A DNA stretch of 64,000 nucleotides from an uncultured Verrucomicrobia subdivision 3 bacterium. Lineage in GTDB: Bacteria > Verrucomicrobiota > Verrucomicrobiia > Limisphaerales > UBA11358. The stretch is taken from contig CAINLR010000093.1 in NCBI GenBank assembly GCA_903850425.1, forward strand, positions 1 through 64,000, in the 5' to 3' direction. The first letter of the stretch is position 1. The number at the start of each line of letters is the position of its first letter. The position numbers and the translations under genes were made by a program. A model generated the notes under the pieces. It was not told the DNA's origin. It did not search any database and saw only the letters and a program-made list of their open reading frames with translations. Shown piece after piece: positions 1-64,000 of this stretch.

Positions 1-102
1 CTGAACCCCAAACGGTATGTCTGGCGTGCCGCAGGCGCTGACATCCTGGCCAAGCTCCAGCGCGCCCGCCAAAAACTCACACAGTTAAAATCACGGTCTT
101 GA
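1..102 (+). pseudogene. C-terminal end of an IS630-like transposase (cut by window edge)
   Basis: Frame 1 is open from the first base to a TGA at 100-102 and gives 33 residues beginning LNPKRYVWRAAGADIL. The pattern NPK-x-Y/F-V-W followed by A-x-x-IL and a basic helix is what I know from the last residues of IS630/Tc1-mariner type DDE transposases. Only the tail is visible, so I cannot say whether the element upstream is intact. The reading ends 6 bp before the stop of bioB, which lies on the other strand. The family call rests on a short motif. Confidence 0.5.
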
Positions 103-108
103 AGGACA

Positions 109-1227
109 CTACACTAGATCGTTGTCGGTTTCGCAACTTTCCTTCCCACACCCGCAGCCGCCTTCTTCCTGGTCACTGAAATCGTGGCTGTCCCAGTTCG
201 GGTCGAGGCCGAGGTCCTTGAGCATTTGGAGATCTTTTTCGACAGACTGGTTCAGCGTGGTGAGATAGTTGCCCACCATCATCGCGCTCGCGCCGGCCAT
301 GAAGATCATGCTCTGGGTGTCACGCAGGTTCACGGTGCGGCCGCCGGCGATCATGATTTCCTGGCGCGGCAAAATGAACCGGAAGCACGCGATGGTCTTC
401 AAAATCTCCATGACGGGCAGGGGAGCCAGCTTTTCAAACGGCGTGCCGGGAATCGGATTGAGGATGTTCACAGGCACGACGTTCGCGCCGATGGCTTTCA
501 ATTCAAACGCCAGGTCGCAGCGGTCTTCACGTGTCTCGCCCATGCCGATGATGCCGCCGGAGCAAATCTTGATGCCGGCCTTTTTCAGATAGCTGATGGT
601 TTCCAGCCGGTCGTCGAATGTGTGCGTGGTGCAGGTCTGCGGGAAAAAGCGTCGCGAGCTTTCCAGGTTGTGGCCGTAGCATTCCACGCCGGCTTCCTTG
701 AGCCGGTCGGCGACGCGCTGCTGCTTGATGAGGCCCAGCGAAACGTCGGGGCGCGTCTTGCCGGCGGCTTTCATCTCGCGGACGCGGTCGCAGACTTCAT
801 CCAGAATCGGCCCTTCATTCAGCCCTTTCCACGCGGCGACGAGGCCGACGGCGGTGACGGAATTCTTGTTGGCCTCCTCGCCCGCTTCGGCCACGGGTTC
901 GGGATCAATAAATCCGTATTTGGGCGAGCCGGTCTGGTAATGGGCGGACTGTGAACAGAAGCTGCAATTCTCCGAACATGCGCCGGCCTTGGCGTTGACG
1001 ATGGAGCAGAGGTGAATCTTGTTGCCCTTGAACTGCTCGCGAATGCGGTTCGCCCACGAGAGCAAGTCGAGAATATCGGCGGACGATTCCAGGTTGATGA
1101 GCCACGAGGCTTCCGCGCGGGAAATGTGGCCGCCGCCCAATACTCTGCTGCCGAGAATGGAAAGTTGCTGGTGATTGGTCGCGTCAACCGGTTTCGCTGT
1201 CATGGTTGACAGGATAGCGGTCGGCAT
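109..1227 (-). CDS. bioB: Biotin synthase (radical SAM), probably auxiliary-cluster variant
   Basis: BioB inserts sulfur into dethiobiotin, the last step of biotin synthesis, in the cytoplasm. The 372-aa product has the radical SAM cysteines C84, C88 and C91 in CSENCSFCSQ, the YGHNLES motif and the ICSGGIIGMGE motif. Compared with E. coli BioB, which I recall by sequence, the cysteines equivalent to C97 and C128 that hold the [2Fe-2S] cluster are absent, while the C188 equivalent is kept. Instead the protein ends in a cysteine-rich tail (C358, C360, C365 in GGCGCGKESC). This suggests a different auxiliary cluster. The gene starts 18 bp after the stop of the DUF1573/cytochrome gene, so the two are probably co-transcribed. 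An ATG eight codons further in (1203) is an alternative start; neither has a clear ribosome binding site. Confidence 0.93.
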   Translation of the reverse strand: MPTAILSTMTAKPVDATNHQQLSILGSRVLGGGHISRAEASWLINLESSADILDLLSWANRIREQFKGNKIHLCSIVNAKAGACSENCSFCSQSAHYQTGSPKYGFIDPEPVAEAGEEANKNSVTAVGLVAAWKGLNEGPILDEVCDRVREMKAAGKTRPDVSLGLIKQQRVADRLKEAGVECYGHNLESSRRFFPQTCTTHTFDDRLETISYLKKAGIKICSGGIIGMGETREDRCDLAFELKAIGANVVPVNILNPIPGTPFEKLAPLPVMEILKTIACFRFILPRQEIMIAGGRTVNLRDTQSMIFMAGASAMMVGNYLTTLNQSVEKDLQMLKDLGLDPNWDSHDFSDQEEGGCGCGKESCETDNDLV

Positions 1228-1245
1228 AAATTCCGCAAGCGGACT

Positions 1246-2130
1246 TCACTTGATTTCCGTTGGCGGCACAAGCGCGGATGCGGGAGCAGGACTGGCTGGC
1301 TGCGGCACGCGCGACGGATTGGCGAAGTTGAGATAGGCGGCGAGCGAGGCGATCTGCATGTCGTTGAGCGGTCCGCCTTGCGAGGTGGCAAACGCGGGCA
1401 TCAGCGTCCCGGCTTTGCCGGCGGTGACCCACGCGCGCCAGAATTCTTCGTTGGTCGGCACCTGCAGATTGTGCAGGTCGGCGACCATGGAAGCGCGGGG
1501 TTCCGCTTCGTGGCAAATGGCGCAAATGGCGGCAAACAACGGCTGGCCAAACTTGCCCTCCAGTTTTGGCAGGTGGCAGCTCGCGCAATCGCCTTTGAAC
1601 ACAGCCTGACGGTCCACCATCGCGGCCGCGACGCCTTTGGCGCGATCGCTCTCGGACATTTTCACCACCACCGGCGGCAGGATATTGATCCGCAACGTCA
1701 GCGTCTTGCTGCCCTTGTCCGTCCCGACGTTGACGGTTTTGAACAACATGCCGCTCTTGCCGGCAAGGTTCACATTGAGTTTGATCTGGCCGTTTGCCCC
1801 CGCCGGCAGAGTCCACGGCACCGGCGGCAATTCCGCCGTGGTGCAACCACACGAGGGATGCACGTTCAAAATCGTGATGTTGCCCGCCGTGGCGTTGGTG
1901 AAGGTGAAAGTGAAGCGCGCGAAATCCTGGCCGTTGGTGGCGTCGGTGGATTTCATCAACTCGTCCCACGCGATGACGCCGTCCGGCAACGGCCCATTTG
2001 CTTGCGACAAATCGGGCACATAGACCGGCGGCGTGGCCACGGCGTTGGAAAGTTGCGCGGCGGCTGGAAAAACTCCGGCGGCAAAAAGTAAGATCCCAAG
2101 GGCGGTGAAAAGTGTTCGTTGCAGTTTCAT
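1246..2130 (-). CDS. Exported DUF1573 protein fused to a cytochrome c-like region
   Basis: The 294-aa protein opens with a signal peptide (basic start, hydrophobic residues 8-24, AAAQ cleavage region). Residues about 65-150 form a DUF1573-type immunoglobulin-like domain with the characteristic CGCT at 94-97. Two CxxCH heme-binding motifs follow at 182-186 (CASCH) and 203-207 (CAICH), with a MPAF sequence at 244-247 that could supply a distal methionine. The arrangement implies a periplasmic or surface c-type cytochrome, perhaps diheme. The substrate and partner are unknown. It is the first gene of a probable two-gene unit with bioB, but I see no biochemical link to biotin. The C-terminus is rich in Pro and Ala. 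Confidence 0.8.
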   Translation of the reverse strand: MKLQRTLFTALGILLFAAGVFPAAAQLSNAVATPPVYVPDLSQANGPLPDGVIAWDELMKSTDATNGQDFARFTFTFTNATAGNITILNVHPSCGCTTAELPPVPWTLPAGANGQIKLNVNLAGKSGMLFKTVNVGTDKGSKTLTLRINILPPVVVKMSESDRAKGVAAAMVDRQAVFKGDCASCHLPKLEGKFGQPLFAAICAICHEAEPRASMVADLHNLQVPTNEEFWRAWVTAGKAGTLMPAFATSQGGPLNDMQIASLAAYLNFANPSRVPQPASPAPASALVPPTEIK

Positions 2131-2581
2131 GCCGTTAAAACTACGACGGTCGCCACGATTTGACTAGTGGAATTACTGCGCGACCGCGTTGGGGGGCACC
2201 GCTGGACACAGCCCGGAACGGAACGCCGGGAGCGCAGGGGATCGTCCTCGGCCGACCGCTCTGCCAGCGCTATGAGCTTTGGTCTGAACGCAAACGACCG
2301 CCTCACGCCGGCGATTGTGAACTGGCCCGCCACACCCATGCATTCCGGTGGCGAATCCACCGTCCCCGCCCATCCAACGGTTTTGTCAAAAGCGTTCTTC
2401 CAACTGACGATCCAGTTGCAGTAATTCGAGGTGGGTCAGGTCGCGCGGCGACTGGGCACTGGCCGCGCAGCAGTCACCGAGGGGCGTGGCAATTTTGGGG
2501 CACGCGAAAAATTCCGTTGCCTGACGCCGTGCTCGGCGGTGGCGATGCCGCAGCGCGACCATCGCCACCAAAAAACAATTG
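2131..2581. other. 451-bp gene-free stretch between leuA and the DUF1573 gene
   Basis: I see no convincing gene here. Short open frames in several phases have no recognisable motif and atypical Arg/Pro-rich composition. The one clear structure is a perfect 10-bp inverted repeat (GGTGGCGATG / CATCGCCACC) at 2539-2570 with a 12-nt loop. On the minus strand a T-run precedes the stem instead of following it, so it is not a canonical terminator for leuA, although it lies just beyond the leuA stop codon. Confidence 0.5.
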
Positions 2582-4276
2582 CTACTCCAGCCGGTTCAGC
2601 GCACTCAACACCGCCTTGACCGAGGCCAGCTCGATGTTCGTGTCCACGCCCGCGCCCCAGCGCAATTGGCCTTCGGCAGTCTTGATTTGGATATAGGAAA
2701 TGGCCGCCGCCGTTTCACCGGAACTCAGGGCGTGCTCGCTGTAATTCGTGATTTCGAAGCGCGGAACGCCGACCTGCGTGAAGCCGTGGACGAGCGCGGC
2801 GAGCGGGCCGTTGCCTTCGCCGGAAAATTCCACGGGCTGGCCGCAGCGCAACAGTTTCGCGCGGCATTTCACCACGCCGTTTTTGCTGTCCGTTTCGAAG
2901 CCGGCCAATTGCCACGGCGAAACCCGTTCGACGTATTCCTGCCAGAACATCGCCTTCAACTCGGCACCGCTGACTTCACGGCCCAGCTTGTCCACCGCGT
3001 CGTTGGCAATCGGGCCGAACTCGCGCTGCATGTCCTTGGGCAGCTCGATGCCAAATTCGGTTTCGAGCAGATACGCGACGCCGCCTTTGCCAGACTGCGA
3101 ATTGACGCGGATGACTTCGCGGTATTCGCGACCGATGTCTGCCGGATCAATCGTGAGATACGGCACGTCCCAGTGCGCCGATTCATTGGGTGTTGGGTGT
3201 TGGGTGGTGGGTGTTGAATGTTTTTTCTCCCACTCCGCCAGACCTTTCTTGATCGCATCCTGATGTGAGCCGCTGAACGCGGTGAAGACCAATTCGCCGG
3301 CATAAGGCTGACGCGGCGGCACCGTCATGCCGGTGCAACGCTCATAAACATCAATGATCGAACTGAGATTCGAAAAATCCAGCCGCGGATGGATGCCGTG
3401 CATGTAAAGGTTCAAGGCCACGGTGACGAGGTCTAAATTGCCCGTGCGTTCGCCGTTGCCGAACAAGGTTCCCTCGACGCGATCCGCGCCGGCGAGCATT
3501 CCCAATTCCGTCGCCGCCACGCCCGTGCAGCGGTCATTGTGCGTGTGCAAGCTGACGATGAGCGAATCGCGGTTTTTAATATTGCGGCACATCCACTCGA
3601 TTTGATCCGCATAAACATTGGGCATCGCGACCTCGACCGTGTCCGGCAAATTCAAAATCATCTTGTGTTGCGGCGTCGGCTGCCACACATCCATCACGGC
3701 CTCGGAAATTTCCTGCGCGTATTCCACTTCCGTCATGCTGAAACTTTCCGGCGAATACTGGAGCATCACTTCCGTGCCGTGGAGCCGGTGCAAACGGTCT
3801 TTGATCATCCGCGCGCCGTTGACGGCGATGGCCTTGATTTCGTCCTTTGACTTGCCGAACACGACGCGGCGCTGCGCCGGCGAAGTCGAGTTATACATGT
3901 GGATGATCACCTTTTTCGCGCCGATGAGGGACTCGACGGTGCGCTCGATCAAATCCTCGCGCGCCTGCACGAGCACCTGCAACCAGACATCGTCCGGCGC
4001 GTGACCTTTTTCGATGAGCAAACGATTGAAGGCGAATTCCGTGTTCGAGGCCGACGGAAAACCGACTTCGATTTCCTTGAAGCCGATCTTAACGAGCGTC
4101 TGGAACAATTCCAGTTTCTGCGACACGTTCATTGGCACGGCGAGCGCCTGGTTGCCATCACGCAAGTCCACGCTGCACCAGCGCGGCGCGGCGGTGAGCA
4201 CACGGTTGGGCCACTGGCGTTCCGGCAAGTGAACCGGCGGGAAGGCACGATATTTTTGAGACGGATTCTGTTGCAT
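2582..4276 (-). CDS. leuA: 2-isopropylmalate synthase
   Basis: LeuA condenses acetyl-CoA with 2-oxoisovalerate, the committed step of leucine synthesis. The 564-aa product matches the long (~560 aa) LeuA class. It has the DLRDGNQAL active-site loop near residue 37, the LHTHND metal-binding motif, the FGNGERTGN motif, and a C-terminal LeuA dimer/regulatory domain with GEGNGPLAALV. A low-complexity stretch at about residues 352-363 (HSTPTTQHPTPN) is encoded by a copy of an intergenic-type repeat and sits between the catalytic and accessory domains. Upstream lies a leucine-rich leader peptide and a terminator (4321-4440), so expression is probably set by transcription attenuation. The start at 4276 is supported by the conserved N-terminal region PPVHLPERQWPN. 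Confidence 0.96.
   Translation of the reverse strand: MQQNPSQKYRAFPPVHLPERQWPNRVLTAAPRWCSVDLRDGNQALAVPMNVSQKLELFQTLVKIGFKEIEVGFPSASNTEFAFNRLLIEKGHAPDDVWLQVLVQAREDLIERTVESLIGAKKVIIHMYNSTSPAQRRVVFGKSKDEIKAIAVNGARMIKDRLHRLHGTEVMLQYSPESFSMTEVEYAQEISEAVMDVWQPTPQHKMILNLPDTVEVAMPNVYADQIEWMCRNIKNRDSLIVSLHTHNDRCTGVAATELGMLAGADRVEGTLFGNGERTGNLDLVTVALNLYMHGIHPRLDFSNLSSIIDVYERCTGMTVPPRQPYAGELVFTAFSGSHQDAIKKGLAEWEKKHSTPTTQHPTPNESAHWDVPYLTIDPADIGREYREVIRVNSQSGKGGVAYLLETEFGIELPKDMQREFGPIANDAVDKLGREVSGAELKAMFWQEYVERVSPWQLAGFETDSKNGVVKCRAKLLRCGQPVEFSGEGNGPLAALVHGFTQVGVPRFEITNYSEHALSSGETAAAISYIQIKTAEGQLRWGAGVDTNIELASVKAVLSALNRLE
3185..3222. repeat. In-frame copy of an intergenic GTTGGGT/TTGAATG-type repeat inside leuA
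   Basis: The plus strand reads as tandem GTGTTGGGT-like units ending in GTTGAATGTT. The same type of sequence occurs in intergenic DNA at 28678-28698 and, as a full inverted-repeat unit, at 49081-49176. Here it lies inside leuA, keeps the frame, and encodes a Ser/Thr/Pro/Gln-rich linker. Confidence 0.75.
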
Positions 4277-4320
4277 GGTCGTTTGGCTTTCTTGATTATT
4301 GCCGCCCGGCGGTCAGGTTA

Positions 4321-4353
4321 AAACAAAAAACCCACCGCCATATTGGCAGTGGG
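4321..4353 (-). terminator. Rho-independent terminator in the leuA leader (attenuator)
   Basis: On the minus strand CCCACTGCC and GGCGGTGGG form a 9-bp stem (one G:T pair) around an AATAT loop, followed by TTTTTGTTTT. It lies 44 bp upstream of the leuA start codon and downstream of the leader peptide. It is therefore placed to end transcription before leuA. Confidence 0.88.
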
Positions 4354-4407
4354 TTTGATAAAGTTTGTGAACGCTCAAAACCCGGCTGCCGCGCTGTTCC
4401 GCAGCGC
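4341..4407 (-). promoter_or_regulatory. Alternative RNA pairings of the leucine attenuator
   Basis: Two further structures compete with the terminator. A pause-type hairpin is formed by GCGCTG / CAGCGC (plus-strand 4391-4407). An antiterminator can form between GCAGCCGGGTTT (complement of 4378-4389) and AAACCCACTGC (complement of 4346-4356), giving GGGTTT:AAACCC and GCAG:CTGC pairs. The second partner overlaps the 5' arm of the terminator, so the two are mutually exclusive. A ribosome stalled at the leucine codons of the leader peptide would disrupt the pause hairpin and favour the antiterminator. Confidence 0.75.
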
Positions 4408-4440
4408 ATTCGTAAGCAGCAGGTTCAAATTATTATTCAC
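4375..4440 (-). CDS. leuL: leuA leader peptide (21 aa, GTG start)
   Basis: Reading from a GTG at 4440 gives NNNLNLLLTNALRNSAAAGF after the start residue. Five of 21 residues are leucine, three of them consecutive (CTG CTG CTT). The stop codon is followed 21 nt later by the attenuator terminator. This is the organisation of a ribosome-mediated amino-acid attenuator: a short peptide rich in the pathway end product before alternative hairpins and the biosynthetic gene. The frame is also open further upstream, so the exact start is inferred from the leader logic; no strong ribosome binding site is visible. Confidence 0.72.
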   Translation of the reverse strand: MNNNLNLLLTNALRNSAAAGF

Positions 4441-4634
4441 GGCGACACAATAGTTTCGTCCGTCCGCCCCGTCAATGAAATTTGTTTCCCTGCGCTGACA
4501 AGCTTGGTTTCCGGCGGACGTCGTCTGGACTTTCCGCGTCCCAATGCCAATACTGCCCGCGTTCCCGGTCGCTAGTGACGGCTCCAACCCAATTCCGCGC
4601 ACGGTTACCGACGGCCACAATAATCAAGAAAACC

Positions 4635-6599
4635 ATGAACCTAAAACTACCACTTTTCATTTTGGCCACCGCGACGTTCCTGTCCGCGGCGGTGGCCGCT
4701 CCCGCCGCGCCGACCATCACGGTTCACGCGGATCAGCCCGGCGCAAAAATCAACCCGGCGATGTGGGGCATATTTTTCGAAGACATCAACTTCGGCGCGG
4801 ATGGCGGGCTTTATGCCGAGCTGGTGAAAAATCGCGGCTTTGAATTTCCCGAACCGCTGATGGGTTGGACCAAGATCAGTCCGTCCAAGGCGCAGGGCGA
4901 AATGTCCGTGCGCGAAGACGTTCCGTTCAACGCGCACAATCCGCATTACGTCCGCCTGCAATCGGCCGGCACCGCGCCGTTCGGCCTTTCCAACGAAGGC
5001 TTTCGCGGCATGGGCGTCCGCCAGGGCGAGGCTTACGATTTTTCCGCGCAGGTTCGCGCGGTGGACGGTGCGGCGATCTTGCGCGTGCAACTCTTCGGCG
5101 GCGACGGTGCGCTGCTCGACTCGGTTGACTTGAAGAATTTTTCCGGCGACTGGCAGAAGGTTGCCGCCACGCTGCATCCCAAAGACACCGACGCGAAAGC
5201 CAGGCTGGTGGTGTTGCTCGAAGGGAAAGGGATGGTGGATCTGGATTTCATTTCGCTGTTTCCTGAGAACACCTGGAAGCATCGGCCCGGTGGTTTGCGC
5301 GCGGACATGGTGCAGACGCTCGCTGATTTGCACCCCGGCTTCATGCGCTTCCCCGGCGGCTGCATCGTCGAAGGCAGCGTGCTGAAGTATCGTTACCAGT
5401 GGAAAAAAACGCTCGGTCCGGTGGCCGACCGCGAACTGCTTTTCAACCGCTGGAACAATGAGTTTCTGCACCGCCCCACGCCGGATTATTACCAGTCGTT
5501 TGGCCTCGGCTTCTTCGAGTTTTTCCAGTTGTGCGACGACATTGGCGCGCAGCCGCTGCCGATTCTGAACTGCGGCATGGCCTGCCAGTTTAATTCCAGC
5601 GAGCTGTGTGCCATCGAGGATCTGCAGCCCTACATTCAAGACGCACTGGACTTGATTGAATTCGCGAATGGCGCGCCGAGCACCGTCTGGGGTGCCAAGC
5701 GCGCGGCGCTGGGCCACCCGGCACCATTCAATTTGAAAATGCTGGGCGTCGGCAATGAGCAGTGGGGCCAGCAATATATTGATCGCTACGCGAAATTTGC
5801 CGCTGCGATCAAGGCGAAATACCCCGACGTCCAGCTTGTCTCCGCCGCCGGCCCGGAGCCGGCCGATGACCGTTTCAAGCTGGCGTGGTCGAAATTGCGC
5901 GAGCTGCACGCCGACCTGATTGACGAACATTGTTACGCCAAGCCGGAATGGTTTTACGCCAACACCCATCGCTATGACAGCTACGACCGCACCGGCCCGA
6001 AAGTGTTCATGGGCGAATATGCCGCGCAAAGCGATTACACCGTCAGCGTGAAAAACCGGAACAATCTGGAGTGCGCGCTGGCCGAGGCCGCCTACCTGAC
6101 CGGCCTGGAACGCAACGCGGATGTTGTCCGCATGGCGTCTTACGCGCCGCTGTTTGCGAACACCGAAGCCTGGCAGTGGACGCCGGATTTGATCTGGGTG
6201 GACAGCCTGAATGTGAAGCTCACGCCCAACTATTACGTCCAGCAGTTGTTCAGTTGCAATCGCGGCGACGCCGTGTTGCCGGTGGCCATCGCCGGATTGG
6301 AAAATGCCTCATCGCTCTACGCCAGCGCTGTGCTCGACGATCCGGCGGGTGAAGTGATATTGAAAGTTGTGAATCCTGGGAGCGCCGCGCGCGACGTGAA
6401 CATCAAGCTCGCGGGGGTCTCGCTCGCCGGTTCATCGGCGAAGGTCATCACTTTGAGCGGCGGCAATCTGAGCGACGTGAACACGATGGGCCAACCCGGC
6501 AAAGTGGTGCCGGTCGAATCGAACCTCGGCATCGCCAACGCCGCCGTCACGCACAATTTTCCGCCGCGTTCCGTGACCGTGCTGCGCGTGAAAAAATAA
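4635..6599 (+). CDS. Secreted alpha-L-arabinofuranosidase, GH51 family
   Basis: The enzyme releases L-arabinose from hemicellulose or pectin side chains. The start at 4635 is chosen because it gives a proper signal peptide (MNLKLPLFILATATFLSAAV) ending in an AAPAAPT region; the frame is open further upstream without such a signal. The 654-aa protein has the GH51 beginning MWGIFFEDINFGADGG, an inserted carbohydrate-binding-like beta domain at about residues 75-215, then the catalytic barrel. The acid/base glutamate is E375 in GVGNEQWG and the nucleophile is E461 in FMGEYA. A C-terminal beta domain ends in PRSVTVLRV. It is divergent from leuA and shares the same upstream region. The exact substrate is not readable from sequence. 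Confidence 0.92.
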   Translation: MNLKLPLFILATATFLSAAVAAPAAPTITVHADQPGAKINPAMWGIFFEDINFGADGGLYAELVKNRGFEFPEPLMGWTKISPSKAQGEMSVREDVPFNAHNPHYVRLQSAGTAPFGLSNEGFRGMGVRQGEAYDFSAQVRAVDGAAILRVQLFGGDGALLDSVDLKNFSGDWQKVAATLHPKDTDAKARLVVLLEGKGMVDLDFISLFPENTWKHRPGGLRADMVQTLADLHPGFMRFPGGCIVEGSVLKYRYQWKKTLGPVADRELLFNRWNNEFLHRPTPDYYQSFGLGFFEFFQLCDDIGAQPLPILNCGMACQFNSSELCAIEDLQPYIQDALDLIEFANGAPSTVWGAKRAALGHPAPFNLKMLGVGNEQWGQQYIDRYAKFAAAIKAKYPDVQLVSAAGPEPADDRFKLAWSKLRELHADLIDEHCYAKPEWFYANTHRYDSYDRTGPKVFMGEYAAQSDYTVSVKNRNNLECALAEAAYLTGLERNADVVRMASYAPLFANTEAWQWTPDLIWVDSLNVKLTPNYYVQQLFSCNRGDAVLPVAIAGLENASSLYASAVLDDPAGEVILKVVNPGSAARDVNIKLAGVSLAGSSAKVITLSGGNLSDVNTMGQPGKVVPVESNLGIANAAVTHNFPPRSVTVLRVKK

Positions 6600-6763
6600 T
6601 GGCGCCCGCAGTAAGCGACGCGGATTTATCAACCAGTCCCCAGGGCATTTTTACCGATCGCTTTGCCGCGAAATCCTTGGGCCGCCGCGAGCCGCCACAG
6701 TGGAAAACATTCCGCGCTCCCGAAAAAATTAAGTTGCGCAACTGGCCTTGCGCGGCTTAAAGA

Positions 6764-9577
6764 ATGGCACGTCGCATGGGCAAAACTCTTATTATCGCGG
6801 AAAAGCCGTCGGTCGCTGGTGACATCGCCAGAGCGCTCGGCAAGTTCGAAAAACAGGCAGATCACTACGAGAATGACCACTATGTCATCTCGTCAGCGGT
6901 CGGCCATTTGCTGACCATTGCCGTGCCCGAACAGTTCGAGGTCAAGCGCGGCAAGTGGACTTTCGCCCATCTGCCGGTCATTCCGCCGCACTTTGATTTG
7001 CTGCCCATTGAAAAAAATGAGGCGCGGCTCAAAGTGCTGGTCAAACTCATCAAGCGGAAGGATGTCACGGCCATCGTGAATGCGTGCGACGCCGGGCGCG
7101 AGGGCGAATTGATTTTCCGTTACATCGTTCAATACGCCAAAGCCAAACAGCCCATCCAACGCCTCTGGCTGCAATCCATGACGCCGGCCGCGATCCGCGA
7201 CGGCTTTGCACATCTGCGCACGGACGCGGAGATGATGCCGCTCGCCGACGCGGCGACTTGTCGCAGCGAGAGCGACTGGCTCATCGGCATCAACGGCACG
7301 CGCGCCATGACGGCGTTCAATTCCAAGACCGGCGGCTTTCATCTCACGACGGTTGGCCGCGTGCAGACTCCGACGCTGGCGATTTTGGTCGAGCGCGAGG
7401 AGAAAATTAAAAAATTTGTTCCGCGCAACTATTGGGAAATCCACGGCACGTTTGGCGCGCAGGCGGGCGAATATGCCGGGCGCTGGTTCGACGAAAAATT
7501 TTCCAAGAAGGAAGGCGACGAGCAATCGAAGCAGGAGCGCGCTTGGGATGTCAGTTTTGCTGAAGCGATCAAGGCGAAATGCCTCGGCAAGCCGGGCATC
7601 GTCACCGAAGAGAGCAAGCCGACGACCTCGATGTCGCCGCAGCTTTATGATTTAACGACGCTGCAGCGCGAGGCGAACGGTCGCTTCGGTTTCTCCGCCA
7701 AGAACACGCTCGGCCTCGCGCAGGCGCTTTACGAAAAACACAAGGTGCTGACGTATCCGAGAACGGATTCGCGCGCGTTGCCGGAGGATTATCTGGAGAC
7801 GGTGAAGGCGACGATGGGGATGCTGGCTGGGACCAATTACAGCACGCCGGCGGAAACGATTTTGAAGAACGGTTGGGTGCGCCCGAACAAGCGCATCTTT
7901 AATAATGCGAAAGTTTCGGACCACTTTGCGATCATTCCCACGACGGTGGCACCAAAGCATTTGAGCGAGCCGGAGCAGAAACTTTACGACCTCGTCACGA
8001 AACGGTTTCTCGCGATCTTTTATCCGGCCGCGGAATTTCTCGTCACCACGCGCATCACGCGCGTCGAGGGCGAGCCGTTCAAGAGCGATGGCAAAGTGAT
8101 GGTGAACGCGGGCTGGCTTGCCGTCTATGGCAAGGAAGCGGCAGAGTCCGATGACACGCCGAGCCTCGTGCCGGTGAAGCCGAACGAAACGGTCAAGACC
8201 GAGAAAATCGAAGTCGAGGCGAACGTCACCAAGCCTCCGGCACGCTACACGGAAGCGACGTTGCTTGGCGCGATGGAGGGCGCGGGCAAGTTGATCGAGG
8301 ACGACGATCTGCGCGAGGCGATGCATGATAAAGGTCTCGGCACGCCCGCCACACGCGCGACCATCATCGAAGGGTTGCTCTGGGAAAAATATATTCACCG
8401 CAACGGCCGCGAATTGCAGCCGACCGCGAAGGCGTTTTCCATCATCACGCTGCTGCGCGGACTGGAAATTCCGCAGCTCTCTTCGCCGGAACTCACGGGC
8501 GAATGGGAATTCAAATTGAACCTCATGGCGCGCGGCCAGATGAAGCGCGACGATTTCATGAAGGAAATCGCTGACGCGACGCGCGACATCGTGGCGAAAG
8601 CCAAGCTGCACGAGAGCGACACGGTGCCCGGCGATTACGGCAAGCTCAACGTGCCGTGCCCGAAATGCGGCGGCGAGATTCTGGAAAACTACAAAAAATT
8701 CCAGTGCCAGAAATGCGATTTCGCGCTTTGGAAAATTGTCGCGAGCCGGCAGTTGGAGATTTTCGAGGTCGAGGAACTCATCAGCAAGGGCGTGGTCGGG
8801 CCGCTGCAAGGTTTCCGCAGCAAGCAGGGTTTTCCCTTCGCGGCGATCATCAAGATGGACGCGGAATTCAAGCCGCAGTTTGATTTCGGCAACGACCAGA
8901 ACAAGGACGGCGAGGCGAGCGCGCCCGTTGATTTCACCGGCAAGGAACCGCTTGGCAAATGTCCCGCGTGCGGCGGCAACGTCTATGACGCGGGCATGAA
9001 TTACGTCTGCGAGAAGCAGGCCGCGCCGGAGAAGACCTGCACGTTCCGCAGCGGCAAAATCATTTTGCAGCAGACGATTGAGCCGGCGCAGATCACCAAA
9101 TTATTGGCGACTGGTAAAACCGATTTGCTCAAGAACTTTGTCTCCAAGAAAAACAACCGCAAATTCGAGGCGTTCCTCGTGGTAAAGGACGGCAAGACGG
9201 CGTTTGAATTCGCGCCGCGCGAAAAAAAGGGCAAGGCGGGCGCGGGCAAAACCAACTCCGAGCCGTTGCCGAAGGTTGATTTCACCGGCAAGGAACCGAT
9301 TGGCAAATGTCCGAAGTGCGGTGCCAACGTCTTTGACACCGACACCGGCTATCTATGCGAGAAAACGCAGTTGGACGCCAAGGCGTGCAAATTCAAGATC
9401 GGCAAGGAAATTTTGCAGCAGCCGATCGAACTGGCGCAGGCACAGAAAATTCTCGATGAGGGCAAAAGCGATCTGCTCACCAAATTTATTTCCAAAGCGG
9501 GCAAGCCGTTCCCGGCGTTTCTGGTGATGGACGGCAAGGGCAAGATCACGTTCGAGTTTCCGCCGCGCGACGAGTGA
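6764..9577 (+). CDS. topB: DNA topoisomerase III with three C-terminal zinc-ribbon-like repeats
   Basis: This type IA topoisomerase relaxes or decatenates DNA. The TOPRIM domain starts at TLIIAEKPSVAG and includes DAGREGELIF; the active-site tyrosine is Y331 in LTYPRTDS. After the core (about 600 residues) come three related C-terminal modules. The first has CPKCGG...CQKC; the second and third each begin VDFTGKEP-x-GKCPxCG and end in a TFEF/AFEF strand. At 937 aa it is much longer than E. coli TopB (about 650 aa) because of these modules. A second ATG four codons in (6776) fits the family start (MGKTLIIAEK) equally well. Confidence 0.95.
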   Translation: MARRMGKTLIIAEKPSVAGDIARALGKFEKQADHYENDHYVISSAVGHLLTIAVPEQFEVKRGKWTFAHLPVIPPHFDLLPIEKNEARLKVLVKLIKRKDVTAIVNACDAGREGELIFRYIVQYAKAKQPIQRLWLQSMTPAAIRDGFAHLRTDAEMMPLADAATCRSESDWLIGINGTRAMTAFNSKTGGFHLTTVGRVQTPTLAILVEREEKIKKFVPRNYWEIHGTFGAQAGEYAGRWFDEKFSKKEGDEQSKQERAWDVSFAEAIKAKCLGKPGIVTEESKPTTSMSPQLYDLTTLQREANGRFGFSAKNTLGLAQALYEKHKVLTYPRTDSRALPEDYLETVKATMGMLAGTNYSTPAETILKNGWVRPNKRIFNNAKVSDHFAIIPTTVAPKHLSEPEQKLYDLVTKRFLAIFYPAAEFLVTTRITRVEGEPFKSDGKVMVNAGWLAVYGKEAAESDDTPSLVPVKPNETVKTEKIEVEANVTKPPARYTEATLLGAMEGAGKLIEDDDLREAMHDKGLGTPATRATIIEGLLWEKYIHRNGRELQPTAKAFSIITLLRGLEIPQLSSPELTGEWEFKLNLMARGQMKRDDFMKEIADATRDIVAKAKLHESDTVPGDYGKLNVPCPKCGGEILENYKKFQCQKCDFALWKIVASRQLEIFEVEELISKGVVGPLQGFRSKQGFPFAAIIKMDAEFKPQFDFGNDQNKDGEASAPVDFTGKEPLGKCPACGGNVYDAGMNYVCEKQAAPEKTCTFRSGKIILQQTIEPAQITKLLATGKTDLLKNFVSKKNNRKFEAFLVVKDGKTAFEFAPREKKGKAGAGKTNSEPLPKVDFTGKEPIGKCPKCGANVFDTDTGYLCEKTQLDAKACKFKIGKEILQQPIELAQAQKILDEGKSDLLTKFISKAGKPFPAFLVMDGKGKITFEFPPRDE

Positions 9578-9583
9578 TTGGGG

Positions 9584-10462
9584 TTACGGCGTAGCCTTGC
9601 CAGTGTCTTTGTCTTTCAGCCGGGCTGCAGCGGCAAAAGTGAAGGACGGCTTTTCCGTGGCCAGCGCCAGGCCGAAATCCAGCATCGCTTGCTGACCTTC
9701 CGGCTCTACCTTGAGCGGCGGGAGAAACAGATTTACCGTGGCACCTTTGAGGCTGCCGACAAAATTCTGCCAGCGGCCGGCACCCGCGTCTTTCCGCTTC
9801 AGCGAGGCCAGCGTGACTTCCATTTTCGGCGTGCCGGCGGTGCGGCGAAACGTCAGCGCATTAACCCGCGCCACCATTTCATTTTGCGCCTGAACCGCGC
9901 CGTTGTGCCAGGCAAGGTCCTGCAGATTAATGGTCACCGGACTGGGCTGACCCGCACGGTTGAACCGCATCTGCACCAGATTGACGGCGCGCTGCCCGTT
10001 GGTGAACGTGCCTTCGATCTCCACGCTGCCGCTGCCGGCCCCGGCGACGTTGATGGCGCTGAGCTGGCGTTTGAGCGCGCCGCCCGCTTGCAATTCTTTC
10101 TCGCGCTGTTGAATTTTGCGAGAATGGTCAAAGACGTTTTGTTGAGAGCCGGTGCCGCTGAATTTGAATTCGCAGGTGGCCGTGAACGTCTGGCCGTTGG
10201 TCCGGCAAACCAAAGAAAGCACGCGCGCACATTGGGTGTTGCCCGCATTGGTGATCACGGAAACCGGCTCGGGCGAAATCAGCGGCACGAAATACATAAA
10301 CCGGCTGATCGGATTGTCGCGCGGTTCGCCACGACCGTAATCCAACTGCAAGGTCGGGCCGGTCGGCGCGGCGGCCAACGGAAATACCATTCTGCATAGG
10401 AGCGCCAAAATGGTCATCCGCAGCAGCGTTTTCGGGGACGATGAAAGAAACATTATGTGCAT
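9584..10462 (-). CDS. Exported protein of unknown function
   Basis: I do not recognise the family. The 292-aa protein has a likely signal peptide (basic KTLLR, then TILALLCRMVFPLAAAP). The mature part is predicted to be soluble and beta-rich, with a Gln/Lys-rich helical stretch near residues 112-130 (HSRKIQQREKELQ). The cysteines in TQCARVLSLVC could form a disulfide. It converges on topB with only 6 bp between the stop codons and no room for a separate terminator. Internal ATGs at 10453 and 10417 are alternative starts, and the last would shorten the signal peptide. Confidence 0.65.
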   Translation of the reverse strand: MHIMFLSSSPKTLLRMTILALLCRMVFPLAAAPTGPTLQLDYGRGEPRDNPISRFMYFVPLISPEPVSVITNAGNTQCARVLSLVCRTNGQTFTATCEFKFSGTGSQQNVFDHSRKIQQREKELQAGGALKRQLSAINVAGAGSGSVEIEGTFTNGQRAVNLVQMRFNRAGQPSPVTINLQDLAWHNGAVQAQNEMVARVNALTFRRTAGTPKMEVTLASLKRKDAGAGRWQNFVGSLKGATVNLFLPPLKVEPEGQQAMLDFGLALATEKPSFTFAAAARLKDKDTGKATP

Positions 10463-10584
10463 TTTCCAGAGTCCACATCCTCTTTCAAGCCTTGAGTCGC
10501 GCGAATCGTGCTTATCAGGCAGGATTCAAGATAATGCTTTTCAAGACTGGGTATTGATCTATTTTCGGCTTACATCCAAACTTT

Positions 10585-11271
10585 ATGAAGCCTATCTTGA
10601 CAGTTTTGTGGCTGGCCTTGGCAGTAAGTTCATTCGCATTGACACCTGGGCCGACAATCATCCGTGAATGTCCAAGCTGCAAGGAACCGCTAAAACAATT
10701 CACCATTGGCTCCGGCAATAACTTTGGCGCGACCTTCTGGACGGATGGAAAAATGGAGGCACCGATGTGGCCGGACAAGCCCGCGCTCGTAAATTGCCCC
10801 CACTGCATGAAGACCTTCTGGCTCGAGGACGTCAAACAGCTTGCGGAGCTTGACTTGTTTCGCAGGGACGCAGCCAAACACTGGGAGACGGCGAAGGTGG
10901 TGGTGGATCCGGTGGAGACAAATTACCTCGCGGCCGCAAATGCGCCGGGCGTGAAGTTGGATCGTGAGTTGTATGCGCGGAGACATGCTTGGTGGCTCGC
11001 CAATGACGCGGTGCGCAGACAGGCAGACGGTCAATTGGTTTGGAATGCTGCCCAGCGCAATAATCTTCAGCGATTGGCGGCTTTGCTCAGCGATAAGGAT
11101 TCGTGCGAAGGCCTGCAAAAAGGAGAAATTTTCCGCGAGTTGGGAAACTACGACGCCTGCATCAAATTGCTCGACGGGCTGCCGACGGACAGCAATACAA
11201 CAAAAATGAACGCGGATATTTTGAAGAATCTGGCCATCCAAAAAAAATCAACAGTGGCACGCTGGCCCTAG
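10585..11271 (+). CDS. Exported protein with two CxxC pairs, function unknown
   Basis: The 228-aa product starts with a short signal peptide (KPILTVLWLALAVSSFA). Two CxxC pairs, ECPSCKEP near residue 29 and NCPHCMKT near residue 71, look like a zinc ribbon interrupted by a loop. The C-terminal half is helical, with a GEIFRELGNYDACIKLLD segment reminiscent of a TPR-like hairpin. The last residues (KKSTVARWP) do not continue the helical pattern, so a recent frameshift or truncation at the 3' end is possible. It precedes the alpha/beta hydrolase by 46 bp on the same strand. Confidence 0.65.
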   Translation: MKPILTVLWLALAVSSFALTPGPTIIRECPSCKEPLKQFTIGSGNNFGATFWTDGKMEAPMWPDKPALVNCPHCMKTFWLEDVKQLAELDLFRRDAAKHWETAKVVVDPVETNYLAAANAPGVKLDRELYARRHAWWLANDAVRRQADGQLVWNAAQRNNLQRLAALLSDKDSCEGLQKGEIFRELGNYDACIKLLDGLPTDSNTTKMNADILKNLAIQKKSTVARWP

Positions 11272-11317
11272 TAATGGCATAGCTGCGGTCGCTCATTCGG
11301 ATCACTTCAATAACCGG

Positions 11318-12079
11318 GTGCAACTCCATTTCAAAGAATCCGGACGGGGCAGGACGCTCATCTTGTTGCACGGCTTGTTCGGTTCGTTGGACAACTGGCA
11401 TCACCATGCGCTGCGACTGGCGGAGTCGTTCCACGTTTTCGCGCTGGATCAGCGCAATCATGGCCAGTCACCGCACAGTGACGAGATGAACTATCCGGTC
11501 ATGGCCGCCGATGTGAATCGCTTCATGGCGGCGCGCGGGATCGCCAGCGCGCTGGTCATCGGCCATTCGATGGGCGGCAAAACGGCGATGCAGTTCGCGC
11601 TGCAATTTCCCGAACGCGTTGAAAAGCTCGTCGTGGCCGACATGGCACCGCGCGGCTATGCGCCGGCGCACGACAAGATTTTCGCCGCGCTGCTCGCGCT
11701 GGACTTGAATTCGTTCGTATCGCGGCCGGCCATCGAAGACGCGCTGGCGACGGAAATACCCAATCTGTTATTGCGCCGCTTTCTGCTGAAAAACCTGGGC
11801 CGCGATGACGCGGGGAAGTTTTTCTGGAAAATGAATTTGCGCGGCGTGGCCGCCAGCTACTTGAAACTCGGCGAACCGGTTTCCGCGCTGGGTCCTTTTG
11901 CCAAACCGACGCTGTTTATTCGCGGCGGAAAATCGAAATACATCAACCCGGAAGACGGGGCGATGATCCGCGAATTATTTCCCGAGTCGCAAATCCAAAC
12001 CATCGCCGAAGCCAGCCACTGGGTTCACGCCGATCAGCCGGTGGCATTTCTACAACTGGTCCAGGAATTTTTGGAGTGA
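11318..12079 (+). CDS. Alpha/beta-fold hydrolase, YbfF-like esterase
   Basis: The protein is a cytoplasmic esterase-type hydrolase. The 253-aa sequence has the oxyanion-region HGLFGSLDNW, the FALDQRNHGQS strand-loop, the nucleophile elbow GHSMGG with S84, and a late histidine in ASHWVHADQP. These match the YbfF/acyl-CoA esterase group best. The start is GTG at 11318, which places LHFKESG at the beginning of the fold; no closer ATG fits. The physiological substrate cannot be named from the sequence. Confidence 0.88.
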   Translation: MQLHFKESGRGRTLILLHGLFGSLDNWHHHALRLAESFHVFALDQRNHGQSPHSDEMNYPVMAADVNRFMAARGIASALVIGHSMGGKTAMQFALQFPERVEKLVVADMAPRGYAPAHDKIFAALLALDLNSFVSRPAIEDALATEIPNLLLRRFLLKNLGRDDAGKFFWKMNLRGVAASYLKLGEPVSALGPFAKPTLFIRGGKSKYINPEDGAMIRELFPESQIQTIAEASHWVHADQPVAFLQLVQEFLE

Positions 12080-12135
12080 CCGCGAAATACGCGAACGAAA
12101 GAATTTTCATTTCGCGTATTTGGCGTATTTCGCGG
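12080..12135. repeat. Inverted repeat CCGCGAAATACGC / GCGTATTTCGCGG
   Basis: Two perfect 13-bp arms flank a 30-nt centre that itself contains related ATTTCGCGTATT sequence. It lies directly after the stop of the hydrolase gene and could act as a transcription-end hairpin, but no T-run follows. Such sequence is of the dispersed intergenic type seen elsewhere in the window. Confidence 0.75.
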
Positions 12136-12171
12136 TTTATCAATTTCGCCTTTGCTTTAGACTAGGCCGCG

Positions 12172-13143
12172 ATGGAACCAACCTCGGAGAATCCGCCAAC
12201 TGAAACCCGCGACAAATGGATCGGGAAATTTCTCGTGCATCTGGCCACGGATCGCGGCGCGTCGGTTTACACGCAGCGAAATTATTCGCAGGCCCTGACA
12301 GAATTTTCCCGCTGGCATCTGGATGAGCGCAAGGCCGCGCCGGCGTGGGAGAAATTGTCGCGCGATGACTTTCGCGCTTTCTTGCGGTTGCTCGGCCGGA
12401 ACCGATTGAGCCGCGCCGCCGTGCAGCTCCGGTTCTCAGCGCTGCGGACGTTCTTCAAATTTCTGATGCGGCACGGCGTCCTGGAAAATTTGCCGATCAA
12501 GAATCTATCGCTGCCAAAACCGGAAAAGCGGTTGCCACGGTTTTTGACGCAGCTTCAGATGGAAGCCCTGCTGATCGCCCCGGCAAAATTGCTGGAGACG
12601 CAGAAGCAAAAAAAAGGTCCAGGCCGGCCGATCTCGGCGGAAGTTTGTTGGCGCGACATCGCGGTGCTGGAGACGATTTATTCGTGCGGCTTGCGCGTCA
12701 GCGAGCTCTGCGGTTTGCGCGTGGATGACCTTGATTGGAGCGAGCAGATCGTCCGTGTTCGCGGCAAAGGCAAGAAGGAACGGTTGGTGCCCATCGGCCA
12801 GCCAGCCTTGAAAGCGATTCAAAATTATTGGGCCGTTCAGCTGGAAGCCCCGGTGAGTTTGAAGCCGGTTTTTTGTTCAGACACGAAAAAGGCCGGGCCG
12901 CTGGCACCGCTGCAACTGTCACGGCGTTTGAAACAATATCTCGCGATTGCCGGTCTGGACCCGAAACTCACACCGCACAAGCTGCGGCACAGCTATGCGA
13001 CGCATCTGCTCGACGCCGGCGCGGACTTGCGCAGCGTGCAGGAGTTGCTCGGTCACGCGCACCTCATCACCACCCAGGTTTACACGCACGTCACGACGGA
13101 ACGACTGAAGAAAGCCTACGACGCGGCGCATCCGCGGGCCTAA
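12172..13143 (+). CDS. Tyrosine recombinase, XerC/XerD type
   Basis: Xer recombinases resolve chromosome dimers at dif. The 323-aa protein has an N-terminal SAM-like core-binding domain (residues about 13-105) and a catalytic domain. The active-site residues are all visible: R175 (GLRVSELCGL), K199, H269 and R272 (PHKLRHSYATHLL), H295 (LLGHA) and Y304 (TQVYTHV). The length fits Xer proteins, with a short basic insertion (QKQKKGPGR) before the catalytic domain. I cannot decide between XerC and XerD. It could also be a phage-type integrase, but no phage genes are nearby. Confidence 0.9.
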   Translation: MEPTSENPPTETRDKWIGKFLVHLATDRGASVYTQRNYSQALTEFSRWHLDERKAAPAWEKLSRDDFRAFLRLLGRNRLSRAAVQLRFSALRTFFKFLMRHGVLENLPIKNLSLPKPEKRLPRFLTQLQMEALLIAPAKLLETQKQKKGPGRPISAEVCWRDIAVLETIYSCGLRVSELCGLRVDDLDWSEQIVRVRGKGKKERLVPIGQPALKAIQNYWAVQLEAPVSLKPVFCSDTKKAGPLAPLQLSRRLKQYLAIAGLDPKLTPHKLRHSYATHLLDAGADLRSVQELLGHAHLITTQVYTHVTTERLKKAYDAAHPRA

Positions 13144-13445
13144 AGTTGCCGCGGAATTTTTGGCAAACAGCGAACTGGCGTAAATGTTCACGCGCGCACC
13201 GAACTGGAGCGCCGAGCACCGTCTTGGCTCGTCCCCAACGGAGCGGAGGCTCGCTGAGTCGGTGCTCGCCGATCCCTTGCTTTCGGCCGCAGGTGCATGA
13301 GATGCCCCGGTGAACTCACCGGCGGGATGCCGGTGCCACCAATCCAGAGCAATCTCCGCCAATTTTTGCAAAAGTTTTTCAATTGTCTTTCAGGAGGGCA
13401 GGCCCACAATCAATGCTTGGAATATTTTTCCGATGCTTTTTTTAA
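13144..13445. repeat. 302-bp intergenic stretch with dispersed-type inverted repeats
   Basis: No gene is visible. The stretch holds imperfect inverted repeats: GCGCCGAGCACC near 13209 against GGTGCTCGCCG at 13261-13271, and a cluster of CCGGTGAACTCACCGG and GATGCCGGTG near 13299-13333. The composition resembles the palindromic repeat families described for other gaps in this window. The end next to the transporter gene (after about 13400) is AT-rich and is the likely promoter side. Confidence 0.5.
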
Positions 13446-15188
13446 ATGAAAATTGATTTTGCTTTTCGGCCCAAACTGGTGGACACGCTGAAGGATTACT
13501 CGGCGCAGAATTTTCTGGCGGATTTGAACGCCGGCGTGGTCGTCGGCATCGTGGCGCTGCCGCTGTCGCTGGCGCTGGCGATCGCGTCCGGACTGCCGCC
13601 GGCCATCGGCTTGTTCACGGCCATCATCGGCGGGCTGCTGGTGTCGGCGCTGGGCGGTTCACGCGTGCAAATCGGCGGGCCGGCGGGAGCGTTCGTGCCG
13701 CTGCTCGCGCCCATCGTGATGGTGCACGGGCCGGAGGCGTTGGTGGTGTGTGCCTTCATGGCCGGCGCGATCTTGTTCGTGCTGGGCGCGTCGCGGCTGG
13801 GGACGATGATCCGATACATTCCGTTTCCGGTGGTGACGGGTTTCACGAGCGGCATCGCGATCATCATCATGAGCACGCAGTTGAAGGATTTCTTCGGGCT
13901 GTCCGAAACGCTGCCATCTGAGTTCGCGGGGAAGGTGAAGGCGTTTCTCTACGCCAAAACGGCGGAGGGCCAACTGTTTTTCCAGCCGCATTTTCATTTG
14001 AATCTGCCGACGGTTTTGCTGGCCGTCGCCTGCACGCTGGCCATCTGGTTTTGGCCGAAAAAGCTCAGCAAACTACTGCCGGGTTCGATGGCGGTCGTGG
14101 TTTTAGCGACGCTGGCGGAAAAGCTTTTCCACCTGAACGAGCAGTTTTCCATCGTCACGCTCGGCTCAAAATTCGGTGAGCTGCCGCGCACGCTGCCGTT
14201 GCCGCACTGGCCGTCGCTGTCGCTGGAAGCCTGGCAGGCGCTGGTGCCGGCGGCCATGACAGTGGCGGTGCTGGGCGCCATTGAATCGCTGCTTTCCGCC
14301 GTGGTGGCGGACGGCATGATTGACGACCGGCACGACTCGAATCAGGAATTGATGGGGCAGGGCATCGCGAACATGGCGATGGGAGTTTTCGGCGGGATGC
14401 CCTGCACGGGCGTCATCGCGCGCACGGCGACGAACGTGCGCAGCGGCGGGCGCTCGCCGGTGGCGGGCATCATTCATGCGCTGACGGTCTTGGCGATTTT
14501 GCTCCTGGCGGCGCCCCTGGCAAAAAATATTCCGCTCGCCGCGCTGGCGGCGGTGCTCGTGGTGGTGTCGCTGCGCATGGGGGAGTGGCACCAGTTTGTG
14601 CGGCTAAAACGCTGGCCGAAAAGCGATGTGGCAGTATTTTTGTGTGCCTTCATTTTCACGGTGACCCTGGATCTGCCAACGGCCGTAGGCACGTCGTTGA
14701 TTCTGGCTTCCGCATTATTGGTGAAACGCCTGGCGGAAACCGCCAATGTGACTCCGGACGCCGGGGTGACGCAGGGAGATTCTCCCGGGCAGCAAACCGA
14801 GGGCAAACTCATTCCCAACGGCGTGCTGGTCTTTCGCGTTTTTGGAGCCTTCTTTTTTGGCGCGGCGGACAAGTTGGAATCGTCGTTGCGTCGTGCAGGG
14901 GAACTGCCTGAAGTGCTGGTTTTGAGGATGCGCGATGTGCTGGCGCTGGATGCGACCGGGTTGGATGCGCTGGAAGACCTGTGGGAAAAATTGCAGAAGA
15001 AAAAGAAGCACTTGATCTTGTGCGGACCACATTCACAACCCTTGTTTGCCTTGACGCGGGCTGGCTTCCTTGACCGGATCGGCATGGAAAACGTCTGCGG
15101 GGACATGGCGGCATCGCTCGCACGCGCTCAAGACTTACTGAATCAAAAGATGAATCAAAAGAAAAACAAAAAAAATATTGACAGTTGA
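13446..15188 (+). CDS. SulP-family anion transporter with STAS domain
   Basis: The protein is an inner-membrane permease for sulfate, bicarbonate or dicarboxylates. The 580-aa sequence starts with a cytoplasmic segment, then about 10-12 hydrophobic segments from residue 27 (DLNAGVVVGIVALPLSLALA), including the SulP signature GLFTAIIGGLLVSALGG. The region ANMAMGVFGGMPCTGVIARTA is typical of the family. Residues about 455-570 form a STAS domain (VLVFRVFGAFFFGAADKLE...VLRMRDVLALDATGLDAL). The substrate cannot be determined; DauA/YchM-like and bicarbonate-transporting BicA-like proteins share this layout. The C-terminus is Lys/Asn/Gln rich. Confidence 0.9.
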   Translation: MKIDFAFRPKLVDTLKDYSAQNFLADLNAGVVVGIVALPLSLALAIASGLPPAIGLFTAIIGGLLVSALGGSRVQIGGPAGAFVPLLAPIVMVHGPEALVVCAFMAGAILFVLGASRLGTMIRYIPFPVVTGFTSGIAIIIMSTQLKDFFGLSETLPSEFAGKVKAFLYAKTAEGQLFFQPHFHLNLPTVLLAVACTLAIWFWPKKLSKLLPGSMAVVVLATLAEKLFHLNEQFSIVTLGSKFGELPRTLPLPHWPSLSLEAWQALVPAAMTVAVLGAIESLLSAVVADGMIDDRHDSNQELMGQGIANMAMGVFGGMPCTGVIARTATNVRSGGRSPVAGIIHALTVLAILLLAAPLAKNIPLAALAAVLVVVSLRMGEWHQFVRLKRWPKSDVAVFLCAFIFTVTLDLPTAVGTSLILASALLVKRLAETANVTPDAGVTQGDSPGQQTEGKLIPNGVLVFRVFGAFFFGAADKLESSLRRAGELPEVLVLRMRDVLALDATGLDALEDLWEKLQKKKKHLILCGPHSQPLFALTRAGFLDRIGMENVCGDMAASLARAQDLLNQKMNQKKNKKNIDS

Positions 15189-15290
15189 ACCATCGTTCCC
15201 TAATTTTCCCCACGTCAGAGCCGTAAAAGTCAAATTTCCGCCGGCCCCTCGAATTTCAGAAGAAAATTGAGCGGTTGGTTTTTTTGTCGC

Positions 15291-15318
15291 TTTACGATTC
15301 GGGTTTGAACACTAGATT
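15291..15318 (+). promoter_or_regulatory. Possible promoter of the tRNA-Thr/tuf unit
   Basis: TTTACG (15291-15296) and TAGATT (15313-15318) are spaced by 16 bp. The second box ends 7 bp before the mature tRNA-Thr 5' end. Matches to the sigma70 consensus are moderate, so this is a tentative assignment based mainly on position. Confidence 0.35.
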
Positions 15319-15325
15319 TTTGGAT

Positions 15326-15401
15326 GCCCATGTAGCTCAGTTGGTAGAGCACGTCCTTGGTAAGGACGAGGTCATCAGTTCAATCCTGATCATGGGCTCC
15401 A
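15326..15401 (+). tRNA. tRNA-Thr (anticodon GGT)
   Basis: The acceptor stem GCCCATG pairs with CATGGGC. The anticodon stem CGTCC/GGACG encloses TTGGTAA with anticodon GGT, and the T-arm has GTTCAATCC. A discriminator T is followed by an encoded CCA. It lies 37 bp upstream of tuf, the common tRNA-Thr/tuf arrangement. Confidence 0.95.
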
Positions 15402-15437
15402 GTTAAACAAAAACACGCAACGCAACCAATAGATAGT

Positions 15438-16625
15438 ATGGCAAAAGAGCAATTTCAAAGAACTAAACCGCATGTCAACGTCGGCACCATCGGTCACGTT
15501 GACCACGGCAAATCCACACTCACGGCGGCCATTGTCCACGTGCAGTCCAAAAAAGGCTTGGCGACGCCGATCTCTTATGCCTCGATCACCAAAGGCGGCA
15601 CGGTTCGTGACGACACGAAGACCGTGACCATCGCGGTGTCGCATGTGGAATACGAAAGCCCGAAGCGCCATTACGCTCACGTTGATTGCCCTGGCCATGC
15701 GGATTATGTGAAAAACATGATCACGGGTGCCGCGCAGATGGACGGTGCGATCTTGGTGGTCAGTGCCGCCGACGGTCCGATGCCCCAGACCCGCGAGCAC
15801 ATCTTGCTTGCCCGCCAGGTCGGCGTCCCGAGCATCATCGTCTGCTTGAACAAAGTTGACCTTGCCGATGCCGATTTGCTCGAGTTGATCGAAATGGAAA
15901 TTCGTGACCTGCTCACGAAGTATGGTTTCCCCGGCGAAACGACGCCGATCATTCGCGCTTCTGCTACCGCTGCCCTCGCAGGCACGCCGGAAGGCGAAGC
16001 GCAAATCGCCGCTTTGCTCGAAGCGCTGGATACCTTTATTCCTGACCCGTTGCGCGAAGTGGACAAGCCCTTCTTGATGTGCGTCGAAGACGTGTTCACC
16101 ATTGAAGGTCGTGGCACGGTCGTTACCGGTCGCGTTGAACGCGGTGTGCTCAAGAAGATGGAAGAAGTCGAAATCGTCGGCTTGAAGGAAACACGCAAGA
16201 CCACGGCGACGGACATCGAAATGTTCCGCAAACTTTTGGATTCGGCGAGCGCCGGCGACAACGTCGGAGTGTTGCTGCGCGGCACCACCAAGGACGATGT
16301 CGAACGCGGCATGGTCTTGGCCAAGCCCGGTTCCATCAAGCCGCACACGAAGTTCAAGGCGGAAGTCTATGTGCTCTCCAAAGACGAAGGTGGCCGTCAC
16401 ACGCCGTTCTTCACGAACTATCGTCCGCAATTTTACTTCCGCACCTCCGACGTTACCGGCACGCTCACGCTGCCGACGGGCGTTGAAATGGTGATGCCGG
16501 GCGACAATGTCTCGGTGGACATCGAAATGCAGAAGCCGGTCGCGATGGAAAAAGGTCAGCGCTTCGCGATCCGCGAAGGTGGCCGCACCATCGGTGCCGG
16601 TCGCGTGTCCGACGTCGTCAGCTAA
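15438..16625 (+). CDS. tuf: Translation elongation factor Tu
   Basis: EF-Tu delivers aminoacyl-tRNA to the ribosome. The 395-aa protein has the G1 motif GHVDHGKST, the DCPGHADY G3 motif, NKVD (G4), and the two C-terminal beta-barrel domains including the ending [15 protein letters not shown]. Length and sequence are typical. It follows tRNA-Thr, and its own terminator (16643-16679) separates it from the downstream tRNA-Trp/secE unit. Confidence 0.98.
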
Positions 16626-16642
16626 TCCGCAGTTTTAGTCTC

Positions 16643-16679
16643 GGGAGCGCGGAGTGAAATTCCTCCGGGCTCCCTTTTT
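16643..16679 (+). terminator. Rho-independent terminator after tuf
   Basis: GGGAGC and GCTCCC pair at the base, with additional pairing between the inner GGAG and CTCC, followed directly by TTTTT. It lies 18 bp after the tuf stop codon. Confidence 0.85.
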
Positions 16680-16708
16680 GTCCCGGAATTTACAGGTTTT
16701 GGACGGAT

Positions 16709-16784
16709 ACGGCAGTAGCTCAATTGGTAGAGTAGTGGTCTCCAAAACCATTGGTTGCAGGTTCAAGTCCTGCCTGCCGTGCCA
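16709..16784 (+). tRNA. tRNA-Trp (anticodon CCA)
   Basis: The acceptor stem ACGGCAG pairs with CTGCCGT. The anticodon loop is CTCCAAA with anticodon CCA, and the T-loop is GTTCAAGTC. A G discriminator and an encoded CCA follow. It sits between tuf and secE as in many bacteria. Confidence 0.95.
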
Positions 16785-16796
16785 GTCTGCGAACTT

Positions 16797-16886
16797 GGAG
16801 AGGTGGCAGAGTGGTCTATCGCGGCGGTCTTGAAAACCGCTTTGGGTGAAAGCCCAACGGGGGTTCGAATCCCTCCCTCTCCGCCA
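16797..16886 (+). tRNA. tRNA-Ser (anticodon TGA)
   Basis: The acceptor stem GGAGAGG pairs with CCTCTCC. The anticodon loop is CTTGAAA with anticodon TGA. A long variable arm (TTTGGGTGAAAGCCCAACGG) and the GGTTCGAATCC T-arm mark a class II tRNA. A G discriminator and CCA are encoded. Only 12 bp separate it from tRNA-Trp, so the two are likely processed from one transcript. Confidence 0.95.
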
Positions 16887-16962
16887 GTCTTCGCTTGCAG
16901 CGAGGTCGGAGTGAAATAAGAACAAACGCCGCAGGCTTCGGCCCGGCCAGCTTTATAAAATT

Positions 16963-17211
16963 GTGAACGACTGGATACATATTGGAATTTGGGCGGTGGT
17001 CATTGGCTCTATCTTCGGCTACCTCTGGTGGCAGGGGCAGGTTCAACGTCTGGCCGTTTATGTTCAGGAAACGCGCGAGGAGCTTAAGAAATGTTCTTGG
17101 CCGAGCTGGGATGAGCTCAAAGGTTCCACCGCCCTGATCATCATCGCGGTGGGGCTGTTGAGTGCCTTTATCATGGTGGTTGATCGCATCTTGTTTACGA
17201 TTTTCATCTAA
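16963..17211 (+). CDS. secE: Preprotein translocase subunit SecE
   Basis: SecE is the small subunit that stabilises SecY in the translocon. The 82-aa protein has an N-terminal hydrophobic helix (IWAVVIGSIFGYLWW), the amphipathic conserved segment ETREELKKCSWPSWDEL with the hallmark K-x-x-W-P, and a C-terminal transmembrane helix. The start is GTG at 16963. It is followed by nusG after 11 bp, the standard order. The extra N-terminal helix makes it a little longer than the ~60-aa minimal SecE. Confidence 0.95.
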   Translation: MNDWIHIGIWAVVIGSIFGYLWWQGQVQRLAVYVQETREELKKCSWPSWDELKGSTALIIIAVGLLSAFIMVVDRILFTIFI

Positions 17212-17222
17212 CAGGGACACTC

Positions 17223-17768
17223 ATGCGCAACCAGTGGTTCATCATCCAGACGCTTTCCGGGCAGGAACATAAGGTCAAGGAAAGCATTGAAAAACGCATC
17301 AAGACCGAGGAAATGCAGGACTACGTCAAAGAAGTCCTGGTTCCGATGGAGAAGGTCGTTGAAGTGCGCAACCAGAAAAAAACCGTGTCCAATCGCAAGT
17401 TGTGGCCGGGCTATGTTTTCGTGGACATGGTGCTGTTGGACGACAACAACCGCGTGATAGAGCAGCCGTGGTATTTTATTCGCGAGACACAGGGGGTCAT
17501 CGGTTTTTTGAGCGATCCGCCGCAGGCGACGCCGACCGAGGAAGTGGATGCGATCAAGGCGCAGATTTCCGTTTCGGAAGACACAGAAAAACCGAAGGTG
17601 AATTTTGCAGTGGCCGAAACGGTCAAGATCAACAACGGACCGTTCTTGAATTTCAGCGGAATCATTGAAGAAATTGATCCGGAGCGCGGCAAGTTGAAAG
17701 TGACAGTAAATATTTTTGGTCGCAATACGCCGGTTGAGCTGGAGTATTGGCAGGTGGAAAAATCTTAA
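17223..17768 (+). CDS. nusG: Transcription termination/antitermination factor NusG
   Basis: NusG binds RNA polymerase and couples it to Rho or the ribosome. The 181-aa protein has the NGN domain (WFIIQTLSGQEHKVKESI, LWPGYVFVDM, ETQGVIGFL) and a C-terminal KOW domain (VKINNGPFLNFSGIIEEIDPERGKL). Length is typical. It sits between secE and rplK. Confidence 0.97.
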   Translation: MRNQWFIIQTLSGQEHKVKESIEKRIKTEEMQDYVKEVLVPMEKVVEVRNQKKTVSNRKLWPGYVFVDMVLLDDNNRVIEQPWYFIRETQGVIGFLSDPPQATPTEEVDAIKAQISVSEDTEKPKVNFAVAETVKINNGPFLNFSGIIEEIDPERGKLKVTVNIFGRNTPVELEYWQVEKS

Positions 17769-17777
17769 TTATTTTTT

Positions 17778-18203
17778 ATGGCAAAGAAAGTTACAGGACA
17801 AATTAAATTGCAGATCGCCGCTGGTCAGGCGAATCCCGCGCCGCCCGTCGGCCCGTCGCTCGGTCAGCACGGCGTCAACATCATGGCGTTCTGCAAAGAA
17901 TTTAACGCGGTGACAAAAAATGATGCGGGGCTAGTGATCCCCGTCGTCATCACTGTTTATCAGGACAAATCATTCACGTTCATCACCAAGTCGCCGCCGG
18001 CGTCCATCCTGCTGAAAAAAGCTGCCGGCATCACGGCTGGCTCAAAGGTGCCGAACAAGGACAAGGTCGGCAAGGTGACGCGCAAACAAATTTTGGACAT
18101 CATCAAGATGAAGTCCAAGGACATGAACACCACCAGCGAAGAAGCCGCCTTCCGGGTCATTTCCGGCACGGCCCGCAGCATGGGGATTGATGTCGTCGGT
18201 TAA
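17778..18203 (+). CDS. rplK: 50S ribosomal protein L11
   Basis: L11 forms part of the GTPase-associated centre. The 141-aa protein shows the conserved [25 protein letters not shown] start, the proline-rich hinge, and the C-terminal RNA-binding region ([13 protein letters not shown]-like, [10 protein letters not shown]). It begins 9 bp after nusG and precedes rplA by 55 bp. Confidence 0.98.
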
Positions 18204-18258
18204 TCAATAACAAAACCGCGGGAGAATCTTCGGATTCGCTTGCACCGCAACCAAGCAC

Positions 18259-18951
18259 ATGCCCAGTAAACGATTCAAAAAAGCCCTCGAAGTCGTGGAT
18301 GCGAAAAAAACGTATCCACTCAAGGAAGCCGTTGGCGTTCTCGCCAAATTTCCGAAAGCAAAATTTAACGAAACCGTTGATCTCGCCTTCCGCCTCGGTG
18401 TTGATCCGAAGCAGTCCGATCAAATGGTTCGTGGCACGGTTCCGTTGCCGCACGGCAGCGGTAAGACCGTTCGCGTTTTGGTGTTCGCCAAAGGCGCCGC
18501 CGCCGAAGCAGCGACTGCCGCCGGCGCGGAATTTGTCGGCTTTGAAGACATGATCGCCAAGTGCGTCGCAGGCTGGGCTGATTTCGATGTGGCCGTGGCG
18601 ACGCCGGAAGCGATGATCGAAGTTCGTAAATTGGGCAAGGTGCTCGGGCCGCGCGGCCTGATGCCGAATCCGAAAACCGGCACGGTGACGGAAGACACGG
18701 CCAAGGCGGTGCGCGAAGTCAAGGCGGGCCGCGTCGAATTCAAAATTGACAAGGCCGGCAATGTTCACGTCGTCGTGGGCAAAGCTTCGTTCAAGCCGGA
18801 ACAGCTCGAGGAAAACGCCCGTGCGGTGATTGAGGCCGTCGTGAAAGCGCGTCCGAACAGCGTTAAGGGCACTTTTATTAACTCCTGCACGATTTCAGCG
18901 ACGATGAGTCCGCCGGTCCGTGTTGACGTCCGTGAATTTGCAACCCACTAA
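18259..18951 (+). CDS. rplA: 50S ribosomal protein L1
   Basis: L1 forms the L1 stalk at the E site and in many bacteria represses its own operon by binding the leader mRNA. The 230-aa protein contains VDLAFRLGVDPKQSDQMVRG and LGPRGLMPNPKTGTVT, both diagnostic. The 55-bp gap after rplK could hold a regulatory site, but I do not recognise an L1-binding structure in it. rplJ follows after 5 bp. Confidence 0.98.
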   Translation: MPSKRFKKALEVVDAKKTYPLKEAVGVLAKFPKAKFNETVDLAFRLGVDPKQSDQMVRGTVPLPHGSGKTVRVLVFAKGAAAEAATAAGAEFVGFEDMIAKCVAGWADFDVAVATPEAMIEVRKLGKVLGPRGLMPNPKTGTVTEDTAKAVREVKAGRVEFKIDKAGNVHVVVGKASFKPEQLEENARAVIEAVVKARPNSVKGTFINSCTISATMSPPVRVDVREFATH

Positions 18952-18956
18952 TTATC

Positions 18957-19469
18957 ATGCGTGCTGAAAAACAATTTCTGACGAACGAATATGTCGCCCG
19001 GTTGAACGGTTCGCCGTTCTTCATCGTCGTTGGCTACCAAGGGCTGAAAGTTTCGCATCTCACCGAGCTGCGCAAACGCCTCACCGTCGCCGGTGCGGAA
19101 GTTCATATCGTGAAGAACACCGTCTTCCGCGTCGCTGCGAAAGAAGCGGGCCTGGCCGACTTGAACGGTTCGCTCACGGGCCAGTTGGCCGTGGTCACCG
19201 GCAAGAAAGACATTTCGGCCGCCGCCAAGGCGCTGAAAAATTTCGCCGCCGAATTTGACAAACTCAAGCTGAAGTTCGGTTATCTGAACAACCAACGTTT
19301 GGACGACAAGTCCATCCTGGCCCTCGCCGATCTGCCGAGCCTGGATGTGCTGCGCGCCAAGCTCCTTGGCTTGTTCAACGCCCCGGCGACGAAGCTCGCG
19401 ACCTTGATCAATACGCCCGCGACACAACTTGCCCAGGTCATCAAGGCGAAAGCCGAAAAGGTGGAATAA
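18957..19469 (+). CDS. rplJ: 50S ribosomal protein L10
   Basis: L10 is the base of the L7/L12 stalk. The 170-aa protein carries GLKVSHLTELRKRL and VKNTVFRVAAKEAG, with a C-terminal helix that would bind L7/L12 dimers. It starts 5 bp after rplA, so the long L10 leader RNA common in many phyla has no space upstream of this gene. Confidence 0.97.
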   Translation: MRAEKQFLTNEYVARLNGSPFFIVVGYQGLKVSHLTELRKRLTVAGAEVHIVKNTVFRVAAKEAGLADLNGSLTGQLAVVTGKKDISAAAKALKNFAAEFDKLKLKFGYLNNQRLDDKSILALADLPSLDVLRAKLLGLFNAPATKLATLINTPATQLAQVIKAKAEKVE

Positions 19470-19614
19470 TAATTTCCGGTTGAAGATTTGATGTTCAAAT
19501 TTTCCGCCGGGGAAACAAACCAACAACAACAAACGTAAATCGTCGGTTCACACGCCGTGAACTGAAATCCGCCGGGGCCCCGGCCAACGACGAGACGACT
19601 GAAAGAATAGTATT

Positions 19615-19998
19615 ATGGCTGACATTGCAAACTTAGTGGAAGAATTGAGCAAGTTGACGGTTATCGAAGCCGCCGACTTGGTGAAACAACTGGAAACCAA
19701 GTGGGGCGTTTCGGCTGCGGCTCCCGTCGCGGTTGCCGCTGCCGGTGGCGCTGCTGCCGCTGCTGCTCCGGTTGAAGCGAAAGACACTTTTGACGTGATC
19801 CTCGTTTCCGTTCCGGCGGACAAGAAGATCGCCGCCATCAAAGCCGTTCGCGAAGTGAAGACCGGTCTGGGCCTGGCTGAAGCGAAAGCTTTGGTTGAAG
19901 GTGCTCCGAAGCCGGTGCTCGAAGGCGCGAACAAGGCGGACTCCGACGCCGCCAAGAAGAAGCTGGAAGAAGCCGGCGCGAAAGTGGAAGTCAAGTAA
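19615..19998 (+). CDS. rplL: 50S ribosomal protein L7/L12
   Basis: L7/L12 is the flexible stalk protein that recruits translation factors. The 127-aa protein has the N-terminal dimerisation helix, an Ala-rich hinge (residues about 37-53) and the C-terminal domain with [25 protein letters not shown]. The 145-bp gap before it contains two palindromes, GTTCAC/GTGAAC at 19546-19562 and GCCGGGGCCCCGGC at 19571-19584. These may serve RNA processing or translational control of rplL. Confidence 0.97.
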
Positions 19999-20011
19999 TC
20001 GGTTTGATCCC

Positions 20012-20043
20012 GGGGCGACGGCGTTTTGCCGTCGCCCCTTTTT
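20012..20043 (+). terminator. Strong hairpin and T-run between rplL and rpoB
   Basis: GGGGCGACGGC pairs with GCCGTCGCCCC (11 bp) around a GTTTT loop, followed by TTTTT. It has all the marks of an intrinsic terminator, yet sits inside the rplJL-rpoBC gene order. It may act as a partial attenuator, as known in E. coli, or as a full end with a separate rpoB promoter downstream. A second hairpin, GGCAAGC/GCTTGCC at about 20106-20142, lies between it and rpoB. Confidence 0.85.
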
Positions 20044-20204
20044 CACCCGTGAATTGCGGGACATAATTTTGCGGTCCAATAAACAGTAGTAAGTTAGAAA
20101 TCGGGTTGGCAAGCTGGCCGTGTTTGAACGCGGCGGGCTTGCCTTGTGTCGTTGAATAAACAATTTCGGTGCGGCGTGTTGCCGTGCCCAACAGAAAGCC
20201 AAAA

Positions 20205-23200
20205 ATGCCATCGCGAGCCACAGAACGTATCAACTTCGGCAAGATCAAGGAAATCATCGCCCCGCCGAACATGATCGAATTGCAGACCAATTCCTACTTG
20301 GAATTTTTGCAGGCCGATCTGACGTCGTCCAAACGTCAAAAACAAGTCGGGCTGGAATCGGTTTTCCGCGAGGTGTTTCCTATCGTCAGTTATGACGGCA
20401 AGGTTACGCTCGATTATAACTCCTACGATATTGGCGAGCCGAAGATTGATTGGCTGGAATGTCTGCGCGAAGGCTTGACCTACGGCGCGCCGCTTTACGT
20501 CACGTTCCTGCTCAAGGACGAGACGAAGGGTGCCAAGGAAGAAAAAGTTTTCATGGGCGAACTGCCCCTGATGACGCCGCAAGGCACGTTCGTGATCAAT
20601 GGCGCTGAACGTGTCGTCGTTTCGCAATTGCACCGCTCGCCGGGCATCGCGTTTGAAGCGACCCAGCATCCGAATGGCAAAATGCTCCACAGCTTCCGCG
20701 TCATTCCGGATCGCGGTTCCTGGTATGAAGCGCAGTTTGACACGAGCGATTTGCTCTACGTTTATCTCGACCGCAAAAAACGTCGCCGGAAATTTTTGAC
20801 GACGACGTTGTTCCGCGCGCTGTCATTCCTCGATCACGAAACGGCGAAAGATGCTCCGAAGTCCAAAGACAACGGCGGCACCACGCGCGGCACGGACGAG
20901 GAAATTTTGAAGTTGTTCTACACCGTCGAAGATCTCACGATCAAAGAAGCGGAGAAGCTCGAAGATTTGCAGAATCGCGTGCTCGTGCAGGACGCGGTGG
21001 ATGAAGAAAAAGGCCTCGTTGTGGCCCGCGCGTTTGAACCGCTGTCCAAAGCGGTCATCAAACAGATCGCGGAACTCGGCGTGACCAAGATCAAGGTCGT
21101 GGACACTTCGGTGGACGAAGGCATCATCATCAAGTGCCTCAAGAAAGATCCGGCCAAGAACGAGGAAGAAGCGCTGAAGGATATTTATCGTCGCCTGCGC
21201 CCTGGGGATCCGCCGACGGCGGCGAACTCCCGCGCCTTGCTCAAGCGTTTGTTCTTTGACGAAAAACGTTATGACCTCGGTCGCGTGGGTCGCTACAAGA
21301 TCAATCAGAAATTGGGCATGAAGGCGGAAGGCCGCATTCTGACCAAGAACGATTTGGTCGCTGCCACGAAGTATTTGCTGAAGCTGAAAAAAGGTGAAGG
21401 CTCGCTGGATGACATTGATCATTTGGGTAGCCGCCGCATCCGCACAGTGGGCGAATTGCTCGCCAACCAGTGCCGGGTCGGTTTGTCACGCACCGAACGT
21501 TTGGTCAAGGAACGCATGACGTTGTTTGATCAGAGCGTCGAAGCGATGACGCCGCAGAAGCTCATCAATCCGAAAGCCCTTTCCGCTGTGATCCGCGACT
21601 TCTTTGGCCGGAGCCAATTGTCGCAGTTCATGGATCAGATCAACCCACTCGCCGAATTGACCCACAAACGCCGCTTGTCGGCGCTTGGGCCGGGCGGTCT
21701 CTCGCGCGACCGTGCAGGCTTTGAAGTCCGCGACGTTCATCCGTCGCACTACGGCCGTATTTGTCCGATTGAAACGCCCGAAGGCCCGAACATTGGTTTG
21801 ATCGCGTCGCTGGCGACATTCGCTCGCATCAATGAATTCGGATTCCTCGAAACGCCCTACCGCAAGGTGGACAACGGTCGCGTCACGGAAAAAATCGAAT
21901 ATCTCACCGCTGATCGCGAAGAGCAGTTCACGGTGGCGCAGGCGAACTCGGTGATGGATGACAAAGGTCATTTCACCACGGATCGCGTCGTCTGCCGTCA
22001 ACGTGGCGAGTTCGTGGACGTGGAACCGGCGCATGTGCATTTCATGGACGTGTCTCCGAAGCAGCTCGTCTCGATTGCTGCGTCGTTGATTCCATTCCTC
22101 GAACACGATGACGCGAACCGCGCGTTGATGGGTTCCAACATGCAACGCCAGGCCGTGCCGCTGCTCGTCACCGAAGCGCCGCTCGTGGCGACCGGGATCG
22201 AAGAACGCGTGGCGCGGGATTCCCGTGCCGTTGCGGTCGCCGAGGTCGGTGGCAAAGTGGCCTCCGTCACCGGCAGCCAGATTATCATCACCGAAGACGG
22301 CAAGTTGCCTGAATCGAAAAAGAAAATTAAGAACGATCCGGCGAACGGCGTCGCCGTGGTGCCGATCCGCAAGTTCATGCGCTCGAACGCGGCGACCTGT
22401 ATCAACCAGAAAATTCTGGTGAGCAAGGGCGACACGATCAAAAAAGGTCAAGTGTTGGCTGACGGTCCTTGCACCCAAGGCGGCGAGCTCGCGCTCGGTC
22501 GCAATGTGCTCGTGGCGTTCATGCCGTGGAACGGATACAACTTCGAGGACGCGATTCTCATCAGCGAGAAAATCGTGAAGGACGACATCTTCACTTCGAT
22601 TCACATTGATGAATTTGAAGTGGCGGCTCGCGACACAAAACTCGGACCGGAAGAAATCACGCGCGACATCCCGAACCTCGGCGATGAAGCGTTGAAGAAT
22701 CTCGGACCGGATGGCGTCATTCGCATCGGTGCGGAAGTCAAGCCGGGCGACATTCTCGTCGGCAAAATCACGCCGAAGTCGGAAACCGAACTCGCGCCGG
22801 AAGAACGTTTGCTCCGCGCCATCTTTGGTGAAAAGGCCGCGGACGTGAAAGACACTTCGCTCAAAGTTCCGTCAGGAACTTATGGCATTGTGATGGACGT
22901 GAAAGTTTCGGCGAAGAAAGATGCCGACCGCGTCACCAAATCGGTTACCAGCGAAGAAAAACGCGCTGCGAAACAGATCGAGGAAGATCACAAGAAGAAG
23001 ACCGACGAATTGAGCGACCAGTTGACGGAAGCGTTGAGCAACATTTTGCTCGGCGAAAAAATTCCGCTCGACGTCGTGAATTCCGAGACCGGCGAAATCA
23101 TCATTCCGGCGAATCGCAAGATCACCAAGACGCTGTTGCGCAAGCTGGCGCTGGTTTACGATCGCATCGAAATTGATCCTTCGCCGATCCGCAACAAGAT

Positions 23201-24086
23201 CAGCGAAATCATCGGCCAGTTCAAAAAACGCTTCGACGATTTGCAGATGCAATACGACGAAGAAATGGAACGCGCCGAAGCGGGCGAAGGTGTCGAAGCC
23301 GGCATCGTCAAGTCCGTGAAAGTTTACGTCGCCTCGAAGCGCAAGCTCTCGGTCGGTGACAAGATGGCTGGTCGCCACGGTAACAAGGGTGTTGTCGCGC
23401 GCATCGTGAAGGAAGAAGACATGCCGTTCCTCGCGGACGGAACGCCGGTGGAAATCGTATTGAATCCGCTGGGTGTGCCGAGTCGTATGAACGTCGGCCA
23501 GGTGCTCGAAACGCACTTGGGCTGGGCGGCGAAATTCTTGAACCTGAAATTTGCCACGCCGGTGTTCGATGGCATGAAAGAAAAGGAAATTCGCGGCTAT
23601 CTCAAGCAGGCCGGCTTGCCGGAACATGCGAAGACGCATTTGATCGACGGCCGCACCGGCGACATGTTCGACCAGGAAATTGTCGTCGGCTACATCTATA
23701 TGTTGAAGCTGGGTCACTTGGTCGCGGACAAGATTCACGCCCGCGCAGTCGGACCGTATTCGCTCGTCACGCAGCAGCCGCTGGGCGGCAAAGCGCAATA
23801 CGGCGGCCAGCGCTTCGGCGAAATGGAAGTGTGGGCGATGGAAGCCTACGGCGCGGCTTACACGTTGCAGGAACTCCTGACCGTGAAATCCGACGACGTG
23901 CAAGGTCGCACACGCATCTACGAAAGCATTGTCAAAGGTGACAACTCGCTCGAAGCCGGTATCCCGGAATCGTTCAACGTGCTCGTGAAAGAAATGCAGT
24001 CACTCGGCCTCGATGTGAAGGTCGGTTACACCAACCCAGTGGATCAACCCGCTGAAACTGTCGCCGAATTGACGGTGGTAAACTAA
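20205..24086 (+). CDS. rpoB: DNA-directed RNA polymerase beta subunit
   Basis: RpoB is the second largest RNA polymerase subunit. The product has [32 protein letters not shown] (rifampicin region), [24 protein letters not shown], and the C-terminal [22 protein letters not shown] block, all diagnostic. The ATG at 20205 ([12 protein letters not shown]) is preferred over a GTG 12 codons upstream because the conserved region begins RINFGKIKE. The protein is then 1293 aa. rpoC follows after 12 bp. Confidence 0.98.
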
Positions 24087-24098
24087 GGAAATTTGCGT

Positions 24099-27000
24099 AT
24101 GACCAATAGTAAAGAAAACGCCCGCGAATTGCTCGGACTTGAAAAAGTCAACCAGGTGGATTATGTCGGCATCACGCTGGCATCGCCGGAAGCCATCCGT
24201 TCCTGGAGCAAAGGCGAAGTCAAGAATCCAGAGACGATCAACTACCGCACGTTCAAGCCCGAAAAAGGCGGCTTGTTCTGCGAACGTATCTTCGGTCCCG
24301 TCAAGGACTGGGAATGTTCGTGCGGCAAGTATAAGCGCATCAAACATCGCGGCGTCGTCTGCGATCGTTGCGGCGTCGAAGTCACGATGTCCCGCGTGCG
24401 TCGCGAACGCATGGGCCACATCGAACTCGCCGTGCCGACGTGCCATATCTGGTTCTTCAAGTGCATGCCTTCACGCATCGGCCTCGCGCTGGACATGACG
24501 GCGCGTCATTTGGAACGCGTGATCTACTACGAAGATTACCTCTGCATTGATCCCGGCAACACGCCGCTCAAAGCAAATCAATTGCTCACGGAAAATGAAT
24601 ACCGTGAAGCGCGCGAAACCTACGGCGCCGAAGCGTTCACCGCCAAGATGGGCGCCGAAGCTGTGCGGGCCGCGCTGGAACGCGTGGACCTCGTCAAAGG
24701 CGCGGAGCAGTTGGAAATCGCGATGACCGAAACGAAGAGCAAACAGATCCGCAAGAAATTGGCGAAGCGGATCAAGTTGCTCCAAGGTTTGGGCATCTCC
24801 AAGAGCCGTCCGGAATGGATGATTCTCACGGTGCTGCCGGTGATTCCGCCGGACTTGCGCCCGCTGGTGCCGCTCGAAGGCGGACGTTTTGCGACGTCTG
24901 ACTTGAACGATCTTTACCGCCGCGTCATCAACCGGAACAACCGTCTCAAAACGTTGCTCCAGCTCAAGACGCCGGAAGTTATTATCCGCAACGAAAAACG
25001 CATGTTGCAGGAAGCCGTGGACGCGTTGTTCGACAACGGTCGTCACGGTCGCCCGGTGACTGGCGCCGGCAACCGCTCGCTGAAATCTTTGAGCGACATG
25101 CTCAAGGGCAAAGGCGGCCGTTTCCGTCAGAACTTGCTCGGCAAGCGCGTTGATTACTCAGGTCGTTCCGTCATTGTGATCGGACCGGAACTGAAGTTGA
25201 ATCAGTGCGGTCTGCCGAAGAAGATGGCGCTCGTTTTGTTCGAACCGTTTATCATCCGCCGCTTGAAAGAGCTCGGCTATGTGCACACCGTTCGCAGCGC
25301 GAAGAAAATGATCGAGCGCCAGACGAAAGAAGTGTGGGACGTTTTGGAAGAAGTGACGAAGGGTCATCCGGTGCTGCTCAACCGCGCGCCGACGTTGCAC
25401 CGTTTGTCCGTCCAGGCGTTCGAACCGATGCTGATCGAAGGCGAAGCGATTCGTATTCATCCGCTGGTTTGCACAGCATATAACGCTGACTTCGACGGTG
25501 ACCAGATGGCTGTTCACGTGCCGCTTTCTGTGGAAGCACAGTTGGAAGCGCGTTTGCTGATGATGGCGACGAATAACATTTTCTCGCCTTCCTCGGGCAA
25601 ACCGATCATTACGCCGACGCAGGACATTACGCTCGGTTGCTATTACCTCACAGCGGAACCGCGCAAAGCGATGCCGACGGACGTGAAGACGCTGCCGTTG
25701 TTCGGCACGAAGGAAGAAGTTCAATTTGCTTACGACGACGGCGCGTTGAAAACGCACGATCGCATTCGCATCTCGAATCCTGACCTCGGTAAGACGACCA
25801 CTTACGGCGAATCCACCCGCAAGGTGATTGAGACGACCGTGGGCCGCGTGTTGTTCAGCGAAATCTGGCCGACCGAACTTGGCTTCTACAACAAGTCCGC
25901 TGGCAAGTCGCAGCTCGGTGATTTGATTTGGAAATGCTACAAGGTTGCGGGCCATGACAAGACGGTTGTCATGCTCGACAAGCTCAAAGAACTTGGTTTC
26001 CGCGAGGCGACGAAGTCCGGCGTGTCCATCGGCATTGACGACATGATCGTCCCGAAAGAACGCGATGAGCAGATCGAAAACGCGCACAAGGAAATTCGCG
26101 AAGTTGAAAAACAATATCGCAAGGGCGTGATTACGTCCGGCGAACGTTACAACAAGATCGTTGACGTGTGGACGCATTGCACCGACAAGATCTCGAGCGT
26201 TATGTTCAAGACCTTGGAACAGAACCAGGGCAAGAAGGAATTCAACCCGGTTTACTTGATGGTGGATTCCGGCGCGCGCGGTAACAAGCAACAGGTCCGT
26301 CAGCTCGCGGGTCTCCGCGGTTTGATGGCCAAGCCCAGCGGCGAAATCATCGAGAAGCCGATTCTGGCGAACTTCCGCGAAGGTCTGTCCGTCTTGGAAT
26401 ATTTCATCTCGACGCACGGTGCGCGTAAAGGTCTGGCCGATACGGCGCTGAAGACCGCCGACTCCGGCTACATGACCCGCAAGCTCGTGGATGTGTCGCA
26501 GGATGTCATCATCCAGCAGGTGGATTGCGGCACGACCAACGGCATCTGGGTTTCTGCCGTGTTCGAAGGCGAAGACGAGGTGGTGAAATTGTCCGAACGT
26601 CTCGTCGGCCGTTTCGCGTGCGACGATCTCGTGAATCCGACCAGCCCGAAGGAATTCCTCATTCGTGCCAGCGAAGAGATTGATGAGATCAAGGCCAAGG
26701 CGATTGATACCTCCGGCATTGACCGCATTCGCATCCGTTCCGTGCTCACTTGCGAAAGCAAACACGGCATCTGTGTTCACTGCTATGGCCGCAGTCTTGC
26801 GACCGGCGCGCTGGTGAAACTCGGCGAAGCGGTCGGCATCATCGCCGCGCAGTCCATTGGCGAACCCGGCACGCAGCTCACGATGCGCACGTTCCATACC
26901 GGTGGTGTGGCGGCGGGCGTGTTCAAGCAGCCGCAAATCAAGTCCAAACACGACGGTGTGCTTCGTTACAACGATCTGCGCTATGTGCCTTTGGAAGACG

Positions 27001-28244
27001 GCCACAACATCGTTTTGAACAAGAACGGTTCCATTTCCATTCTCGGCGAAGACGGCCGTGAACTGGAAAGCCACACGATCATCATCGGCGCAGTCGTTTC
27101 CATCAAGGACGGCGGCAAGATCAAGAAGAACGACACGTTCGTTCAATGGGATCCGCATAACGTGCCGATTCTTTCCGAGAAGGCCGGCAAAGTTAAGTTC
27201 CATGACATCATCGAAGGCGTGACGATGAAACAGGAAGTGGACGAAGCCACCGGCGAAGAGGCCATGGTCATCATTGACCACAAGGAAGATTTGCATCCGC
27301 AGATCATCATGCACGACAAGCACGGCGAAGTGGTGGCGAATTATCCGATCCCCTCCGGCGCGCACATTGTCGTCAATGAAAGCGACGAGATCGTGCCCGG
27401 CACGCTCATCGCCAAGACGCCGCGCAAACAGGCCAAGACGCGCGACATCACCGGCGGTCTGCCGCGTGTCGCCGAGTTGTTCGAAGCCCGCCGCCCGAAA
27501 GACGCGTCGGAAATCTCCAAGATTGACGGTATTGTGGACTTTGGTGCGAGTGTGCGCGGCAAGCGCTGCATTCTCATCAAGGACCAGGTGTCCGGCCTCG
27601 AAGAGGAACATCTCATCCCGATTGGCAAGCACGTCATCGTCTTCAAAGGCGACATGGTCAAGAAAGGCCAGCAGCTCACCGAAGGCCCGATGGACCCGCA
27701 CGAAATTCTGGATGTCTGCGGACCCCAGGAATTGCAGGAACATTTGGTCGGCGAAGTGCAGGAAGTTTATCGTCTGCAAGGTGTGACGATCAACGACAAG
27801 CATATCGAAATCATCGTGCGTCAGATGTTGCGCAAGGTCCGCGTCACCGAAGCCGGCGACACGCAGTTCCTCTGGGGCGAACAGGTTGAAAAACTGGAAT
27901 TCGAAGCCGAGAACGAACGCGTCGAGAAGCTGGGCGGCAAGCCCGCCGAAGCGTCACCGGTGTTGCTCGGCATCACCAAGGCGTCGCTCGAAACCGACAG
28001 CTTCCTCAGCGCGGCGTCCTTCCAAGACACCACCCGCGTGTTGACCGAAGCGGCCACGCGTTCCAAGGTGGACTCGCTGCGCGGCTTCAAGGAAAACGTG
28101 ATCATGGGTCACATCATTCCGGCTGGCACCGGCTTTGACATGCACCGCAAGGTCACGCTCAAGGCGCTGGTGGATATTCCTGACGAACCGGAACCCGAGC
28201 CAATGGAAGAGCCGGCCGAATCGGAAAATCCGTTGCTGGCCTGA
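24099..28244 (+). CDS. rpoC: DNA-directed RNA polymerase beta' subunit
   Basis: RpoC carries the catalytic magnesium site [12 protein letters not shown] and the N-terminal zinc finger [20 protein letters not shown]. The second zinc-binding cluster ([14 protein letters not shown]) and the bridge/trigger-helix region ([11 protein letters not shown]) are present. The start is taken as ATG 24099 because AAGGAA lies 8 bp upstream; the in-frame TTG at 24093 is less likely. The protein is 1381 aa with an acidic Pro/Glu-rich C-terminus. Confidence 0.98.
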
Positions 28245-28263
28245 TACCAAAATAGAATTACAC

Positions 28264-28302
28264 CGGGCGTCCGAAGAGATTTCGGACGCCCGTTTTTGTT
28301 TT
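28264..28302 (+). terminator. Rho-independent terminator after rpoC
   Basis: GGGCGTCCGAA and TTCGGACGCCC form an 11-bp stem with a GAGAT loop, followed by GTTTTTGTTTT. It lies 20 bp beyond the rpoC stop and marks the end of the tuf-to-rpoC region. Confidence 0.92.
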
Positions 28303-28492
28303 CAACCCGAACACTTCAGTTGGTTCACGGCCACACCGAATAGGTTACGCTCGCGGCACCGTATTCACTCCGTCACATTGGTGTCTGCGCCATGTTCTTG
28401 GCTCGCAGGACTTGCCGTAGGACTTTTATCTGAAATATCTTGGCAGGCATTTGGGCATGGATTTTGTCCGGAATTTCCAAAACAATTGCCGC

Positions 28493-28714
28493 ATGGCTGT
28501 GTTTCATCAACGCCTTCCCCGCTATGTGGCCTTGGCCGCCTTGCTGTTCTATGGGCTGACGCTCAATTGGGGCACCACCCTGAACAGTCTGCCATTGGCG
28601 TCCAAGGTCGCCGGCTGGGACTGGGTGGCTGACCTCGGAAAACCGGCACCTGTTAACTCCGGCGGACCACAGCCCGAAACATCCAACATCCAACATCCGC
28701 CAGCGATTTCTTGA
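28493..28714 (+). pseudogene. Truncated N-terminus of a polytopic membrane protein
   Basis: The 73-residue frame starts MAVFHQRLPRYVALAALLFY and continues with one hydrophobic segment and LPLASKVAGWDW. This beginning resembles the N-terminus of large multi-pass membrane proteins (DUF2723 or membrane-TPR type) where a variant of 'LPLxxKVxGWDW' follows the first helix; that resemblance is from memory. After about 47 residues the sequence turns into repeat-derived Pro/Gln-rich text and stops. The rest of the 558-bp gap (28245-28802) holds the rpoC terminator, a TTGACCC/GGGTCAA hairpin at 28711-28736 and nothing else I recognise. Confidence 0.4.
28678..28698. repeat. Short copy of the ACATCCAACATCC intergenic repeat
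   Basis: Three tandem CATCCAA-like units belong to the same family as the long inverted copy at 49081-49176 and the in-gene copy at 3185-3222. Confidence 0.6.
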
Positions 28715-28802
28715 CCCCGCGTGGCCGGCGGGTCAATTTGTCCGCGCGGAGGCGGCAGGCGCGAGCCGGCCAGCCGGTGCTTGAACCTGTCCAGTCCATC
28801 AA

Positions 28803-31463
28803 ATGAAAACACTTTTTTATTGCCTCATAACGCTAGGAATTATTTTGAGACCGCTCGCTGCGGCGGCTGCCGGGACGGAGGCGCTGGCGGTCGAGTGTAT
28901 CAAGTCCGCAAGTTTTTTGGCGCCGGCGGCGGCGTCCGGGCGGTTGAATTATGCGCCGGACCGGACGGTGGCGGTGCGGCACCTGGCCTTGGAGGTCACC
29001 CCCGACTTTAAGCATCGAACTGTGGCGGGCAAGGCGACGTGGCAATTCAAGCCGCTCGTCCAGCCGGCGCAGGAATTGAAATTGGATGCGGTCGGCCTGG
29101 ACGTGGAGTCCGTCACGGCGACGGAAAAAATCCAAGGATTTCAGGTCACGACGGATCAGTTGATTATCACGTTCGCGGCACCGATCGCGGCGGAGCAGAT
29201 GGCGAGTGTGACGATCACCTATCACGCCGAGCCGGACTCGGGCTTGTATTTCCGCACGCCGGAAATGGGTTACAAGCCGGGCGACACGCATTGCTTTTCA
29301 CAGGGCGAAGAAATCACGGCGCGGCATTGGTATCCGTGTTTTGATTCGCCCAACGAGAAATTCACCTCGGAACTCACCTGCCATGTGCCGGCGGGCATGA
29401 CGGTGATTTCCAACGGCCGGCTGGTGGCGCAAACCAACGATGCGGCGACGGGCTTGACCGAGTTTCATTGGTCGCAGGAACAGCCGCACGCGAACTATTT
29501 GATTTCGTTAGTGGCGGGTTATTTCAAGAAAATTGAAGGCAAGCACAAGGACGTGCCGCTGGCGTTTCTGACGCCGCCGTCGGAATTTGACGAAGCCGCG
29601 AATTCGTTTCGGGACACGGACGAGATCATGAGTTTTTTCGAGGAGGAAATCGGCGTGCCGTTTCCGTGGGCGAAGTATGCTCAAACGTGCGTGAATGATT
29701 TCGTCGCCGGCGGCATGGAGAACACGAGCGCGACGACGCTGACCGATGCGACGCTGTTCACCGCCGCCACCGAGAACATTCACAGCAGTCAGAGTTTGGT
29801 CGCGCATGAAATGGCGCACCAATGGTTCGGCGATTTGGTGACCTGCAAGGACTGGAGCCACATCTGGTTGAACGAGGGTTTTGCGACGTATTATCAGGTG
29901 CTGTTCGATGGTTATAAAAACGGACATGAGGCGCTGCTTTACGATCTCTATGGCAGTGCGCGGCATGTGACGGGCATGGCGAATGACGTGAATCCGATTG
30001 TGCGGCGGAACTACGACGAGCCGTCTGAAATGTTTGGCTACCTCGCTTATCCCAAAGGCGGATGGGTGCTGCACATGCTGCGTTCGCAACTGGGCGCGGA
30101 GCTTTATCGCCGCTGCATCAGGACGTATTTGGAGCGCCATCGCTACGGCAATGTGACGACGGAGGATTTGCGCGCGGTGATCGAGGAACTGACCGGGCGT
30201 TCGTATGACCAGTTCTTCGATCAATGGCTGTATCACGCGCACCACCCGGAACTGAGCGTGGAGTATTCATGGGACGAGCTGACGAAGCTGGCGAAAGTTT
30301 CCATCCGCCAAAATCAGGAGTTGGGCAAGAATGTTCTGCTCTTCAAATTTCCGCTGACGCTCCGGTTCAAGGGCAAATTCGGCACGGTGGATCGCCCGGT
30401 TGAAATCAAGGAAGCGGCCGCCGAATTTTATTTTCCACTTGCCGCCGCGCCCGAAATCGTGCGCGTGGATCCCGACTACACGCTGCTCGCGAAGACCACG
30501 TTTAATCTGCCGAACGAAATGCTGTTCGCCCAACTGGCCGATCCGGCGGACATGATTGGACGTTTGCTCGCGCTGGAACAACTCGCCAACAACCACGATC
30601 AGCAGACGGTGGCGAAGATAAAGCGGACGCTCAACACCGATGCTTTTTACGGCGTGCGCGTCGAGGCGGCGAAGGCCTTGCAGAGTATTCACACGGACGA
30701 GGCGCTGACCGCGTTGCTGGATTCGGCCAAACAACCGGACGCGCGCGTGCGCAGCGCGGTGGTGGCGGCCATCGGGGGATTTTTTCGCGACACGGCGGGA
30801 GAGTTCGCGGGCCAGGTGCTCGGGAACGAGCAGAACCCCGCGATTGTGGCCGATGCCCTGCGCAATCTCGCGGCTTACGATCAACCAGAAGTTCACGCGA
30901 CGTTGATCAAATACCTGAACTCCGAATCCTTTCACGAAGACCTCGCGGGCGCGGCCATCGGCGCGATCCGCGCGCAGGATGATCCCGCTTACCTGGTCCC
31001 GCTCTTGCAGACGTTAGCCAAGCGCGAGAACGAAATGCCGGCACGCATATTCGCCCAAGGCCTCGGCACCGTGGCCTATCTGGCGCGCAACGAGGAGAAG
31101 AAGGACGGCGTGCGCGAATTCCTGATCGGACAGGTGAACAGTCTGAAAAAAAACACCCGTCTTCGGGCCATCGAAGCGCTCGGGACGCTGGGCGATTCAA
31201 AAGCCATTGCAATGCTGGAGACGTTCGCCACCGCCGCGCTGGTCAGCCCGGAGCGCACCGCTGCGGAACAGGCCCTCACGGCGTTGCGCGCGGCTCGCAA
31301 ACCGGTGGATGACTTCAAGAACCTGCGCGCGGAAGTGTTGGATTTACAGAAAGCCGATCGCAATCTACGCCGCGACTTGGATGAATTGAAAAAGAAAATG
31401 GAAGCGCGCGAGCCGTCCAAAACGCTGGATAAAAACCACAAGACCGTAAAAAATTCCAAGTGA
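28803..31463 (+). CDS. Exported M1-family aminopeptidase with C-terminal HEAT-like repeats
   Basis: The enzyme is a zinc aminopeptidase. Of its 886 residues, the first ~22 are a signal peptide (MKTLFYCLITLGIILRPLAA). The M1 core follows, with the exopeptidase motif GGMEN near residue 303 and the zinc site H335-E336-x-x-H339 with E358 in HEMAHQWFGD...NEGFA. Residues about 590-850 are helical repeats (VRVEAAKALQSIHTDEALTALLD, VRSAVVAAIGGF) that look like HEAT/PBS lyase-type repeats instead of the usual ERAP-type C-terminal domain. The end is a Lys/Glu coiled-coil. It probably digests peptides in the periplasm or outside the cell. Confidence 0.92.
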   Translation: MKTLFYCLITLGIILRPLAAAAAGTEALAVECIKSASFLAPAAASGRLNYAPDRTVAVRHLALEVTPDFKHRTVAGKATWQFKPLVQPAQELKLDAVGLDVESVTATEKIQGFQVTTDQLIITFAAPIAAEQMASVTITYHAEPDSGLYFRTPEMGYKPGDTHCFSQGEEITARHWYPCFDSPNEKFTSELTCHVPAGMTVISNGRLVAQTNDAATGLTEFHWSQEQPHANYLISLVAGYFKKIEGKHKDVPLAFLTPPSEFDEAANSFRDTDEIMSFFEEEIGVPFPWAKYAQTCVNDFVAGGMENTSATTLTDATLFTAATENIHSSQSLVAHEMAHQWFGDLVTCKDWSHIWLNEGFATYYQVLFDGYKNGHEALLYDLYGSARHVTGMANDVNPIVRRNYDEPSEMFGYLAYPKGGWVLHMLRSQLGAELYRRCIRTYLERHRYGNVTTEDLRAVIEELTGRSYDQFFDQWLYHAHHPELSVEYSWDELTKLAKVSIRQNQELGKNVLLFKFPLTLRFKGKFGTVDRPVEIKEAAAEFYFPLAAAPEIVRVDPDYTLLAKTTFNLPNEMLFAQLADPADMIGRLLALEQLANNHDQQTVAKIKRTLNTDAFYGVRVEAAKALQSIHTDEALTALLDSAKQPDARVRSAVVAAIGGFFRDTAGEFAGQVLGNEQNPAIVADALRNLAAYDQPEVHATLIKYLNSESFHEDLAGAAIGAIRAQDDPAYLVPLLQTLAKRENEMPARIFAQGLGTVAYLARNEEKKDGVREFLIGQVNSLKKNTRLRAIEALGTLGDSKAIAMLETFATAALVSPERTAAEQALTALRAARKPVDDFKNLRAEVLDLQKADRNLRRDLDELKKKMEAREPSKTLDKNHKTVKNSK

Positions 31464-31549
31464 CCTTACACCATCGGCAGTTTATTTATTAGCGAACGCG
31501 TGACGATGCCGTCAGAACTCAACGCCCGGTGCCAAGACGCGGAGCAAAG

Positions 31550-31624
31550 CCGGCGGAGCCGCAACCAAATCGCAGTGGCACGGGCAGGGACGCCCATGCC
31601 ACTACGCTAGCCACGCTCCGCCGG
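31550..31624. repeat. Nested inverted repeat between the convergent protease genes
   Basis: Outer 10-bp arms CCGGCGGAGC and GCTCCGCCGG (31550-31559 and 31615-31624) enclose an inner hairpin AGTGGCA...TGCCACT (31574-31603). It lies between the convergent M1 and M16 genes and may serve as a bidirectional transcription end or be a mobile REP-like unit. Confidence 0.75.
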
Positions 31625-31642
31625 TTCCGAGCCAGAGACGAG

Positions 31643-34525
31643 CTACGCCTTGGGCACGACCGGCGGTTCCGGCGGACGGTTCGTTTTGAAGTCGCCGCCG
31701 GTGACGATGAATAGTTTTTTCGGATCAATGTATTTTCGCAACGCCGCATTCACCTGGTCAGGAGTCAAGGCTTCGAGATTATGGTCCAGCGTGGATTCGA
31801 AGGCCGCCGTCCGGTCCAGGCTACGGAGATGCGATAACATTCCCGCCAATGACGGATCGTCGGCCCGACTGATCTTGCGCGTTTGCAGATACCCGGCCTT
31901 GGCCTTGGCCAATTCTTCCGGCGTGACCCCGTCGCGCAGGAGTCGTTCCAATTCCTCATGCGCCGCGAGGTCCACGCGTGCGACATTGTTGGGATTGGCA
32001 ATGGCGGCGATGCTGAAACTCGCCCGCTGATCCCAGGCGGAAACGCTCAAGCTTGAATTGACGCCGTAGGAGAGGCCTTCTTTTTGCCGGATCCGGTCGC
32101 CCAGCCGCGAGGACAATGCGCCGCTGCCCAGGATATGATTCCCGATCAGCAACGCCGGATAGTCAGCCGCATCATCGCGCAACGGAAACAACAGCCCAGC
32201 CATGTAAGTGGCATTGGCCTTGTCGGGCGTATTGATTTCCTGTCGTCCGCCGGCCAATCCGTCGGGAACTGAACTGGCGATGCGCGCATATGGTTGCGCC
32301 GCTTTCCAGCCGGATAGCGTTTCCTTGAGGCTGGCGAGATTGGTTTCGCTGTCGAAATCGCCCACGATGGTCAGTTCGCCCGCCTGGGAGCCCAGATAGT
32401 TTTGATAGAGTCGGACCACGTCGGCGTAACTGGCCTGGTTATAATTTTCCAGCGACTCTTCCACCGTGGGCACATAGCGCACGTCGCCTTTGGGATAAGG
32501 ATTCAGTTGGCGCTGCAAGTAGCGGGCCGCCAGCGCGCTCGGCTCGGTGCGCAATTGTTGCAGGCCGGAGATGCGCTCACCTTTCATCAATTCAAACTGG
32601 TCCGCCGGCAGCGCGGGCTCGCGTAGCACCTGCCGGAAAATTTTCAGCACTGCCGGCAAGGTCGCGCGTTTGGCTTGAATGGAAAAAGTCACTTCGCCCA
32701 AAGCCCCGCCGCCGCCGCCGCCGCGGCCGCCGCGCCCGCCGCGCCCACCGCCGCCGGCGGAAATTACGGCATTAAGCTGGTCGAGCGCGTCGCGGTATTC
32801 CTGATAAGGAAGCTGTTTGGTGCCGCGCAACATGAGTTCGGGCAGCAGGCCGGCCGGCACTTCCAGGCCTTTGAGATTGTCCTCGTTGCCGTAGCGCAAT
32901 GTGAGCAACAGCCGCACTTCTTCGCCGCGCGATTTCTTGGGCAGCAACGTCACTTTGATTCCCTCTGGCAAGGTCGAACGCAGCACGCGCGCTTCGATGT
33001 TCTCGGGCGTCGCCTCGAACGCCTCGCCCGCCGCGATGGCGGATCGTCCGTGATAATCCGCCATCAGCGCCGGGAGATCGGGGGCGGCTGGAATTTCCAC
33101 CAGTTCGGATTTATCCGTCGGAATGAAAAATCCCACCGTGCGATTGTCGCGCTGAAGATACTTGGCCGCCACCGCTTGCACGGCGGCGGGTGTGACTTGC
33201 TCGATCCGGTCGCGATGGATGAAATATAGCCGCCAGTCGCCTTGCGCCGCCCACTCGCTCAAGGCAACCGCGATGCGGCTGGTGTCGTTGGCCGCCAATT
33301 CCCGCGCCTTGAGAATCTGCTGACGCGCGCGGGCCACTTCCTCAGCGGTCACGCCGTTGGTGCCGATGGACTCCACGGTCGAAAACAGCCCGTCGCGAAC
33401 GGCCTCGAGCGAATTGTCCCGGGGCACTTCCGCATCCACGGAGAACAAGCCCGGATCATGTTCCGCGTCGGCCCCGGCAAAAGCGCTCGTGGCCAGCTTG
33501 GTTTCCACCAGCGCACGGTAAAGCCGGCCGGAAGGCTGCGTGCTCAAAATGCGCGCGAGCACTTCCAGCGCGGCGATGTCCGCGTGCGACCCCGCCGGGA
33601 TGTGATACGCGGCGGAGACCATGCCGACATCGCCCACGCGGCGCAACACCACCGAGCGTTCCCCATCCTGCGGCGGTTCCACGGTGTAAGCATTGTTCAG
33701 GACTCGCGCCGGCCGCGGGATGCCGCCAAAATATTTTTGCACCAGCCCCAGCGCCCTGGCTTCATCGAACTTGCCGGCGACGATGAGGAAGACATTGTCC
33801 GGCTGATAATATTTCTCGTAGAATCTTTTCAGGTTGTCCACCGGCACGTTTTCAATATCGCTGCGGTTGCCAATGGTGGGCTTGCCGTAGTTGTGCCAAT
33901 GGTAGGCGGCGGCGGCCAGCCGTTTGCCGAGCAGGTTGCCCGGCGAATTTTCCCCGCGCTCAAACTCATTGCGCACGACGGTCATTTCCGAACGCAAATC
34001 CTCGCCTTTAATGTAACTGTTCACCAGGCGGTCGGCTTCCAGGTCAATGGCGAACTCGAGGTTCTCGTCGTTGGCCGCGAGCGTCTCAAAATAATTCACC
34101 CGGTCGCTCGACGTGCTGCCGTTGAACTGCGCGCCGTGATCCTGCAACGCCTTCGGAATTTTCGGATGGCGCGGCGTGCCCTTGAACACCATGTGCTCCA
34201 ACAGGTGCGCCATGCCCGTTTCGCCGTAGCCTTCCACGCGCGAACCGACCAGCACCGTCAGGTTCACCGTGATTTTTGATTGCGACTCGTCGGGGAACAA
34301 CAGCACATGCAGACCATTGTCAAACGCGTATTCATTGATGCCTTCCACGGCCGCAATTTTGCGCGGCAGCGAAGCGGGCGGGGTGGCTGCGCCAGCCAAT
34401 TTTTCCGTCGCGCCCGTCGCGCGCGGTTGGGGCGGTGCCGCATCCGGCGCCGCGTTGGCCACCGCGAGTGTGAAGGCTGTCAGCAACAAAAAAGCGGACC
34501 GAACGGAATGGGAATGACGGTTCAT
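31643..34525 (-). CDS. Exported M16-family (insulinase-type) zinc protease, double domain
   Basis: The 960-aa protein has a signal peptide (residues about 10-25). Its first M16 domain has the inverted zinc motif H107-x-x-E110-H111 in MAHLLEHMVFKG, followed by the downstream glutamate region SEMTVVRNEFERGENSP. A second M16-like half from about residue 520 lacks HxxEH and is probably the non-catalytic partner (SYGVNSSLSVSAW, DDAADYPALLIGNHILG). Between the halves is a Gly/Arg linker GGGGRGGRGGRGGGGGG. This resembles PqqL/YmxG-like exported peptidases. It is convergent with the M1 aminopeptidase gene. Confidence 0.92.
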   Translation of the reverse strand: MNRHSHSVRSAFLLLTAFTLAVANAAPDAAPPQPRATGATEKLAGAATPPASLPRKIAAVEGINEYAFDNGLHVLLFPDESQSKITVNLTVLVGSRVEGYGETGMAHLLEHMVFKGTPRHPKIPKALQDHGAQFNGSTSSDRVNYFETLAANDENLEFAIDLEADRLVNSYIKGEDLRSEMTVVRNEFERGENSPGNLLGKRLAAAAYHWHNYGKPTIGNRSDIENVPVDNLKRFYEKYYQPDNVFLIVAGKFDEARALGLVQKYFGGIPRPARVLNNAYTVEPPQDGERSVVLRRVGDVGMVSAAYHIPAGSHADIAALEVLARILSTQPSGRLYRALVETKLATSAFAGADAEHDPGLFSVDAEVPRDNSLEAVRDGLFSTVESIGTNGVTAEEVARARQQILKARELAANDTSRIAVALSEWAAQGDWRLYFIHRDRIEQVTPAAVQAVAAKYLQRDNRTVGFFIPTDKSELVEIPAAPDLPALMADYHGRSAIAAGEAFEATPENIEARVLRSTLPEGIKVTLLPKKSRGEEVRLLLTLRYGNEDNLKGLEVPAGLLPELMLRGTKQLPYQEYRDALDQLNAVISAGGGGRGGRGGRGGGGGGALGEVTFSIQAKRATLPAVLKIFRQVLREPALPADQFELMKGERISGLQQLRTEPSALAARYLQRQLNPYPKGDVRYVPTVEESLENYNQASYADVVRLYQNYLGSQAGELTIVGDFDSETNLASLKETLSGWKAAQPYARIASSVPDGLAGGRQEINTPDKANATYMAGLLFPLRDDAADYPALLIGNHILGSGALSSRLGDRIRQKEGLSYGVNSSLSVSAWDQRASFSIAAIANPNNVARVDLAAHEELERLLRDGVTPEELAKAKAGYLQTRKISRADDPSLAGMLSHLRSLDRTAAFESTLDHNLEALTPDQVNAALRKYIDPKKLFIVTGGDFKTNRPPEPPVVPKA

Positions 34526-35212
34526 AATTGAAAATTATTTTTGATTGGATCATTTCTCTGGCGACGTGTTCTCTTGGATCACCGCCCGGAGGTGGTCCGA
34601 GTCTGGCGAGCTTAGTTTTTGGTTCCGGCTTTGTCCATCCCTGACTGAAATCGTTGCCGCCGCCCGGGCTGCCGGACTAGCAACGCGCTGAGCGCGGAGC
34701 GATCCGCCAAGCGTCTCGCTCCGGTCAAATGCCCTCGACTGCCTGCCGAGTCGCTTGCGCCTGTGAATGACCAATCGGTCATTGATTGTGGCGCGGCGAA
34801 AATCCTGGCGCTGGCGGCGGAAACCAAGTTTGCCTCGAACCGCATTGTCCGCCGAACCCCACTGCGGACAGCGAATTCCCGCGGGGTGCGGTTTGGGTTT
34901 TCCGAAGACCAGGAATTGACCGAACACATCTCCACGCAACCGCGGTCATCCAAATTCGGTCTGGCGAATGCGGATTTTCCCGCGCTGGCAAACCCAGTCT
35001 GCTCAAGGCCGGCAACTTGATTTGCGTGCCGCCGCATCTGCCCCAGCAACCGCAACGCAGGCTTCCCGCCGTTTTTGCAGCGAAACGACCAAATTGACGA
35101 TGAAATCCAAAAATAAATCTAAAAATAACATTGACACAAAACGCCGATTGCGGCTTACTTGGCGCGAGTTGGAAATAGTATAATAATTTTAGAACAATCA
35201 ACGAAGGGCCAT
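34526..35212. other. 687-bp intergenic stretch between M16 protease and PEP-CTERM gene
   Basis: I see no gene I can support. Open frames exist in several phases but none has a recognised motif. The part near 34660-34730 contains GC-rich text of the dispersed-repeat type (CTGAGCGCGGAGCGATCCGCC). The part from about 35100 is AT-rich with ATAAA-type runs and leads into the PEP-CTERM promoter. The M16 promoter must lie on the left edge. Confidence 0.5.
35179..35184 (+). promoter_or_regulatory. TATAAT -10 box upstream of the PEP-CTERM gene
   Basis: A perfect TATAAT lies 28 bp before the start codon. A good -35 at the right distance is not visible; TTGACA at 35131-35136 is 42 bp away and so is not its partner. 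GAAGGG at 35203-35208 serves as the ribosome binding site 4 nt before the ATG. Confidence 0.5.
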
Positions 35213-35923
35213 ATGAATAAAAACTTAAACAAGTTAGTTTGCGCGGGTGCCTTAATGGCGCTTGGCTTCACTGCATCGGCTTACACGATTTTCGACAATA
35301 CTACCGCTTACAACACCAATTTGTTGACAGCTCCAAACGGATTAGAGATTGGCAACGAAGTCACATTGGGTTCGGGCTGGTATCTGACGAATTTTCAATT
35401 CGAATATTACAGTTCCAATCTAACACTGAATGCGGGGTTGGGCATTGACGTTAAGTTTTATAGCACCAACGGCGGGACAATTTCTCCGCAAGGCTATCTA
35501 TCACCGGGAACACTGATTTTTAACAGTGGCTTTTTCTATAATACCGGGTCAACACTAATTCCTGGGAATGGAGCTCATGATTGGAGTTACAATGCGTTTG
35601 ATTTATACACCGGTGCTGCCGTTCCGTTAAACACCGGGTTGGCCGGTAATAAATTGCCAACCGATTTCTTCTTCACCATTACCTTCGCGAATATGGGCAC
35701 CAATAATATTCAATTTCCCTTGGCGAATACCTCCACCGGAACCAACTATGGAACTTATTGGGAATATAACACTTTCAGTAGTCAATGGAACGTGTATACC
35801 AATAGTGTTCCCGCCAATTTCCTCGTGGTTTTTCAAGGCGTGCCTGAGCCTTCGGTCTATGGGTTGGGCGTCATTGGCAGCGTGCTGCTGTTCGGCGTCA
35901 GTATGCTAAAGCGGAAGCGCTAA
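35213..35923 (+). CDS. PEP-CTERM sorting domain protein
   Basis: The 236-aa protein has a signal peptide (MNKNLNKLVCAGALMALGFTASA) and a C-terminal sorting signal: VPEPS, then a hydrophobic helix (GLGVIGSVLLFGVSML), then KRKR. Such proteins are recognised by an exosortase and anchored at or released from the cell surface. The middle is rich in Asn, Thr, Tyr and Gly and predicted beta. Start 35213 is chosen for its GAAGGG site and signal peptide. The gene is noticeably more AT-rich than its neighbours. No exosortase gene is in the window. Confidence 0.9.
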   Translation: MNKNLNKLVCAGALMALGFTASAYTIFDNTTAYNTNLLTAPNGLEIGNEVTLGSGWYLTNFQFEYYSSNLTLNAGLGIDVKFYSTNGGTISPQGYLSPGTLIFNSGFFYNTGSTLIPGNGAHDWSYNAFDLYTGAAVPLNTGLAGNKLPTDFFFTITFANMGTNNIQFPLANTSTGTNYGTYWEYNTFSSQWNVYTNSVPANFLVVFQGVPEPSVYGLGVIGSVLLFGVSMLKRKR

Positions 35924-35940
35924 TCCCCGGATCAAATTTT

Positions 35941-35991
35941 GCGGCGGCTTCTCAGCGCATCAAGCGTTTGAATCAAGCCGCCGCTTTTTTT
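35941..35991 (+). terminator. Rho-independent terminator after the PEP-CTERM gene
   Basis: GCGGCGGCTT and AAGCCGCCGC form a perfect 10-bp stem with a 24-nt loop, followed by seven T. The stem begins 17 bp after the stop codon. Confidence 0.88.
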
Positions 35992-36183
35992 GTATTGGTT
36001 TCCTGAGCCTCGAAGGGAAATAATCTGGGAGGATGATCAGTTCATTCTTGGCGGGTCCGAGCCTCGCTCCAACAATCATGCTCCGCCATGCTACCGACTC
36101 GATCACTGGCCACTCTCGTCTAAGCCAGCCGTGCCTTGGCGATCGAATTGCGTCGGCCTGCCAGTTGGCGTTTGTGTCTGGAT

Positions 36184-37608
36184 TTACGGCGGCGTTTTGG
36201 CGCGGTAAAAACGTCTGGGAATAGCGGCCGCTCCCAAATTGGTATAAAACAACTGGCCGTTGCTCAATGTATTGGTTTTCAGCGGCGTCCATTGCGTTAA
36301 ATTCGTCGAGGCTTGAATGACGACGCCGGCCGGAGCGGTTCCCGTCACTCGGAACGTAAAACTCCCGTTGGTTTGCCACTTGGGCGAGTCAATCATCAAG
36401 ATGGGCACCGCGACGTTCAGCGTCCAAGTATTGGTCTGTTTCAGGAAGTTTTTTGTATCTTTCCGAACGAGGTCGGTGGCATCCCAGACAATGGCGTCCA
36501 CGCGATTCGTGCCATTCCCCAGCGGCGCGGGCAGGAGATTCAGCACCGGATTGGTCGCGCCGCCAATGGCGACGAAGTTGGTGCGCCACTGGACATTCAG
36601 GGAGTGGGTTGCGGGTTGGAGCAGCGCAAGGCTGAAGGTCAGCATTTGGTTTAAGGTGATGGTCAGGCTGTTGGTCGCCGGGCTTCGAGTTTCCACTGGT
36701 CGGGTTTTGGCATAAATCGCCAGCACCAAAGTTTCCTGGCAGACCGGGCAAAAGGCATCGCCGTAGTATTGCATGCGACAATTCGCAAACGGTCGATACC
36801 AACCGCTGGTGTGATAATGAGCGCCTTGAAACAACCCGACGGTGGCTTGATAAATGGTGCTGTTTGGCGTGGGCAGCGGCGTGTTGGTGGTAATCCACGC
36901 ATTCCATTTTATCAGTGAATAAGCGGTGTTGGTCGTGGTGTTGGGTTCCTCAACATCCGGATATCCGAGGTAGGCCGACGTGTATTCATCGCCGAGATTA
37001 CCCAGAACATGGCCGGATTCATGCACCACAATCCTAGTGTCCGCCACGGAACTGATGGCCGCGTTACCGGAATTGTCGGAGCCACCAGGGGTAAGGTCAT
37101 TGACCAACAACGCGGCCATGAAATTATTTGTGCTGATGCTGGAAAAATAATTCTGCAACAGTGAATCTACTTTGCCTTGACCGTGACTGTAGCTGGCATC
37201 GGTCGCGTTCGGCGGCAGGGTGATGAAGAAATCGCTATAATTGTCATAGCTGCTGTTGAAATACGTATAGCCGTTGGTGTAGGCACCCGGAATGGTGCCG
37301 GGAACCAAGTGGGTTGACCCAGCGTGGGCCGAATTCGTGAAGATGGCGAAGACATTGAAGTAATTAGAATATTCCGCATACGGTTGGGAACTTAAGAACA
37401 CGGTCGCCGCGTTGGTGGCGTCGGATAGAAAACTGCCCATTTGACCGTTCGTGTAACCTTCGGAAAAAAGCACGAGATTGATACGATTGGTCGCTGGACC
37501 ATTGGTTACGATCGTGGCAAAGCTCGCGGACCTGGCCGGCAGCGCGGCGTGCAAGCATACCACCAGCCAGACTAATGCCAGAAAACTAGGCGGCAGATTT
37601 TTTTTCAT
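36184..37608 (-). CDS. Secreted M64-like zinc metallopeptidase
   Basis: The 474-aa protein has a signal peptide (residues about 8-28). Its catalytic region resembles the IgA-peptidase M64 family: NRINLVLFSEGYT near residue 41 and the metzincin-like site H196-E197-x-x-H200 in HESGHVLGNLGDEYT, with D207 as the likely third ligand. Near residue 283 the cysteines of CRMQYYGDAFCPVC are also typical. The last ~80 residues form the STNLTQW...FYR domain shared with other secreted proteins here. Its start codon overlaps the stop of the 922-aa beta-helix gene by 4 bp (ATGA), so translation is probably coupled and the protease may process or co-act with that protein. Confidence 0.83.
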   Translation of the reverse strand: MKKNLPPSFLALVWLVVCLHAALPARSASFATIVTNGPATNRINLVLFSEGYTNGQMGSFLSDATNAATVFLSSQPYAEYSNYFNVFAIFTNSAHAGSTHLVPGTIPGAYTNGYTYFNSSYDNYSDFFITLPPNATDASYSHGQGKVDSLLQNYFSSISTNNFMAALLVNDLTPGGSDNSGNAAISSVADTRIVVHESGHVLGNLGDEYTSAYLGYPDVEEPNTTTNTAYSLIKWNAWITTNTPLPTPNSTIYQATVGLFQGAHYHTSGWYRPFANCRMQYYGDAFCPVCQETLVLAIYAKTRPVETRSPATNSLTITLNQMLTFSLALLQPATHSLNVQWRTNFVAIGGATNPVLNLLPAPLGNGTNRVDAIVWDATDLVRKDTKNFLKQTNTWTLNVAVPILMIDSPKWQTNGSFTFRVTGTAPAGVVIQASTNLTQWTPLKTNTLSNGQLFYTNLGAAAIPRRFYRAKTPP

Positions 37609-40373
37609 GGCGCAATCAGCCGGTAAAAAACATTACTGTTGGTGGTGCCCAGAGTTGTGATCCAGGAATTATTGGTCAACACCGGGAGGTTCGTGATCGC
37701 TGACCAGTTGACCGGCGGCGTCAGACTGGCGGTTTGTTGCAACGCAAAGCTGCCGCCGTTGTTGGTCCAGGCCAAGGCGAGGTGATTGGAGTTGGGCTGG
37801 GTAATTTGAAGCGGAGGAACGGCGAGGATGGCAATCCAAGCTGAAAACTCAGAGGTGTTCTTGGCGGCGTCGGTGGCGGTGGCCGTGACCACCCAGCCCG
37901 GAGACACCGACACCGGCAGGTTGGCGGTGAAATTGGACGAGCAGGTCGAACCCAAAGTCACATTGGTTTGGCCTAGATAAATTTGGCCTTCACCATAACC
38001 CGATGCATTGCCGGATGGGCTGGCAAAAAACTGCAGCGTGTAGGTCTGGCCGGTTTTGGCGTTCATGGTTCCGCGAAGGCGCAGGCTGCTACCGCTGATA
38101 ACATTGGTCAGGATTGGGTAATTCTGGCCGGCATTGGCATTATTCGCCACCCCGGTTTCGCAATCCACGTTGGCCGTCACCCCAAAAACATCCAGGTCAA
38201 TTCCCAGCAGGGCATTGCCAAAGATGGCATTGCCGCTGATCCAATTGTTCCGGCTGCCGGGGCGGACGCGGATGCCGGAGCGCAGGGAAGTTTGGGCGAA
38301 GGCAATGCGGTTGCCCGCGCCTGGCGTCGTGCCGCCGATCGTGTTATTGGTCGCGTTTGCTTCAAGTTCGACATTGTGAAAAGTATTGCCCAGCGCACTG
38401 CTCCCGTCGGCCTTGGTGCCGATGTAATTTCCCTGAATGACATTCCACGAGGCGTTGGTCAGGAAAATGCCGTCCACGCCATTAGCCGAAATCAGGTTTC
38501 CCGCGCCCGGCGTGCTGCCACCGATGAAGTTTGTGGCGGCTTGCAGCGAGAGAAAAACCCCATCGTTCAAGTTGCCCATGGCCAGGGTGCCGGACGCATC
38601 GGTGCCGATGTAATTTCCCAGCAACTGATTGCCCATCGTGCCCGCATAGGCGAAGAAGACACCGCCGATATTGCCGTTCGCCGAGATCACGTTGCGCGCA
38701 GCGGACGTGGTTCCACCGATCACATTGCTGGCCGCGCCAGAAACGCCGATGCCGCCGTTGAGGTTGCCCAAGCTGCCTGCACCCGTGGCGTCCACGCCGA
38801 TAAAATTGCCCTGAATGACGTTGCCCGTGACGTTGCCATTGGTCCCCGTCAGGAAAATTCCCTCTTGGCCGTTCCCGGAAATCACATTGCCGGCTCCGGC
38901 GGCAGTGCCGCCGATCGTGTTGGCGCAACCTTGAATCTGCACGCCGGACAGCACGTTGCCGACAGCTTTGATTCCAGTGACATCGGCGCCGATGTAATTT
39001 CCCAGCACGGTGTTGCCTCGGTCCGCGAGTTGCAAAATACCGACGCCAAATGCGGCATTGCCGGAAATGACATTCCTTGCGCCTGCGAGGACGCCGCCGA
39101 CGATGTTATTGGTGCCGCCGTTGATGGAGATGCCATTTTGGCCATTGGGCAAGGCATTGGTGCCGGCTGCGGAAAGTCCGATGAAATTGCCTTGGATGGT
39201 ATTCGTCGCCGTGCCACCGGTCAGGGCAATGCCGTCCAGGCTATTTCCCGAAATGACATTGCCATCGCCCGCGTTCGTGCCACCAATCTGATTGCTGCCG
39301 GCGCCGATGATCTCCACGCCGGCGAGATGATTGCCGAGATTGGTTCGCCCATTGACGTCGGTGCCCACGTAATTTCCGAGCACCTGGTTGCCGGTTGCGC
39401 CGGTGCCTTGAATGGAAACCCCGGCCTGGCCATTGCCGGAAATCAGATTGCTCCAGATCACATTGCCGGGCGCACCATCAACGGTGATGCCGTCGCCGGC
39501 GACGTTGCTGAGGACGTTGCTGCCAGAAGTGGAAGTGCCAATCCGATTGCCTTGAATCACATTTCCCGTGGCTCCCGCATTGATCAGGTAAATGCCGCTC
39601 GTGCCGTTGCCGGAAATCAGGTTGCGCGCTGCGGGAACCGGGCCGCCGATGAGATTGCCGCTGCTGCCGCTGATGACGATTCCGTTGTTCCAGTTGCTCA
39701 GGGCGGTGGTGCCGGAATAGCCGACCCCAATGAGATTGCCCTGCACGATATTGTGATTCGCGTTCAGCAGGTAAATGCCGTTGTCATTGCCGCCGGAAAT
39801 CAGATTGCCGTCGCCATTGTTGGTTCCGCCAATGAGATTACCCGCACTCTTTACGAGGATGCCATGACTTCCGCTGCCGCTCCCGCGCGCCAACGTGCCG
39901 GTCACATCGGTCCCGATAAAATTTCCCTGGATGCGGTTGGAAGCGCTGTTCAACTCGATGGTCTGGACCGGAAAACGATTGAGCGCCATGCCGCGCAGGG
40001 TGCTGAAACTGGAACCAACGTTGAACCGCAAACCACCGTTCACGCCACTGGCCGCACCATTCAATTCAATGATCGGTTTGCCGCTGTAACCCGGCTGGGT
40101 CGTGGCGTCAATGACCACAGGATCACTGATGGCGGGCAGGGTGGCGGTCGGTGAAATGGTGAAGGGCGGGGAGCCGCTGATTTGGAAAGCAATCGTATCC
40201 AAACCGGGGTTGGTATTGGCCGTCAAGATGGCCTGGCTGAAGGAACCCGCGCCGCTGAGGTTGGTATTTATCACCAGGATGGTGTTGCCCCAACCCGTGC
40301 TGCCGAGACTGATCACCAGTATCAGCCACCCCCACCGGCCCAGACCGGAGTCCTGGAAAAAATATTTCGACAC
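37605..40373 (-). CDS. Secreted beta-helix repeat protein, paralog 2 (922 aa)
   Basis: A signal-like N-terminus is followed by a GSFSQAILTANTNPGLDTIAFQI region related to the GSLRQAI...DTI motif that often opens such proteins. Residues about 100-720 consist of repeats around 'GNFIGTD-x-x-GT-x-A-x-GN...N-x-IGGT-x-x-GAGNVISGN', which predict a right-handed parallel beta helix (NosD-like). The C-terminus carries an immunoglobulin-like part and a divergent copy of the shared end domain (NWSAITNLP...VFYRLIAP). It lies 30 bp downstream of its longer paralog and overlaps the M64 gene. Its role may be polysaccharide binding or lyase-like activity, or adhesion; no catalytic residues are evident. Confidence 0.82.
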   Translation of the reverse strand: MSKYFFQDSGLGRWGWLILVISLGSTGWGNTILVINTNLSGAGSFSQAILTANTNPGLDTIAFQISGSPPFTISPTATLPAISDPVVIDATTQPGYSGKPIIELNGAASGVNGGLRFNVGSSFSTLRGMALNRFPVQTIELNSASNRIQGNFIGTDVTGTLARGSGSGSHGILVKSAGNLIGGTNNGDGNLISGGNDNGIYLLNANHNIVQGNLIGVGYSGTTALSNWNNGIVISGSSGNLIGGPVPAARNLISGNGTSGIYLINAGATGNVIQGNRIGTSTSGSNVLSNVAGDGITVDGAPGNVIWSNLISGNGQAGVSIQGTGATGNQVLGNYVGTDVNGRTNLGNHLAGVEIIGAGSNQIGGTNAGDGNVISGNSLDGIALTGGTATNTIQGNFIGLSAAGTNALPNGQNGISINGGTNNIVGGVLAGARNVISGNAAFGVGILQLADRGNTVLGNYIGADVTGIKAVGNVLSGVQIQGCANTIGGTAAGAGNVISGNGQEGIFLTGTNGNVTGNVIQGNFIGVDATGAGSLGNLNGGIGVSGAASNVIGGTTSAARNVISANGNIGGVFFAYAGTMGNQLLGNYIGTDASGTLAMGNLNDGVFLSLQAATNFIGGSTPGAGNLISANGVDGIFLTNASWNVIQGNYIGTKADGSSALGNTFHNVELEANATNNTIGGTTPGAGNRIAFAQTSLRSGIRVRPGSRNNWISGNAIFGNALLGIDLDVFGVTANVDCETGVANNANAGQNYPILTNVISGSSLRLRGTMNAKTGQTYTLQFFASPSGNASGYGEGQIYLGQTNVTLGSTCSSNFTANLPVSVSPGWVVTATATDAAKNTSEFSAWIAILAVPPLQITQPNSNHLALAWTNNGGSFALQQTASLTPPVNWSAITNLPVLTNNSWITTLGTTNSNVFYRLIAP

Positions 40374-40403
40374 GTCGGAAAGATGGTGTTTAACGGCTCA
40401 ACT

Positions 40404-43400
40404 TCAGGGGTTCCATTGCAGCCGGTAATAGGCCGCGGTTGGCACCCCGCCGAGATCCCCGAAAGCGTCGGTGCAATCGAAGCGGCCATCCGCTGGCGTG
40501 TTCGTGGTCACGAGGGTCACCCAATCGGTCAGATTGGTTGAGCGCTGGACCGCGTAGGAATAGCCGGGAATGCCCGCGAAGCTCACGGTGACGGTGCTGC
40601 CGCTGACGGCGATCGCCGCGTTTTGGTCGGTGACAAACGGCTCGGAAATAATGGCCACCCTGGCCGTCGCGCTGCCGCCGAAGCCATCACTGACGGTGTA
40701 ATCAAACTGGTCGTTGACGTGGTTGGTATTGGAGTAAAGCGCCCGGTTTCCGTCCGCCGACAAAGTGATGCCGTTGGTGCTGGTGCCCAAGCTGACGGCC
40801 AGCGTGTCGCCGTCCGCGTCGGTGGCATGGGTCAGCAGTTCACTGAAATTGATTTCGTAAGGGACCATGGCCCCGCGATAGTAGCTGGTGTTGGCCGCCA
40901 AGGGTGGATGGTTGGTGACGATTTGGGCCAGTGAGTTGGTGCGGCCGGGATAATTAACATCGCCGCTGTAGATTGCGACAATGAGATTCGTCCCGCGCGG
41001 CAGATTGTTGATGCTGTCGCTAGCTGCGACTGCAGCGCTAACAAGGTTCGTGCTAATCGGCGTGGCTCCGACGAAAAAGGTAACCTGCCCGATCGCGTCT
41101 GGGGGTGTGATGTTTGCCGAGAATGTGAGCGTGTCCAGATAGCCGGCCGGGTTTGCCGAACTGGCCAAGGTCAGTTGCGCCCCTGAAACTGGGGCGACCG
41201 TAACCCACGCGGAGAACTCAGAGGTATTGTTGGCGTCATCCGTGGCGGTGGCCGCCACCACCCATCCGGGAGCCACGGAAACCGGCAGATCGGCGTTGAA
41301 ACTGGAGGTGCAAGTTGCCCCCAGGGTCACACTGGTTTCGCCGAGAAAAACCTGACCTTGCCCATAGCCGGTGGCATTACCGGTCGGGCTGGCAAAAAAC
41401 TGCAGCGTGTAGGCGTGACCGGTTTTGGCATTCAACGAGCCGCTAATGTGCGTGCTGGTGCCGCTGTCAGCCGATGACAAGATCGGGAAATTCTGGCCGC
41501 CGTTGGCGGCGTTGGCCGGCTGGCCGCTCTCGCAGTCGTAAATGCCAGTGACGCCGAAAACGTCCAGATCAATTCCTTGAAGGGCATTGCCAAAGATGGA
41601 ATTTCCGCTGATTAAATTGTTCATGCTGCCGGGACGGACCCGGACGCCGGAGCGCAGCGAAGTCTGGGCGAAAGCGATGCGGTTGCCCGCACCCGGGGAC
41701 ACCCCGCCAACCGTGTTGTGATTGGCATCTGGTTGAAATTCGACGTTGTGATAAACATTCCCAAGCGCATTGGTGCCATCAGCGGCGGTGCCGATGAAGT
41801 TGCCTTGAATGACGTTCCAAGAAGCTTCCGTCAAGTAAATGCCGTCCACGCCGTTGCCTGAAATCAGGTTGCCCGCGCCCGCACTGCTGCCGCCGATGAA
41901 ATTTGCCGACGCCTGCTGGAGCGACACTCCGTCGCTCAGGTTGCCCAAGGCCACCGTGCCGGACGCATCGGTGCCAATGTAGTTTCCCAGCAGCTGATTG
42001 CCGGTCGTGCCCGCGTAGGCGAAAAAGACGCCGCCCACATTGCCGTTCGCTGAAATCACGTTGCGCGCGCTGGCGGTGGTCCCCCCGATGATATTATTGG
42101 CTGCGTTGGCGAGGCCGATGCCGGCGTTGCCGTTGCCCAAACGGACTGCGCCCGTGGCGTCCACGCCGATGTAATTGCCCTGAATAAGATTGCCGCTCAC
42201 CTCGCCGTTGGATCCCGCTAGAAAGATCCCCTGCTGGCCGTTGCCGGAGATCACATTGCCGGCCCCGGCAGCGGTGCCTCCAATCGTGTTGGCGATGGCT
42301 TGAATCTGCACGCCGGATTGCGTGTTGCGAATGGCGCGGGTGCCAGTCACATCGGTGCCGATGTAATTTCCCAGCACGGTGTTGCCGCTGTCCGTCAACT
42401 GCAAAATCCCGACGCCGTAAACGGCATTGCCGGAAATGATATTCCGCGCGCTGGCGACCATGCCGCCGACGATGTTGGCAGATCCGCCATTGATCGAGAT
42501 GCCATTTTGGCCGTTGCGCACGGCGTTGGTGCCGGCGGCGGAAAGCCCGATGAGGTTGCCTTGAATTAGGTTGGTCGCGGTGCCGCCAGTCAGCGCGATG
42601 CCATCCAGCATATTGCCAGAAAGGACATTGCCGTCGCCGGCATTCGTGCCGCCAATCTGGTTGCCACCGGCGCCGATGATTTCCACGCCGGCGAATTGAT
42701 TGCCGAGATTCGTGCATCCATTGACGTCCGTGCCGACAAAATTGGCGAGCAGCCGGTTGCCGGAAGCTCCGGCACCGCTGATGGAAATACCGGCCCGGCC
42801 ATTACCTGAAATCAAATTACTGTAAATCAAATTGCCGGGCGCGCTGCTGAGGGTGATGCCATCCCCGCCCACGTTGCTCAGGGCGCTGCCGCCCGCACGG
42901 TCTGTGCCAATGCGATTGCCTTGAATCACATTGCCTGTGGCGGTGGCGCCGGTTAAGGAAATACCGCTCTGGCCGTTGCCGGAAATGAGGTTGCCCGCCG
43001 CCGGCTCCGGGCCGCCTAGGAGATTGCCGGTTCCGCCATTGATGACGATGCCGTGGTTCAGATTGCTGAGGGACAGGGTGCCATCCACCGTGACCCCAAT
43101 CAGATTGCCTTGCACGGAGTTATTATTGGCGTTAAGGAGATAAATGCCGCAGTCATTGCCGCCAGAAATCAAATTGCCATCGCCAGCGGTGGTGCCGCCA
43201 ATCAGATTGCCATCGCTCTTGATGGAAATGGCGTGACTGCCGTTGCCACTCCCGCGCGCCTGCGTGCCGGTGATATCGGTGCCGATGAAATTGCCTTGGA
43301 TTCGGTTGGAGGCGCTGAGCAGCTCGATGGTTTGAACCGGAAACTGGTTGAGCGCCATTCCGCGCAGCGTGCTGAAGCTGGAGCCGAGGGCGAAACGCAA

Positions 43401-43751
43401 CCCAGCGTTCGGGCCGCTGCCCGCGCCATTGAGTTCGATCACCGGCTGGCCGCTGTAACCCGGCTGGGTCGTGGCGTCAATGACCACGGGATCACTGATG
43501 GCGGGCAAAGTGGTGGTCAAGAAAATGGTGAAGGGTGGGGTGCCGTTGATTTGGAAAACAATCGTGTCCAAGCCGGGATTGGCATTGGCGGTCAAGATGG
43601 CCTGACGGAAGGATCCCTCGCCACTATCGGCTGTATTCGTCACCGGGATGGTGTCACTCCAACCCTGAATTGCGGAACTGCCAATCAGTAACAGGAGCTG
43701 CCATCGGCCCAGACCAGCGTGATGGAAACAGTATTTCGAAACGCCTGACAT
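40404..43751 (-). CDS. Secreted beta-helix repeat protein, paralog 1 (1115 aa)
   Basis: It has the same plan as the next gene: signal-like N-terminus, GSFRQAILTANANPGLDTIVFQI, then many 'GNxIGTDxxGT...NxIGGTxxGAGNVISGN' repeats up to about residue 740. Long blocks are near-identical between the two (NRIAFAQTSLRSG-VRVRPGS). It additionally has a bacterial Ig-like domain (about 820-905), a cadherin/VCBS-like domain (HATDADGDTLAVSL, DQFDYTVSDGFGG) and the shared C-terminal domain (RSTNLTDWVTLVTTNTPADG...AYYRLQW). The pair is a tandem duplication. It is the first gene of the operon, whose promoter lies in 43752-44021, between it and the GH29 gene. Confidence 0.84.
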   Translation of the reverse strand: MSGVSKYCFHHAGLGRWQLLLLIGSSAIQGWSDTIPVTNTADSGEGSFRQAILTANANPGLDTIVFQINGTPPFTIFLTTTLPAISDPVVIDATTQPGYSGQPVIELNGAGSGPNAGLRFALGSSFSTLRGMALNQFPVQTIELLSASNRIQGNFIGTDITGTQARGSGNGSHAISIKSDGNLIGGTTAGDGNLISGGNDCGIYLLNANNNSVQGNLIGVTVDGTLSLSNLNHGIVINGGTGNLLGGPEPAAGNLISGNGQSGISLTGATATGNVIQGNRIGTDRAGGSALSNVGGDGITLSSAPGNLIYSNLISGNGRAGISISGAGASGNRLLANFVGTDVNGCTNLGNQFAGVEIIGAGGNQIGGTNAGDGNVLSGNMLDGIALTGGTATNLIQGNLIGLSAAGTNAVRNGQNGISINGGSANIVGGMVASARNIISGNAVYGVGILQLTDSGNTVLGNYIGTDVTGTRAIRNTQSGVQIQAIANTIGGTAAGAGNVISGNGQQGIFLAGSNGEVSGNLIQGNYIGVDATGAVRLGNGNAGIGLANAANNIIGGTTASARNVISANGNVGGVFFAYAGTTGNQLLGNYIGTDASGTVALGNLSDGVSLQQASANFIGGSSAGAGNLISGNGVDGIYLTEASWNVIQGNFIGTAADGTNALGNVYHNVEFQPDANHNTVGGVSPGAGNRIAFAQTSLRSGVRVRPGSMNNLISGNSIFGNALQGIDLDVFGVTGIYDCESGQPANAANGGQNFPILSSADSGTSTHISGSLNAKTGHAYTLQFFASPTGNATGYGQGQVFLGETSVTLGATCTSSFNADLPVSVAPGWVVAATATDDANNTSEFSAWVTVAPVSGAQLTLASSANPAGYLDTLTFSANITPPDAIGQVTFFVGATPISTNLVSAAVAASDSINNLPRGTNLIVAIYSGDVNYPGRTNSLAQIVTNHPPLAANTSYYRGAMVPYEINFSELLTHATDADGDTLAVSLGTSTNGITLSADGNRALYSNTNHVNDQFDYTVSDGFGGSATARVAIISEPFVTDQNAAIAVSGSTVTVSFAGIPGYSYAVQRSTNLTDWVTLVTTNTPADGRFDCTDAFGDLGGVPTAAYYRLQWNP

Positions 43752-44021
43752 AGATTTATCGTTTACTTAATTTAACCGCTAAATCATACGCATAATGCGC
43801 CGGAGTAGCAAGGCGGATGATGGGCTGGTGCCCGCAGTTTGACGTATTGGCTTTTCGCCCAGCCAAAAACAATTTAGTCTCGGCTTGATTGCAGGAGTCC
43901 GGAACCTGTAAAACACCTTTCGTCCAAATGTCCGCCTGAAATTTCAGGCCTAGACACGGTGCCTGAAACTGTCCGTGTTCGTCGGCTGGCCGGCGGTATT
44001 TCTGGATGCACCATCATAAAC

Positions 44022-45962
44022 ATGAAAATGAAACCCACTGCTCTGCCCCTCGCGTTCGCCTTGATCATGCCGCTCGGCCTGTCGGCGATGGACCTTGCTA
44101 TCACGCCCGGGCAATATGCCGGCACGATGGCATCGCTGACCAATTATACTTGCCCCGACTGGTTCCGCGACGCCAAGTTTGGCATCTGGGCGCATTGGGG
44201 GCCTCAGGCTGTGCCGATGGAAGGCGACTGGTATGCGCGTAAAATGTATGAGCAAGGTTCCCCGGACTATCAAGATCACCTCGCGCGCTATGGCCATCCC
44301 TCGACGAACGGCTGGAAAGACATTATTCCGTTATGGAAAGCGGAAAAGTGGGAACCGGAGAAGTTGATGGCCCTTTACAAAAAAGCCGGCGCGAAATATT
44401 TCGTCAGCATGGGCACCCATCACGATAATTTTTTCCTGTGGAATTCTCCCTTGCACCAATGGAACGCGGTGAACTACGGCCCGCATCGCGATGTCGTGGC
44501 GGACTGGCAGAAGGCCGCGAAGAAGAATGGTCTGCCCTTCGGCGTTTCCGAGCATCTCGGCGCAAGCTTCACCTGGTTTCAAGACGCGCACAAAGCTGAC
44601 AAAACCGGTCCCTTGGCCGGCGTGCCTTATGACGGAGCCAATTCCAACAACTGGGGTCTCTATCACTTTCCCGCCGAGCCAGGCGACACCGGCTGGTATT
44701 CCAAAAATCCCCGTTGGCAGCAGCAGTGGTTCAATGAAGTCAAGGAACTGGTGGACAATTATCATCCGGACCTGCTTTACAGCGACGGCGGCGTGGCGTT
44801 TGGCAACGAAGTCGGCTTGAGCCAGATTGCGAATCTTTACAACGACAGTCTCAAACAACATCACGGCAAACTCACCGCCATCTACAATTGCAAACAGCCT
44901 TCTGACGGCCGCTGGGTGCAGGACTACGAGCGTGGCGTGAATGGCGAGATCAATCCGCATCCCTGGCAGACGGACACCTCCATCGGCGACTGGTTCTACA
45001 ATCGGCACTGGAAATACCAGCCGCTGAGCTGGACCGTTCACATGCTGGTGGACATCACGAGCAAGAATGGGAATTTGCTGCTCAACGTCGTGCTGCGGCC
45101 GGACGGTTCGCTGGATCCCGAAGTGGAGACAATGCTGCACGAACTCGCGGACTGGACGGCGATCAACGGCGAAGCGATTTACGGCACGCGGCCGTGGCTG
45201 GTTTATGGCGAAGGTTCAGTGAAGGCCAAAGGCGGTGCGTTCAAGGAGAATTTCGCCTACAGTGCCAAGGACATCCGCTTCACCACAAAAGGCAAAACGC
45301 TTTATGCGATTGCGCTCGGCTGGCCGGCGGAAAACAAAGTTGTCATCAGGTCGCTCGCCAAAACCGATGACGCCGCCGTGAATAAAATCAAACGCGTCGA
45401 ACTGCTCGGCTATCAGGGTAAATTGAAATTCACGCAGACGGTTGAAGGCTTGACCGTGGAATTGCCTGACAAAAAAATCAGCGCTGTGACCTGCGCTCTC
45501 AAGATTGCCGGCAGCCACCTCCAGCCGGTGCCGATGGCCCCAACGGCGGTGGTCGTCACGCCAGATTCACAAGGCCGGCTCACTTTTTCAGCCGACGACG
45601 CCACCTTGCACGGAGAGCAACTCAAGCTCGAAGAACAGGGCGGCAAATCCTGCATCGGTTACTGGGACAAAGGCAGCGAATCGGTTTCGTGGAACGCGCG
45701 GGTCGCCAAGCCGGGAGCGTATCAAATCCGGGCCACGGTCGCGACCGTATTCAGCGACGCAGAACTGGTCGTGGAAGCACGCGGTGCAACCTTGGCCGCC
45801 AAAATTCCAGCGACCGGCAGTTGGGACAAGTTCCAGGCGATTGATCTGGGGCAGATCCGAATCAAACAGCCGGGTGACCTGGTGGTGACAGTCCGGGCGA
45901 AAGACCCCGCCCTCTGGAAGGCGATCAACCTCAATTCCGTTCTGTTGACCCCGACCGATTAA
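44022..45962 (+). CDS. Secreted alpha-L-fucosidase, GH29 family
   Basis: The enzyme removes L-fucose from glycans. Start 44022 is chosen because MKMKPTALPLAFALIMPLGL is a good signal peptide; the open frame upstream of it lacks one. The 646-aa protein has WFRDAKFGIWAHWGPQAVP, GAKYFVSMGTHHDNFFLW and the nucleophile D255 in DLLYSDGG, all family features. NGNLLLNVVLRPDGSLD marks the end of the barrel. Residues about 530-640 form an extra beta-sandwich that resembles a carbohydrate-binding domain. It is divergent from the beta-helix/M64 operon. Confidence 0.93.
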   Translation: MKMKPTALPLAFALIMPLGLSAMDLAITPGQYAGTMASLTNYTCPDWFRDAKFGIWAHWGPQAVPMEGDWYARKMYEQGSPDYQDHLARYGHPSTNGWKDIIPLWKAEKWEPEKLMALYKKAGAKYFVSMGTHHDNFFLWNSPLHQWNAVNYGPHRDVVADWQKAAKKNGLPFGVSEHLGASFTWFQDAHKADKTGPLAGVPYDGANSNNWGLYHFPAEPGDTGWYSKNPRWQQQWFNEVKELVDNYHPDLLYSDGGVAFGNEVGLSQIANLYNDSLKQHHGKLTAIYNCKQPSDGRWVQDYERGVNGEINPHPWQTDTSIGDWFYNRHWKYQPLSWTVHMLVDITSKNGNLLLNVVLRPDGSLDPEVETMLHELADWTAINGEAIYGTRPWLVYGEGSVKAKGGAFKENFAYSAKDIRFTTKGKTLYAIALGWPAENKVVIRSLAKTDDAAVNKIKRVELLGYQGKLKFTQTVEGLTVELPDKKISAVTCALKIAGSHLQPVPMAPTAVVVTPDSQGRLTFSADDATLHGEQLKLEEQGGKSCIGYWDKGSESVSWNARVAKPGAYQIRATVATVFSDAELVVEARGATLAAKIPATGSWDKFQAIDLGQIRIKQPGDLVVTVRAKDPALWKAINLNSVLLTPTD

Positions 45963-46288
45963 GCAGTCGGCGGGAAAATCACCAGCACACCGCATTAAAG
46001 CATTGGGGGGATTCACTTTTCGATTCACTTTTTGCTGGACATTTACCAAGAAATCGCGGTTGATGGTCTCGCTACCAAAGATGAAATCCTCTAACTTCAA
46101 GCAGAACCAGATGTTAAGACTGGCGACGGTCATCGGCTTGGAGTTGGCCAGGGTGGATTGGCCTGGCCGGTGGTGCCGGGGCGGATATTTCACCTTGCTT
46201 TGCGCCCATGGGACGGACGAGAATTTGACCAGTGTTCACTGGGAGGTTTGCCAGTGACTAAATCCGAAAACCCGAACAAGACAAAACT
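45963..46288. other. 326-bp gap before the HU-type gene
   Basis: No gene with recognisable content is visible. The start of the gap has a direct repeat GATTCACTTTT(T) near 46011-46032. The remainder presumably holds the promoter of the HU-type gene, but no convincing box pair was found. Confidence 0.4.
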
Positions 46289-46591
46289 ATGACCTTGACC
46301 AAACGCGACCTCGTGATGCGCATCAGTGAAGAAACCGGGTTGGTTCAGACCCAGGTGTTCGACGTGGTGCAGAAAACTCTGGATTACATCGCCGAAGCCC
46401 TCGCCACAGAAGGCGGCAAGGTGGAATTGCGGAACTTCGGCGTATTTGAGGTGAAGATCCGCAAGGCGCGCGTTGGGCGCAATCCGAACAAGCCGGATAC
46501 GGACGTGCCGATTCCCGCCCGCGCGACCGTCAAATTCAAGGCCGGCAAGGAAATGCGCGCCGAAGTCTTGAAGCTCACGCCGAAAAAATAA
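46289..46591 (+). CDS. HU/IHF-family DNA-binding protein
   Basis: The protein is a nucleoid-associated DNA-bending protein. It has 100 aa, with the N-terminal helices (LTKRDLVMRISEETGL...VFDVVQKTLDYIAEAL), the KVELRNFGVFEVKIRKARVGRNP segment and the DNA-binding arm ending IPARATVKFKAGKEM. These are the consensus parts of HU/IHF subunits. I cannot separate HU from IHF. hisS follows after 155 bp on the same strand. Confidence 0.94.
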   Translation: MTLTKRDLVMRISEETGLVQTQVFDVVQKTLDYIAEALATEGGKVELRNFGVFEVKIRKARVGRNPNKPDTDVPIPARATVKFKAGKEMRAEVLKLTPKK

Positions 46592-46746
46592 CTCGCAGCT
46601 TCCTCGCTGGTCTGGCACCGGAGGCTTAAGTTCCAAGCTTGGGCTTCCCTTTTGGTTGAAACTTTTTTTCGGCTTTGATCGGCTCCGGCAGTGGGCAAAA
46701 ACTGATTCGTCTTCACTTTTCGTTCCCAATTTTTTACGCTGGTCAG

Positions 46747-47985
46747 ATGGAACGACTGCCCGGTTTTCGCGATTTTTATCCTGAACCGCTCCCGCATACC
46801 GATGTGTGGAGCGCGGACGTGCGCCAGTTCATTTTTGAACAATGGCGCACGGTCGCTAAGCGCTATGGCTTCCGCGAATATGACGGCCCGCCGCTGGAAC
46901 CGCTGGAATTGTTCACGACCAAAAGCGGCGAGGAGATCGTCGGCCAGCTCTATAACTTCAAGGACAAGGGCGACCGCGAAATCGCCCTGCGCCCGGAAAT
47001 GACGCCCACGCTGGCGCGCATGGTCGCCGCCCACGAACGCAATTACAAGAAGCCAATCAAGTGGTTCGCCATCCCGCAATTGTTCCGCTACGAACGGCAG
47101 CAGAAAGGCCGCCTGCGCGAACATTTTCAATTCAATGCCGACCTCATCGGCGAGACGGATCCCGCGGCGGACGCGGAATTGATCGCGTTGTTGATTGATA
47201 CCTTGCGTGTGTTTGGCCTGACGTCCGAGGATTTTGTCATCCGCTTGAGCAGCCGCAATGCGTGGCAGGATTTTTTCAAGCATGGTGGCGGCGACTGCGC
47301 GCATGAATATGAGTTTTTCCAGATCATCGACAAGCTGGAGCGCAATTCGCCGGAAGAATCCGAAAAGAAATTAACCGCGCTCGGTTTTTCGCTGGAGAAG
47401 GTTAATGCGTTTATCGAATCCGGCACGCCGACGGTGGAATTGCAAAGCATTTTGACCAATCTCGCCGCGCGCGGCTTGAAAGACTTTGTAAAAATTGATT
47501 ACAAGGTGATCCGCGGACTGGCGTATTACACCGGCGTGGTCTTCGAGGCCTTTGATCGCAAGGGTGAATTCCGCGCTATTGCTGGCGGCGGTCGCTACAA
47601 TAATCTCGTCAAGCTCATCAGCGGCGGCAAAGTGGATCTCCCCGCGCTCGGCTTTGGCATGGGCGACGTGGTGCTGTCAGAATTGCTCAAGGCCCGCGGT
47701 CGCCTGCCGAAATTTGATTCGCCGATGGATGTGTTCGTCTTGATCGAGGACGAAACGTTGCGTGGAATTTCATTAAAGTTAGTTCACGACTTGCGCGCGG
47801 CTGGTTTTGCTGTGGATTATCCGCTCACGCCCACAAAAGCCGACAAACAATTCAAGCGGGCGCAGGATTTGAAAGTGGCCCACACCGCGCGGTTGGACAA
47901 TGACGCTTACGTTCGCATCCGCAATTTGAAAACGCGTGATGAAGTGGTCGCCGGCGTAGCCGACGCGGCGAATCATCTGGGCTGA
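46747..47985 (+). CDS. hisS: Histidine--tRNA ligase
   Basis: HisRS charges tRNA-His. The 412-aa product has class II motif 1 (RLPGFRDFYPEP start), motif 2 (FRYERQQKGRLREHFQFNADLIG), the histidine-specific GLAYYTGVVFEAF, and motif 3 (ALGFGMGDVVL). A C-terminal anticodon-binding domain follows (about 325-405). The start at 46747 gives the family beginning MERLPGFRDF; the frame is open 24 codons further up without similarity. A terminator follows at 48008. Confidence 0.96.
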   Translation: MERLPGFRDFYPEPLPHTDVWSADVRQFIFEQWRTVAKRYGFREYDGPPLEPLELFTTKSGEEIVGQLYNFKDKGDREIALRPEMTPTLARMVAAHERNYKKPIKWFAIPQLFRYERQQKGRLREHFQFNADLIGETDPAADAELIALLIDTLRVFGLTSEDFVIRLSSRNAWQDFFKHGGGDCAHEYEFFQIIDKLERNSPEESEKKLTALGFSLEKVNAFIESGTPTVELQSILTNLAARGLKDFVKIDYKVIRGLAYYTGVVFEAFDRKGEFRAIAGGGRYNNLVKLISGGKVDLPALGFGMGDVVLSELLKARGRLPKFDSPMDVFVLIEDETLRGISLKLVHDLRAAGFAVDYPLTPTKADKQFKRAQDLKVAHTARLDNDAYVRIRNLKTRDEVVAGVADAANHLG

Positions 47986-48007
47986 CTTCTGCCGAACAAA
48001 TCATAAT

Positions 48008-48040
48008 ATCCGGCGGCGACTTGTTCACCGCCGGATTTTT
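48008..48040 (+). terminator. Rho-independent terminator after hisS
   Basis: ATCCGGCGG pairs with CCGCCGGAT (9 bp) around an 11-nt loop, followed by TTTTT. It lies 22 bp after the hisS stop. Confidence 0.88.
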
Positions 48041-48150
48041 CCTGCATTTTTTCGGTGAATAACTTAATCCATGACAACGGCGGAAGCCTTGATTTCAAAG
48101 GCGGAATTGAATTGTCCGCCGGTTGTTCACTGCGCACTTTCGGTGGATAA
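48021..48150. promoter_or_regulatory. Four DnaA-box-like 9-mers in a duplicated segment
   Basis: TTGTTCACC (48021), GGTGAATAA (48054, reverse strand TTATTCACC), TTGTTCACT (48123) and GGTGGATAA (48142, reverse strand TTATCCACC) lie within 130 bp. The two reverse-strand copies differ from the DnaA consensus TTWTNCACA only in the last base. The order TTGTTCAC...TTTCGGTGRATAA occurs twice, suggesting a local duplication. A CATTTCG/CGAAATG palindrome follows at 48162-48179. Origin or DnaA-regulated function is only a possibility. Confidence 0.3.
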
Positions 48151-48199
48151 GTTGTGCATATCATTTCGTAGTCGAAATGAAGAATTGTGATAGTATGTT

Positions 48200-49077
48200 C
48201 TCAGTTCATTGAAAGAACGAAGCGGGCAGCGGAGAGTAAAATTGAAGTTGTTTCGTTTCAGGATAATCCCAGGCGACTGGGGAAAAGCCGGGTCAGGCTG
48301 GTTGACACGGCTCCTCCAAACCGCGCGGCAACGTGCGACGAGGCAGAATTCACCGGTTCCTCTGGCGGTGTTCGCACACCGTCAAATGCGAATGAGGGAC
48401 TTGGCGGCGAGGAATGATTAGAAACCATTCCCGACCGAGTCAAGTAGTCCGGACCGGTTTCGAGCCCGGATGAATCGCAGTCACCCAGAGGGTGTAAAGT
48501 TGCTACTGTGGATCAGCACGTTGCGGGCGACTCTGGCGGGTTCAAATTAAATTGGAACCGCCCAAAGAAAGACGCCGAAAGGCGGACAAAAGGAGCGCAC
48601 GCACCGGGAAGAACACGGGAACTCGGCAGGTTCCGTGAAAAACTTCCAAGCGTCGGCGATGTTAAAAACGACACCGCTGAACTGTGAAAGAAAAGCAACT
48701 TGAGAGACGAGAGGCGAGACCCGTGGCCATGGGCAAACGCGCTGTCAAAAGCAGCGGCCGACCCAGGGCTAATGGTTAAGACGCGAACGAAAAATTACAG
48801 GCGTGTCTTGACCTGGTTCGCAGGCCGGTGGCGCAACCACCAGCCGAAGCGAGCTGAAAAGCCTCACTCAAAAGTTCCGCGCGCTGCAAAGTGCCGGACG
48901 GCCCTGCTACGAGGCCGATAACTCCGCTTGCCGTGGAGAATGGCGTCGGGAAGCCGGCAGCCCCGCAAGGGCGCGCCTAATGCCGGTTCGGGAAAGAGAG
49001 CATGGCGAACTCCCATCCCCCATTTGTCCCGGTCTGACCGCAAGGTTAGGCCGGGACTTATTGTTTGTTGGGATGGG
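48200..49077 (+). ncRNA. Probable large structured RNA (~880 nt), class unknown
   Basis: No protein-coding frame in this stretch is convincing, but hairpins follow each other on the plus strand. Examples: TCCCAG-GCGA-CTGGGGA (48267), AGCCG...CGGCT (48287), CGGTG...CACCG (48365), GGAATG...CATTCC (48410), CACCC-AGA-GGGTG (48483), CGCC-GAAA-GGCG (48573), CACGGGAAC...GTTCCGTG (48614), GGTTAAGAC...GTCTTGACC (48774), GGTGG-CGCAA-CCACC (48826), CGGCC...GGCCG (48899), CCGGCA...TGCCGG (48953). A closing long helix follows: CCCATCCC...GGGATGGG (49012-49077) with GTCCCGG...CCGGGAC inside. Several loops are GNRA tetraloops and linkers are A-rich. I find none of the signature sequences of RNase P RNA, tmRNA or SRP RNA. 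A group II intron without ORF, or an unknown large RNA class, are the options. Ends are approximate. Confidence 0.5.
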
Positions 49078-49080
49078 GAA

Positions 49081-49176
49081 ACATTCAACATTGACCATTC
49101 AACCTCCAATTCAAAAAACCGGCGGCGACCAGCGGCGCGTTGGGCGTTCTGAGTTGAATGTTGAATGTTGAATGTT
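49081..49176. repeat. Full copy of the TTGAATG-type palindromic intergenic repeat
   Basis: The left arm (ACATTCAACATTGACCATTC and following, 49081-49115) is complementary to the right arm with three TTGAATG units (49151-49176). A GC-rich 35-bp centre (CCGGCGGCGACC...) separates them. Partial copies occur at 3185-3222 and 28678-28698. Confidence 0.8.
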
Positions 49177-49260
49177 CGAGGTTTTCCAATCGAAAGAAAT
49201 ATGGCTTGCCCGTTGGCAACTTTCGTCGCAACTTGACCAAAATTTAACCACAAAATAATT

Positions 49261-50244
49261 ATGGGACGCATTTACAACAACATCATTGAAACGGTCGGTC
49301 ACACTCCGCTGGTCAAGCTGAACAAAGTCACGGCGGGCTTGGAGGCCACGATCCTGCTTAAGTGCGAGTTTTTTAATCCGCTCGGCAGCGTCAAGGATCG
49401 CATCGGCATGGCCATGATTGAAGACGCCGAAAAAAGCGGCGTGCTCAAAAAGGACACGGTCATCATTGAGCCAACCAGCGGCAATACGGGCATCGCGCTC
49501 GCATTCGTGGCGGCGGCGAAAGGCTACAAGATTATTTTGACGATGCCGGAAACAATGTCCCTCGAACGCCGCACGCTGTTGGCGATGCTGGGGGCGAAAC
49601 TCGTTCTGACGCCTGGCGCGGAAGGTATGAAAGGCGCGATTGCCCGCGCCGAAGCGCTCGCCAAAGAAACACCGAACTCCTGGATTCCGCAGCAGTTTGA
49701 AAACCCGGCGAATCCGGCCATCCACAAAAAAACCACTGCGGAGGAGATCTGGGCGGACACCGACGGCAAGGTGGATATTTTTATCGCCGCCGTTGGCACG
49801 GGTGGAACGCTTACCGGCGTCACCGAAGTGCTCAAGCCCCGCAAGGCGTCGTTTCAAGCGATCGCGGTGGAGCCGAAAGATTCGCCAGTGATTTCGCAGA
49901 CCCTCGCCGGCCAGCCGGTCAAGCCCGGTCCGCATAAAATTCAAGGCACGGGCGCGGGCTTTGTTCCCAAAAATTTGCACCTGAAAGATACGGCGGGGAA
50001 CGCCCAGATTCTGGAATGCGTTCAAGTGAGCAATGATGACGCCTTCGCCATGGCACGGCGTTTGGCCAAGGAAGAGGGGATTCTGGTTGGGATTTCCACG
50101 GGCGCGAATGTCGTTGCCGCCATCGAAGTGGCCCAACGCCCGGAAAACAAGGGAAAGCTCATTGTCACGGTGGCCTGCTCAACGGGTGAGCGTTATTTGA
50201 GCACCGCTCTGGCCGCCGAAGCCCGCGCGGAAGTGGGCGGCTGA
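49261..50244 (+). CDS. cysK: Cysteine synthase (O-acetylserine sulfhydrylase)
   Basis: The PLP enzyme makes L-cysteine from O-acetylserine and sulfide. The 327-aa sequence has the PLP lysine K45 in [11 protein letters not shown], the substrate loop [11 protein letters not shown], the phosphate-binding GTGGTLTG and the C-terminal [10 protein letters not shown]. Length is typical. It stands alone between the repeat at 49081-49176 and a terminator at 50269. It could also use other sulfur donors, as in CysM, but the overall sequence is closest to CysK. Confidence 0.95.
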
Positions 50245-50268
50245 TTTCGGTTTAATATCCAGTGATGC

Positions 50269-50310
50269 AAACGCGCAGATTGAATCCAGTCTGCGCGTTT
50301 GGTTTTGTTT
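50269..50310. terminator. Terminator after cysK
   Basis: AAACGCGCAGA and TCTGCGCGTTT form a perfect 11-bp stem with a 10-nt loop, followed by GGTTTTGTTT. It lies 25 bp after the cysK stop and directs termination on the plus strand. Confidence 0.85.
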
Positions 50311-50463
50311 GTCACAAAATACTTGTTGCGTTTGCTGGCATTTCCGCGTAATTAAGAGTCCGTCGAAGGTTTTGAGAGCTTCGTTTGGCGAAGCTGCTTC
50401 CCAAGTTCAACAATTCAAACCAGCAGTATCGGGATTTATTCCGGCCTTCGCACACCACACATT

Positions 50464-51600
50464 ATGAGCAGTTCAGACAACAACGGTGAGAAGTCCGCCA
50501 ATTATGGTTCCGGCTATCTCGAGATTTCCGAGAAGGGCTTCGGCTTTCTGCGCACGCAGCAAAATCATTTTCATCCCAAGCCGACGGACATCTTCGTCAC
50601 GCCGGACACGATCCGCCGCAATTTCTTGCGCGAAGGCAGCCATGTCGAAGGCACCACGCAGCCGCCGCATCGCGGCACCAGTCCCCAGCTCAAGACCGTG
50701 GAACGGGTCAACGAGATGGCGTTTCAGGATTACACCAAGGCCGTGCGCTTTGAAAACCTGACGAGCATTGATCCCATTGAAAAATTCAAGCTCGAGACCA
50801 CGCCCGAGTTGATTGAGACGCGCGTCATTGACCTCGTCACGCCCATCGGCAAAGGCACGCGCGGCATCATCGTCGCCCCGCCGCGCACGGGTAAAACCAC
50901 CATTCTCAAACAGATTTGCAACGCCATCACCACCAACCATCCGGAAGTTCACGCGATGGTGCTGCTGATTGATGAGCGCCCGGAAGAAGTCACCGATTTT
51001 CAACGTTCGGTGCAGGCCGAAGTTGTCGCGTCTTCCAACGACATGGATTTGGATACGCACGTCCGCCTCTCGCGCTTCATGATCGAACGCTGTCGCCGCA
51101 TCGTCGAATCCGGCAAGGACGTGTTTGTGTTGCTCGATTCACTGACTCGCGTGGCCCGCGCTTACAACAGCGTCCACAGCGGCAGCGGGCGCACGATGTC
51201 CGGCGGCGTGGATGCGCGCGCGCTGGAAATTCCGCGCAAGATGTTCGCCTCCGCGCGCAAAATTGAAAACGGCGGCTCGCTCACGATTCTCGCCACCGCG
51301 CTCGTGGATACTGGGTCGCGCATGGATGAGTTGATTTTCCAGGAGTTCAAAGGCACCGGCAATATGGAGTTGATCCTGGACCGCAAACTTTCTGACCGTC
51401 GTCTGTATCCCGCGTTGGACATCCCCAAGAGCGGCACGCGCAAAGAGGAAAAGTTATTTGCGGCCAAAAATCTCGAAGCCATTCGCAAACTCCGCCGCAC
51501 GATGGTGGATTTGAATCCCATCGAGGCGATGGAAACGCTCACTGCCGCGCTCAAGAAATTCAAGACCAACGACGAGTTTCTGGCGAAGATGGCGACGTGA
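50464..51600 (+). CDS. rho: Transcription termination factor Rho (short form)
   Basis: Rho is a hexameric RNA helicase that ends transcription. The 378-aa protein begins close to the cold-shock-type RNA-binding domain (GYLEISEKGFGFLR...TDIFVTPDTIRR) and so lacks the N-terminal Rho_N helical domain present in the 419-aa E. coli protein. The ATPase domain is complete: Walker A APPRTGKTT (138-146), LLIDERPEEVTDFQRSV, LLDSLTRVARAYN, GGVDARALEIPRKMF and the C-terminal region ILDRKLSDRRLYPALD. The ~150-bp leader has an AGCTTCG/CGAAGCT hairpin at 50377-50395. Confidence 0.96.
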   Translation: MSSSDNNGEKSANYGSGYLEISEKGFGFLRTQQNHFHPKPTDIFVTPDTIRRNFLREGSHVEGTTQPPHRGTSPQLKTVERVNEMAFQDYTKAVRFENLTSIDPIEKFKLETTPELIETRVIDLVTPIGKGTRGIIVAPPRTGKTTILKQICNAITTNHPEVHAMVLLIDERPEEVTDFQRSVQAEVVASSNDMDLDTHVRLSRFMIERCRRIVESGKDVFVLLDSLTRVARAYNSVHSGSGRTMSGGVDARALEIPRKMFASARKIENGGSLTILATALVDTGSRMDELIFQEFKGTGNMELILDRKLSDRRLYPALDIPKSGTRKEEKLFAAKNLEAIRKLRRTMVDLNPIEAMETLTAALKKFKTNDEFLAKMAT

Positions 51601-51657
51601 GGCGCAAAAGTTTCTGATTCGTGATTCGTGACACTCGAGTCACCGCGCTTCCTGAAA

Positions 51658-52608
51658 TCACGGCACATATTCGACACGGAAAAAGCCCCGGTTCGAACCG
51701 GGAATAGAGCTGACCGTGTTTGTGTTCAGGCCGTAAGGCCAAGTAGCGGCGGGAATGGCTTCGACCCAGTTAATCAGGTTGGTGGAGGACAATACCCGGT
51801 AGTTTCCCGGCTGCGGCGCGTTCCACTCCAGGTTGAACGCGCCTGTTCCGTTCGGTGTGAACGTCACCTTGTCCGGCGGTTGCGGCACATAAGTGACAGT
51901 CAAGTTGAACGTGGCCAGAAAATGTTCCGTCATCGTCGCATTGTTCGGATCCACAACGGTCTGGCTGTGGACGCGGGCAACAAGATAATAGGTGCCGGCG
52001 GTGAGGACACCCGTGTTCGTGCCGCTGGCCGACGGAGCGGTGGCGACACCGCCAGGATACGCCTGGCTGCCATACGCCACAATGTCAGGCAGTGACGATA
52101 CGGAATCACCATTATCGCTGATACCGACGATCGCGATGGGAACCGTTTCGGCCGAATTTGTATTCATCGTCGTGGTCACCTGCAACGAATATGTGAAGTA
52201 GCGGTCGATCGTGATCCCAATAACCATTTCCGACAAACCCGTCCGAGACGCCGAGGCAAGCCCGAAGACCGAGCCGCTGGATGAAATCTCCACCTGGCCG
52301 GTGACGCTCAAGCTGGTGGGCGTTGCCGTGATGGTAGAATTTTGCAGGGTGGTGCCGGCGACCGAAATATCTGGATAAAAGCCCGGTGTGGACTGGGTGT
52401 TGCTCACGTTGAACGAGCCGGCGACATTGGTGTCGGTTTCAAAATAACTGCTGCCATACGAGCCGGTGACGAAAAGCGAATTGATCACGCGCCGGTATTC
52501 ATTAGGCAGGGTCAGATTTTGCGCTCCCGCTGCGGGGATAAAAAGGGTGAACAAAAATGCCGCCAATGCGGTGTTACCCGTGCAGAGGGTGAAAATTTTC
52601 TTTTTCAT
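51658..52608 (-). CDS. Exported protein with the shared C-terminal STNLxxW domain
   Basis: The 316-aa protein has a signal peptide (MKKKIFTLCTGNTALAAFLF). The central part is beta-rich and Ser/Thr/Asn-rich, without a family I recognise. It contains VLTAGTYYLVARVHSQTVVDP, typical of an extracellular beta-sandwich. The end (VLSSTNLINWVEAIPAATW...NRGFFRVEYVP) is a clear copy of the domain found at the C-terminus of the subtilase, M64 and beta-helix proteins in this window. It is convergent with rho. The promoter lies in the AT-rich 52609-52745 region between it and the WYL regulator. Confidence 0.75.
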   Translation of the reverse strand: MKKKIFTLCTGNTALAAFLFTLFIPAAGAQNLTLPNEYRRVINSLFVTGSYGSSYFETDTNVAGSFNVSNTQSTPGFYPDISVAGTTLQNSTITATPTSLSVTGQVEISSSGSVFGLASASRTGLSEMVIGITIDRYFTYSLQVTTTMNTNSAETVPIAIVGISDNGDSVSSLPDIVAYGSQAYPGGVATAPSASGTNTGVLTAGTYYLVARVHSQTVVDPNNATMTEHFLATFNLTVTYVPQPPDKVTFTPNGTGAFNLEWNAPQPGNYRVLSSTNLINWVEAIPAATWPYGLNTNTVSSIPGSNRGFFRVEYVP

Positions 52609-52745
52609 GGGCCGACTTCCTCTTATAAAGTTATCAAATAATAATATAAAGAGATATTAATGTCAATTGGATAACTTCCCCGTGGGTTTTTGCATTTGAC
52701 CAAAATTATTCTGGACAGGCTGGCAGCACGCCCCATGCTGGAACG

Positions 52746-53768
52746 GTGCGCACTCTGAATCGCCGAAAAAAAAATGTTGTCGCATCGTCCTTGCACTCCC
52801 GCCCACCGCTGGAGCGGATGTTGCGCATTCATCAAGCGTTGCAGGCGGGCGGATTTCCCAATGCCAGCAAGCTCGCGCGCGAGGTTGAAGTCTCCACCAA
52901 GACCATTCACCGCGACATCGAGTTCATGCGCGACCGGCTCAACCTGCCGATCGAATTCGCCCCCAGCAACAATGGTTATTTTTACAATGGCGAAGTCAGT
53001 GCGTTTCCGACCATGCAGATTACCGAGGGCGAAATCGTGGCGCTGGTCGTGGCGGAAAAAGCCTTGCAACAGTATCGCGGCACGAGCTTCGAGAAGCCGC
53101 TGTTGAGCGCGATCAAAAAAATGGAGCAGGCGCTGCCCGACACCATTTCGCTCAACCTCGCCGACATCGAACAGACCATCTCCTTCCGCACGCGCGCCGA
53201 GCCGATTCTCAATCTGGCAGTTTTCGACGCGCTCGCCAAAGCCGTCGCGCAGCGGCAGCAGTTGGAACTGCATTATCGCAAGCCCGGCCACCCGGCGGAG
53301 AAGCGCCTCGTGGACGCGTATCATTTGGCGAACATCAATGGCGAATGGTATCTCTTTGCCTACGACCACGCGCGCCACGATCTCCGCACCTTCGTTCCCG
53401 CGCGCATTCAGTCGGTGAAACCAACGGGGAAAACCTTCGAGCGCACGCAAAATTTTTCGCTGGAGAAGCGGTTGCGCGACAGCTTCGGCGTTTACTCCGG
53501 AGCCGGCGAATTTGAAGTCGTCGTCCGTTTCAACGCCCGCGCTGCTGATTACATTCGCGAGAAAAAATGGCATTCGTCGCAGACCTTGCGCGAGTTGAAG
53601 GGCGGGGGAACGGAATTGAAAATGAAACTGTCCAGCCTCGCCGAAGTGCAGCGCTGGGTCTTGAGCTGGGGCGGCGATGCCATGGTTCTCAAGCCGAAGG
53701 AACTCGTCGAATCCGTCCGCGCCGCCGCCCGGAAAATCCTCGATCCTGCCGCCGCGCATTCGAACTGA
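52746..53768 (+). CDS. WYL-domain transcriptional regulator with N-terminal HTH
   Basis: This 340-aa protein has a DeoR-like winged helix-turn-helix (LERMLRIHQALQAGGFPNAS...VSTKTIHRDIEFMRDRL) at residues about 22-75. A WYL-type ligand-binding region follows (ILNLAVFDALAKAVAQRQQLELHYRK...WYLFAYDHARHDLRTFVPARI), then the WCX C-terminal extension. Such proteins sense nucleotides or nucleic acids and often control defence or DNA-damage genes. The start is GTG at 52746; a later ATG (52818) would cut into the HTH. Remnants of a restriction enzyme lie 250 bp downstream. Confidence 0.88.
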   Translation: MRTLNRRKKNVVASSLHSRPPLERMLRIHQALQAGGFPNASKLAREVEVSTKTIHRDIEFMRDRLNLPIEFAPSNNGYFYNGEVSAFPTMQITEGEIVALVVAEKALQQYRGTSFEKPLLSAIKKMEQALPDTISLNLADIEQTISFRTRAEPILNLAVFDALAKAVAQRQQLELHYRKPGHPAEKRLVDAYHLANINGEWYLFAYDHARHDLRTFVPARIQSVKPTGKTFERTQNFSLEKRLRDSFGVYSGAGEFEVVVRFNARAADYIREKKWHSSQTLRELKGGGTELKMKLSSLAEVQRWVLSWGGDAMVLKPKELVESVRAAARKILDPAAAHSN

Positions 53769-53808
53769 GGGCGACTGATTCTAATTCGCGTGCCAGTTGG
53801 GCCGGCTA

Positions 53809-53951
53809 TTAGCACCGGGCTTCAGCCCGGTGTGCCCCATCCGCCAGCACGCGTCAGCCGTTTCAACGGCTTGGTTGCATTGGCCAAAGCCGTTAAAACG
53901 GCTCGCGGCTCCAGCCTTGAACCGGCCACCGGGCTGAAGCCCAGTGCTAAT
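53809..53951. repeat. Palindromic repeat element, copy 1 (TTAGCACCGGGCTTCAGCCCGGTG)
   Basis: ATTAGCACCGGGCTTCAGCC (53809 on) and its imperfect inverse ending AGCCCAGTGCTAAT (to 53951) form the outer arms, each with an internal small palindrome. The centre has AGCCGTTTCAACGGCT and AGCCGTTAAAACGGCT palindromes. The whole 143-bp unit recurs at 59617-59761, so it is a mobile REP/MITE-like element. Confidence 0.85.
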
Positions 53952-54010
53952 GAAACAAAACCGGTTCGTCTCATCTTGATCGCGAATTAGAATTACCAGT
54001 TGTCATTGCC

Positions 54011-54463
54011 GTCATCGTGCGCCTCATCGGTCAGGTGATTACATTCTATCACGAGTTTAAAGACAAGCGTCGCAGCCAAGGTTCCGGCAACTGTGTCGCC
54101 ACATTTGGTTCATGGTCGCTGTGCGGAGGCAAACTCGTGCGCGATGCCGTGATCGGCATATTTGATCAACCGAACTCTCCGGTTGGTATTACTGCGGTGG
54201 CCAAGGAATACTTACGCGATCTTTGCAGGCGCGTCCGCAAAAGGGCTGCGAGAAAGCTCCACCGCTACAAGCTCGGCAACCGCAGCGCCCGTGAATGGGT
54301 GATAGACCAATACCGCGTGGCGAGAGACGACTAGGGCAACCTTGCCAGTGACCCGAACCGCATGGACGACAAAGAGTATATTGTGTGCTTGCTTGGGCGG
54401 GTGATTACAGTCAGTTTGGAGACACAAAAAGTCATCAATGGTCTGACTGAGATTGAAGTATGA
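54011..54463 (+). pseudogene. Decayed C-terminal pieces of a type ISP restriction-modification enzyme
   Basis: From 54266 the frame reads YKLGNRSAREWVIDQYRV, then after an in-frame TAG (54332-54334) continues SDPNRMDDKEYIVCLLGRV and ITVSLETQKVINGLTEIEV to a TGA at 54463. This is the conserved end of type ISP (LlaGI-like) restriction-modification enzymes, as I recall it: YxLGNRSALEWVIDQYxV, DPNRxDDxxYIVRLIGQV, TVSVET. About 220 bp earlier (54011-54049) VIVRLIGQVIT is a second copy of the same end, separated by 72 residues of unrecognised sequence. The upstream methylase/helicase body is missing, so this is a remnant of a lost defence gene. Confidence 0.62.
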
Positions 54464-54521
54464 TTTCTGCTCATTAGTGGTTTGAGCCGCCGCGCCATCA
54501 ACGCAAAAAACTGAACAAGTT

Positions 54522-54953
54522 ATGAATGAACTCCCGCCCCTGACCCGCGATCAGCGCAAGGTTGATGCGGACCATGTAAAGCTACTCGCCGTCTTTCATT
54601 TCATCGGTGCCGGTCTGGCGCTGCTCGGGCTGGTGTTATTGTTGGGCCATTGCGCCTTGATGCATGCGGTTTTGACCAACGCCAAATTGCTGGAAGCGCC
54701 AAAACAAGGTCCGTCGCCGGCTGAGCTCTTCGCCATCTTCAAGTGGGTCTATCTGGTCGTCGGCGTGTGGTGGATGATTTCGTTGGTGCTGAACCTGATT
54801 TCCGGATTTTGTCTCAGTTATCGGAAAGGCCGGACGTTTTCATTGATCGTCGCCGTGATCAATTGCCTGCATATCCCGTTGGGAATAGTGCTGGGAGTCT
54901 TTACGCTCGTCGTGCTCATCCGCAGTTCGGTGCGGGAATTATATGAGGCGTAA
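54522..54953 (+). CDS. Small membrane protein, unknown function
   Basis: The 143-aa protein has a polar N-terminus (MNELPPLTRDQRKVDADHVK) and four predicted transmembrane segments: FHFIGAGLALLGLVLLL, WVYLVVGVWWMISLVL, a short one near FCLSY, and IPLGIVLGVFTLVVLI. The family is common in Acidobacteria and Verrucomicrobia in my recollection but has no function assigned. It opens a run of four same-strand genes (to 58035) of which three are membrane proteins and one a subtilase. Confidence 0.78.
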   Translation: MNELPPLTRDQRKVDADHVKLLAVFHFIGAGLALLGLVLLLGHCALMHAVLTNAKLLEAPKQGPSPAELFAIFKWVYLVVGVWWMISLVLNLISGFCLSYRKGRTFSLIVAVINCLHIPLGIVLGVFTLVVLIRSSVRELYEA

Positions 54954-55024
54954 CGCCGCACCGGTTTTTATTGTTTCGTGTTTCCGTCCGGTTGTATGAT
55001 CGCCGTGTTGCGAAAGGACCGATT

Positions 55025-56029
55025 ATGACCATTGAACCGCCCTCCAGTCACCCGCGCGAAATCAGCGTGACCGAAGCTCTCGAGCCCGCTTACGAACGGG
55101 TGAAACTGATTCTCTTCAAGCCGTTTGATCTGACCAAGTGGATTGTCATCGGCTTCGGCGCGTGGCTGGCCGGCTTCGGCGAATCGGGCGGCGGCGGTGG
55201 CGGCTTCAATGGTTTCAACGACGGCAACCATCATTTCGACGGCAACAATGGCGGGGAACAACTCCGGCATTTCTACCATGAGGCGAGCGACTATGTGCTG
55301 GTGAATCTCTACTGGATCCTCCCGCTCGGAATCATCTTGTTGGTGGCGATCGTCGCGTTATGGCTGCTCGTATTGTGGCTGAGTAGTCGGGGCAAGTTCA
55401 TGTTCCTGCACTGCGTCGCCTTGAACCGGGCGGAGGTGGAGGTGCCGTGGCGGAAATTTGCGGGCGTGGCCAACAGCCTGTTCCGGTTCCGTCTCCTGAT
55501 GAGCTTGATCGGACTAGTCTTGATGGTGCCATTGCTGGTCTTCATCGCCATCGTCATTCTGCGGATGGTGCTGCAAGGCGAACCGAACGTCGCGGGCGTG
55601 ATGTCGGCGCTGGGCTTGGGACTGTTGTTTCTGCTGCTGGCGCTGGGGTTCGCGCTCATCCACAAGTTCACGGTGGACTTTGTGGTGCCGATCCAGTTTC
55701 TGCGCGGCGGAAACTGTCTGGCGGCCTGGCGCGAATTGAACCAGCTGCTGGCGGGCAACCCGGGGAGTTTCACGTTGTATATTTTATTTCAGATCGTCCT
55801 CACAATGGCCATTGGAGTCGTTGTATTGCTCGCGATATTATTAACGTGTTGCCTCGCCGGCTGCTTGATGCTGGTGCCCTTCGTCGGCACGGTGCTGCTG
55901 CTGCCGGTGCTGGTGTTCAAGCGGGCTTATCCCCTCTATTATCTGGCGCAGTTTGGCCCGCAATATAATGTGTTCCCCGTGCCGCAGGCCCTGACTCCGT
56001 TGCCATTGGAACCACAGGTGGCGGAATAA
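55025..56029 (+). CDS. Integral membrane protein, unknown function
   Basis: The start 55025 has GAAAGGA 6 bp upstream; the frame is open 18 codons further up without a site. The 334-aa protein begins with a cytoplasmic segment (VTEALEPAYERVKLILFKPFDLTKWIVIGFGAWLAGF), then a Gly/Asn-rich loop, then about five transmembrane helices: ILPLGIILLVAIVALWLL, LLMSLIGLVLMVPLLVFI, ALGLGLLFLLLALGFALI, QIVLTMAIGVVVLLAIL, and LVPFVGTVLLLPVL. The LFKPFDLxKW motif is known from DUF-type membrane proteins of unknown role. The subtilase gene begins 24 bp after it, so they are likely co-transcribed. Confidence 0.82.
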   Translation: MTIEPPSSHPREISVTEALEPAYERVKLILFKPFDLTKWIVIGFGAWLAGFGESGGGGGGFNGFNDGNHHFDGNNGGEQLRHFYHEASDYVLVNLYWILPLGIILLVAIVALWLLVLWLSSRGKFMFLHCVALNRAEVEVPWRKFAGVANSLFRFRLLMSLIGLVLMVPLLVFIAIVILRMVLQGEPNVAGVMSALGLGLLFLLLALGFALIHKFTVDFVVPIQFLRGGNCLAAWRELNQLLAGNPGSFTLYILFQIVLTMAIGVVVLLAILLTCCLAGCLMLVPFVGTVLLLPVLVFKRAYPLYYLAQFGPQYNVFPVPQALTPLPLEPQVAE

Positions 56030-56053
56030 CCAACCGGCTTAACTCCTAACCTC

Positions 56054-57469
56054 ATGAAAAGACTCACGGCATTGGCAGTGGCCAGCCTCGTTTTCGTTTC
56101 GTCTGCATGGAGTGCGGTCACGTTGGAGTATCGGATGGATCAAATCCTCATCCAACCCAAGGCTGGCAGCAGTCGCGCTGAGCTCGCGACGTTTCATGCG
56201 GTGCATGGTGCCATTGTAAAAAGCACTTTTGCCGCCGTGGGTGGCACGCAAGTCATCACCCTGCCGGCGGGGGAAACGGTGCCGAAACTCATTGCCACTT
56301 ATCAACAGAGTGGTCTGGTGGAGTTCGCCGAGCCGGATTATTTCGGACATATCTACAGCACGACGCCGAATGATCCGCGCTACTTGGATGGCACGCTTTG
56401 GGGGTTGAACCAAATCCGTGCGCCGGAGGCCTGGGACGTCTTGACCTCGGCCAGCAATATTGTGGTGGCGGTATTGGACACCGGGGTCCGCTACACGCAT
56501 GAAGATCTGGCCGCGAACATGTGGGTCAACCCGAACGACGGCGGTCACGGCTGGAATGCGCTCACGCAGACCAGCGATCCCATGGACGACAATGCGCATG
56601 GGACTTCCGTCGCCGGCGTGCTCGGGGCCGTGGGCAACAATGGCAAGGGCGTCACCGGCGTGGCTTGGAAGGTGCAAATCATGGCCTGCAAATGCTTCAA
56701 CAATTTTGGTCTGGGAAGTGTCTCGGACGTGGTGGCCTGCCTGGAGTATTCCCGGACGAATGGAGCGCGCATTGTCAACGCCAGTTGGGGCTTCACCAAC
56801 TCGCTAGCCTTGTCCAATGCCGTGATCAGCCTGCGCGATGCCGGGATCATTATCGTCGCCGCCAGCGGCAACAGCGGCACCAACATTGACCTGGCCCCGA
56901 CCTATCCGGCCAGCTATGCGATGGACAACATCGTGACAGTCGCTTCCGACACGCGCACCAACACGCTCGCCGCGACCTCGAATTTTGGAGCCACCAATGT
57001 TGATCTCGTGGCGCCGGGCGAAGGCATCTACACCACGTTTGGCGCCACCGACAGCTTTTACTATTCCCAGACCGGCACGTCGTTCGCGGCACCCTATGTG
57101 TCGGGTGCCTTGGCGCTGATGCTGGTGAAGTATCCCACAGAGAACTATCAGCAGATTATCCAGCGGTTGCTGAACGCCACCGACCCGTTGCCATCGCTGG
57201 CGGGGAAATGCGTGACCGGTGGCCGGCTTAACTTGAAGAACGCGCTGAACCCACCCATCTGGCTGGCCGTGATGACGACGACCAATGCCGGGACTTTTCA
57301 ACTGCACCTGACCACGGGCGCGAACCGCGAATGCGTCCTTCAGGTCTCGACGAACTTGACGAGTTGGACCGCCATCTATACCAATACTACCTCGACCAAT
57401 GGCACGATTGATTTCACCAACACGATCGGTTTGCCCCGGCAGTTTTTCCGCGCCACGGCCACGCCCTGA
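56054..57469 (+). CDS. Secreted subtilisin-like serine protease (S8)
   Basis: The 471-aa protein has a signal peptide (residues 1-20), an inhibitor-like I9 propeptide (about 25-95), and a complete catalytic domain. The triad is D142 (VAVLDTGVR), H182 (NAHGTSVAG) and S343 (GTSFAAPYVSG), with oxyanion N273 (AASGNSG). The final ~80 residues (VLQVSTNLTSWTAIYTNTTS...RQFFRATATP) are the domain shared with the M64, beta-helix and 51658-52608 proteins. It lies between two membrane protein genes on the same strand. It is expected to mature outside the cytoplasm. Confidence 0.94.
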   Translation: MKRLTALAVASLVFVSSAWSAVTLEYRMDQILIQPKAGSSRAELATFHAVHGAIVKSTFAAVGGTQVITLPAGETVPKLIATYQQSGLVEFAEPDYFGHIYSTTPNDPRYLDGTLWGLNQIRAPEAWDVLTSASNIVVAVLDTGVRYTHEDLAANMWVNPNDGGHGWNALTQTSDPMDDNAHGTSVAGVLGAVGNNGKGVTGVAWKVQIMACKCFNNFGLGSVSDVVACLEYSRTNGARIVNASWGFTNSLALSNAVISLRDAGIIIVAASGNSGTNIDLAPTYPASYAMDNIVTVASDTRTNTLAATSNFGATNVDLVAPGEGIYTTFGATDSFYYSQTGTSFAAPYVSGALALMLVKYPTENYQQIIQRLLNATDPLPSLAGKCVTGGRLNLKNALNPPIWLAVMTTTNAGTFQLHLTTGANRECVLQVSTNLTSWTAIYTNTTSTNGTIDFTNTIGLPRQFFRATATP

Positions 57470-57513
57470 AGATTTATTGAACCGTGAACCAACTCAACAT
57501 GGAAGCTCCAATT

Positions 57514-58035
57514 ATGCAAAGACCAACCGCAGTGACGGTGTTCGGCGTGCTCAACATTGTGTTTGCCGTGTTCGGCATCATCGGGCTGATGGCCTCAGTG
57601 GTGTTGTTCCTGCCGCAATCCGCCCTGGCCCACAATCCGGTCATTCAGTTGATCCATGACAACCCGGCGTATGGGATGTGGATCAAGCTGACCATCGGTC
57701 TGGGGTTCCTGGCGACCGGAGCCAAGCTGGCCTCGGGCATCGGTCTGCTGCTGCTCAAGCCGTGGGCGCGGCTGCTGGCCATCGGTTATGCGATTTACGC
57801 CATCGGCATGGTCGTCGTCGGCTCGGTGGTGAATTATTTTTTCCTGATGCGTCCGTTGTTGGAGCAGGCGCAGGCGAAGCAAGGTCCCGAGGCGGCGGCG
57901 GCGATCGGCGGCGCCATTGGCGGAACGGTCGGCGGTTGCTTCGGGCTGATCTATCCCGTCCTGCTGCTGGTGTTCATGCTGCGCCCGAACGTGGTGGCCG
58001 CCTTTCACCAGCCCCCGGTCGGCACCGAGTTGTGA
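57514..58035 (+). CDS. Membrane protein, unknown function
   Basis: The protein begins QRPTAVTVFGVLNIVFAVFG and has four hydrophobic helices: GVLNIVFAVFGIIGLMA, IGLGFLATGAKLASGIGLL, LLAIGYAIYAIGMVVVGSVV, and CFGLIYPVLLLVFML. An Ala/Gly-rich segment (EAAAAIGGAIGGTVGG) precedes the last helix. Start 57514 is preferred because GGAAG lies 9 bp upstream; GTG 57484 and ATG 57499 are alternatives. It ends the run that contains the subtilase and may be part of the same transcript. Confidence 0.75.
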   Translation: MQRPTAVTVFGVLNIVFAVFGIIGLMASVVLFLPQSALAHNPVIQLIHDNPAYGMWIKLTIGLGFLATGAKLASGIGLLLLKPWARLLAIGYAIYAIGMVVVGSVVNYFFLMRPLLEQAQAKQGPEAAAAIGGAIGGTVGGCFGLIYPVLLLVFMLRPNVVAAFHQPPVGTEL

Positions 58036-58131
58036 AGCTGAGTTTTGCGAGCGGATGGATGACCCTCCCGCATGAAAGGACCGAGCTGAACCGCCCCATT
58101 CAACGGCGGTCAATGGACTGGAGGCAATTAG

Positions 58132-59565
58132 TCACGCCGCCAGCAACGCGCGGCACGCCACCTGAAGTTTCTTCAATCCAGCCGGCGTCTTGGCCTCGAT
58201 GTAGCAGCGGATGAGCGGTTCGGTGCCGCTGGCGCGAAAGGCGACCCACTCCTTGTTCGGCAGCAGAAATTTGTAGCCGTCGGTCGTGATGAACTTTTCC
58301 ACCGTGAACGAACCAATGCTGGTCAGGCCGCTGCCGAGCTTGGTGAGCAACTCCGCTTTCTTCTCGGGCGCGAAGGAGATGTTGATGCGGTCGCTGTAAA
58401 AATTGCCAATCTTTTTGGAGAGTTCCTTCAGGATTTGGCCGAGCGATTTCTTCTCGGTCGCCACGAGCTCCGCCATGAGCAGACACGCGAGAATGCCATC
58501 CTTCTCCGGCACATGACCTTTGACGCTCAAGCCGCCGGATTCCTCGCCGCCGACGATGATCGGTTCGCTCTCCATGAGCGCGCCGATGTATTTGAAGCCG
58601 ACGGGCGTCTCATGGACTTTCACGCCCAGCAATTCCGCCACGGCGTCCACTTGATGACTCGTCGGCACGGTGCGCACGACCGCGCCGGTCCAGCCGCGGT
58701 TCTTCTTCAAATGATACAACGCGAGCGCGAGAACTTGATTCGGCGTCAGCCACGTCCCGTCCTTGTCCACAATGCCAAAGCGGTCCGCGTCGCCGTCGAG
58801 GCCGAGGCCCATCTGCGCCTTGCCGCTGCGGACCAACTTGCTGACGGCTGCCATGCCATGCGCGTTTGGTTCGGGATGAATCCCGCCGAATAACGGATTT
58901 TTCTCATCGTGAAAACGCGTGACTTGCACGCCGTTTTTTTCCAGCAACGTGTCGAGATAGCCGCGCCCGGTGCCATACATCAGCTCCACGGCGATCTTCA
59001 TCTTCGCCTTTTTAATGACGTCGAATTTGATGAACTTGTGGAGCGCCTTGAAATATTCCGGCTGCGGGTTGATTTCCTTGCAGGTGAATGTGCCGAATTG
59101 CGCCGCGTTAAACGTCCAATGCGCCGTCTGCAGCTTGACAATGTTTGCTTCGATCTGATTGGTCACTTCCGGCGTGGCTGGCGCGCCGTTGTAAGTGGAA
59201 AACTTCAGCCCCTGATACTCCGCCGGATTGTGGCTGGCGGTCATGTTGATGCCGCCGATCGCTTTCTTGTGGCGGATCGTGTGGGCGATGACCGGCGTGG
59301 GGGTTTCGCGATCACAGAGCAGCGGCTCGATACCGTTCGCCGCCAACACTTCGGCGGCGGCGAGGGAAAATTCCCGGCCCAGAAACCGTGCGTCGTGGCC
59401 AAGGATCAAAATCGGCTTGCGGCCAGACACGGCCGAGTCCGGCTTGCGGAGTTCAGCGTTCAAGTAATCCGCAATGCCCTGCGTGGCCACGCGGACATTC
59501 TCAAAAGTGAAATCGCGCGCAATGATCTCGCGCCAACCAGAGGTGCCGAATTTGATGGATGTCAT
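58132..59565 (-). CDS. Phosphoglucomutase/phosphomannomutase family protein
   Basis: The enzyme moves phosphate between C1 and C6 of a hexose phosphate. The 477-aa sequence has the phosphoserine loop TASHNP with S111, the metal-binding DGDADRFG at 257-264, the sugar-specificity GGEESGG and the phosphate-binding RASGTEP near the C-terminus. The start MTSIKFGTSGWREIIARDF is typical. Substrate (glucose, mannose or glucosamine) cannot be fixed; GGEESGG is the form seen in many phosphoglucomutases. It lies beyond the palindromic element 59617-59761 downstream of nuoA. Confidence 0.93.
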   Translation of the reverse strand: MTSIKFGTSGWREIIARDFTFENVRVATQGIADYLNAELRKPDSAVSGRKPILILGHDARFLGREFSLAAAEVLAANGIEPLLCDRETPTPVIAHTIRHKKAIGGINMTASHNPAEYQGLKFSTYNGAPATPEVTNQIEANIVKLQTAHWTFNAAQFGTFTCKEINPQPEYFKALHKFIKFDVIKKAKMKIAVELMYGTGRGYLDTLLEKNGVQVTRFHDEKNPLFGGIHPEPNAHGMAAVSKLVRSGKAQMGLGLDGDADRFGIVDKDGTWLTPNQVLALALYHLKKNRGWTGAVVRTVPTSHQVDAVAELLGVKVHETPVGFKYIGALMESEPIIVGGEESGGLSVKGHVPEKDGILACLLMAELVATEKKSLGQILKELSKKIGNFYSDRINISFAPEKKAELLTKLGSGLTSIGSFTVEKFITTDGYKFLLPNKEWVAFRASGTEPLIRCYIEAKTPAGLKKLQVACRALLAA

Positions 59566-59616
59566 AAAATGTAATTCAGGGTTTGGCCTGAGTATGCCGC
59601 CTCGTTCCAGTTGCTG

Positions 59617-59761
59617 ATTAGCACCGTGGCTTCAGCCCGGTGGCGTGGGACTGCGACGAATGCAAAGCCGTTTTAACGGCTTTGGCGCGCGACATAAAAC
59701 CGTTGAAACGGTTCGCCACGTTTAGTTGTTTTCTCCACCGGGCTAAAGCTGCGGTGTTAAT
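59617..59761. repeat. Palindromic repeat element, copy 2
   Basis: ATTAGCACCGTGGCTTCAGC at the left and CCACCGGGCTAAAGCTGCGG plus TGTTAAT at the right are the outer arms. Inside are AAAGCCGTTTTAACGGCTTT and AACCGTTGAAACGGTT palindromes. It is the same family and length as 53809-53951. Confidence 0.85.
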
Positions 59762-59772
59762 CAGAACGGCCC

Positions 59773-60174
59773 TCAGCCTTTCCAGTCGAAAGCTTTTTTC
59801 TGCAACGCGTAAATGTAGCCCGCGAACAGGATGCCGAGGAACGAAATCATCGAGCCGAGGATGAGGTTGCGGGTGGCGTGTTCGGCCAACATATCGCGAT
59901 ACACGACGGCCCACGGATACATGAACACCACTTCGATATCGAACAGAATGAACAGCATCGCCACGAGATAGAATTTCACCGAGAAGCGCGAGGTGCCTTC
60001 GCCGATCGGATCCTTGCCGCATTCGTAGGGGGCGTCCTTGGCCTTGAAGGATTTGGCAAATTTGCCGAGCAGCACGGAGATCACCAGCGACCCGCCCGCG
60101 AAACCGACGGCGGCGGCCAGCAGAAACAAAACCGGGATGTATTGGGCGAACTGCGTTGGTTGCGAACTTTCCAT
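59773..60174 (-). CDS. nuoA: NADH-quinone oxidoreductase subunit A (isolated)
   Basis: NuoA is a membrane subunit of complex I. The 133-aa protein has three transmembrane segments and the diagnostic APYECGKDPIGEG and FSVKFYLVAMLFILFDIEVVFMYPWA sequences. Usually nuoB follows directly. Here the stop codon is followed within 12 bp by a palindromic repeat, and the next gene is the phosphomutase. The gene thus stands apart from the rest of the nuo set. It lies 31 bp downstream of the PfpI-like gene on the same strand. Confidence 0.95.
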   Translation of the reverse strand: MESSQPTQFAQYIPVLFLLAAAVGFAGGSLVISVLLGKFAKSFKAKDAPYECGKDPIGEGTSRFSVKFYLVAMLFILFDIEVVFMYPWAVVYRDMLAEHATRNLILGSMISFLGILFAGYIYALQKKAFDWKG

Positions 60175-60205
60175 TGGCGAAATACTAGAAACTACGGCGG
60201 AAAAT

Positions 60206-60733
60206 TCAATGACGAAAACGGGCGTCGAGAAACTTCACCATCGCCGCCCCGAACGGCGCGAGGTCGCGCGGCGTGCGGCTGGAAATCAGATTGCCATCCA
60301 CCACCACCGGTTCATTCACCCAGATGCCGCCGGCATTTTCCAAATCGTCCTTGATGCCCAGCGAGCCGGTGACGCGTTTGCCATTGAGAATTTTAGCCGA
60401 GATCGGAATCCAGCCGCCGTGGCAGATGAAGGCAACGAGTTTGCCTTGCTCAAAAAACTCACGCGTGAGCGACAACACCTTCGCGTCGCGACGCAACTTG
60501 TCCGGCATGAAACCACCGGGCACGAGCAGTCCGCAAAAATCGTGGCTCTTCGCGTCCTGCAACAGCAGATCCGACGCCGCGGGATAACCGTGTTTGCCGG
60601 CGTAGGTTTTGATTTCCGGCGCGGCGCATTTCAGCGTGTAGCCGGATTCCTCCAAACGCAGCTTGGGATACCAGAGTTCCAAGTCTTCATAAATGTCGTC
60701 GAGAAACGCGAGCACGGTTTTGTTTTGTTCCAT
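60206..60733 (-). CDS. DJ-1/PfpI-family protein
   Basis: The 175-aa protein has the PfpI fold signature: GLLVPGGFMPDKLR, and the nucleophile elbow AFICHGGWIPISA with C104-H105. Family members are proteases, deglycase-like or glyoxalase-like stress proteins; the sequence does not decide which. It precedes nuoA by 31 bp. The upstream 160 bp separate it from the divergent Lnt-like gene and must contain both promoters. Confidence 0.88.
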   Translation of the reverse strand: MEQNKTVLAFLDDIYEDLELWYPKLRLEESGYTLKCAAPEIKTYAGKHGYPAASDLLLQDAKSHDFCGLLVPGGFMPDKLRRDAKVLSLTREFFEQGKLVAFICHGGWIPISAKILNGKRVTGSLGIKDDLENAGGIWVNEPVVVDGNLISSRTPRDLAPFGAAMVKFLDARFRH

Positions 60734-60894
60734 GCCGGAGTTATTCTCGAAAACCGGCCGGGATACAAGCCTACAAGTCTTGCCAGCATCGCTCCGGCCG
60801 ATGAGGTCGTTGTATTTTTCGATTCAAGTTCCTGCCGCCATTCGGTTAACGTCAGGCAACGAAAGCGAAGCATGCAGAATGCGGAAAGGTAAAT

Positions 60895-62295
60895 ATGAAC
60901 AACCTCATCAAACTTGAAGCGGAACCGTTGGGCTGGAAAAAGTCTTTTCTGTGGTCGGCGCTGGCGGTGGCGTGTTTTCATCTCGCTTACACCTCGCTGA
61001 AATTTCCGGCGGCAGGGCTGTTTATTTTTGGCTATGCCTTGGGACTCGTCCAATTGACCAATCAATCCAGCGTTCGCCGGGCGTTTTATTTTGGGCTCGT
61101 CACGGCTTATCTCTGCTACGCGCCGCAACTGTTCTTCATGTGGCGCATCTTTGGTCCATTTGCGATTGTGCTCTGGCTGGTGCTGGCGTTTTGGGTCGGG
61201 CTGTTCGCGGCGATTGTTTGCGGCAGCCGCCGGCGCTGGGGACCCTCCAGAACCGCGTGGCTAATTCCAATCGTTTGGACGGGCATCGAATATTTCCGCA
61301 GCGAACTCTATTACTTGCGGTTTTCGTGGCTGAACATTGGCTTTGCGTTTCCGCTCCCAGTTTTTGGCATGTATGGCGTCGGCTTCCTGGCATTTGGAAT
61401 AATTGTTGGGTTCTATTATTGGCGCGCGTTCAAGGTGACTTGGTTCGAAAGCATTTTGATTCTCGGAATTGTGTTGGCTCTGTTGGCTTTTTATCTTCCA
61501 ACGCTCGCTAAATCCAAGTGGAAAACAACGCCGGTTACCCTCGTTGGCGTCCAAATGGAATTCCCGCCCGAGCACGTCCTCCCCAAAATCCTCGATCAAG
61601 CGCTGGCCAAAAATACCAACGCGCCCATTTTCGTCCTGAGCGAATACACTCTTGACGGCGGCGTTCCGGCGGCGCTGACAAACTGGTGTCGCGATCACGC
61701 GCGCTACCTCGTGGTCGGCGGCAAAGACGTCGTCACCAACGACGTTTATTTCAACACCGCCTTCGTCATTGGCACGAATGGCGAGATTGTCTTCAAACAG
61801 GTCAAGCTCGTGCCGATTCAATTTTTTCACGACGGCCTGCCCGCGCCAAAACAGGAAGTTTGGAATTCGCCCTGGGGCAAGATCGGCCTCTGCATCTGCT
61901 ACGATTTGAGCTACACGCGCGTGACGGACGAACTGGTAAAGCAAGGCGCGCAACTCCTGATCGTCCCGACGATGGACGTGGCGGAATGGGGACGGCATCA
62001 ACACGAACTGCACGCCCGCGTCGCGCCCGTCCGGGCGGCGGAATACGGCATCCCCATTTTCCGGCTGGCAAGTTCGGGCATTTCTCAAGCGGTGACCGGC
62101 GGCGGCAGCGTCGTGGCTCAAACGAAATTCGGCGGCAACGGTGATCTGTTGACCGCGCAACTCCGATTGCCCGCGCGCGGTTCAATTCCGCTGGACCGCG
62201 ACCTTGCGCCATTTTGCGTTGCCATCACCGGCATCGTCACGACGGCGCTGCTTGTTTTGAGCTGGCGGGACAAGCGTGTGCGAAAGCACCGTTGA
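60895..62295 (+). CDS. lnt: Apolipoprotein N-acyltransferase-like protein
   Basis: Lnt adds the third acyl chain to lipoproteins in the inner membrane. The 466-aa protein has six or so N-terminal transmembrane helices (residues about 17-205), then a nitrilase-superfamily domain. The catalytic triad is E250 (FVLSEYTLDGG), K304 (VKLVPIQFF) and C335 (LCICYDLSYTR), and a last helix (FCVAITGIVTTALLVL) follows. The C-terminal domain is shorter and more divergent than that of E. coli Lnt (512 aa), and LSEYT replaces the usual PESA-like motif. It may therefore be an Lnt variant or another membrane amidase. Confidence 0.82.
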   Translation: MNNLIKLEAEPLGWKKSFLWSALAVACFHLAYTSLKFPAAGLFIFGYALGLVQLTNQSSVRRAFYFGLVTAYLCYAPQLFFMWRIFGPFAIVLWLVLAFWVGLFAAIVCGSRRRWGPSRTAWLIPIVWTGIEYFRSELYYLRFSWLNIGFAFPLPVFGMYGVGFLAFGIIVGFYYWRAFKVTWFESILILGIVLALLAFYLPTLAKSKWKTTPVTLVGVQMEFPPEHVLPKILDQALAKNTNAPIFVLSEYTLDGGVPAALTNWCRDHARYLVVGGKDVVTNDVYFNTAFVIGTNGEIVFKQVKLVPIQFFHDGLPAPKQEVWNSPWGKIGLCICYDLSYTRVTDELVKQGAQLLIVPTMDVAEWGRHQHELHARVAPVRAAEYGIPIFRLASSGISQAVTGGGSVVAQTKFGGNGDLLTAQLRLPARGSIPLDRDLAPFCVAITGIVTTALLVLSWRDKRVRKHR

Positions 62296-62404
62296 ACCCG
62301 GCGCGCGTCGAAAGACAAACTGGCGTGCCAGCGGCTTATGCCCGGAATGAATCTCCCTCAACTAACCCTTAAGTGGCCGATGATTTGGCCGATAAAAAGG
62401 CATC

Positions 62405-62896
62405 TTGTCGCATAACAACCAACCCATCGCCGCCGCGGCGGTCCGCGAATTTCTCGTCCGGCATCTGGCGGAAGTGTTTTCCACGATGCTCACTTTGCCG
62501 GCGGTGCCGCTGGCTGAAATCTGCCCGGGCGACGCGCAAGAACGCGTCAGCGGGTCGGTGGGTTTCGTGGGTGAGACCGTGAGCGGCTCGGTGTATTTGC
62601 ACGTCCCGGCTCCGCTGGCCGCCCAAATCGCCGGGGCCATGCTGGGCTTGCCGGCGGAAGAAGTCCCCGGCGATGCCGATGTCAATGACGTGCTGGGTGA
62701 GGTGACGAACATGCTCGCCGGCGGATTAAAATCGTGGTTGTGCGACGCGGGGGCTGCGTGCGCCCTGACCACGCCGGCCATCATTCGCGGCACTTCGTTT
62801 TACATCATGCCCAGTGAGGGTGTGATCAAAATAGAGTTTGGTTTTGCCAGCGGCGAACACAAGGGAATGGTGGAGACCCACATCAAATTCGCCTAG
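62405..62896 (+). CDS. CheX-like chemotaxis phosphatase domain protein
   Basis: CheX/CheC/FliY proteins dephosphorylate CheY-P. The 163-aa protein shows VNDVLGEVTNMLAGGLKSWL, the conserved E-x-x-N helix of CheX-type phosphatases, and a beta-rich GSVGFVGETVSGSVYLHVPAPLA region. The start is TTG at 62405 with AAAAAGG 5-10 bp upstream; the next ATG would remove the first helix. No other chemotaxis gene is nearby, so the partner is unknown. Confidence 0.77.
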   Translation: MSHNNQPIAAAAVREFLVRHLAEVFSTMLTLPAVPLAEICPGDAQERVSGSVGFVGETVSGSVYLHVPAPLAAQIAGAMLGLPAEEVPGDADVNDVLGEVTNMLAGGLKSWLCDAGAACALTTPAIIRGTSFYIMPSEGVIKIEFGFASGEHKGMVETHIKFA

Positions 62897-63025
62897 TCGC
62901 AGCGGCAAGCTCAGCGAGTCGTGGCGGTCAAGCCCAGCTTCACCGCTGGCAAAAGGGCCGCGAGAATTTCTTTCGGGCGGGATTTTTCTTTCGTCTTCGT
63001 CCATTTGCTCGTTCAATTCCCTGCG

Positions 63026-64000
63026 ATGTCGCGCGAATACGTCCTGAAACCCTATCGGCCGGAGGTCAATCTCCAGATTGATTACGCGCAGGAACTCAAT
63101 GCCCAGCAACTCGCCGCCGTCACCGCGCCGCCCGGCCCGGCACTCGTGATCGCCGGCGCGGGTTCCGGCAAGACCCGGACGCTTACTTATCGCGTGGCGT
63201 ATCTGTTGGAACAAGGCATTCCCGCCGACCGCATTTTATTGCTCACCTTCACGAACAAGGCGGCCGGCGAAATGATGCGGCGCATTTCGGATTTGCTCGG
63301 ACAAGAACTGCGCTCGCTCTGGGGCGGCACGTTTCACTCCATCGGCGCGCGGGTGTTGCGCCTGCACGCCGACGTGGTCGGCTACCAAAAAGATTTCACC
63401 ATCCTCGACCGCGACGATGCTCAGGATTTGATCAAGGCTTGCGTGGCCGACGCCGGCATTGAAACCAAGGGCACGCATTTTCCCAAGCCGGCGGTGCTGA
63501 ATGAAATTTTTTCGCTCACCGCCAACACGCACAAGACCACCGAGGAACTGGTGGACGGCCAGTTCAGTTATTTTTCGCAGTTCGCCGCGCAGATCGTCGA
63601 TCTGGCCAAGCGCTACACGGCACGCAAACGCTCGACCAATGCGATGGACTTCGACGACCTGCTCGCGCTCTGGTTGAAACTGCTGCAGGACAATGCCGAG
63701 GTGCGTGAACACTATCAGCGCCGGTTTCAATTCATCCTGGTGGACGAGTATCAGGACACGAACAAGCTCCAGAGCGACTTGATTGATCTGCTGGCTGCGA
63801 AGCATCACAACGTCACGGTGGTGGGCGACGACGCGCAGAGCATCTACGCGTGGCGTGGCGCGAACTTCGCGAACATCTTGGAATTTCCCAAGCGCTATCC
63901 CGGCGCGAACGTTTTCAAGATCGAAACGAATTACCGTAGCACGCCGGAAATCCTCAACCTCGCCAACGCCGCCATCGCCGCGAACGTGAATCAGTTCGCC
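63026..64000 (+). CDS. UvrD/PcrA-type superfamily 1 helicase (5' part, cut by window end)
   Basis: The 325 visible codons have no stop. The sequence has the Q-motif region LNAQQLAAVTAPPGPALVIAG, Walker A AGAGSGKTRTL, motif Ia (LLTFTNKAAGEMMRRI), GTFHSIGARVLR, motif II (ILVDEYQDTNKLQ), motif III (VVGDDAQSIYAWRGA) and motif IV (NYRSTPEIL). This order is typical of UvrD/Rep/PcrA repair helicases. The N-terminal REYVLKPYRP extension before the Q motif is slightly longer than in E. coli UvrD. The start ATG at 63026 lies 129 bp after the CheX-like gene. Confidence 0.94.
   Translation, partial: MSREYVLKPYRPEVNLQIDYAQELNAQQLAAVTAPPGPALVIAGAGSGKTRTLTYRVAYLLEQGIPADRILLLTFTNKAAGEMMRRISDLLGQELRSLWGGTFHSIGARVLRLHADVVGYQKDFTILDRDDAQDLIKACVADAGIETKGTHFPKPAVLNEIFSLTANTHKTTEELVDGQFSYFSQFAAQIVDLAKRYTARKRSTNAMDFDDLLALWLKLLQDNAEVREHYQRRFQFILVDEYQDTNKLQSDLIDLLAAKHHNVTVVGDDAQSIYAWRGANFANILEFPKRYPGANVFKIETNYRSTPEILNLANAAIAANVNQFA

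Follow-up and report, generated by a model that had tools for sequence, protein, structure and literature searches.

Our analysis points to a complete, independently transcribed gene for an RNA of the MISL family (Rfam RF03079) at 48169-49069 of the window, by which we mean the whole 64,000-nt stretch of Verrucomicrobiota DNA that was analyzed. We put the probability at roughly three in four that this segment is such a gene and that its RNA, of ~865 nt, is made by transcription of the Nus/boxA type. That the RNA itself is a plain member of MISL, a family already in Rfam, is near certain, and the 15-mer at the predicted start of the transcript very probably represents a boxA when judged by its sequence and recurrence. 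The parts of the gene are listed in Table 1.

Table 1. Predicted and matched features of the MISL gene (positions in the window).
Feature	Position	Strand	Basis
Promoter-like region	48169..48196	+	-35-like TAGTCG 48169-48174 (by eye), -10-like TAGTAT 48191-48196
boxA-like element GTTCATTGAAAGAAC	48204..48218	+	predicted transcript 5' end; recurs in 132/132 loci
Hairpin P0	48219..48259	+	predicted from single-sequence folds; outside Rfam model
MISL RNA core	48261..49013	+	RF03079 positions 1-751, 595.1 bits vs gathering cut-off 274.6
Pseudoknot PK3	48372-48376 (TCGCA) with 48387-48391 (TGCGA)	+	526/539 cells canonical
Pseudoknot PK1	48498-48503 (AGTTGC) with 48695-48700 (GCAACT)	+	653/660 cells canonical
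Pseudoknot PK2	48682-48687 (CTGTGA) with 48795-48800 (TTACAG)	+	621/641 cells canonical
CAYCCCC (variants)	49014..49020	+	between Rfam end and terminator; by eye from part of the flank listing
Intrinsic terminator	49026..49069	+	14-bp hairpin 49026-49057 plus T tract; covarying pairs 49027-49056 and 49031-49052

The gene lies in the gap between hisS, which ends at 47985, and cysK, which starts at 49261. The open reading frames of this gap are all short (the longest inside it encodes 135 aa, besides a 341-aa antisense shadow of cysK), and eight of them gave no Pfam match, in agreement with an earlier note on this DNA that had seen no credible protein here. That note had proposed a large structured RNA from the density of hairpins and had suggested searching the gap with the Rfam covariance models. 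The search returned a full-length match to the MISL model (E = 2e-181) with a score above the gathering cut-off, and 160 of the 170 model pairs are canonical in the window sequence. Six other Rfam matches between 46500 and 50500 all fell below their own cut-offs, and MISL is present once in the genome. The hairpin-rich texture is likewise backed by this match, by covariation and by the folding energy of the plus strand at 48204-49070 (-359.5 kcal/mol compared with -312.7 ± 6.5 for 20 dinucleotide shuffles, z = -7.2). The RNA was thus correctly recognized as large and structured, and the class that had been called unrecognized is MISL.

Several finer points of that note can also be addressed. 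It had seen no signature sequences of RNase P RNA or tmRNA, and separate copies of both were found in all 12 genomes tested, including this one, so MISL is not a disguised form of either. OLE, GOLLD and ROOL had been named as RNAs of similar texture and gave no Rfam matches up to E = 10 between 46500 and 50500. The block AAGCCGG..TGCCGGTTC, compared there with domain V of group II introns, is the MISL helix 48953-48987 and contains two covarying pairs. A closing helix placed at 49012-49077 (CCCATCCCC/GGGATGGGG) is present in the window but is not, as a whole, what recurs: the relatives listed share its 5' half (CAYCCCC and variants) and an intrinsic terminator inside it, at 49026-49057 plus the T tract. 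Since recurring parts exist outside the Rfam model, the limits given in the note (48185-49080) come closer to the predicted transcript than those of the Rfam match.

We compared the gene among relatives, as the note had also suggested. From 158 loci, we dropped 6 that were cut by ends and removed redundant ones, leaving 132. Covariation was evaluated in the 110 loci of normal length, the window's included, with 22 long variants left out. These sequences were aligned using MAFFT without structure, columns with at least 40% gaps were excluded, and column pairs were scored by a G-test with average-product correction against 20 null alignments in which the tree and the changes on each of its branches were preserved. 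Of 354,903 column pairs tested, 18 covaried at E < 0.05, where the E-values are rough because they rest on our own exponential tail fit, and all 18 were at least 85% canonical. Sixteen of these pairs belong to the Rfam MISL structure and the remaining two to the terminator stem.

Nested covariance models are unable to represent pseudoknots. Our search for further helices found three that are absent from the nested Rfam structure (PK1, PK2 and PK3). Both sides had changed in 47 cells of PK1, spread over all six pairs, in 87 cells of PK2 and in 72 cells of PK3. In controls where the partner was slid by 1-3 columns, the canonical share was 0.19-0.48 for PK1 (0-7 doubly changed cells), 0.22-0.42 for PK2 (7-30 cells) and 0.17-0.46 for PK3 (0-13 cells), and none of 300 column shuffles reached the observed canonical share of any of the three. 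Other measures were less informative: slid versions of PK2 also show some double change in 3-6 of its six pairs, and the count of pair-type changes on the tree does not discriminate for PK1 (32 compared with 34 in one slid control). No pair of PK1-PK3 was significant in the single-pair covariation test on the 110 sequences. Taken together, the alignments show a conserved multi-stem core with three supported pseudoknots. A further long-range helix, 48659-49003, was rejected: it had seemed promising for its variation, but in about 15% or more of the rows three of the five pairs are non-canonical, and it also overlaps MISL helices. A helix CCCGAC/GTCGGG that had been guessed by eye did not hold in the alignment.

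The same comparison shows a gene anatomy that extends beyond the Rfam model, with a boxA-like element, a predicted hairpin P0 and a terminator that recur, and a -10-like box in most loci. In the window, the -10-like box stands 7 nt ahead of the element. The pattern [TC]A...T at -17 to -11 from the element was found in 41/45, 51/54 and 14/31 loci of three types (130 of the 132 loci examined), the last being the T-type loci; its frequency in control windows was 0.17-0.22. Folding gave P0 at least five long-range closing pairs in 128 of 131 leaders, with a mean z of -3.2 relative to mononucleotide shuffles. RNAalifold returned no consensus for P0 on 116 aligned leaders, so it is the single-sequence folds that support this hairpin. 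A terminator-like hairpin follows in 126/132 loci, at a median of 10 nt past the Rfam end. From the element to the terminator, the predicted transcript would be ~865 nt in the window and has a median of 864 nt across loci, where we infer the start site from sequence.

The element carries the main argument for the mode of transcription. BoxA is the site on nascent rRNA that is bound by NusB and NusE (S10), and it is described in two sources as necessary and sufficient for formation of the antitermination complex (PMC5725501, PMC10250234). The 15-mer consensus GTTCNTTGANAGAAC, derived from the same 132 loci in which it was counted, is matched in at least 10 of its 13 fixed letters in all 132 and in at least 11 in 131; shuffled flanks reach 11 of the 13 letters in 0.27% of cases. 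NusB-family genes were present in 12 of the 12 genomes tested. Independently, the best 11-mer shared by 22 16S leaders of MISL-bearing genomes, found with no reference to MISL, was GCTCTTTGAAA. When the 132 regions of ~1.1 kb were scanned with a matrix built from these 16S leaders only (one site, L186, is a wrong pick and was omitted for the percentile tests), the MISL 15-mer was the top hit in 128 and the second hit in the other 4. The near-palindromic nature of the element left the reverse-strand control for this matrix unclean. Compared with 3,758 windows of flanking DNA on both strands, 126 of the 132 MISL leaders scored at or above the 99th percentile and six below it.

When 23 genomes were set side by side, 22 had enough 16S leader for comparison, and the boxA word at -127 to -227 from the 16S gene carried 8/8 fixed letters in 20 of them and 7/8 in two, with the genome of the window included. 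In that genome, the 16S leader reads GCTCTTTGAAA and the MISL leader GTTCATTGAAA. Both leaders of the relative G031 contain the CATTG form, and in G377 the words are GATCTTTCACA for 16S and GATCTTTGACA for MISL. Two genomes (G213, locus L248; G388, locus L249) each contain two diverged full-length MISL genes, both with a boxA-like element. The exact 15-mer is nearly specific to MISL. Among 40 genomes, 34 of them with detected MISL, it was found 36 times, in 31 genomes, and 32 of these copies lie 56-61 nt ahead of a MISL start. Three others lie elsewhere in G057, and one is near a contig end in G037, where the MISL contig begins too late to include its own 15-mer. The six genomes without detected MISL had none, reversed-pattern controls gave none in the 40 genomes, and the genome of the window has a single copy, at MISL.

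The leaders of RNase P RNA and tmRNA were intended as the negative control for boxA. RNase P leaders behaved as intended (1/12 above the 95th percentile). The tmRNA leaders did not, with 6/11 above the 95th percentile and three of these reaching the 99th, and the flanking-DNA windows were therefore taken as the control instead. The exact word GTTCTTTGA was found in five of these first 11 tmRNA leaders, all from family f28; the MISL leaders of this family belong to the type found in contigs titled Opitutaceae. We then examined 30 further genomes, of which four had no tmRNA found; among the other 26, the word was present in 15/15 tmRNA leaders of f28, 1/2 of f34 and 0/9 of the window's order. 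One of the 15 f28 genomes has no detected MISL. The word thus lies 40-104 nt upstream of tmRNA in 20/20 f28 genomes tested (L278, L282-L285, L294, L297-L310), and its background is 0.0005 per 300 nt of flanking DNA. By this measure, the tmRNA of f28 also seems to carry a boxA-like leader.

The MISL element departs from the rRNA form in some respects. Base 5 is T in 20 of 21 16S sites; among the 132 MISL loci it is C in 54, A in 46, T in 31 and G in one, so 101 deviate. A conserved GAAC is added; it is missing from the 16S leaders compared and makes the element near-palindromic, so that the element could serve another role. By eye, a hairpin directly ahead of the element in several lineages recalls the boxB-boxA order of rrn leaders, and six of the seven lineages noted in this way passed a hairpin test (L060, L062, L092, L099, L103 and L129, but not L166). 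Across all loci, boxB-like hairpins ahead of the element were not enriched (29/132 compared with 22% in shuffles); because they are no more common than in shuffles, we claim no boxB.

It is unlikely that the 15-mer is instead a short 5' hairpin, with a GTTC/GAAC stem shielding the RNA end, or a part of the MISL fold. Such a role would account for the conservation of GAAC, and the near-palindrome does fold into a 4-bp hairpin in the window, but the palindrome is not maintained: the stem differs in 25 rows, a pair is broken in 22 of these, and no cell is compensated. Some lineages start with GATC or GCTC, which brings the word nearer to boxA and breaks the stem, and the 15-mer matches the 16S boxA independently. 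The same loss of symmetry bears on the idea that the element acts as a DNA operator, at which a repressor or activator would control the MISL promoter. We consider this idea, for which the position of a near-palindrome immediately 3' of the -10-like box might speak, very improbable, since its core is also the word best shared among the 16S leaders and recurs in the f28 tmRNA leaders.

Other alternatives concern the RNA as a whole. A role in cis, with MISL as leader or attenuator of the gene that follows (cysK in the window), is as improbable as an operator or slightly more so. The frequent position of cysK as the next gene on the same strand within the order (counts below) would suit it, but a terminator separates MISL from the downstream gene, and in f28 that place is taken by typA in half of the loci and by cysK in none. 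A degenerate group II intron lacking an open reading frame, offered by the earlier note on the strength of GNRA loops and many hairpins, is practically untenable: it is refuted by the full-length MISL match, no group II covariance model, by which a domain V/VI would be recognized, matched up to E = 10 between 46500 and 50500, and MISL has its own terminator, one full place in this genome and recurring neighbors within the order. Transcription of a complete MISL gene from a boxA-like start remains the reading that we prefer.

Of 59 relatives, 39 had a MISL match (38 above the cut-off), as did 31 of 387 genomes drawn from the whole phylum (28 above the cut-off), leaving 20 and 356 genomes, respectively, without a detected copy under strict filters and with some genomes incomplete in the phylum sample. 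None was found in the 14 control genomes of either search. As many relatives are without detected MISL, it is not universally needed. In seven single-contig genomes (G157, G076, G149, G332, G180, G329 and G377), MISL lies on a contig of 4-6 Mb and is thus chromosomal. A pattern for the conserved 3' end found at least 119 stretches in GTDB genomes; a profile HMM matched all 119 listed and reached the model's 5' end in 99, whereas the other 20 were cut by the stored stretch or started further in. Among the matches listed, 80 titles comprised 77 Verrucomicrobiota (Limisphaerales, Pedosphaera, Opitutaceae, Puniceicoccaceae, Akkermansiaceae and others), one Proteobacteria and two given only as "bacterium"; we take the last three as bin labels. 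A phage origin was rejected, as the pattern, which recognizes 54 of 59 known MISL loci, had no matches in IMG/VR. Contigs that start or stop inside MISL were seen in G005 (C49, C101), G013 (C27, C33), G020 (C136) and G028 (C90). Three short matches considered as deletion variants (G005:C101, G013:C27 and G020:C136) end a few bases from contig ends and are therefore assembly breaks.

Six neighboring genes were traced, with domains assigned by Pfam and the names cysK, typA, folC and DEAH read from the domains. Among 30 relatives of the order, cysK was downstream in 18, hisS upstream in six and an M23 peptidase upstream in nine. Family f28 (20 loci) had a DEAH-type helicase upstream in 14, typA downstream in 10 and cysK in none; in nine loci of other families only folC recurred, in two. 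None of the six genes was within the stretch examined in 42 of 99 named loci. The sampled loci show no constant gene neighbor among those tested, and usually one copy per genome. The lack of a constant partner favors a free trans-acting RNA over a leader.

Judged from these sequence comparisons, the polymerase that transcribes MISL is most likely Nus-modified and Rho-resistant, as it is for rRNA. The RNA would start at the boxA-like element or within a few bases of it, and NusB-S10 would bind the element as it leaves RNA polymerase and recruit an antitermination complex of the rRNA type. A polymerase modified in this way could withstand Rho on a long untranslated RNA and aid its folding, and transcription would stop at the intrinsic terminator, releasing what may be a stable trans-acting RNA or the core of an RNP.

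This arrangement has parallels in known systems. In rRNA leaders with boxA (Nus antitermination, rrnTAC), as in MISL of the same genomes, a boxA word of a common kind follows soon after a promoter-like box and precedes a long untranslated structured RNA; MISL differs in its variable base 5, its extra GAAC and the lack of enrichment of boxB-like hairpins, and its Nus dependence is our proposal. CRISPR transcripts are repeat arrays that are cut into crRNAs. Their leaders also place a boxA on a long untranslated RNA other than rRNA (Stringer et al., 2020, as cited in PMC7862264), and in synthetic CRISPR arrays boxA is described as raising transcripts about tenfold (PMC7862264); unlike these, MISL is one structured RNA. 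GOLLD, ROOL and OLE are, like MISL, large and ornate bacterial RNAs whose function is poorly understood, and GOLLD and ROOL are described as encoded in phages and prophages (PMC12286853), whereas MISL has no Rfam match to them and is absent from IMG/VR by the pattern search. Relative to RF03079 itself, the gene matches in full length with the same covarying helices and adds the boxA-like element, P0, CAYCCCC, the terminator and three pseudoknots beyond the nested model.

In the open-licence literature, within the part of the long result lists that was viewed, we found no function for MISL, no mention of it beyond its appearance as a probing example in Ribonanza (PMC10925082), and no link of boxA to MISL or tmRNA. 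The authors of PMC5725501 state that their boxA survey did not take in non-coding RNAs. We did not find the gene anatomy of MISL, or a boxA-like element that it has in common with the rRNA leaders of these genomes, described in this literature. A boxA-like start hints at how cells make long untranslated RNAs. If the element works, it would account for the escape of an 865-nt untranslated RNA from Rho, it would add to the targets of Nus antitermination, which so far comprise rRNA, some mRNAs and CRISPR arrays, and through NusB pull-down and boxA mutants it would open experimental access to a large RNA that previously had none. The chances are about even that the rRNA antitermination machinery of Verrucomicrobiota serves structured non-coding RNAs generally, namely MISL wherever it is found and tmRNA in a single family. 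In that case, loading at boxA would be a dedicated way to make and fold long RNAs outside the ribosome, and MISL output would be coupled to rRNA synthesis and growth rate.

Two minor observations concern repeats. Just past MISL, 49073-49119 of the window has matches of 30-42 nt to three other contigs of the same genome (L002-L004) and is a small dispersed repeat. In G057, three copies of GTTCTTTGATAGAAC (L261, L262 and L263) stand in a shared context, with TTTGTAACCTATGGAAGGGTGGACT... ahead, and are not MISL. The repeat itself had no Rfam match, and these copies are possibly another boxA-led RNA or the end of a mobile element.
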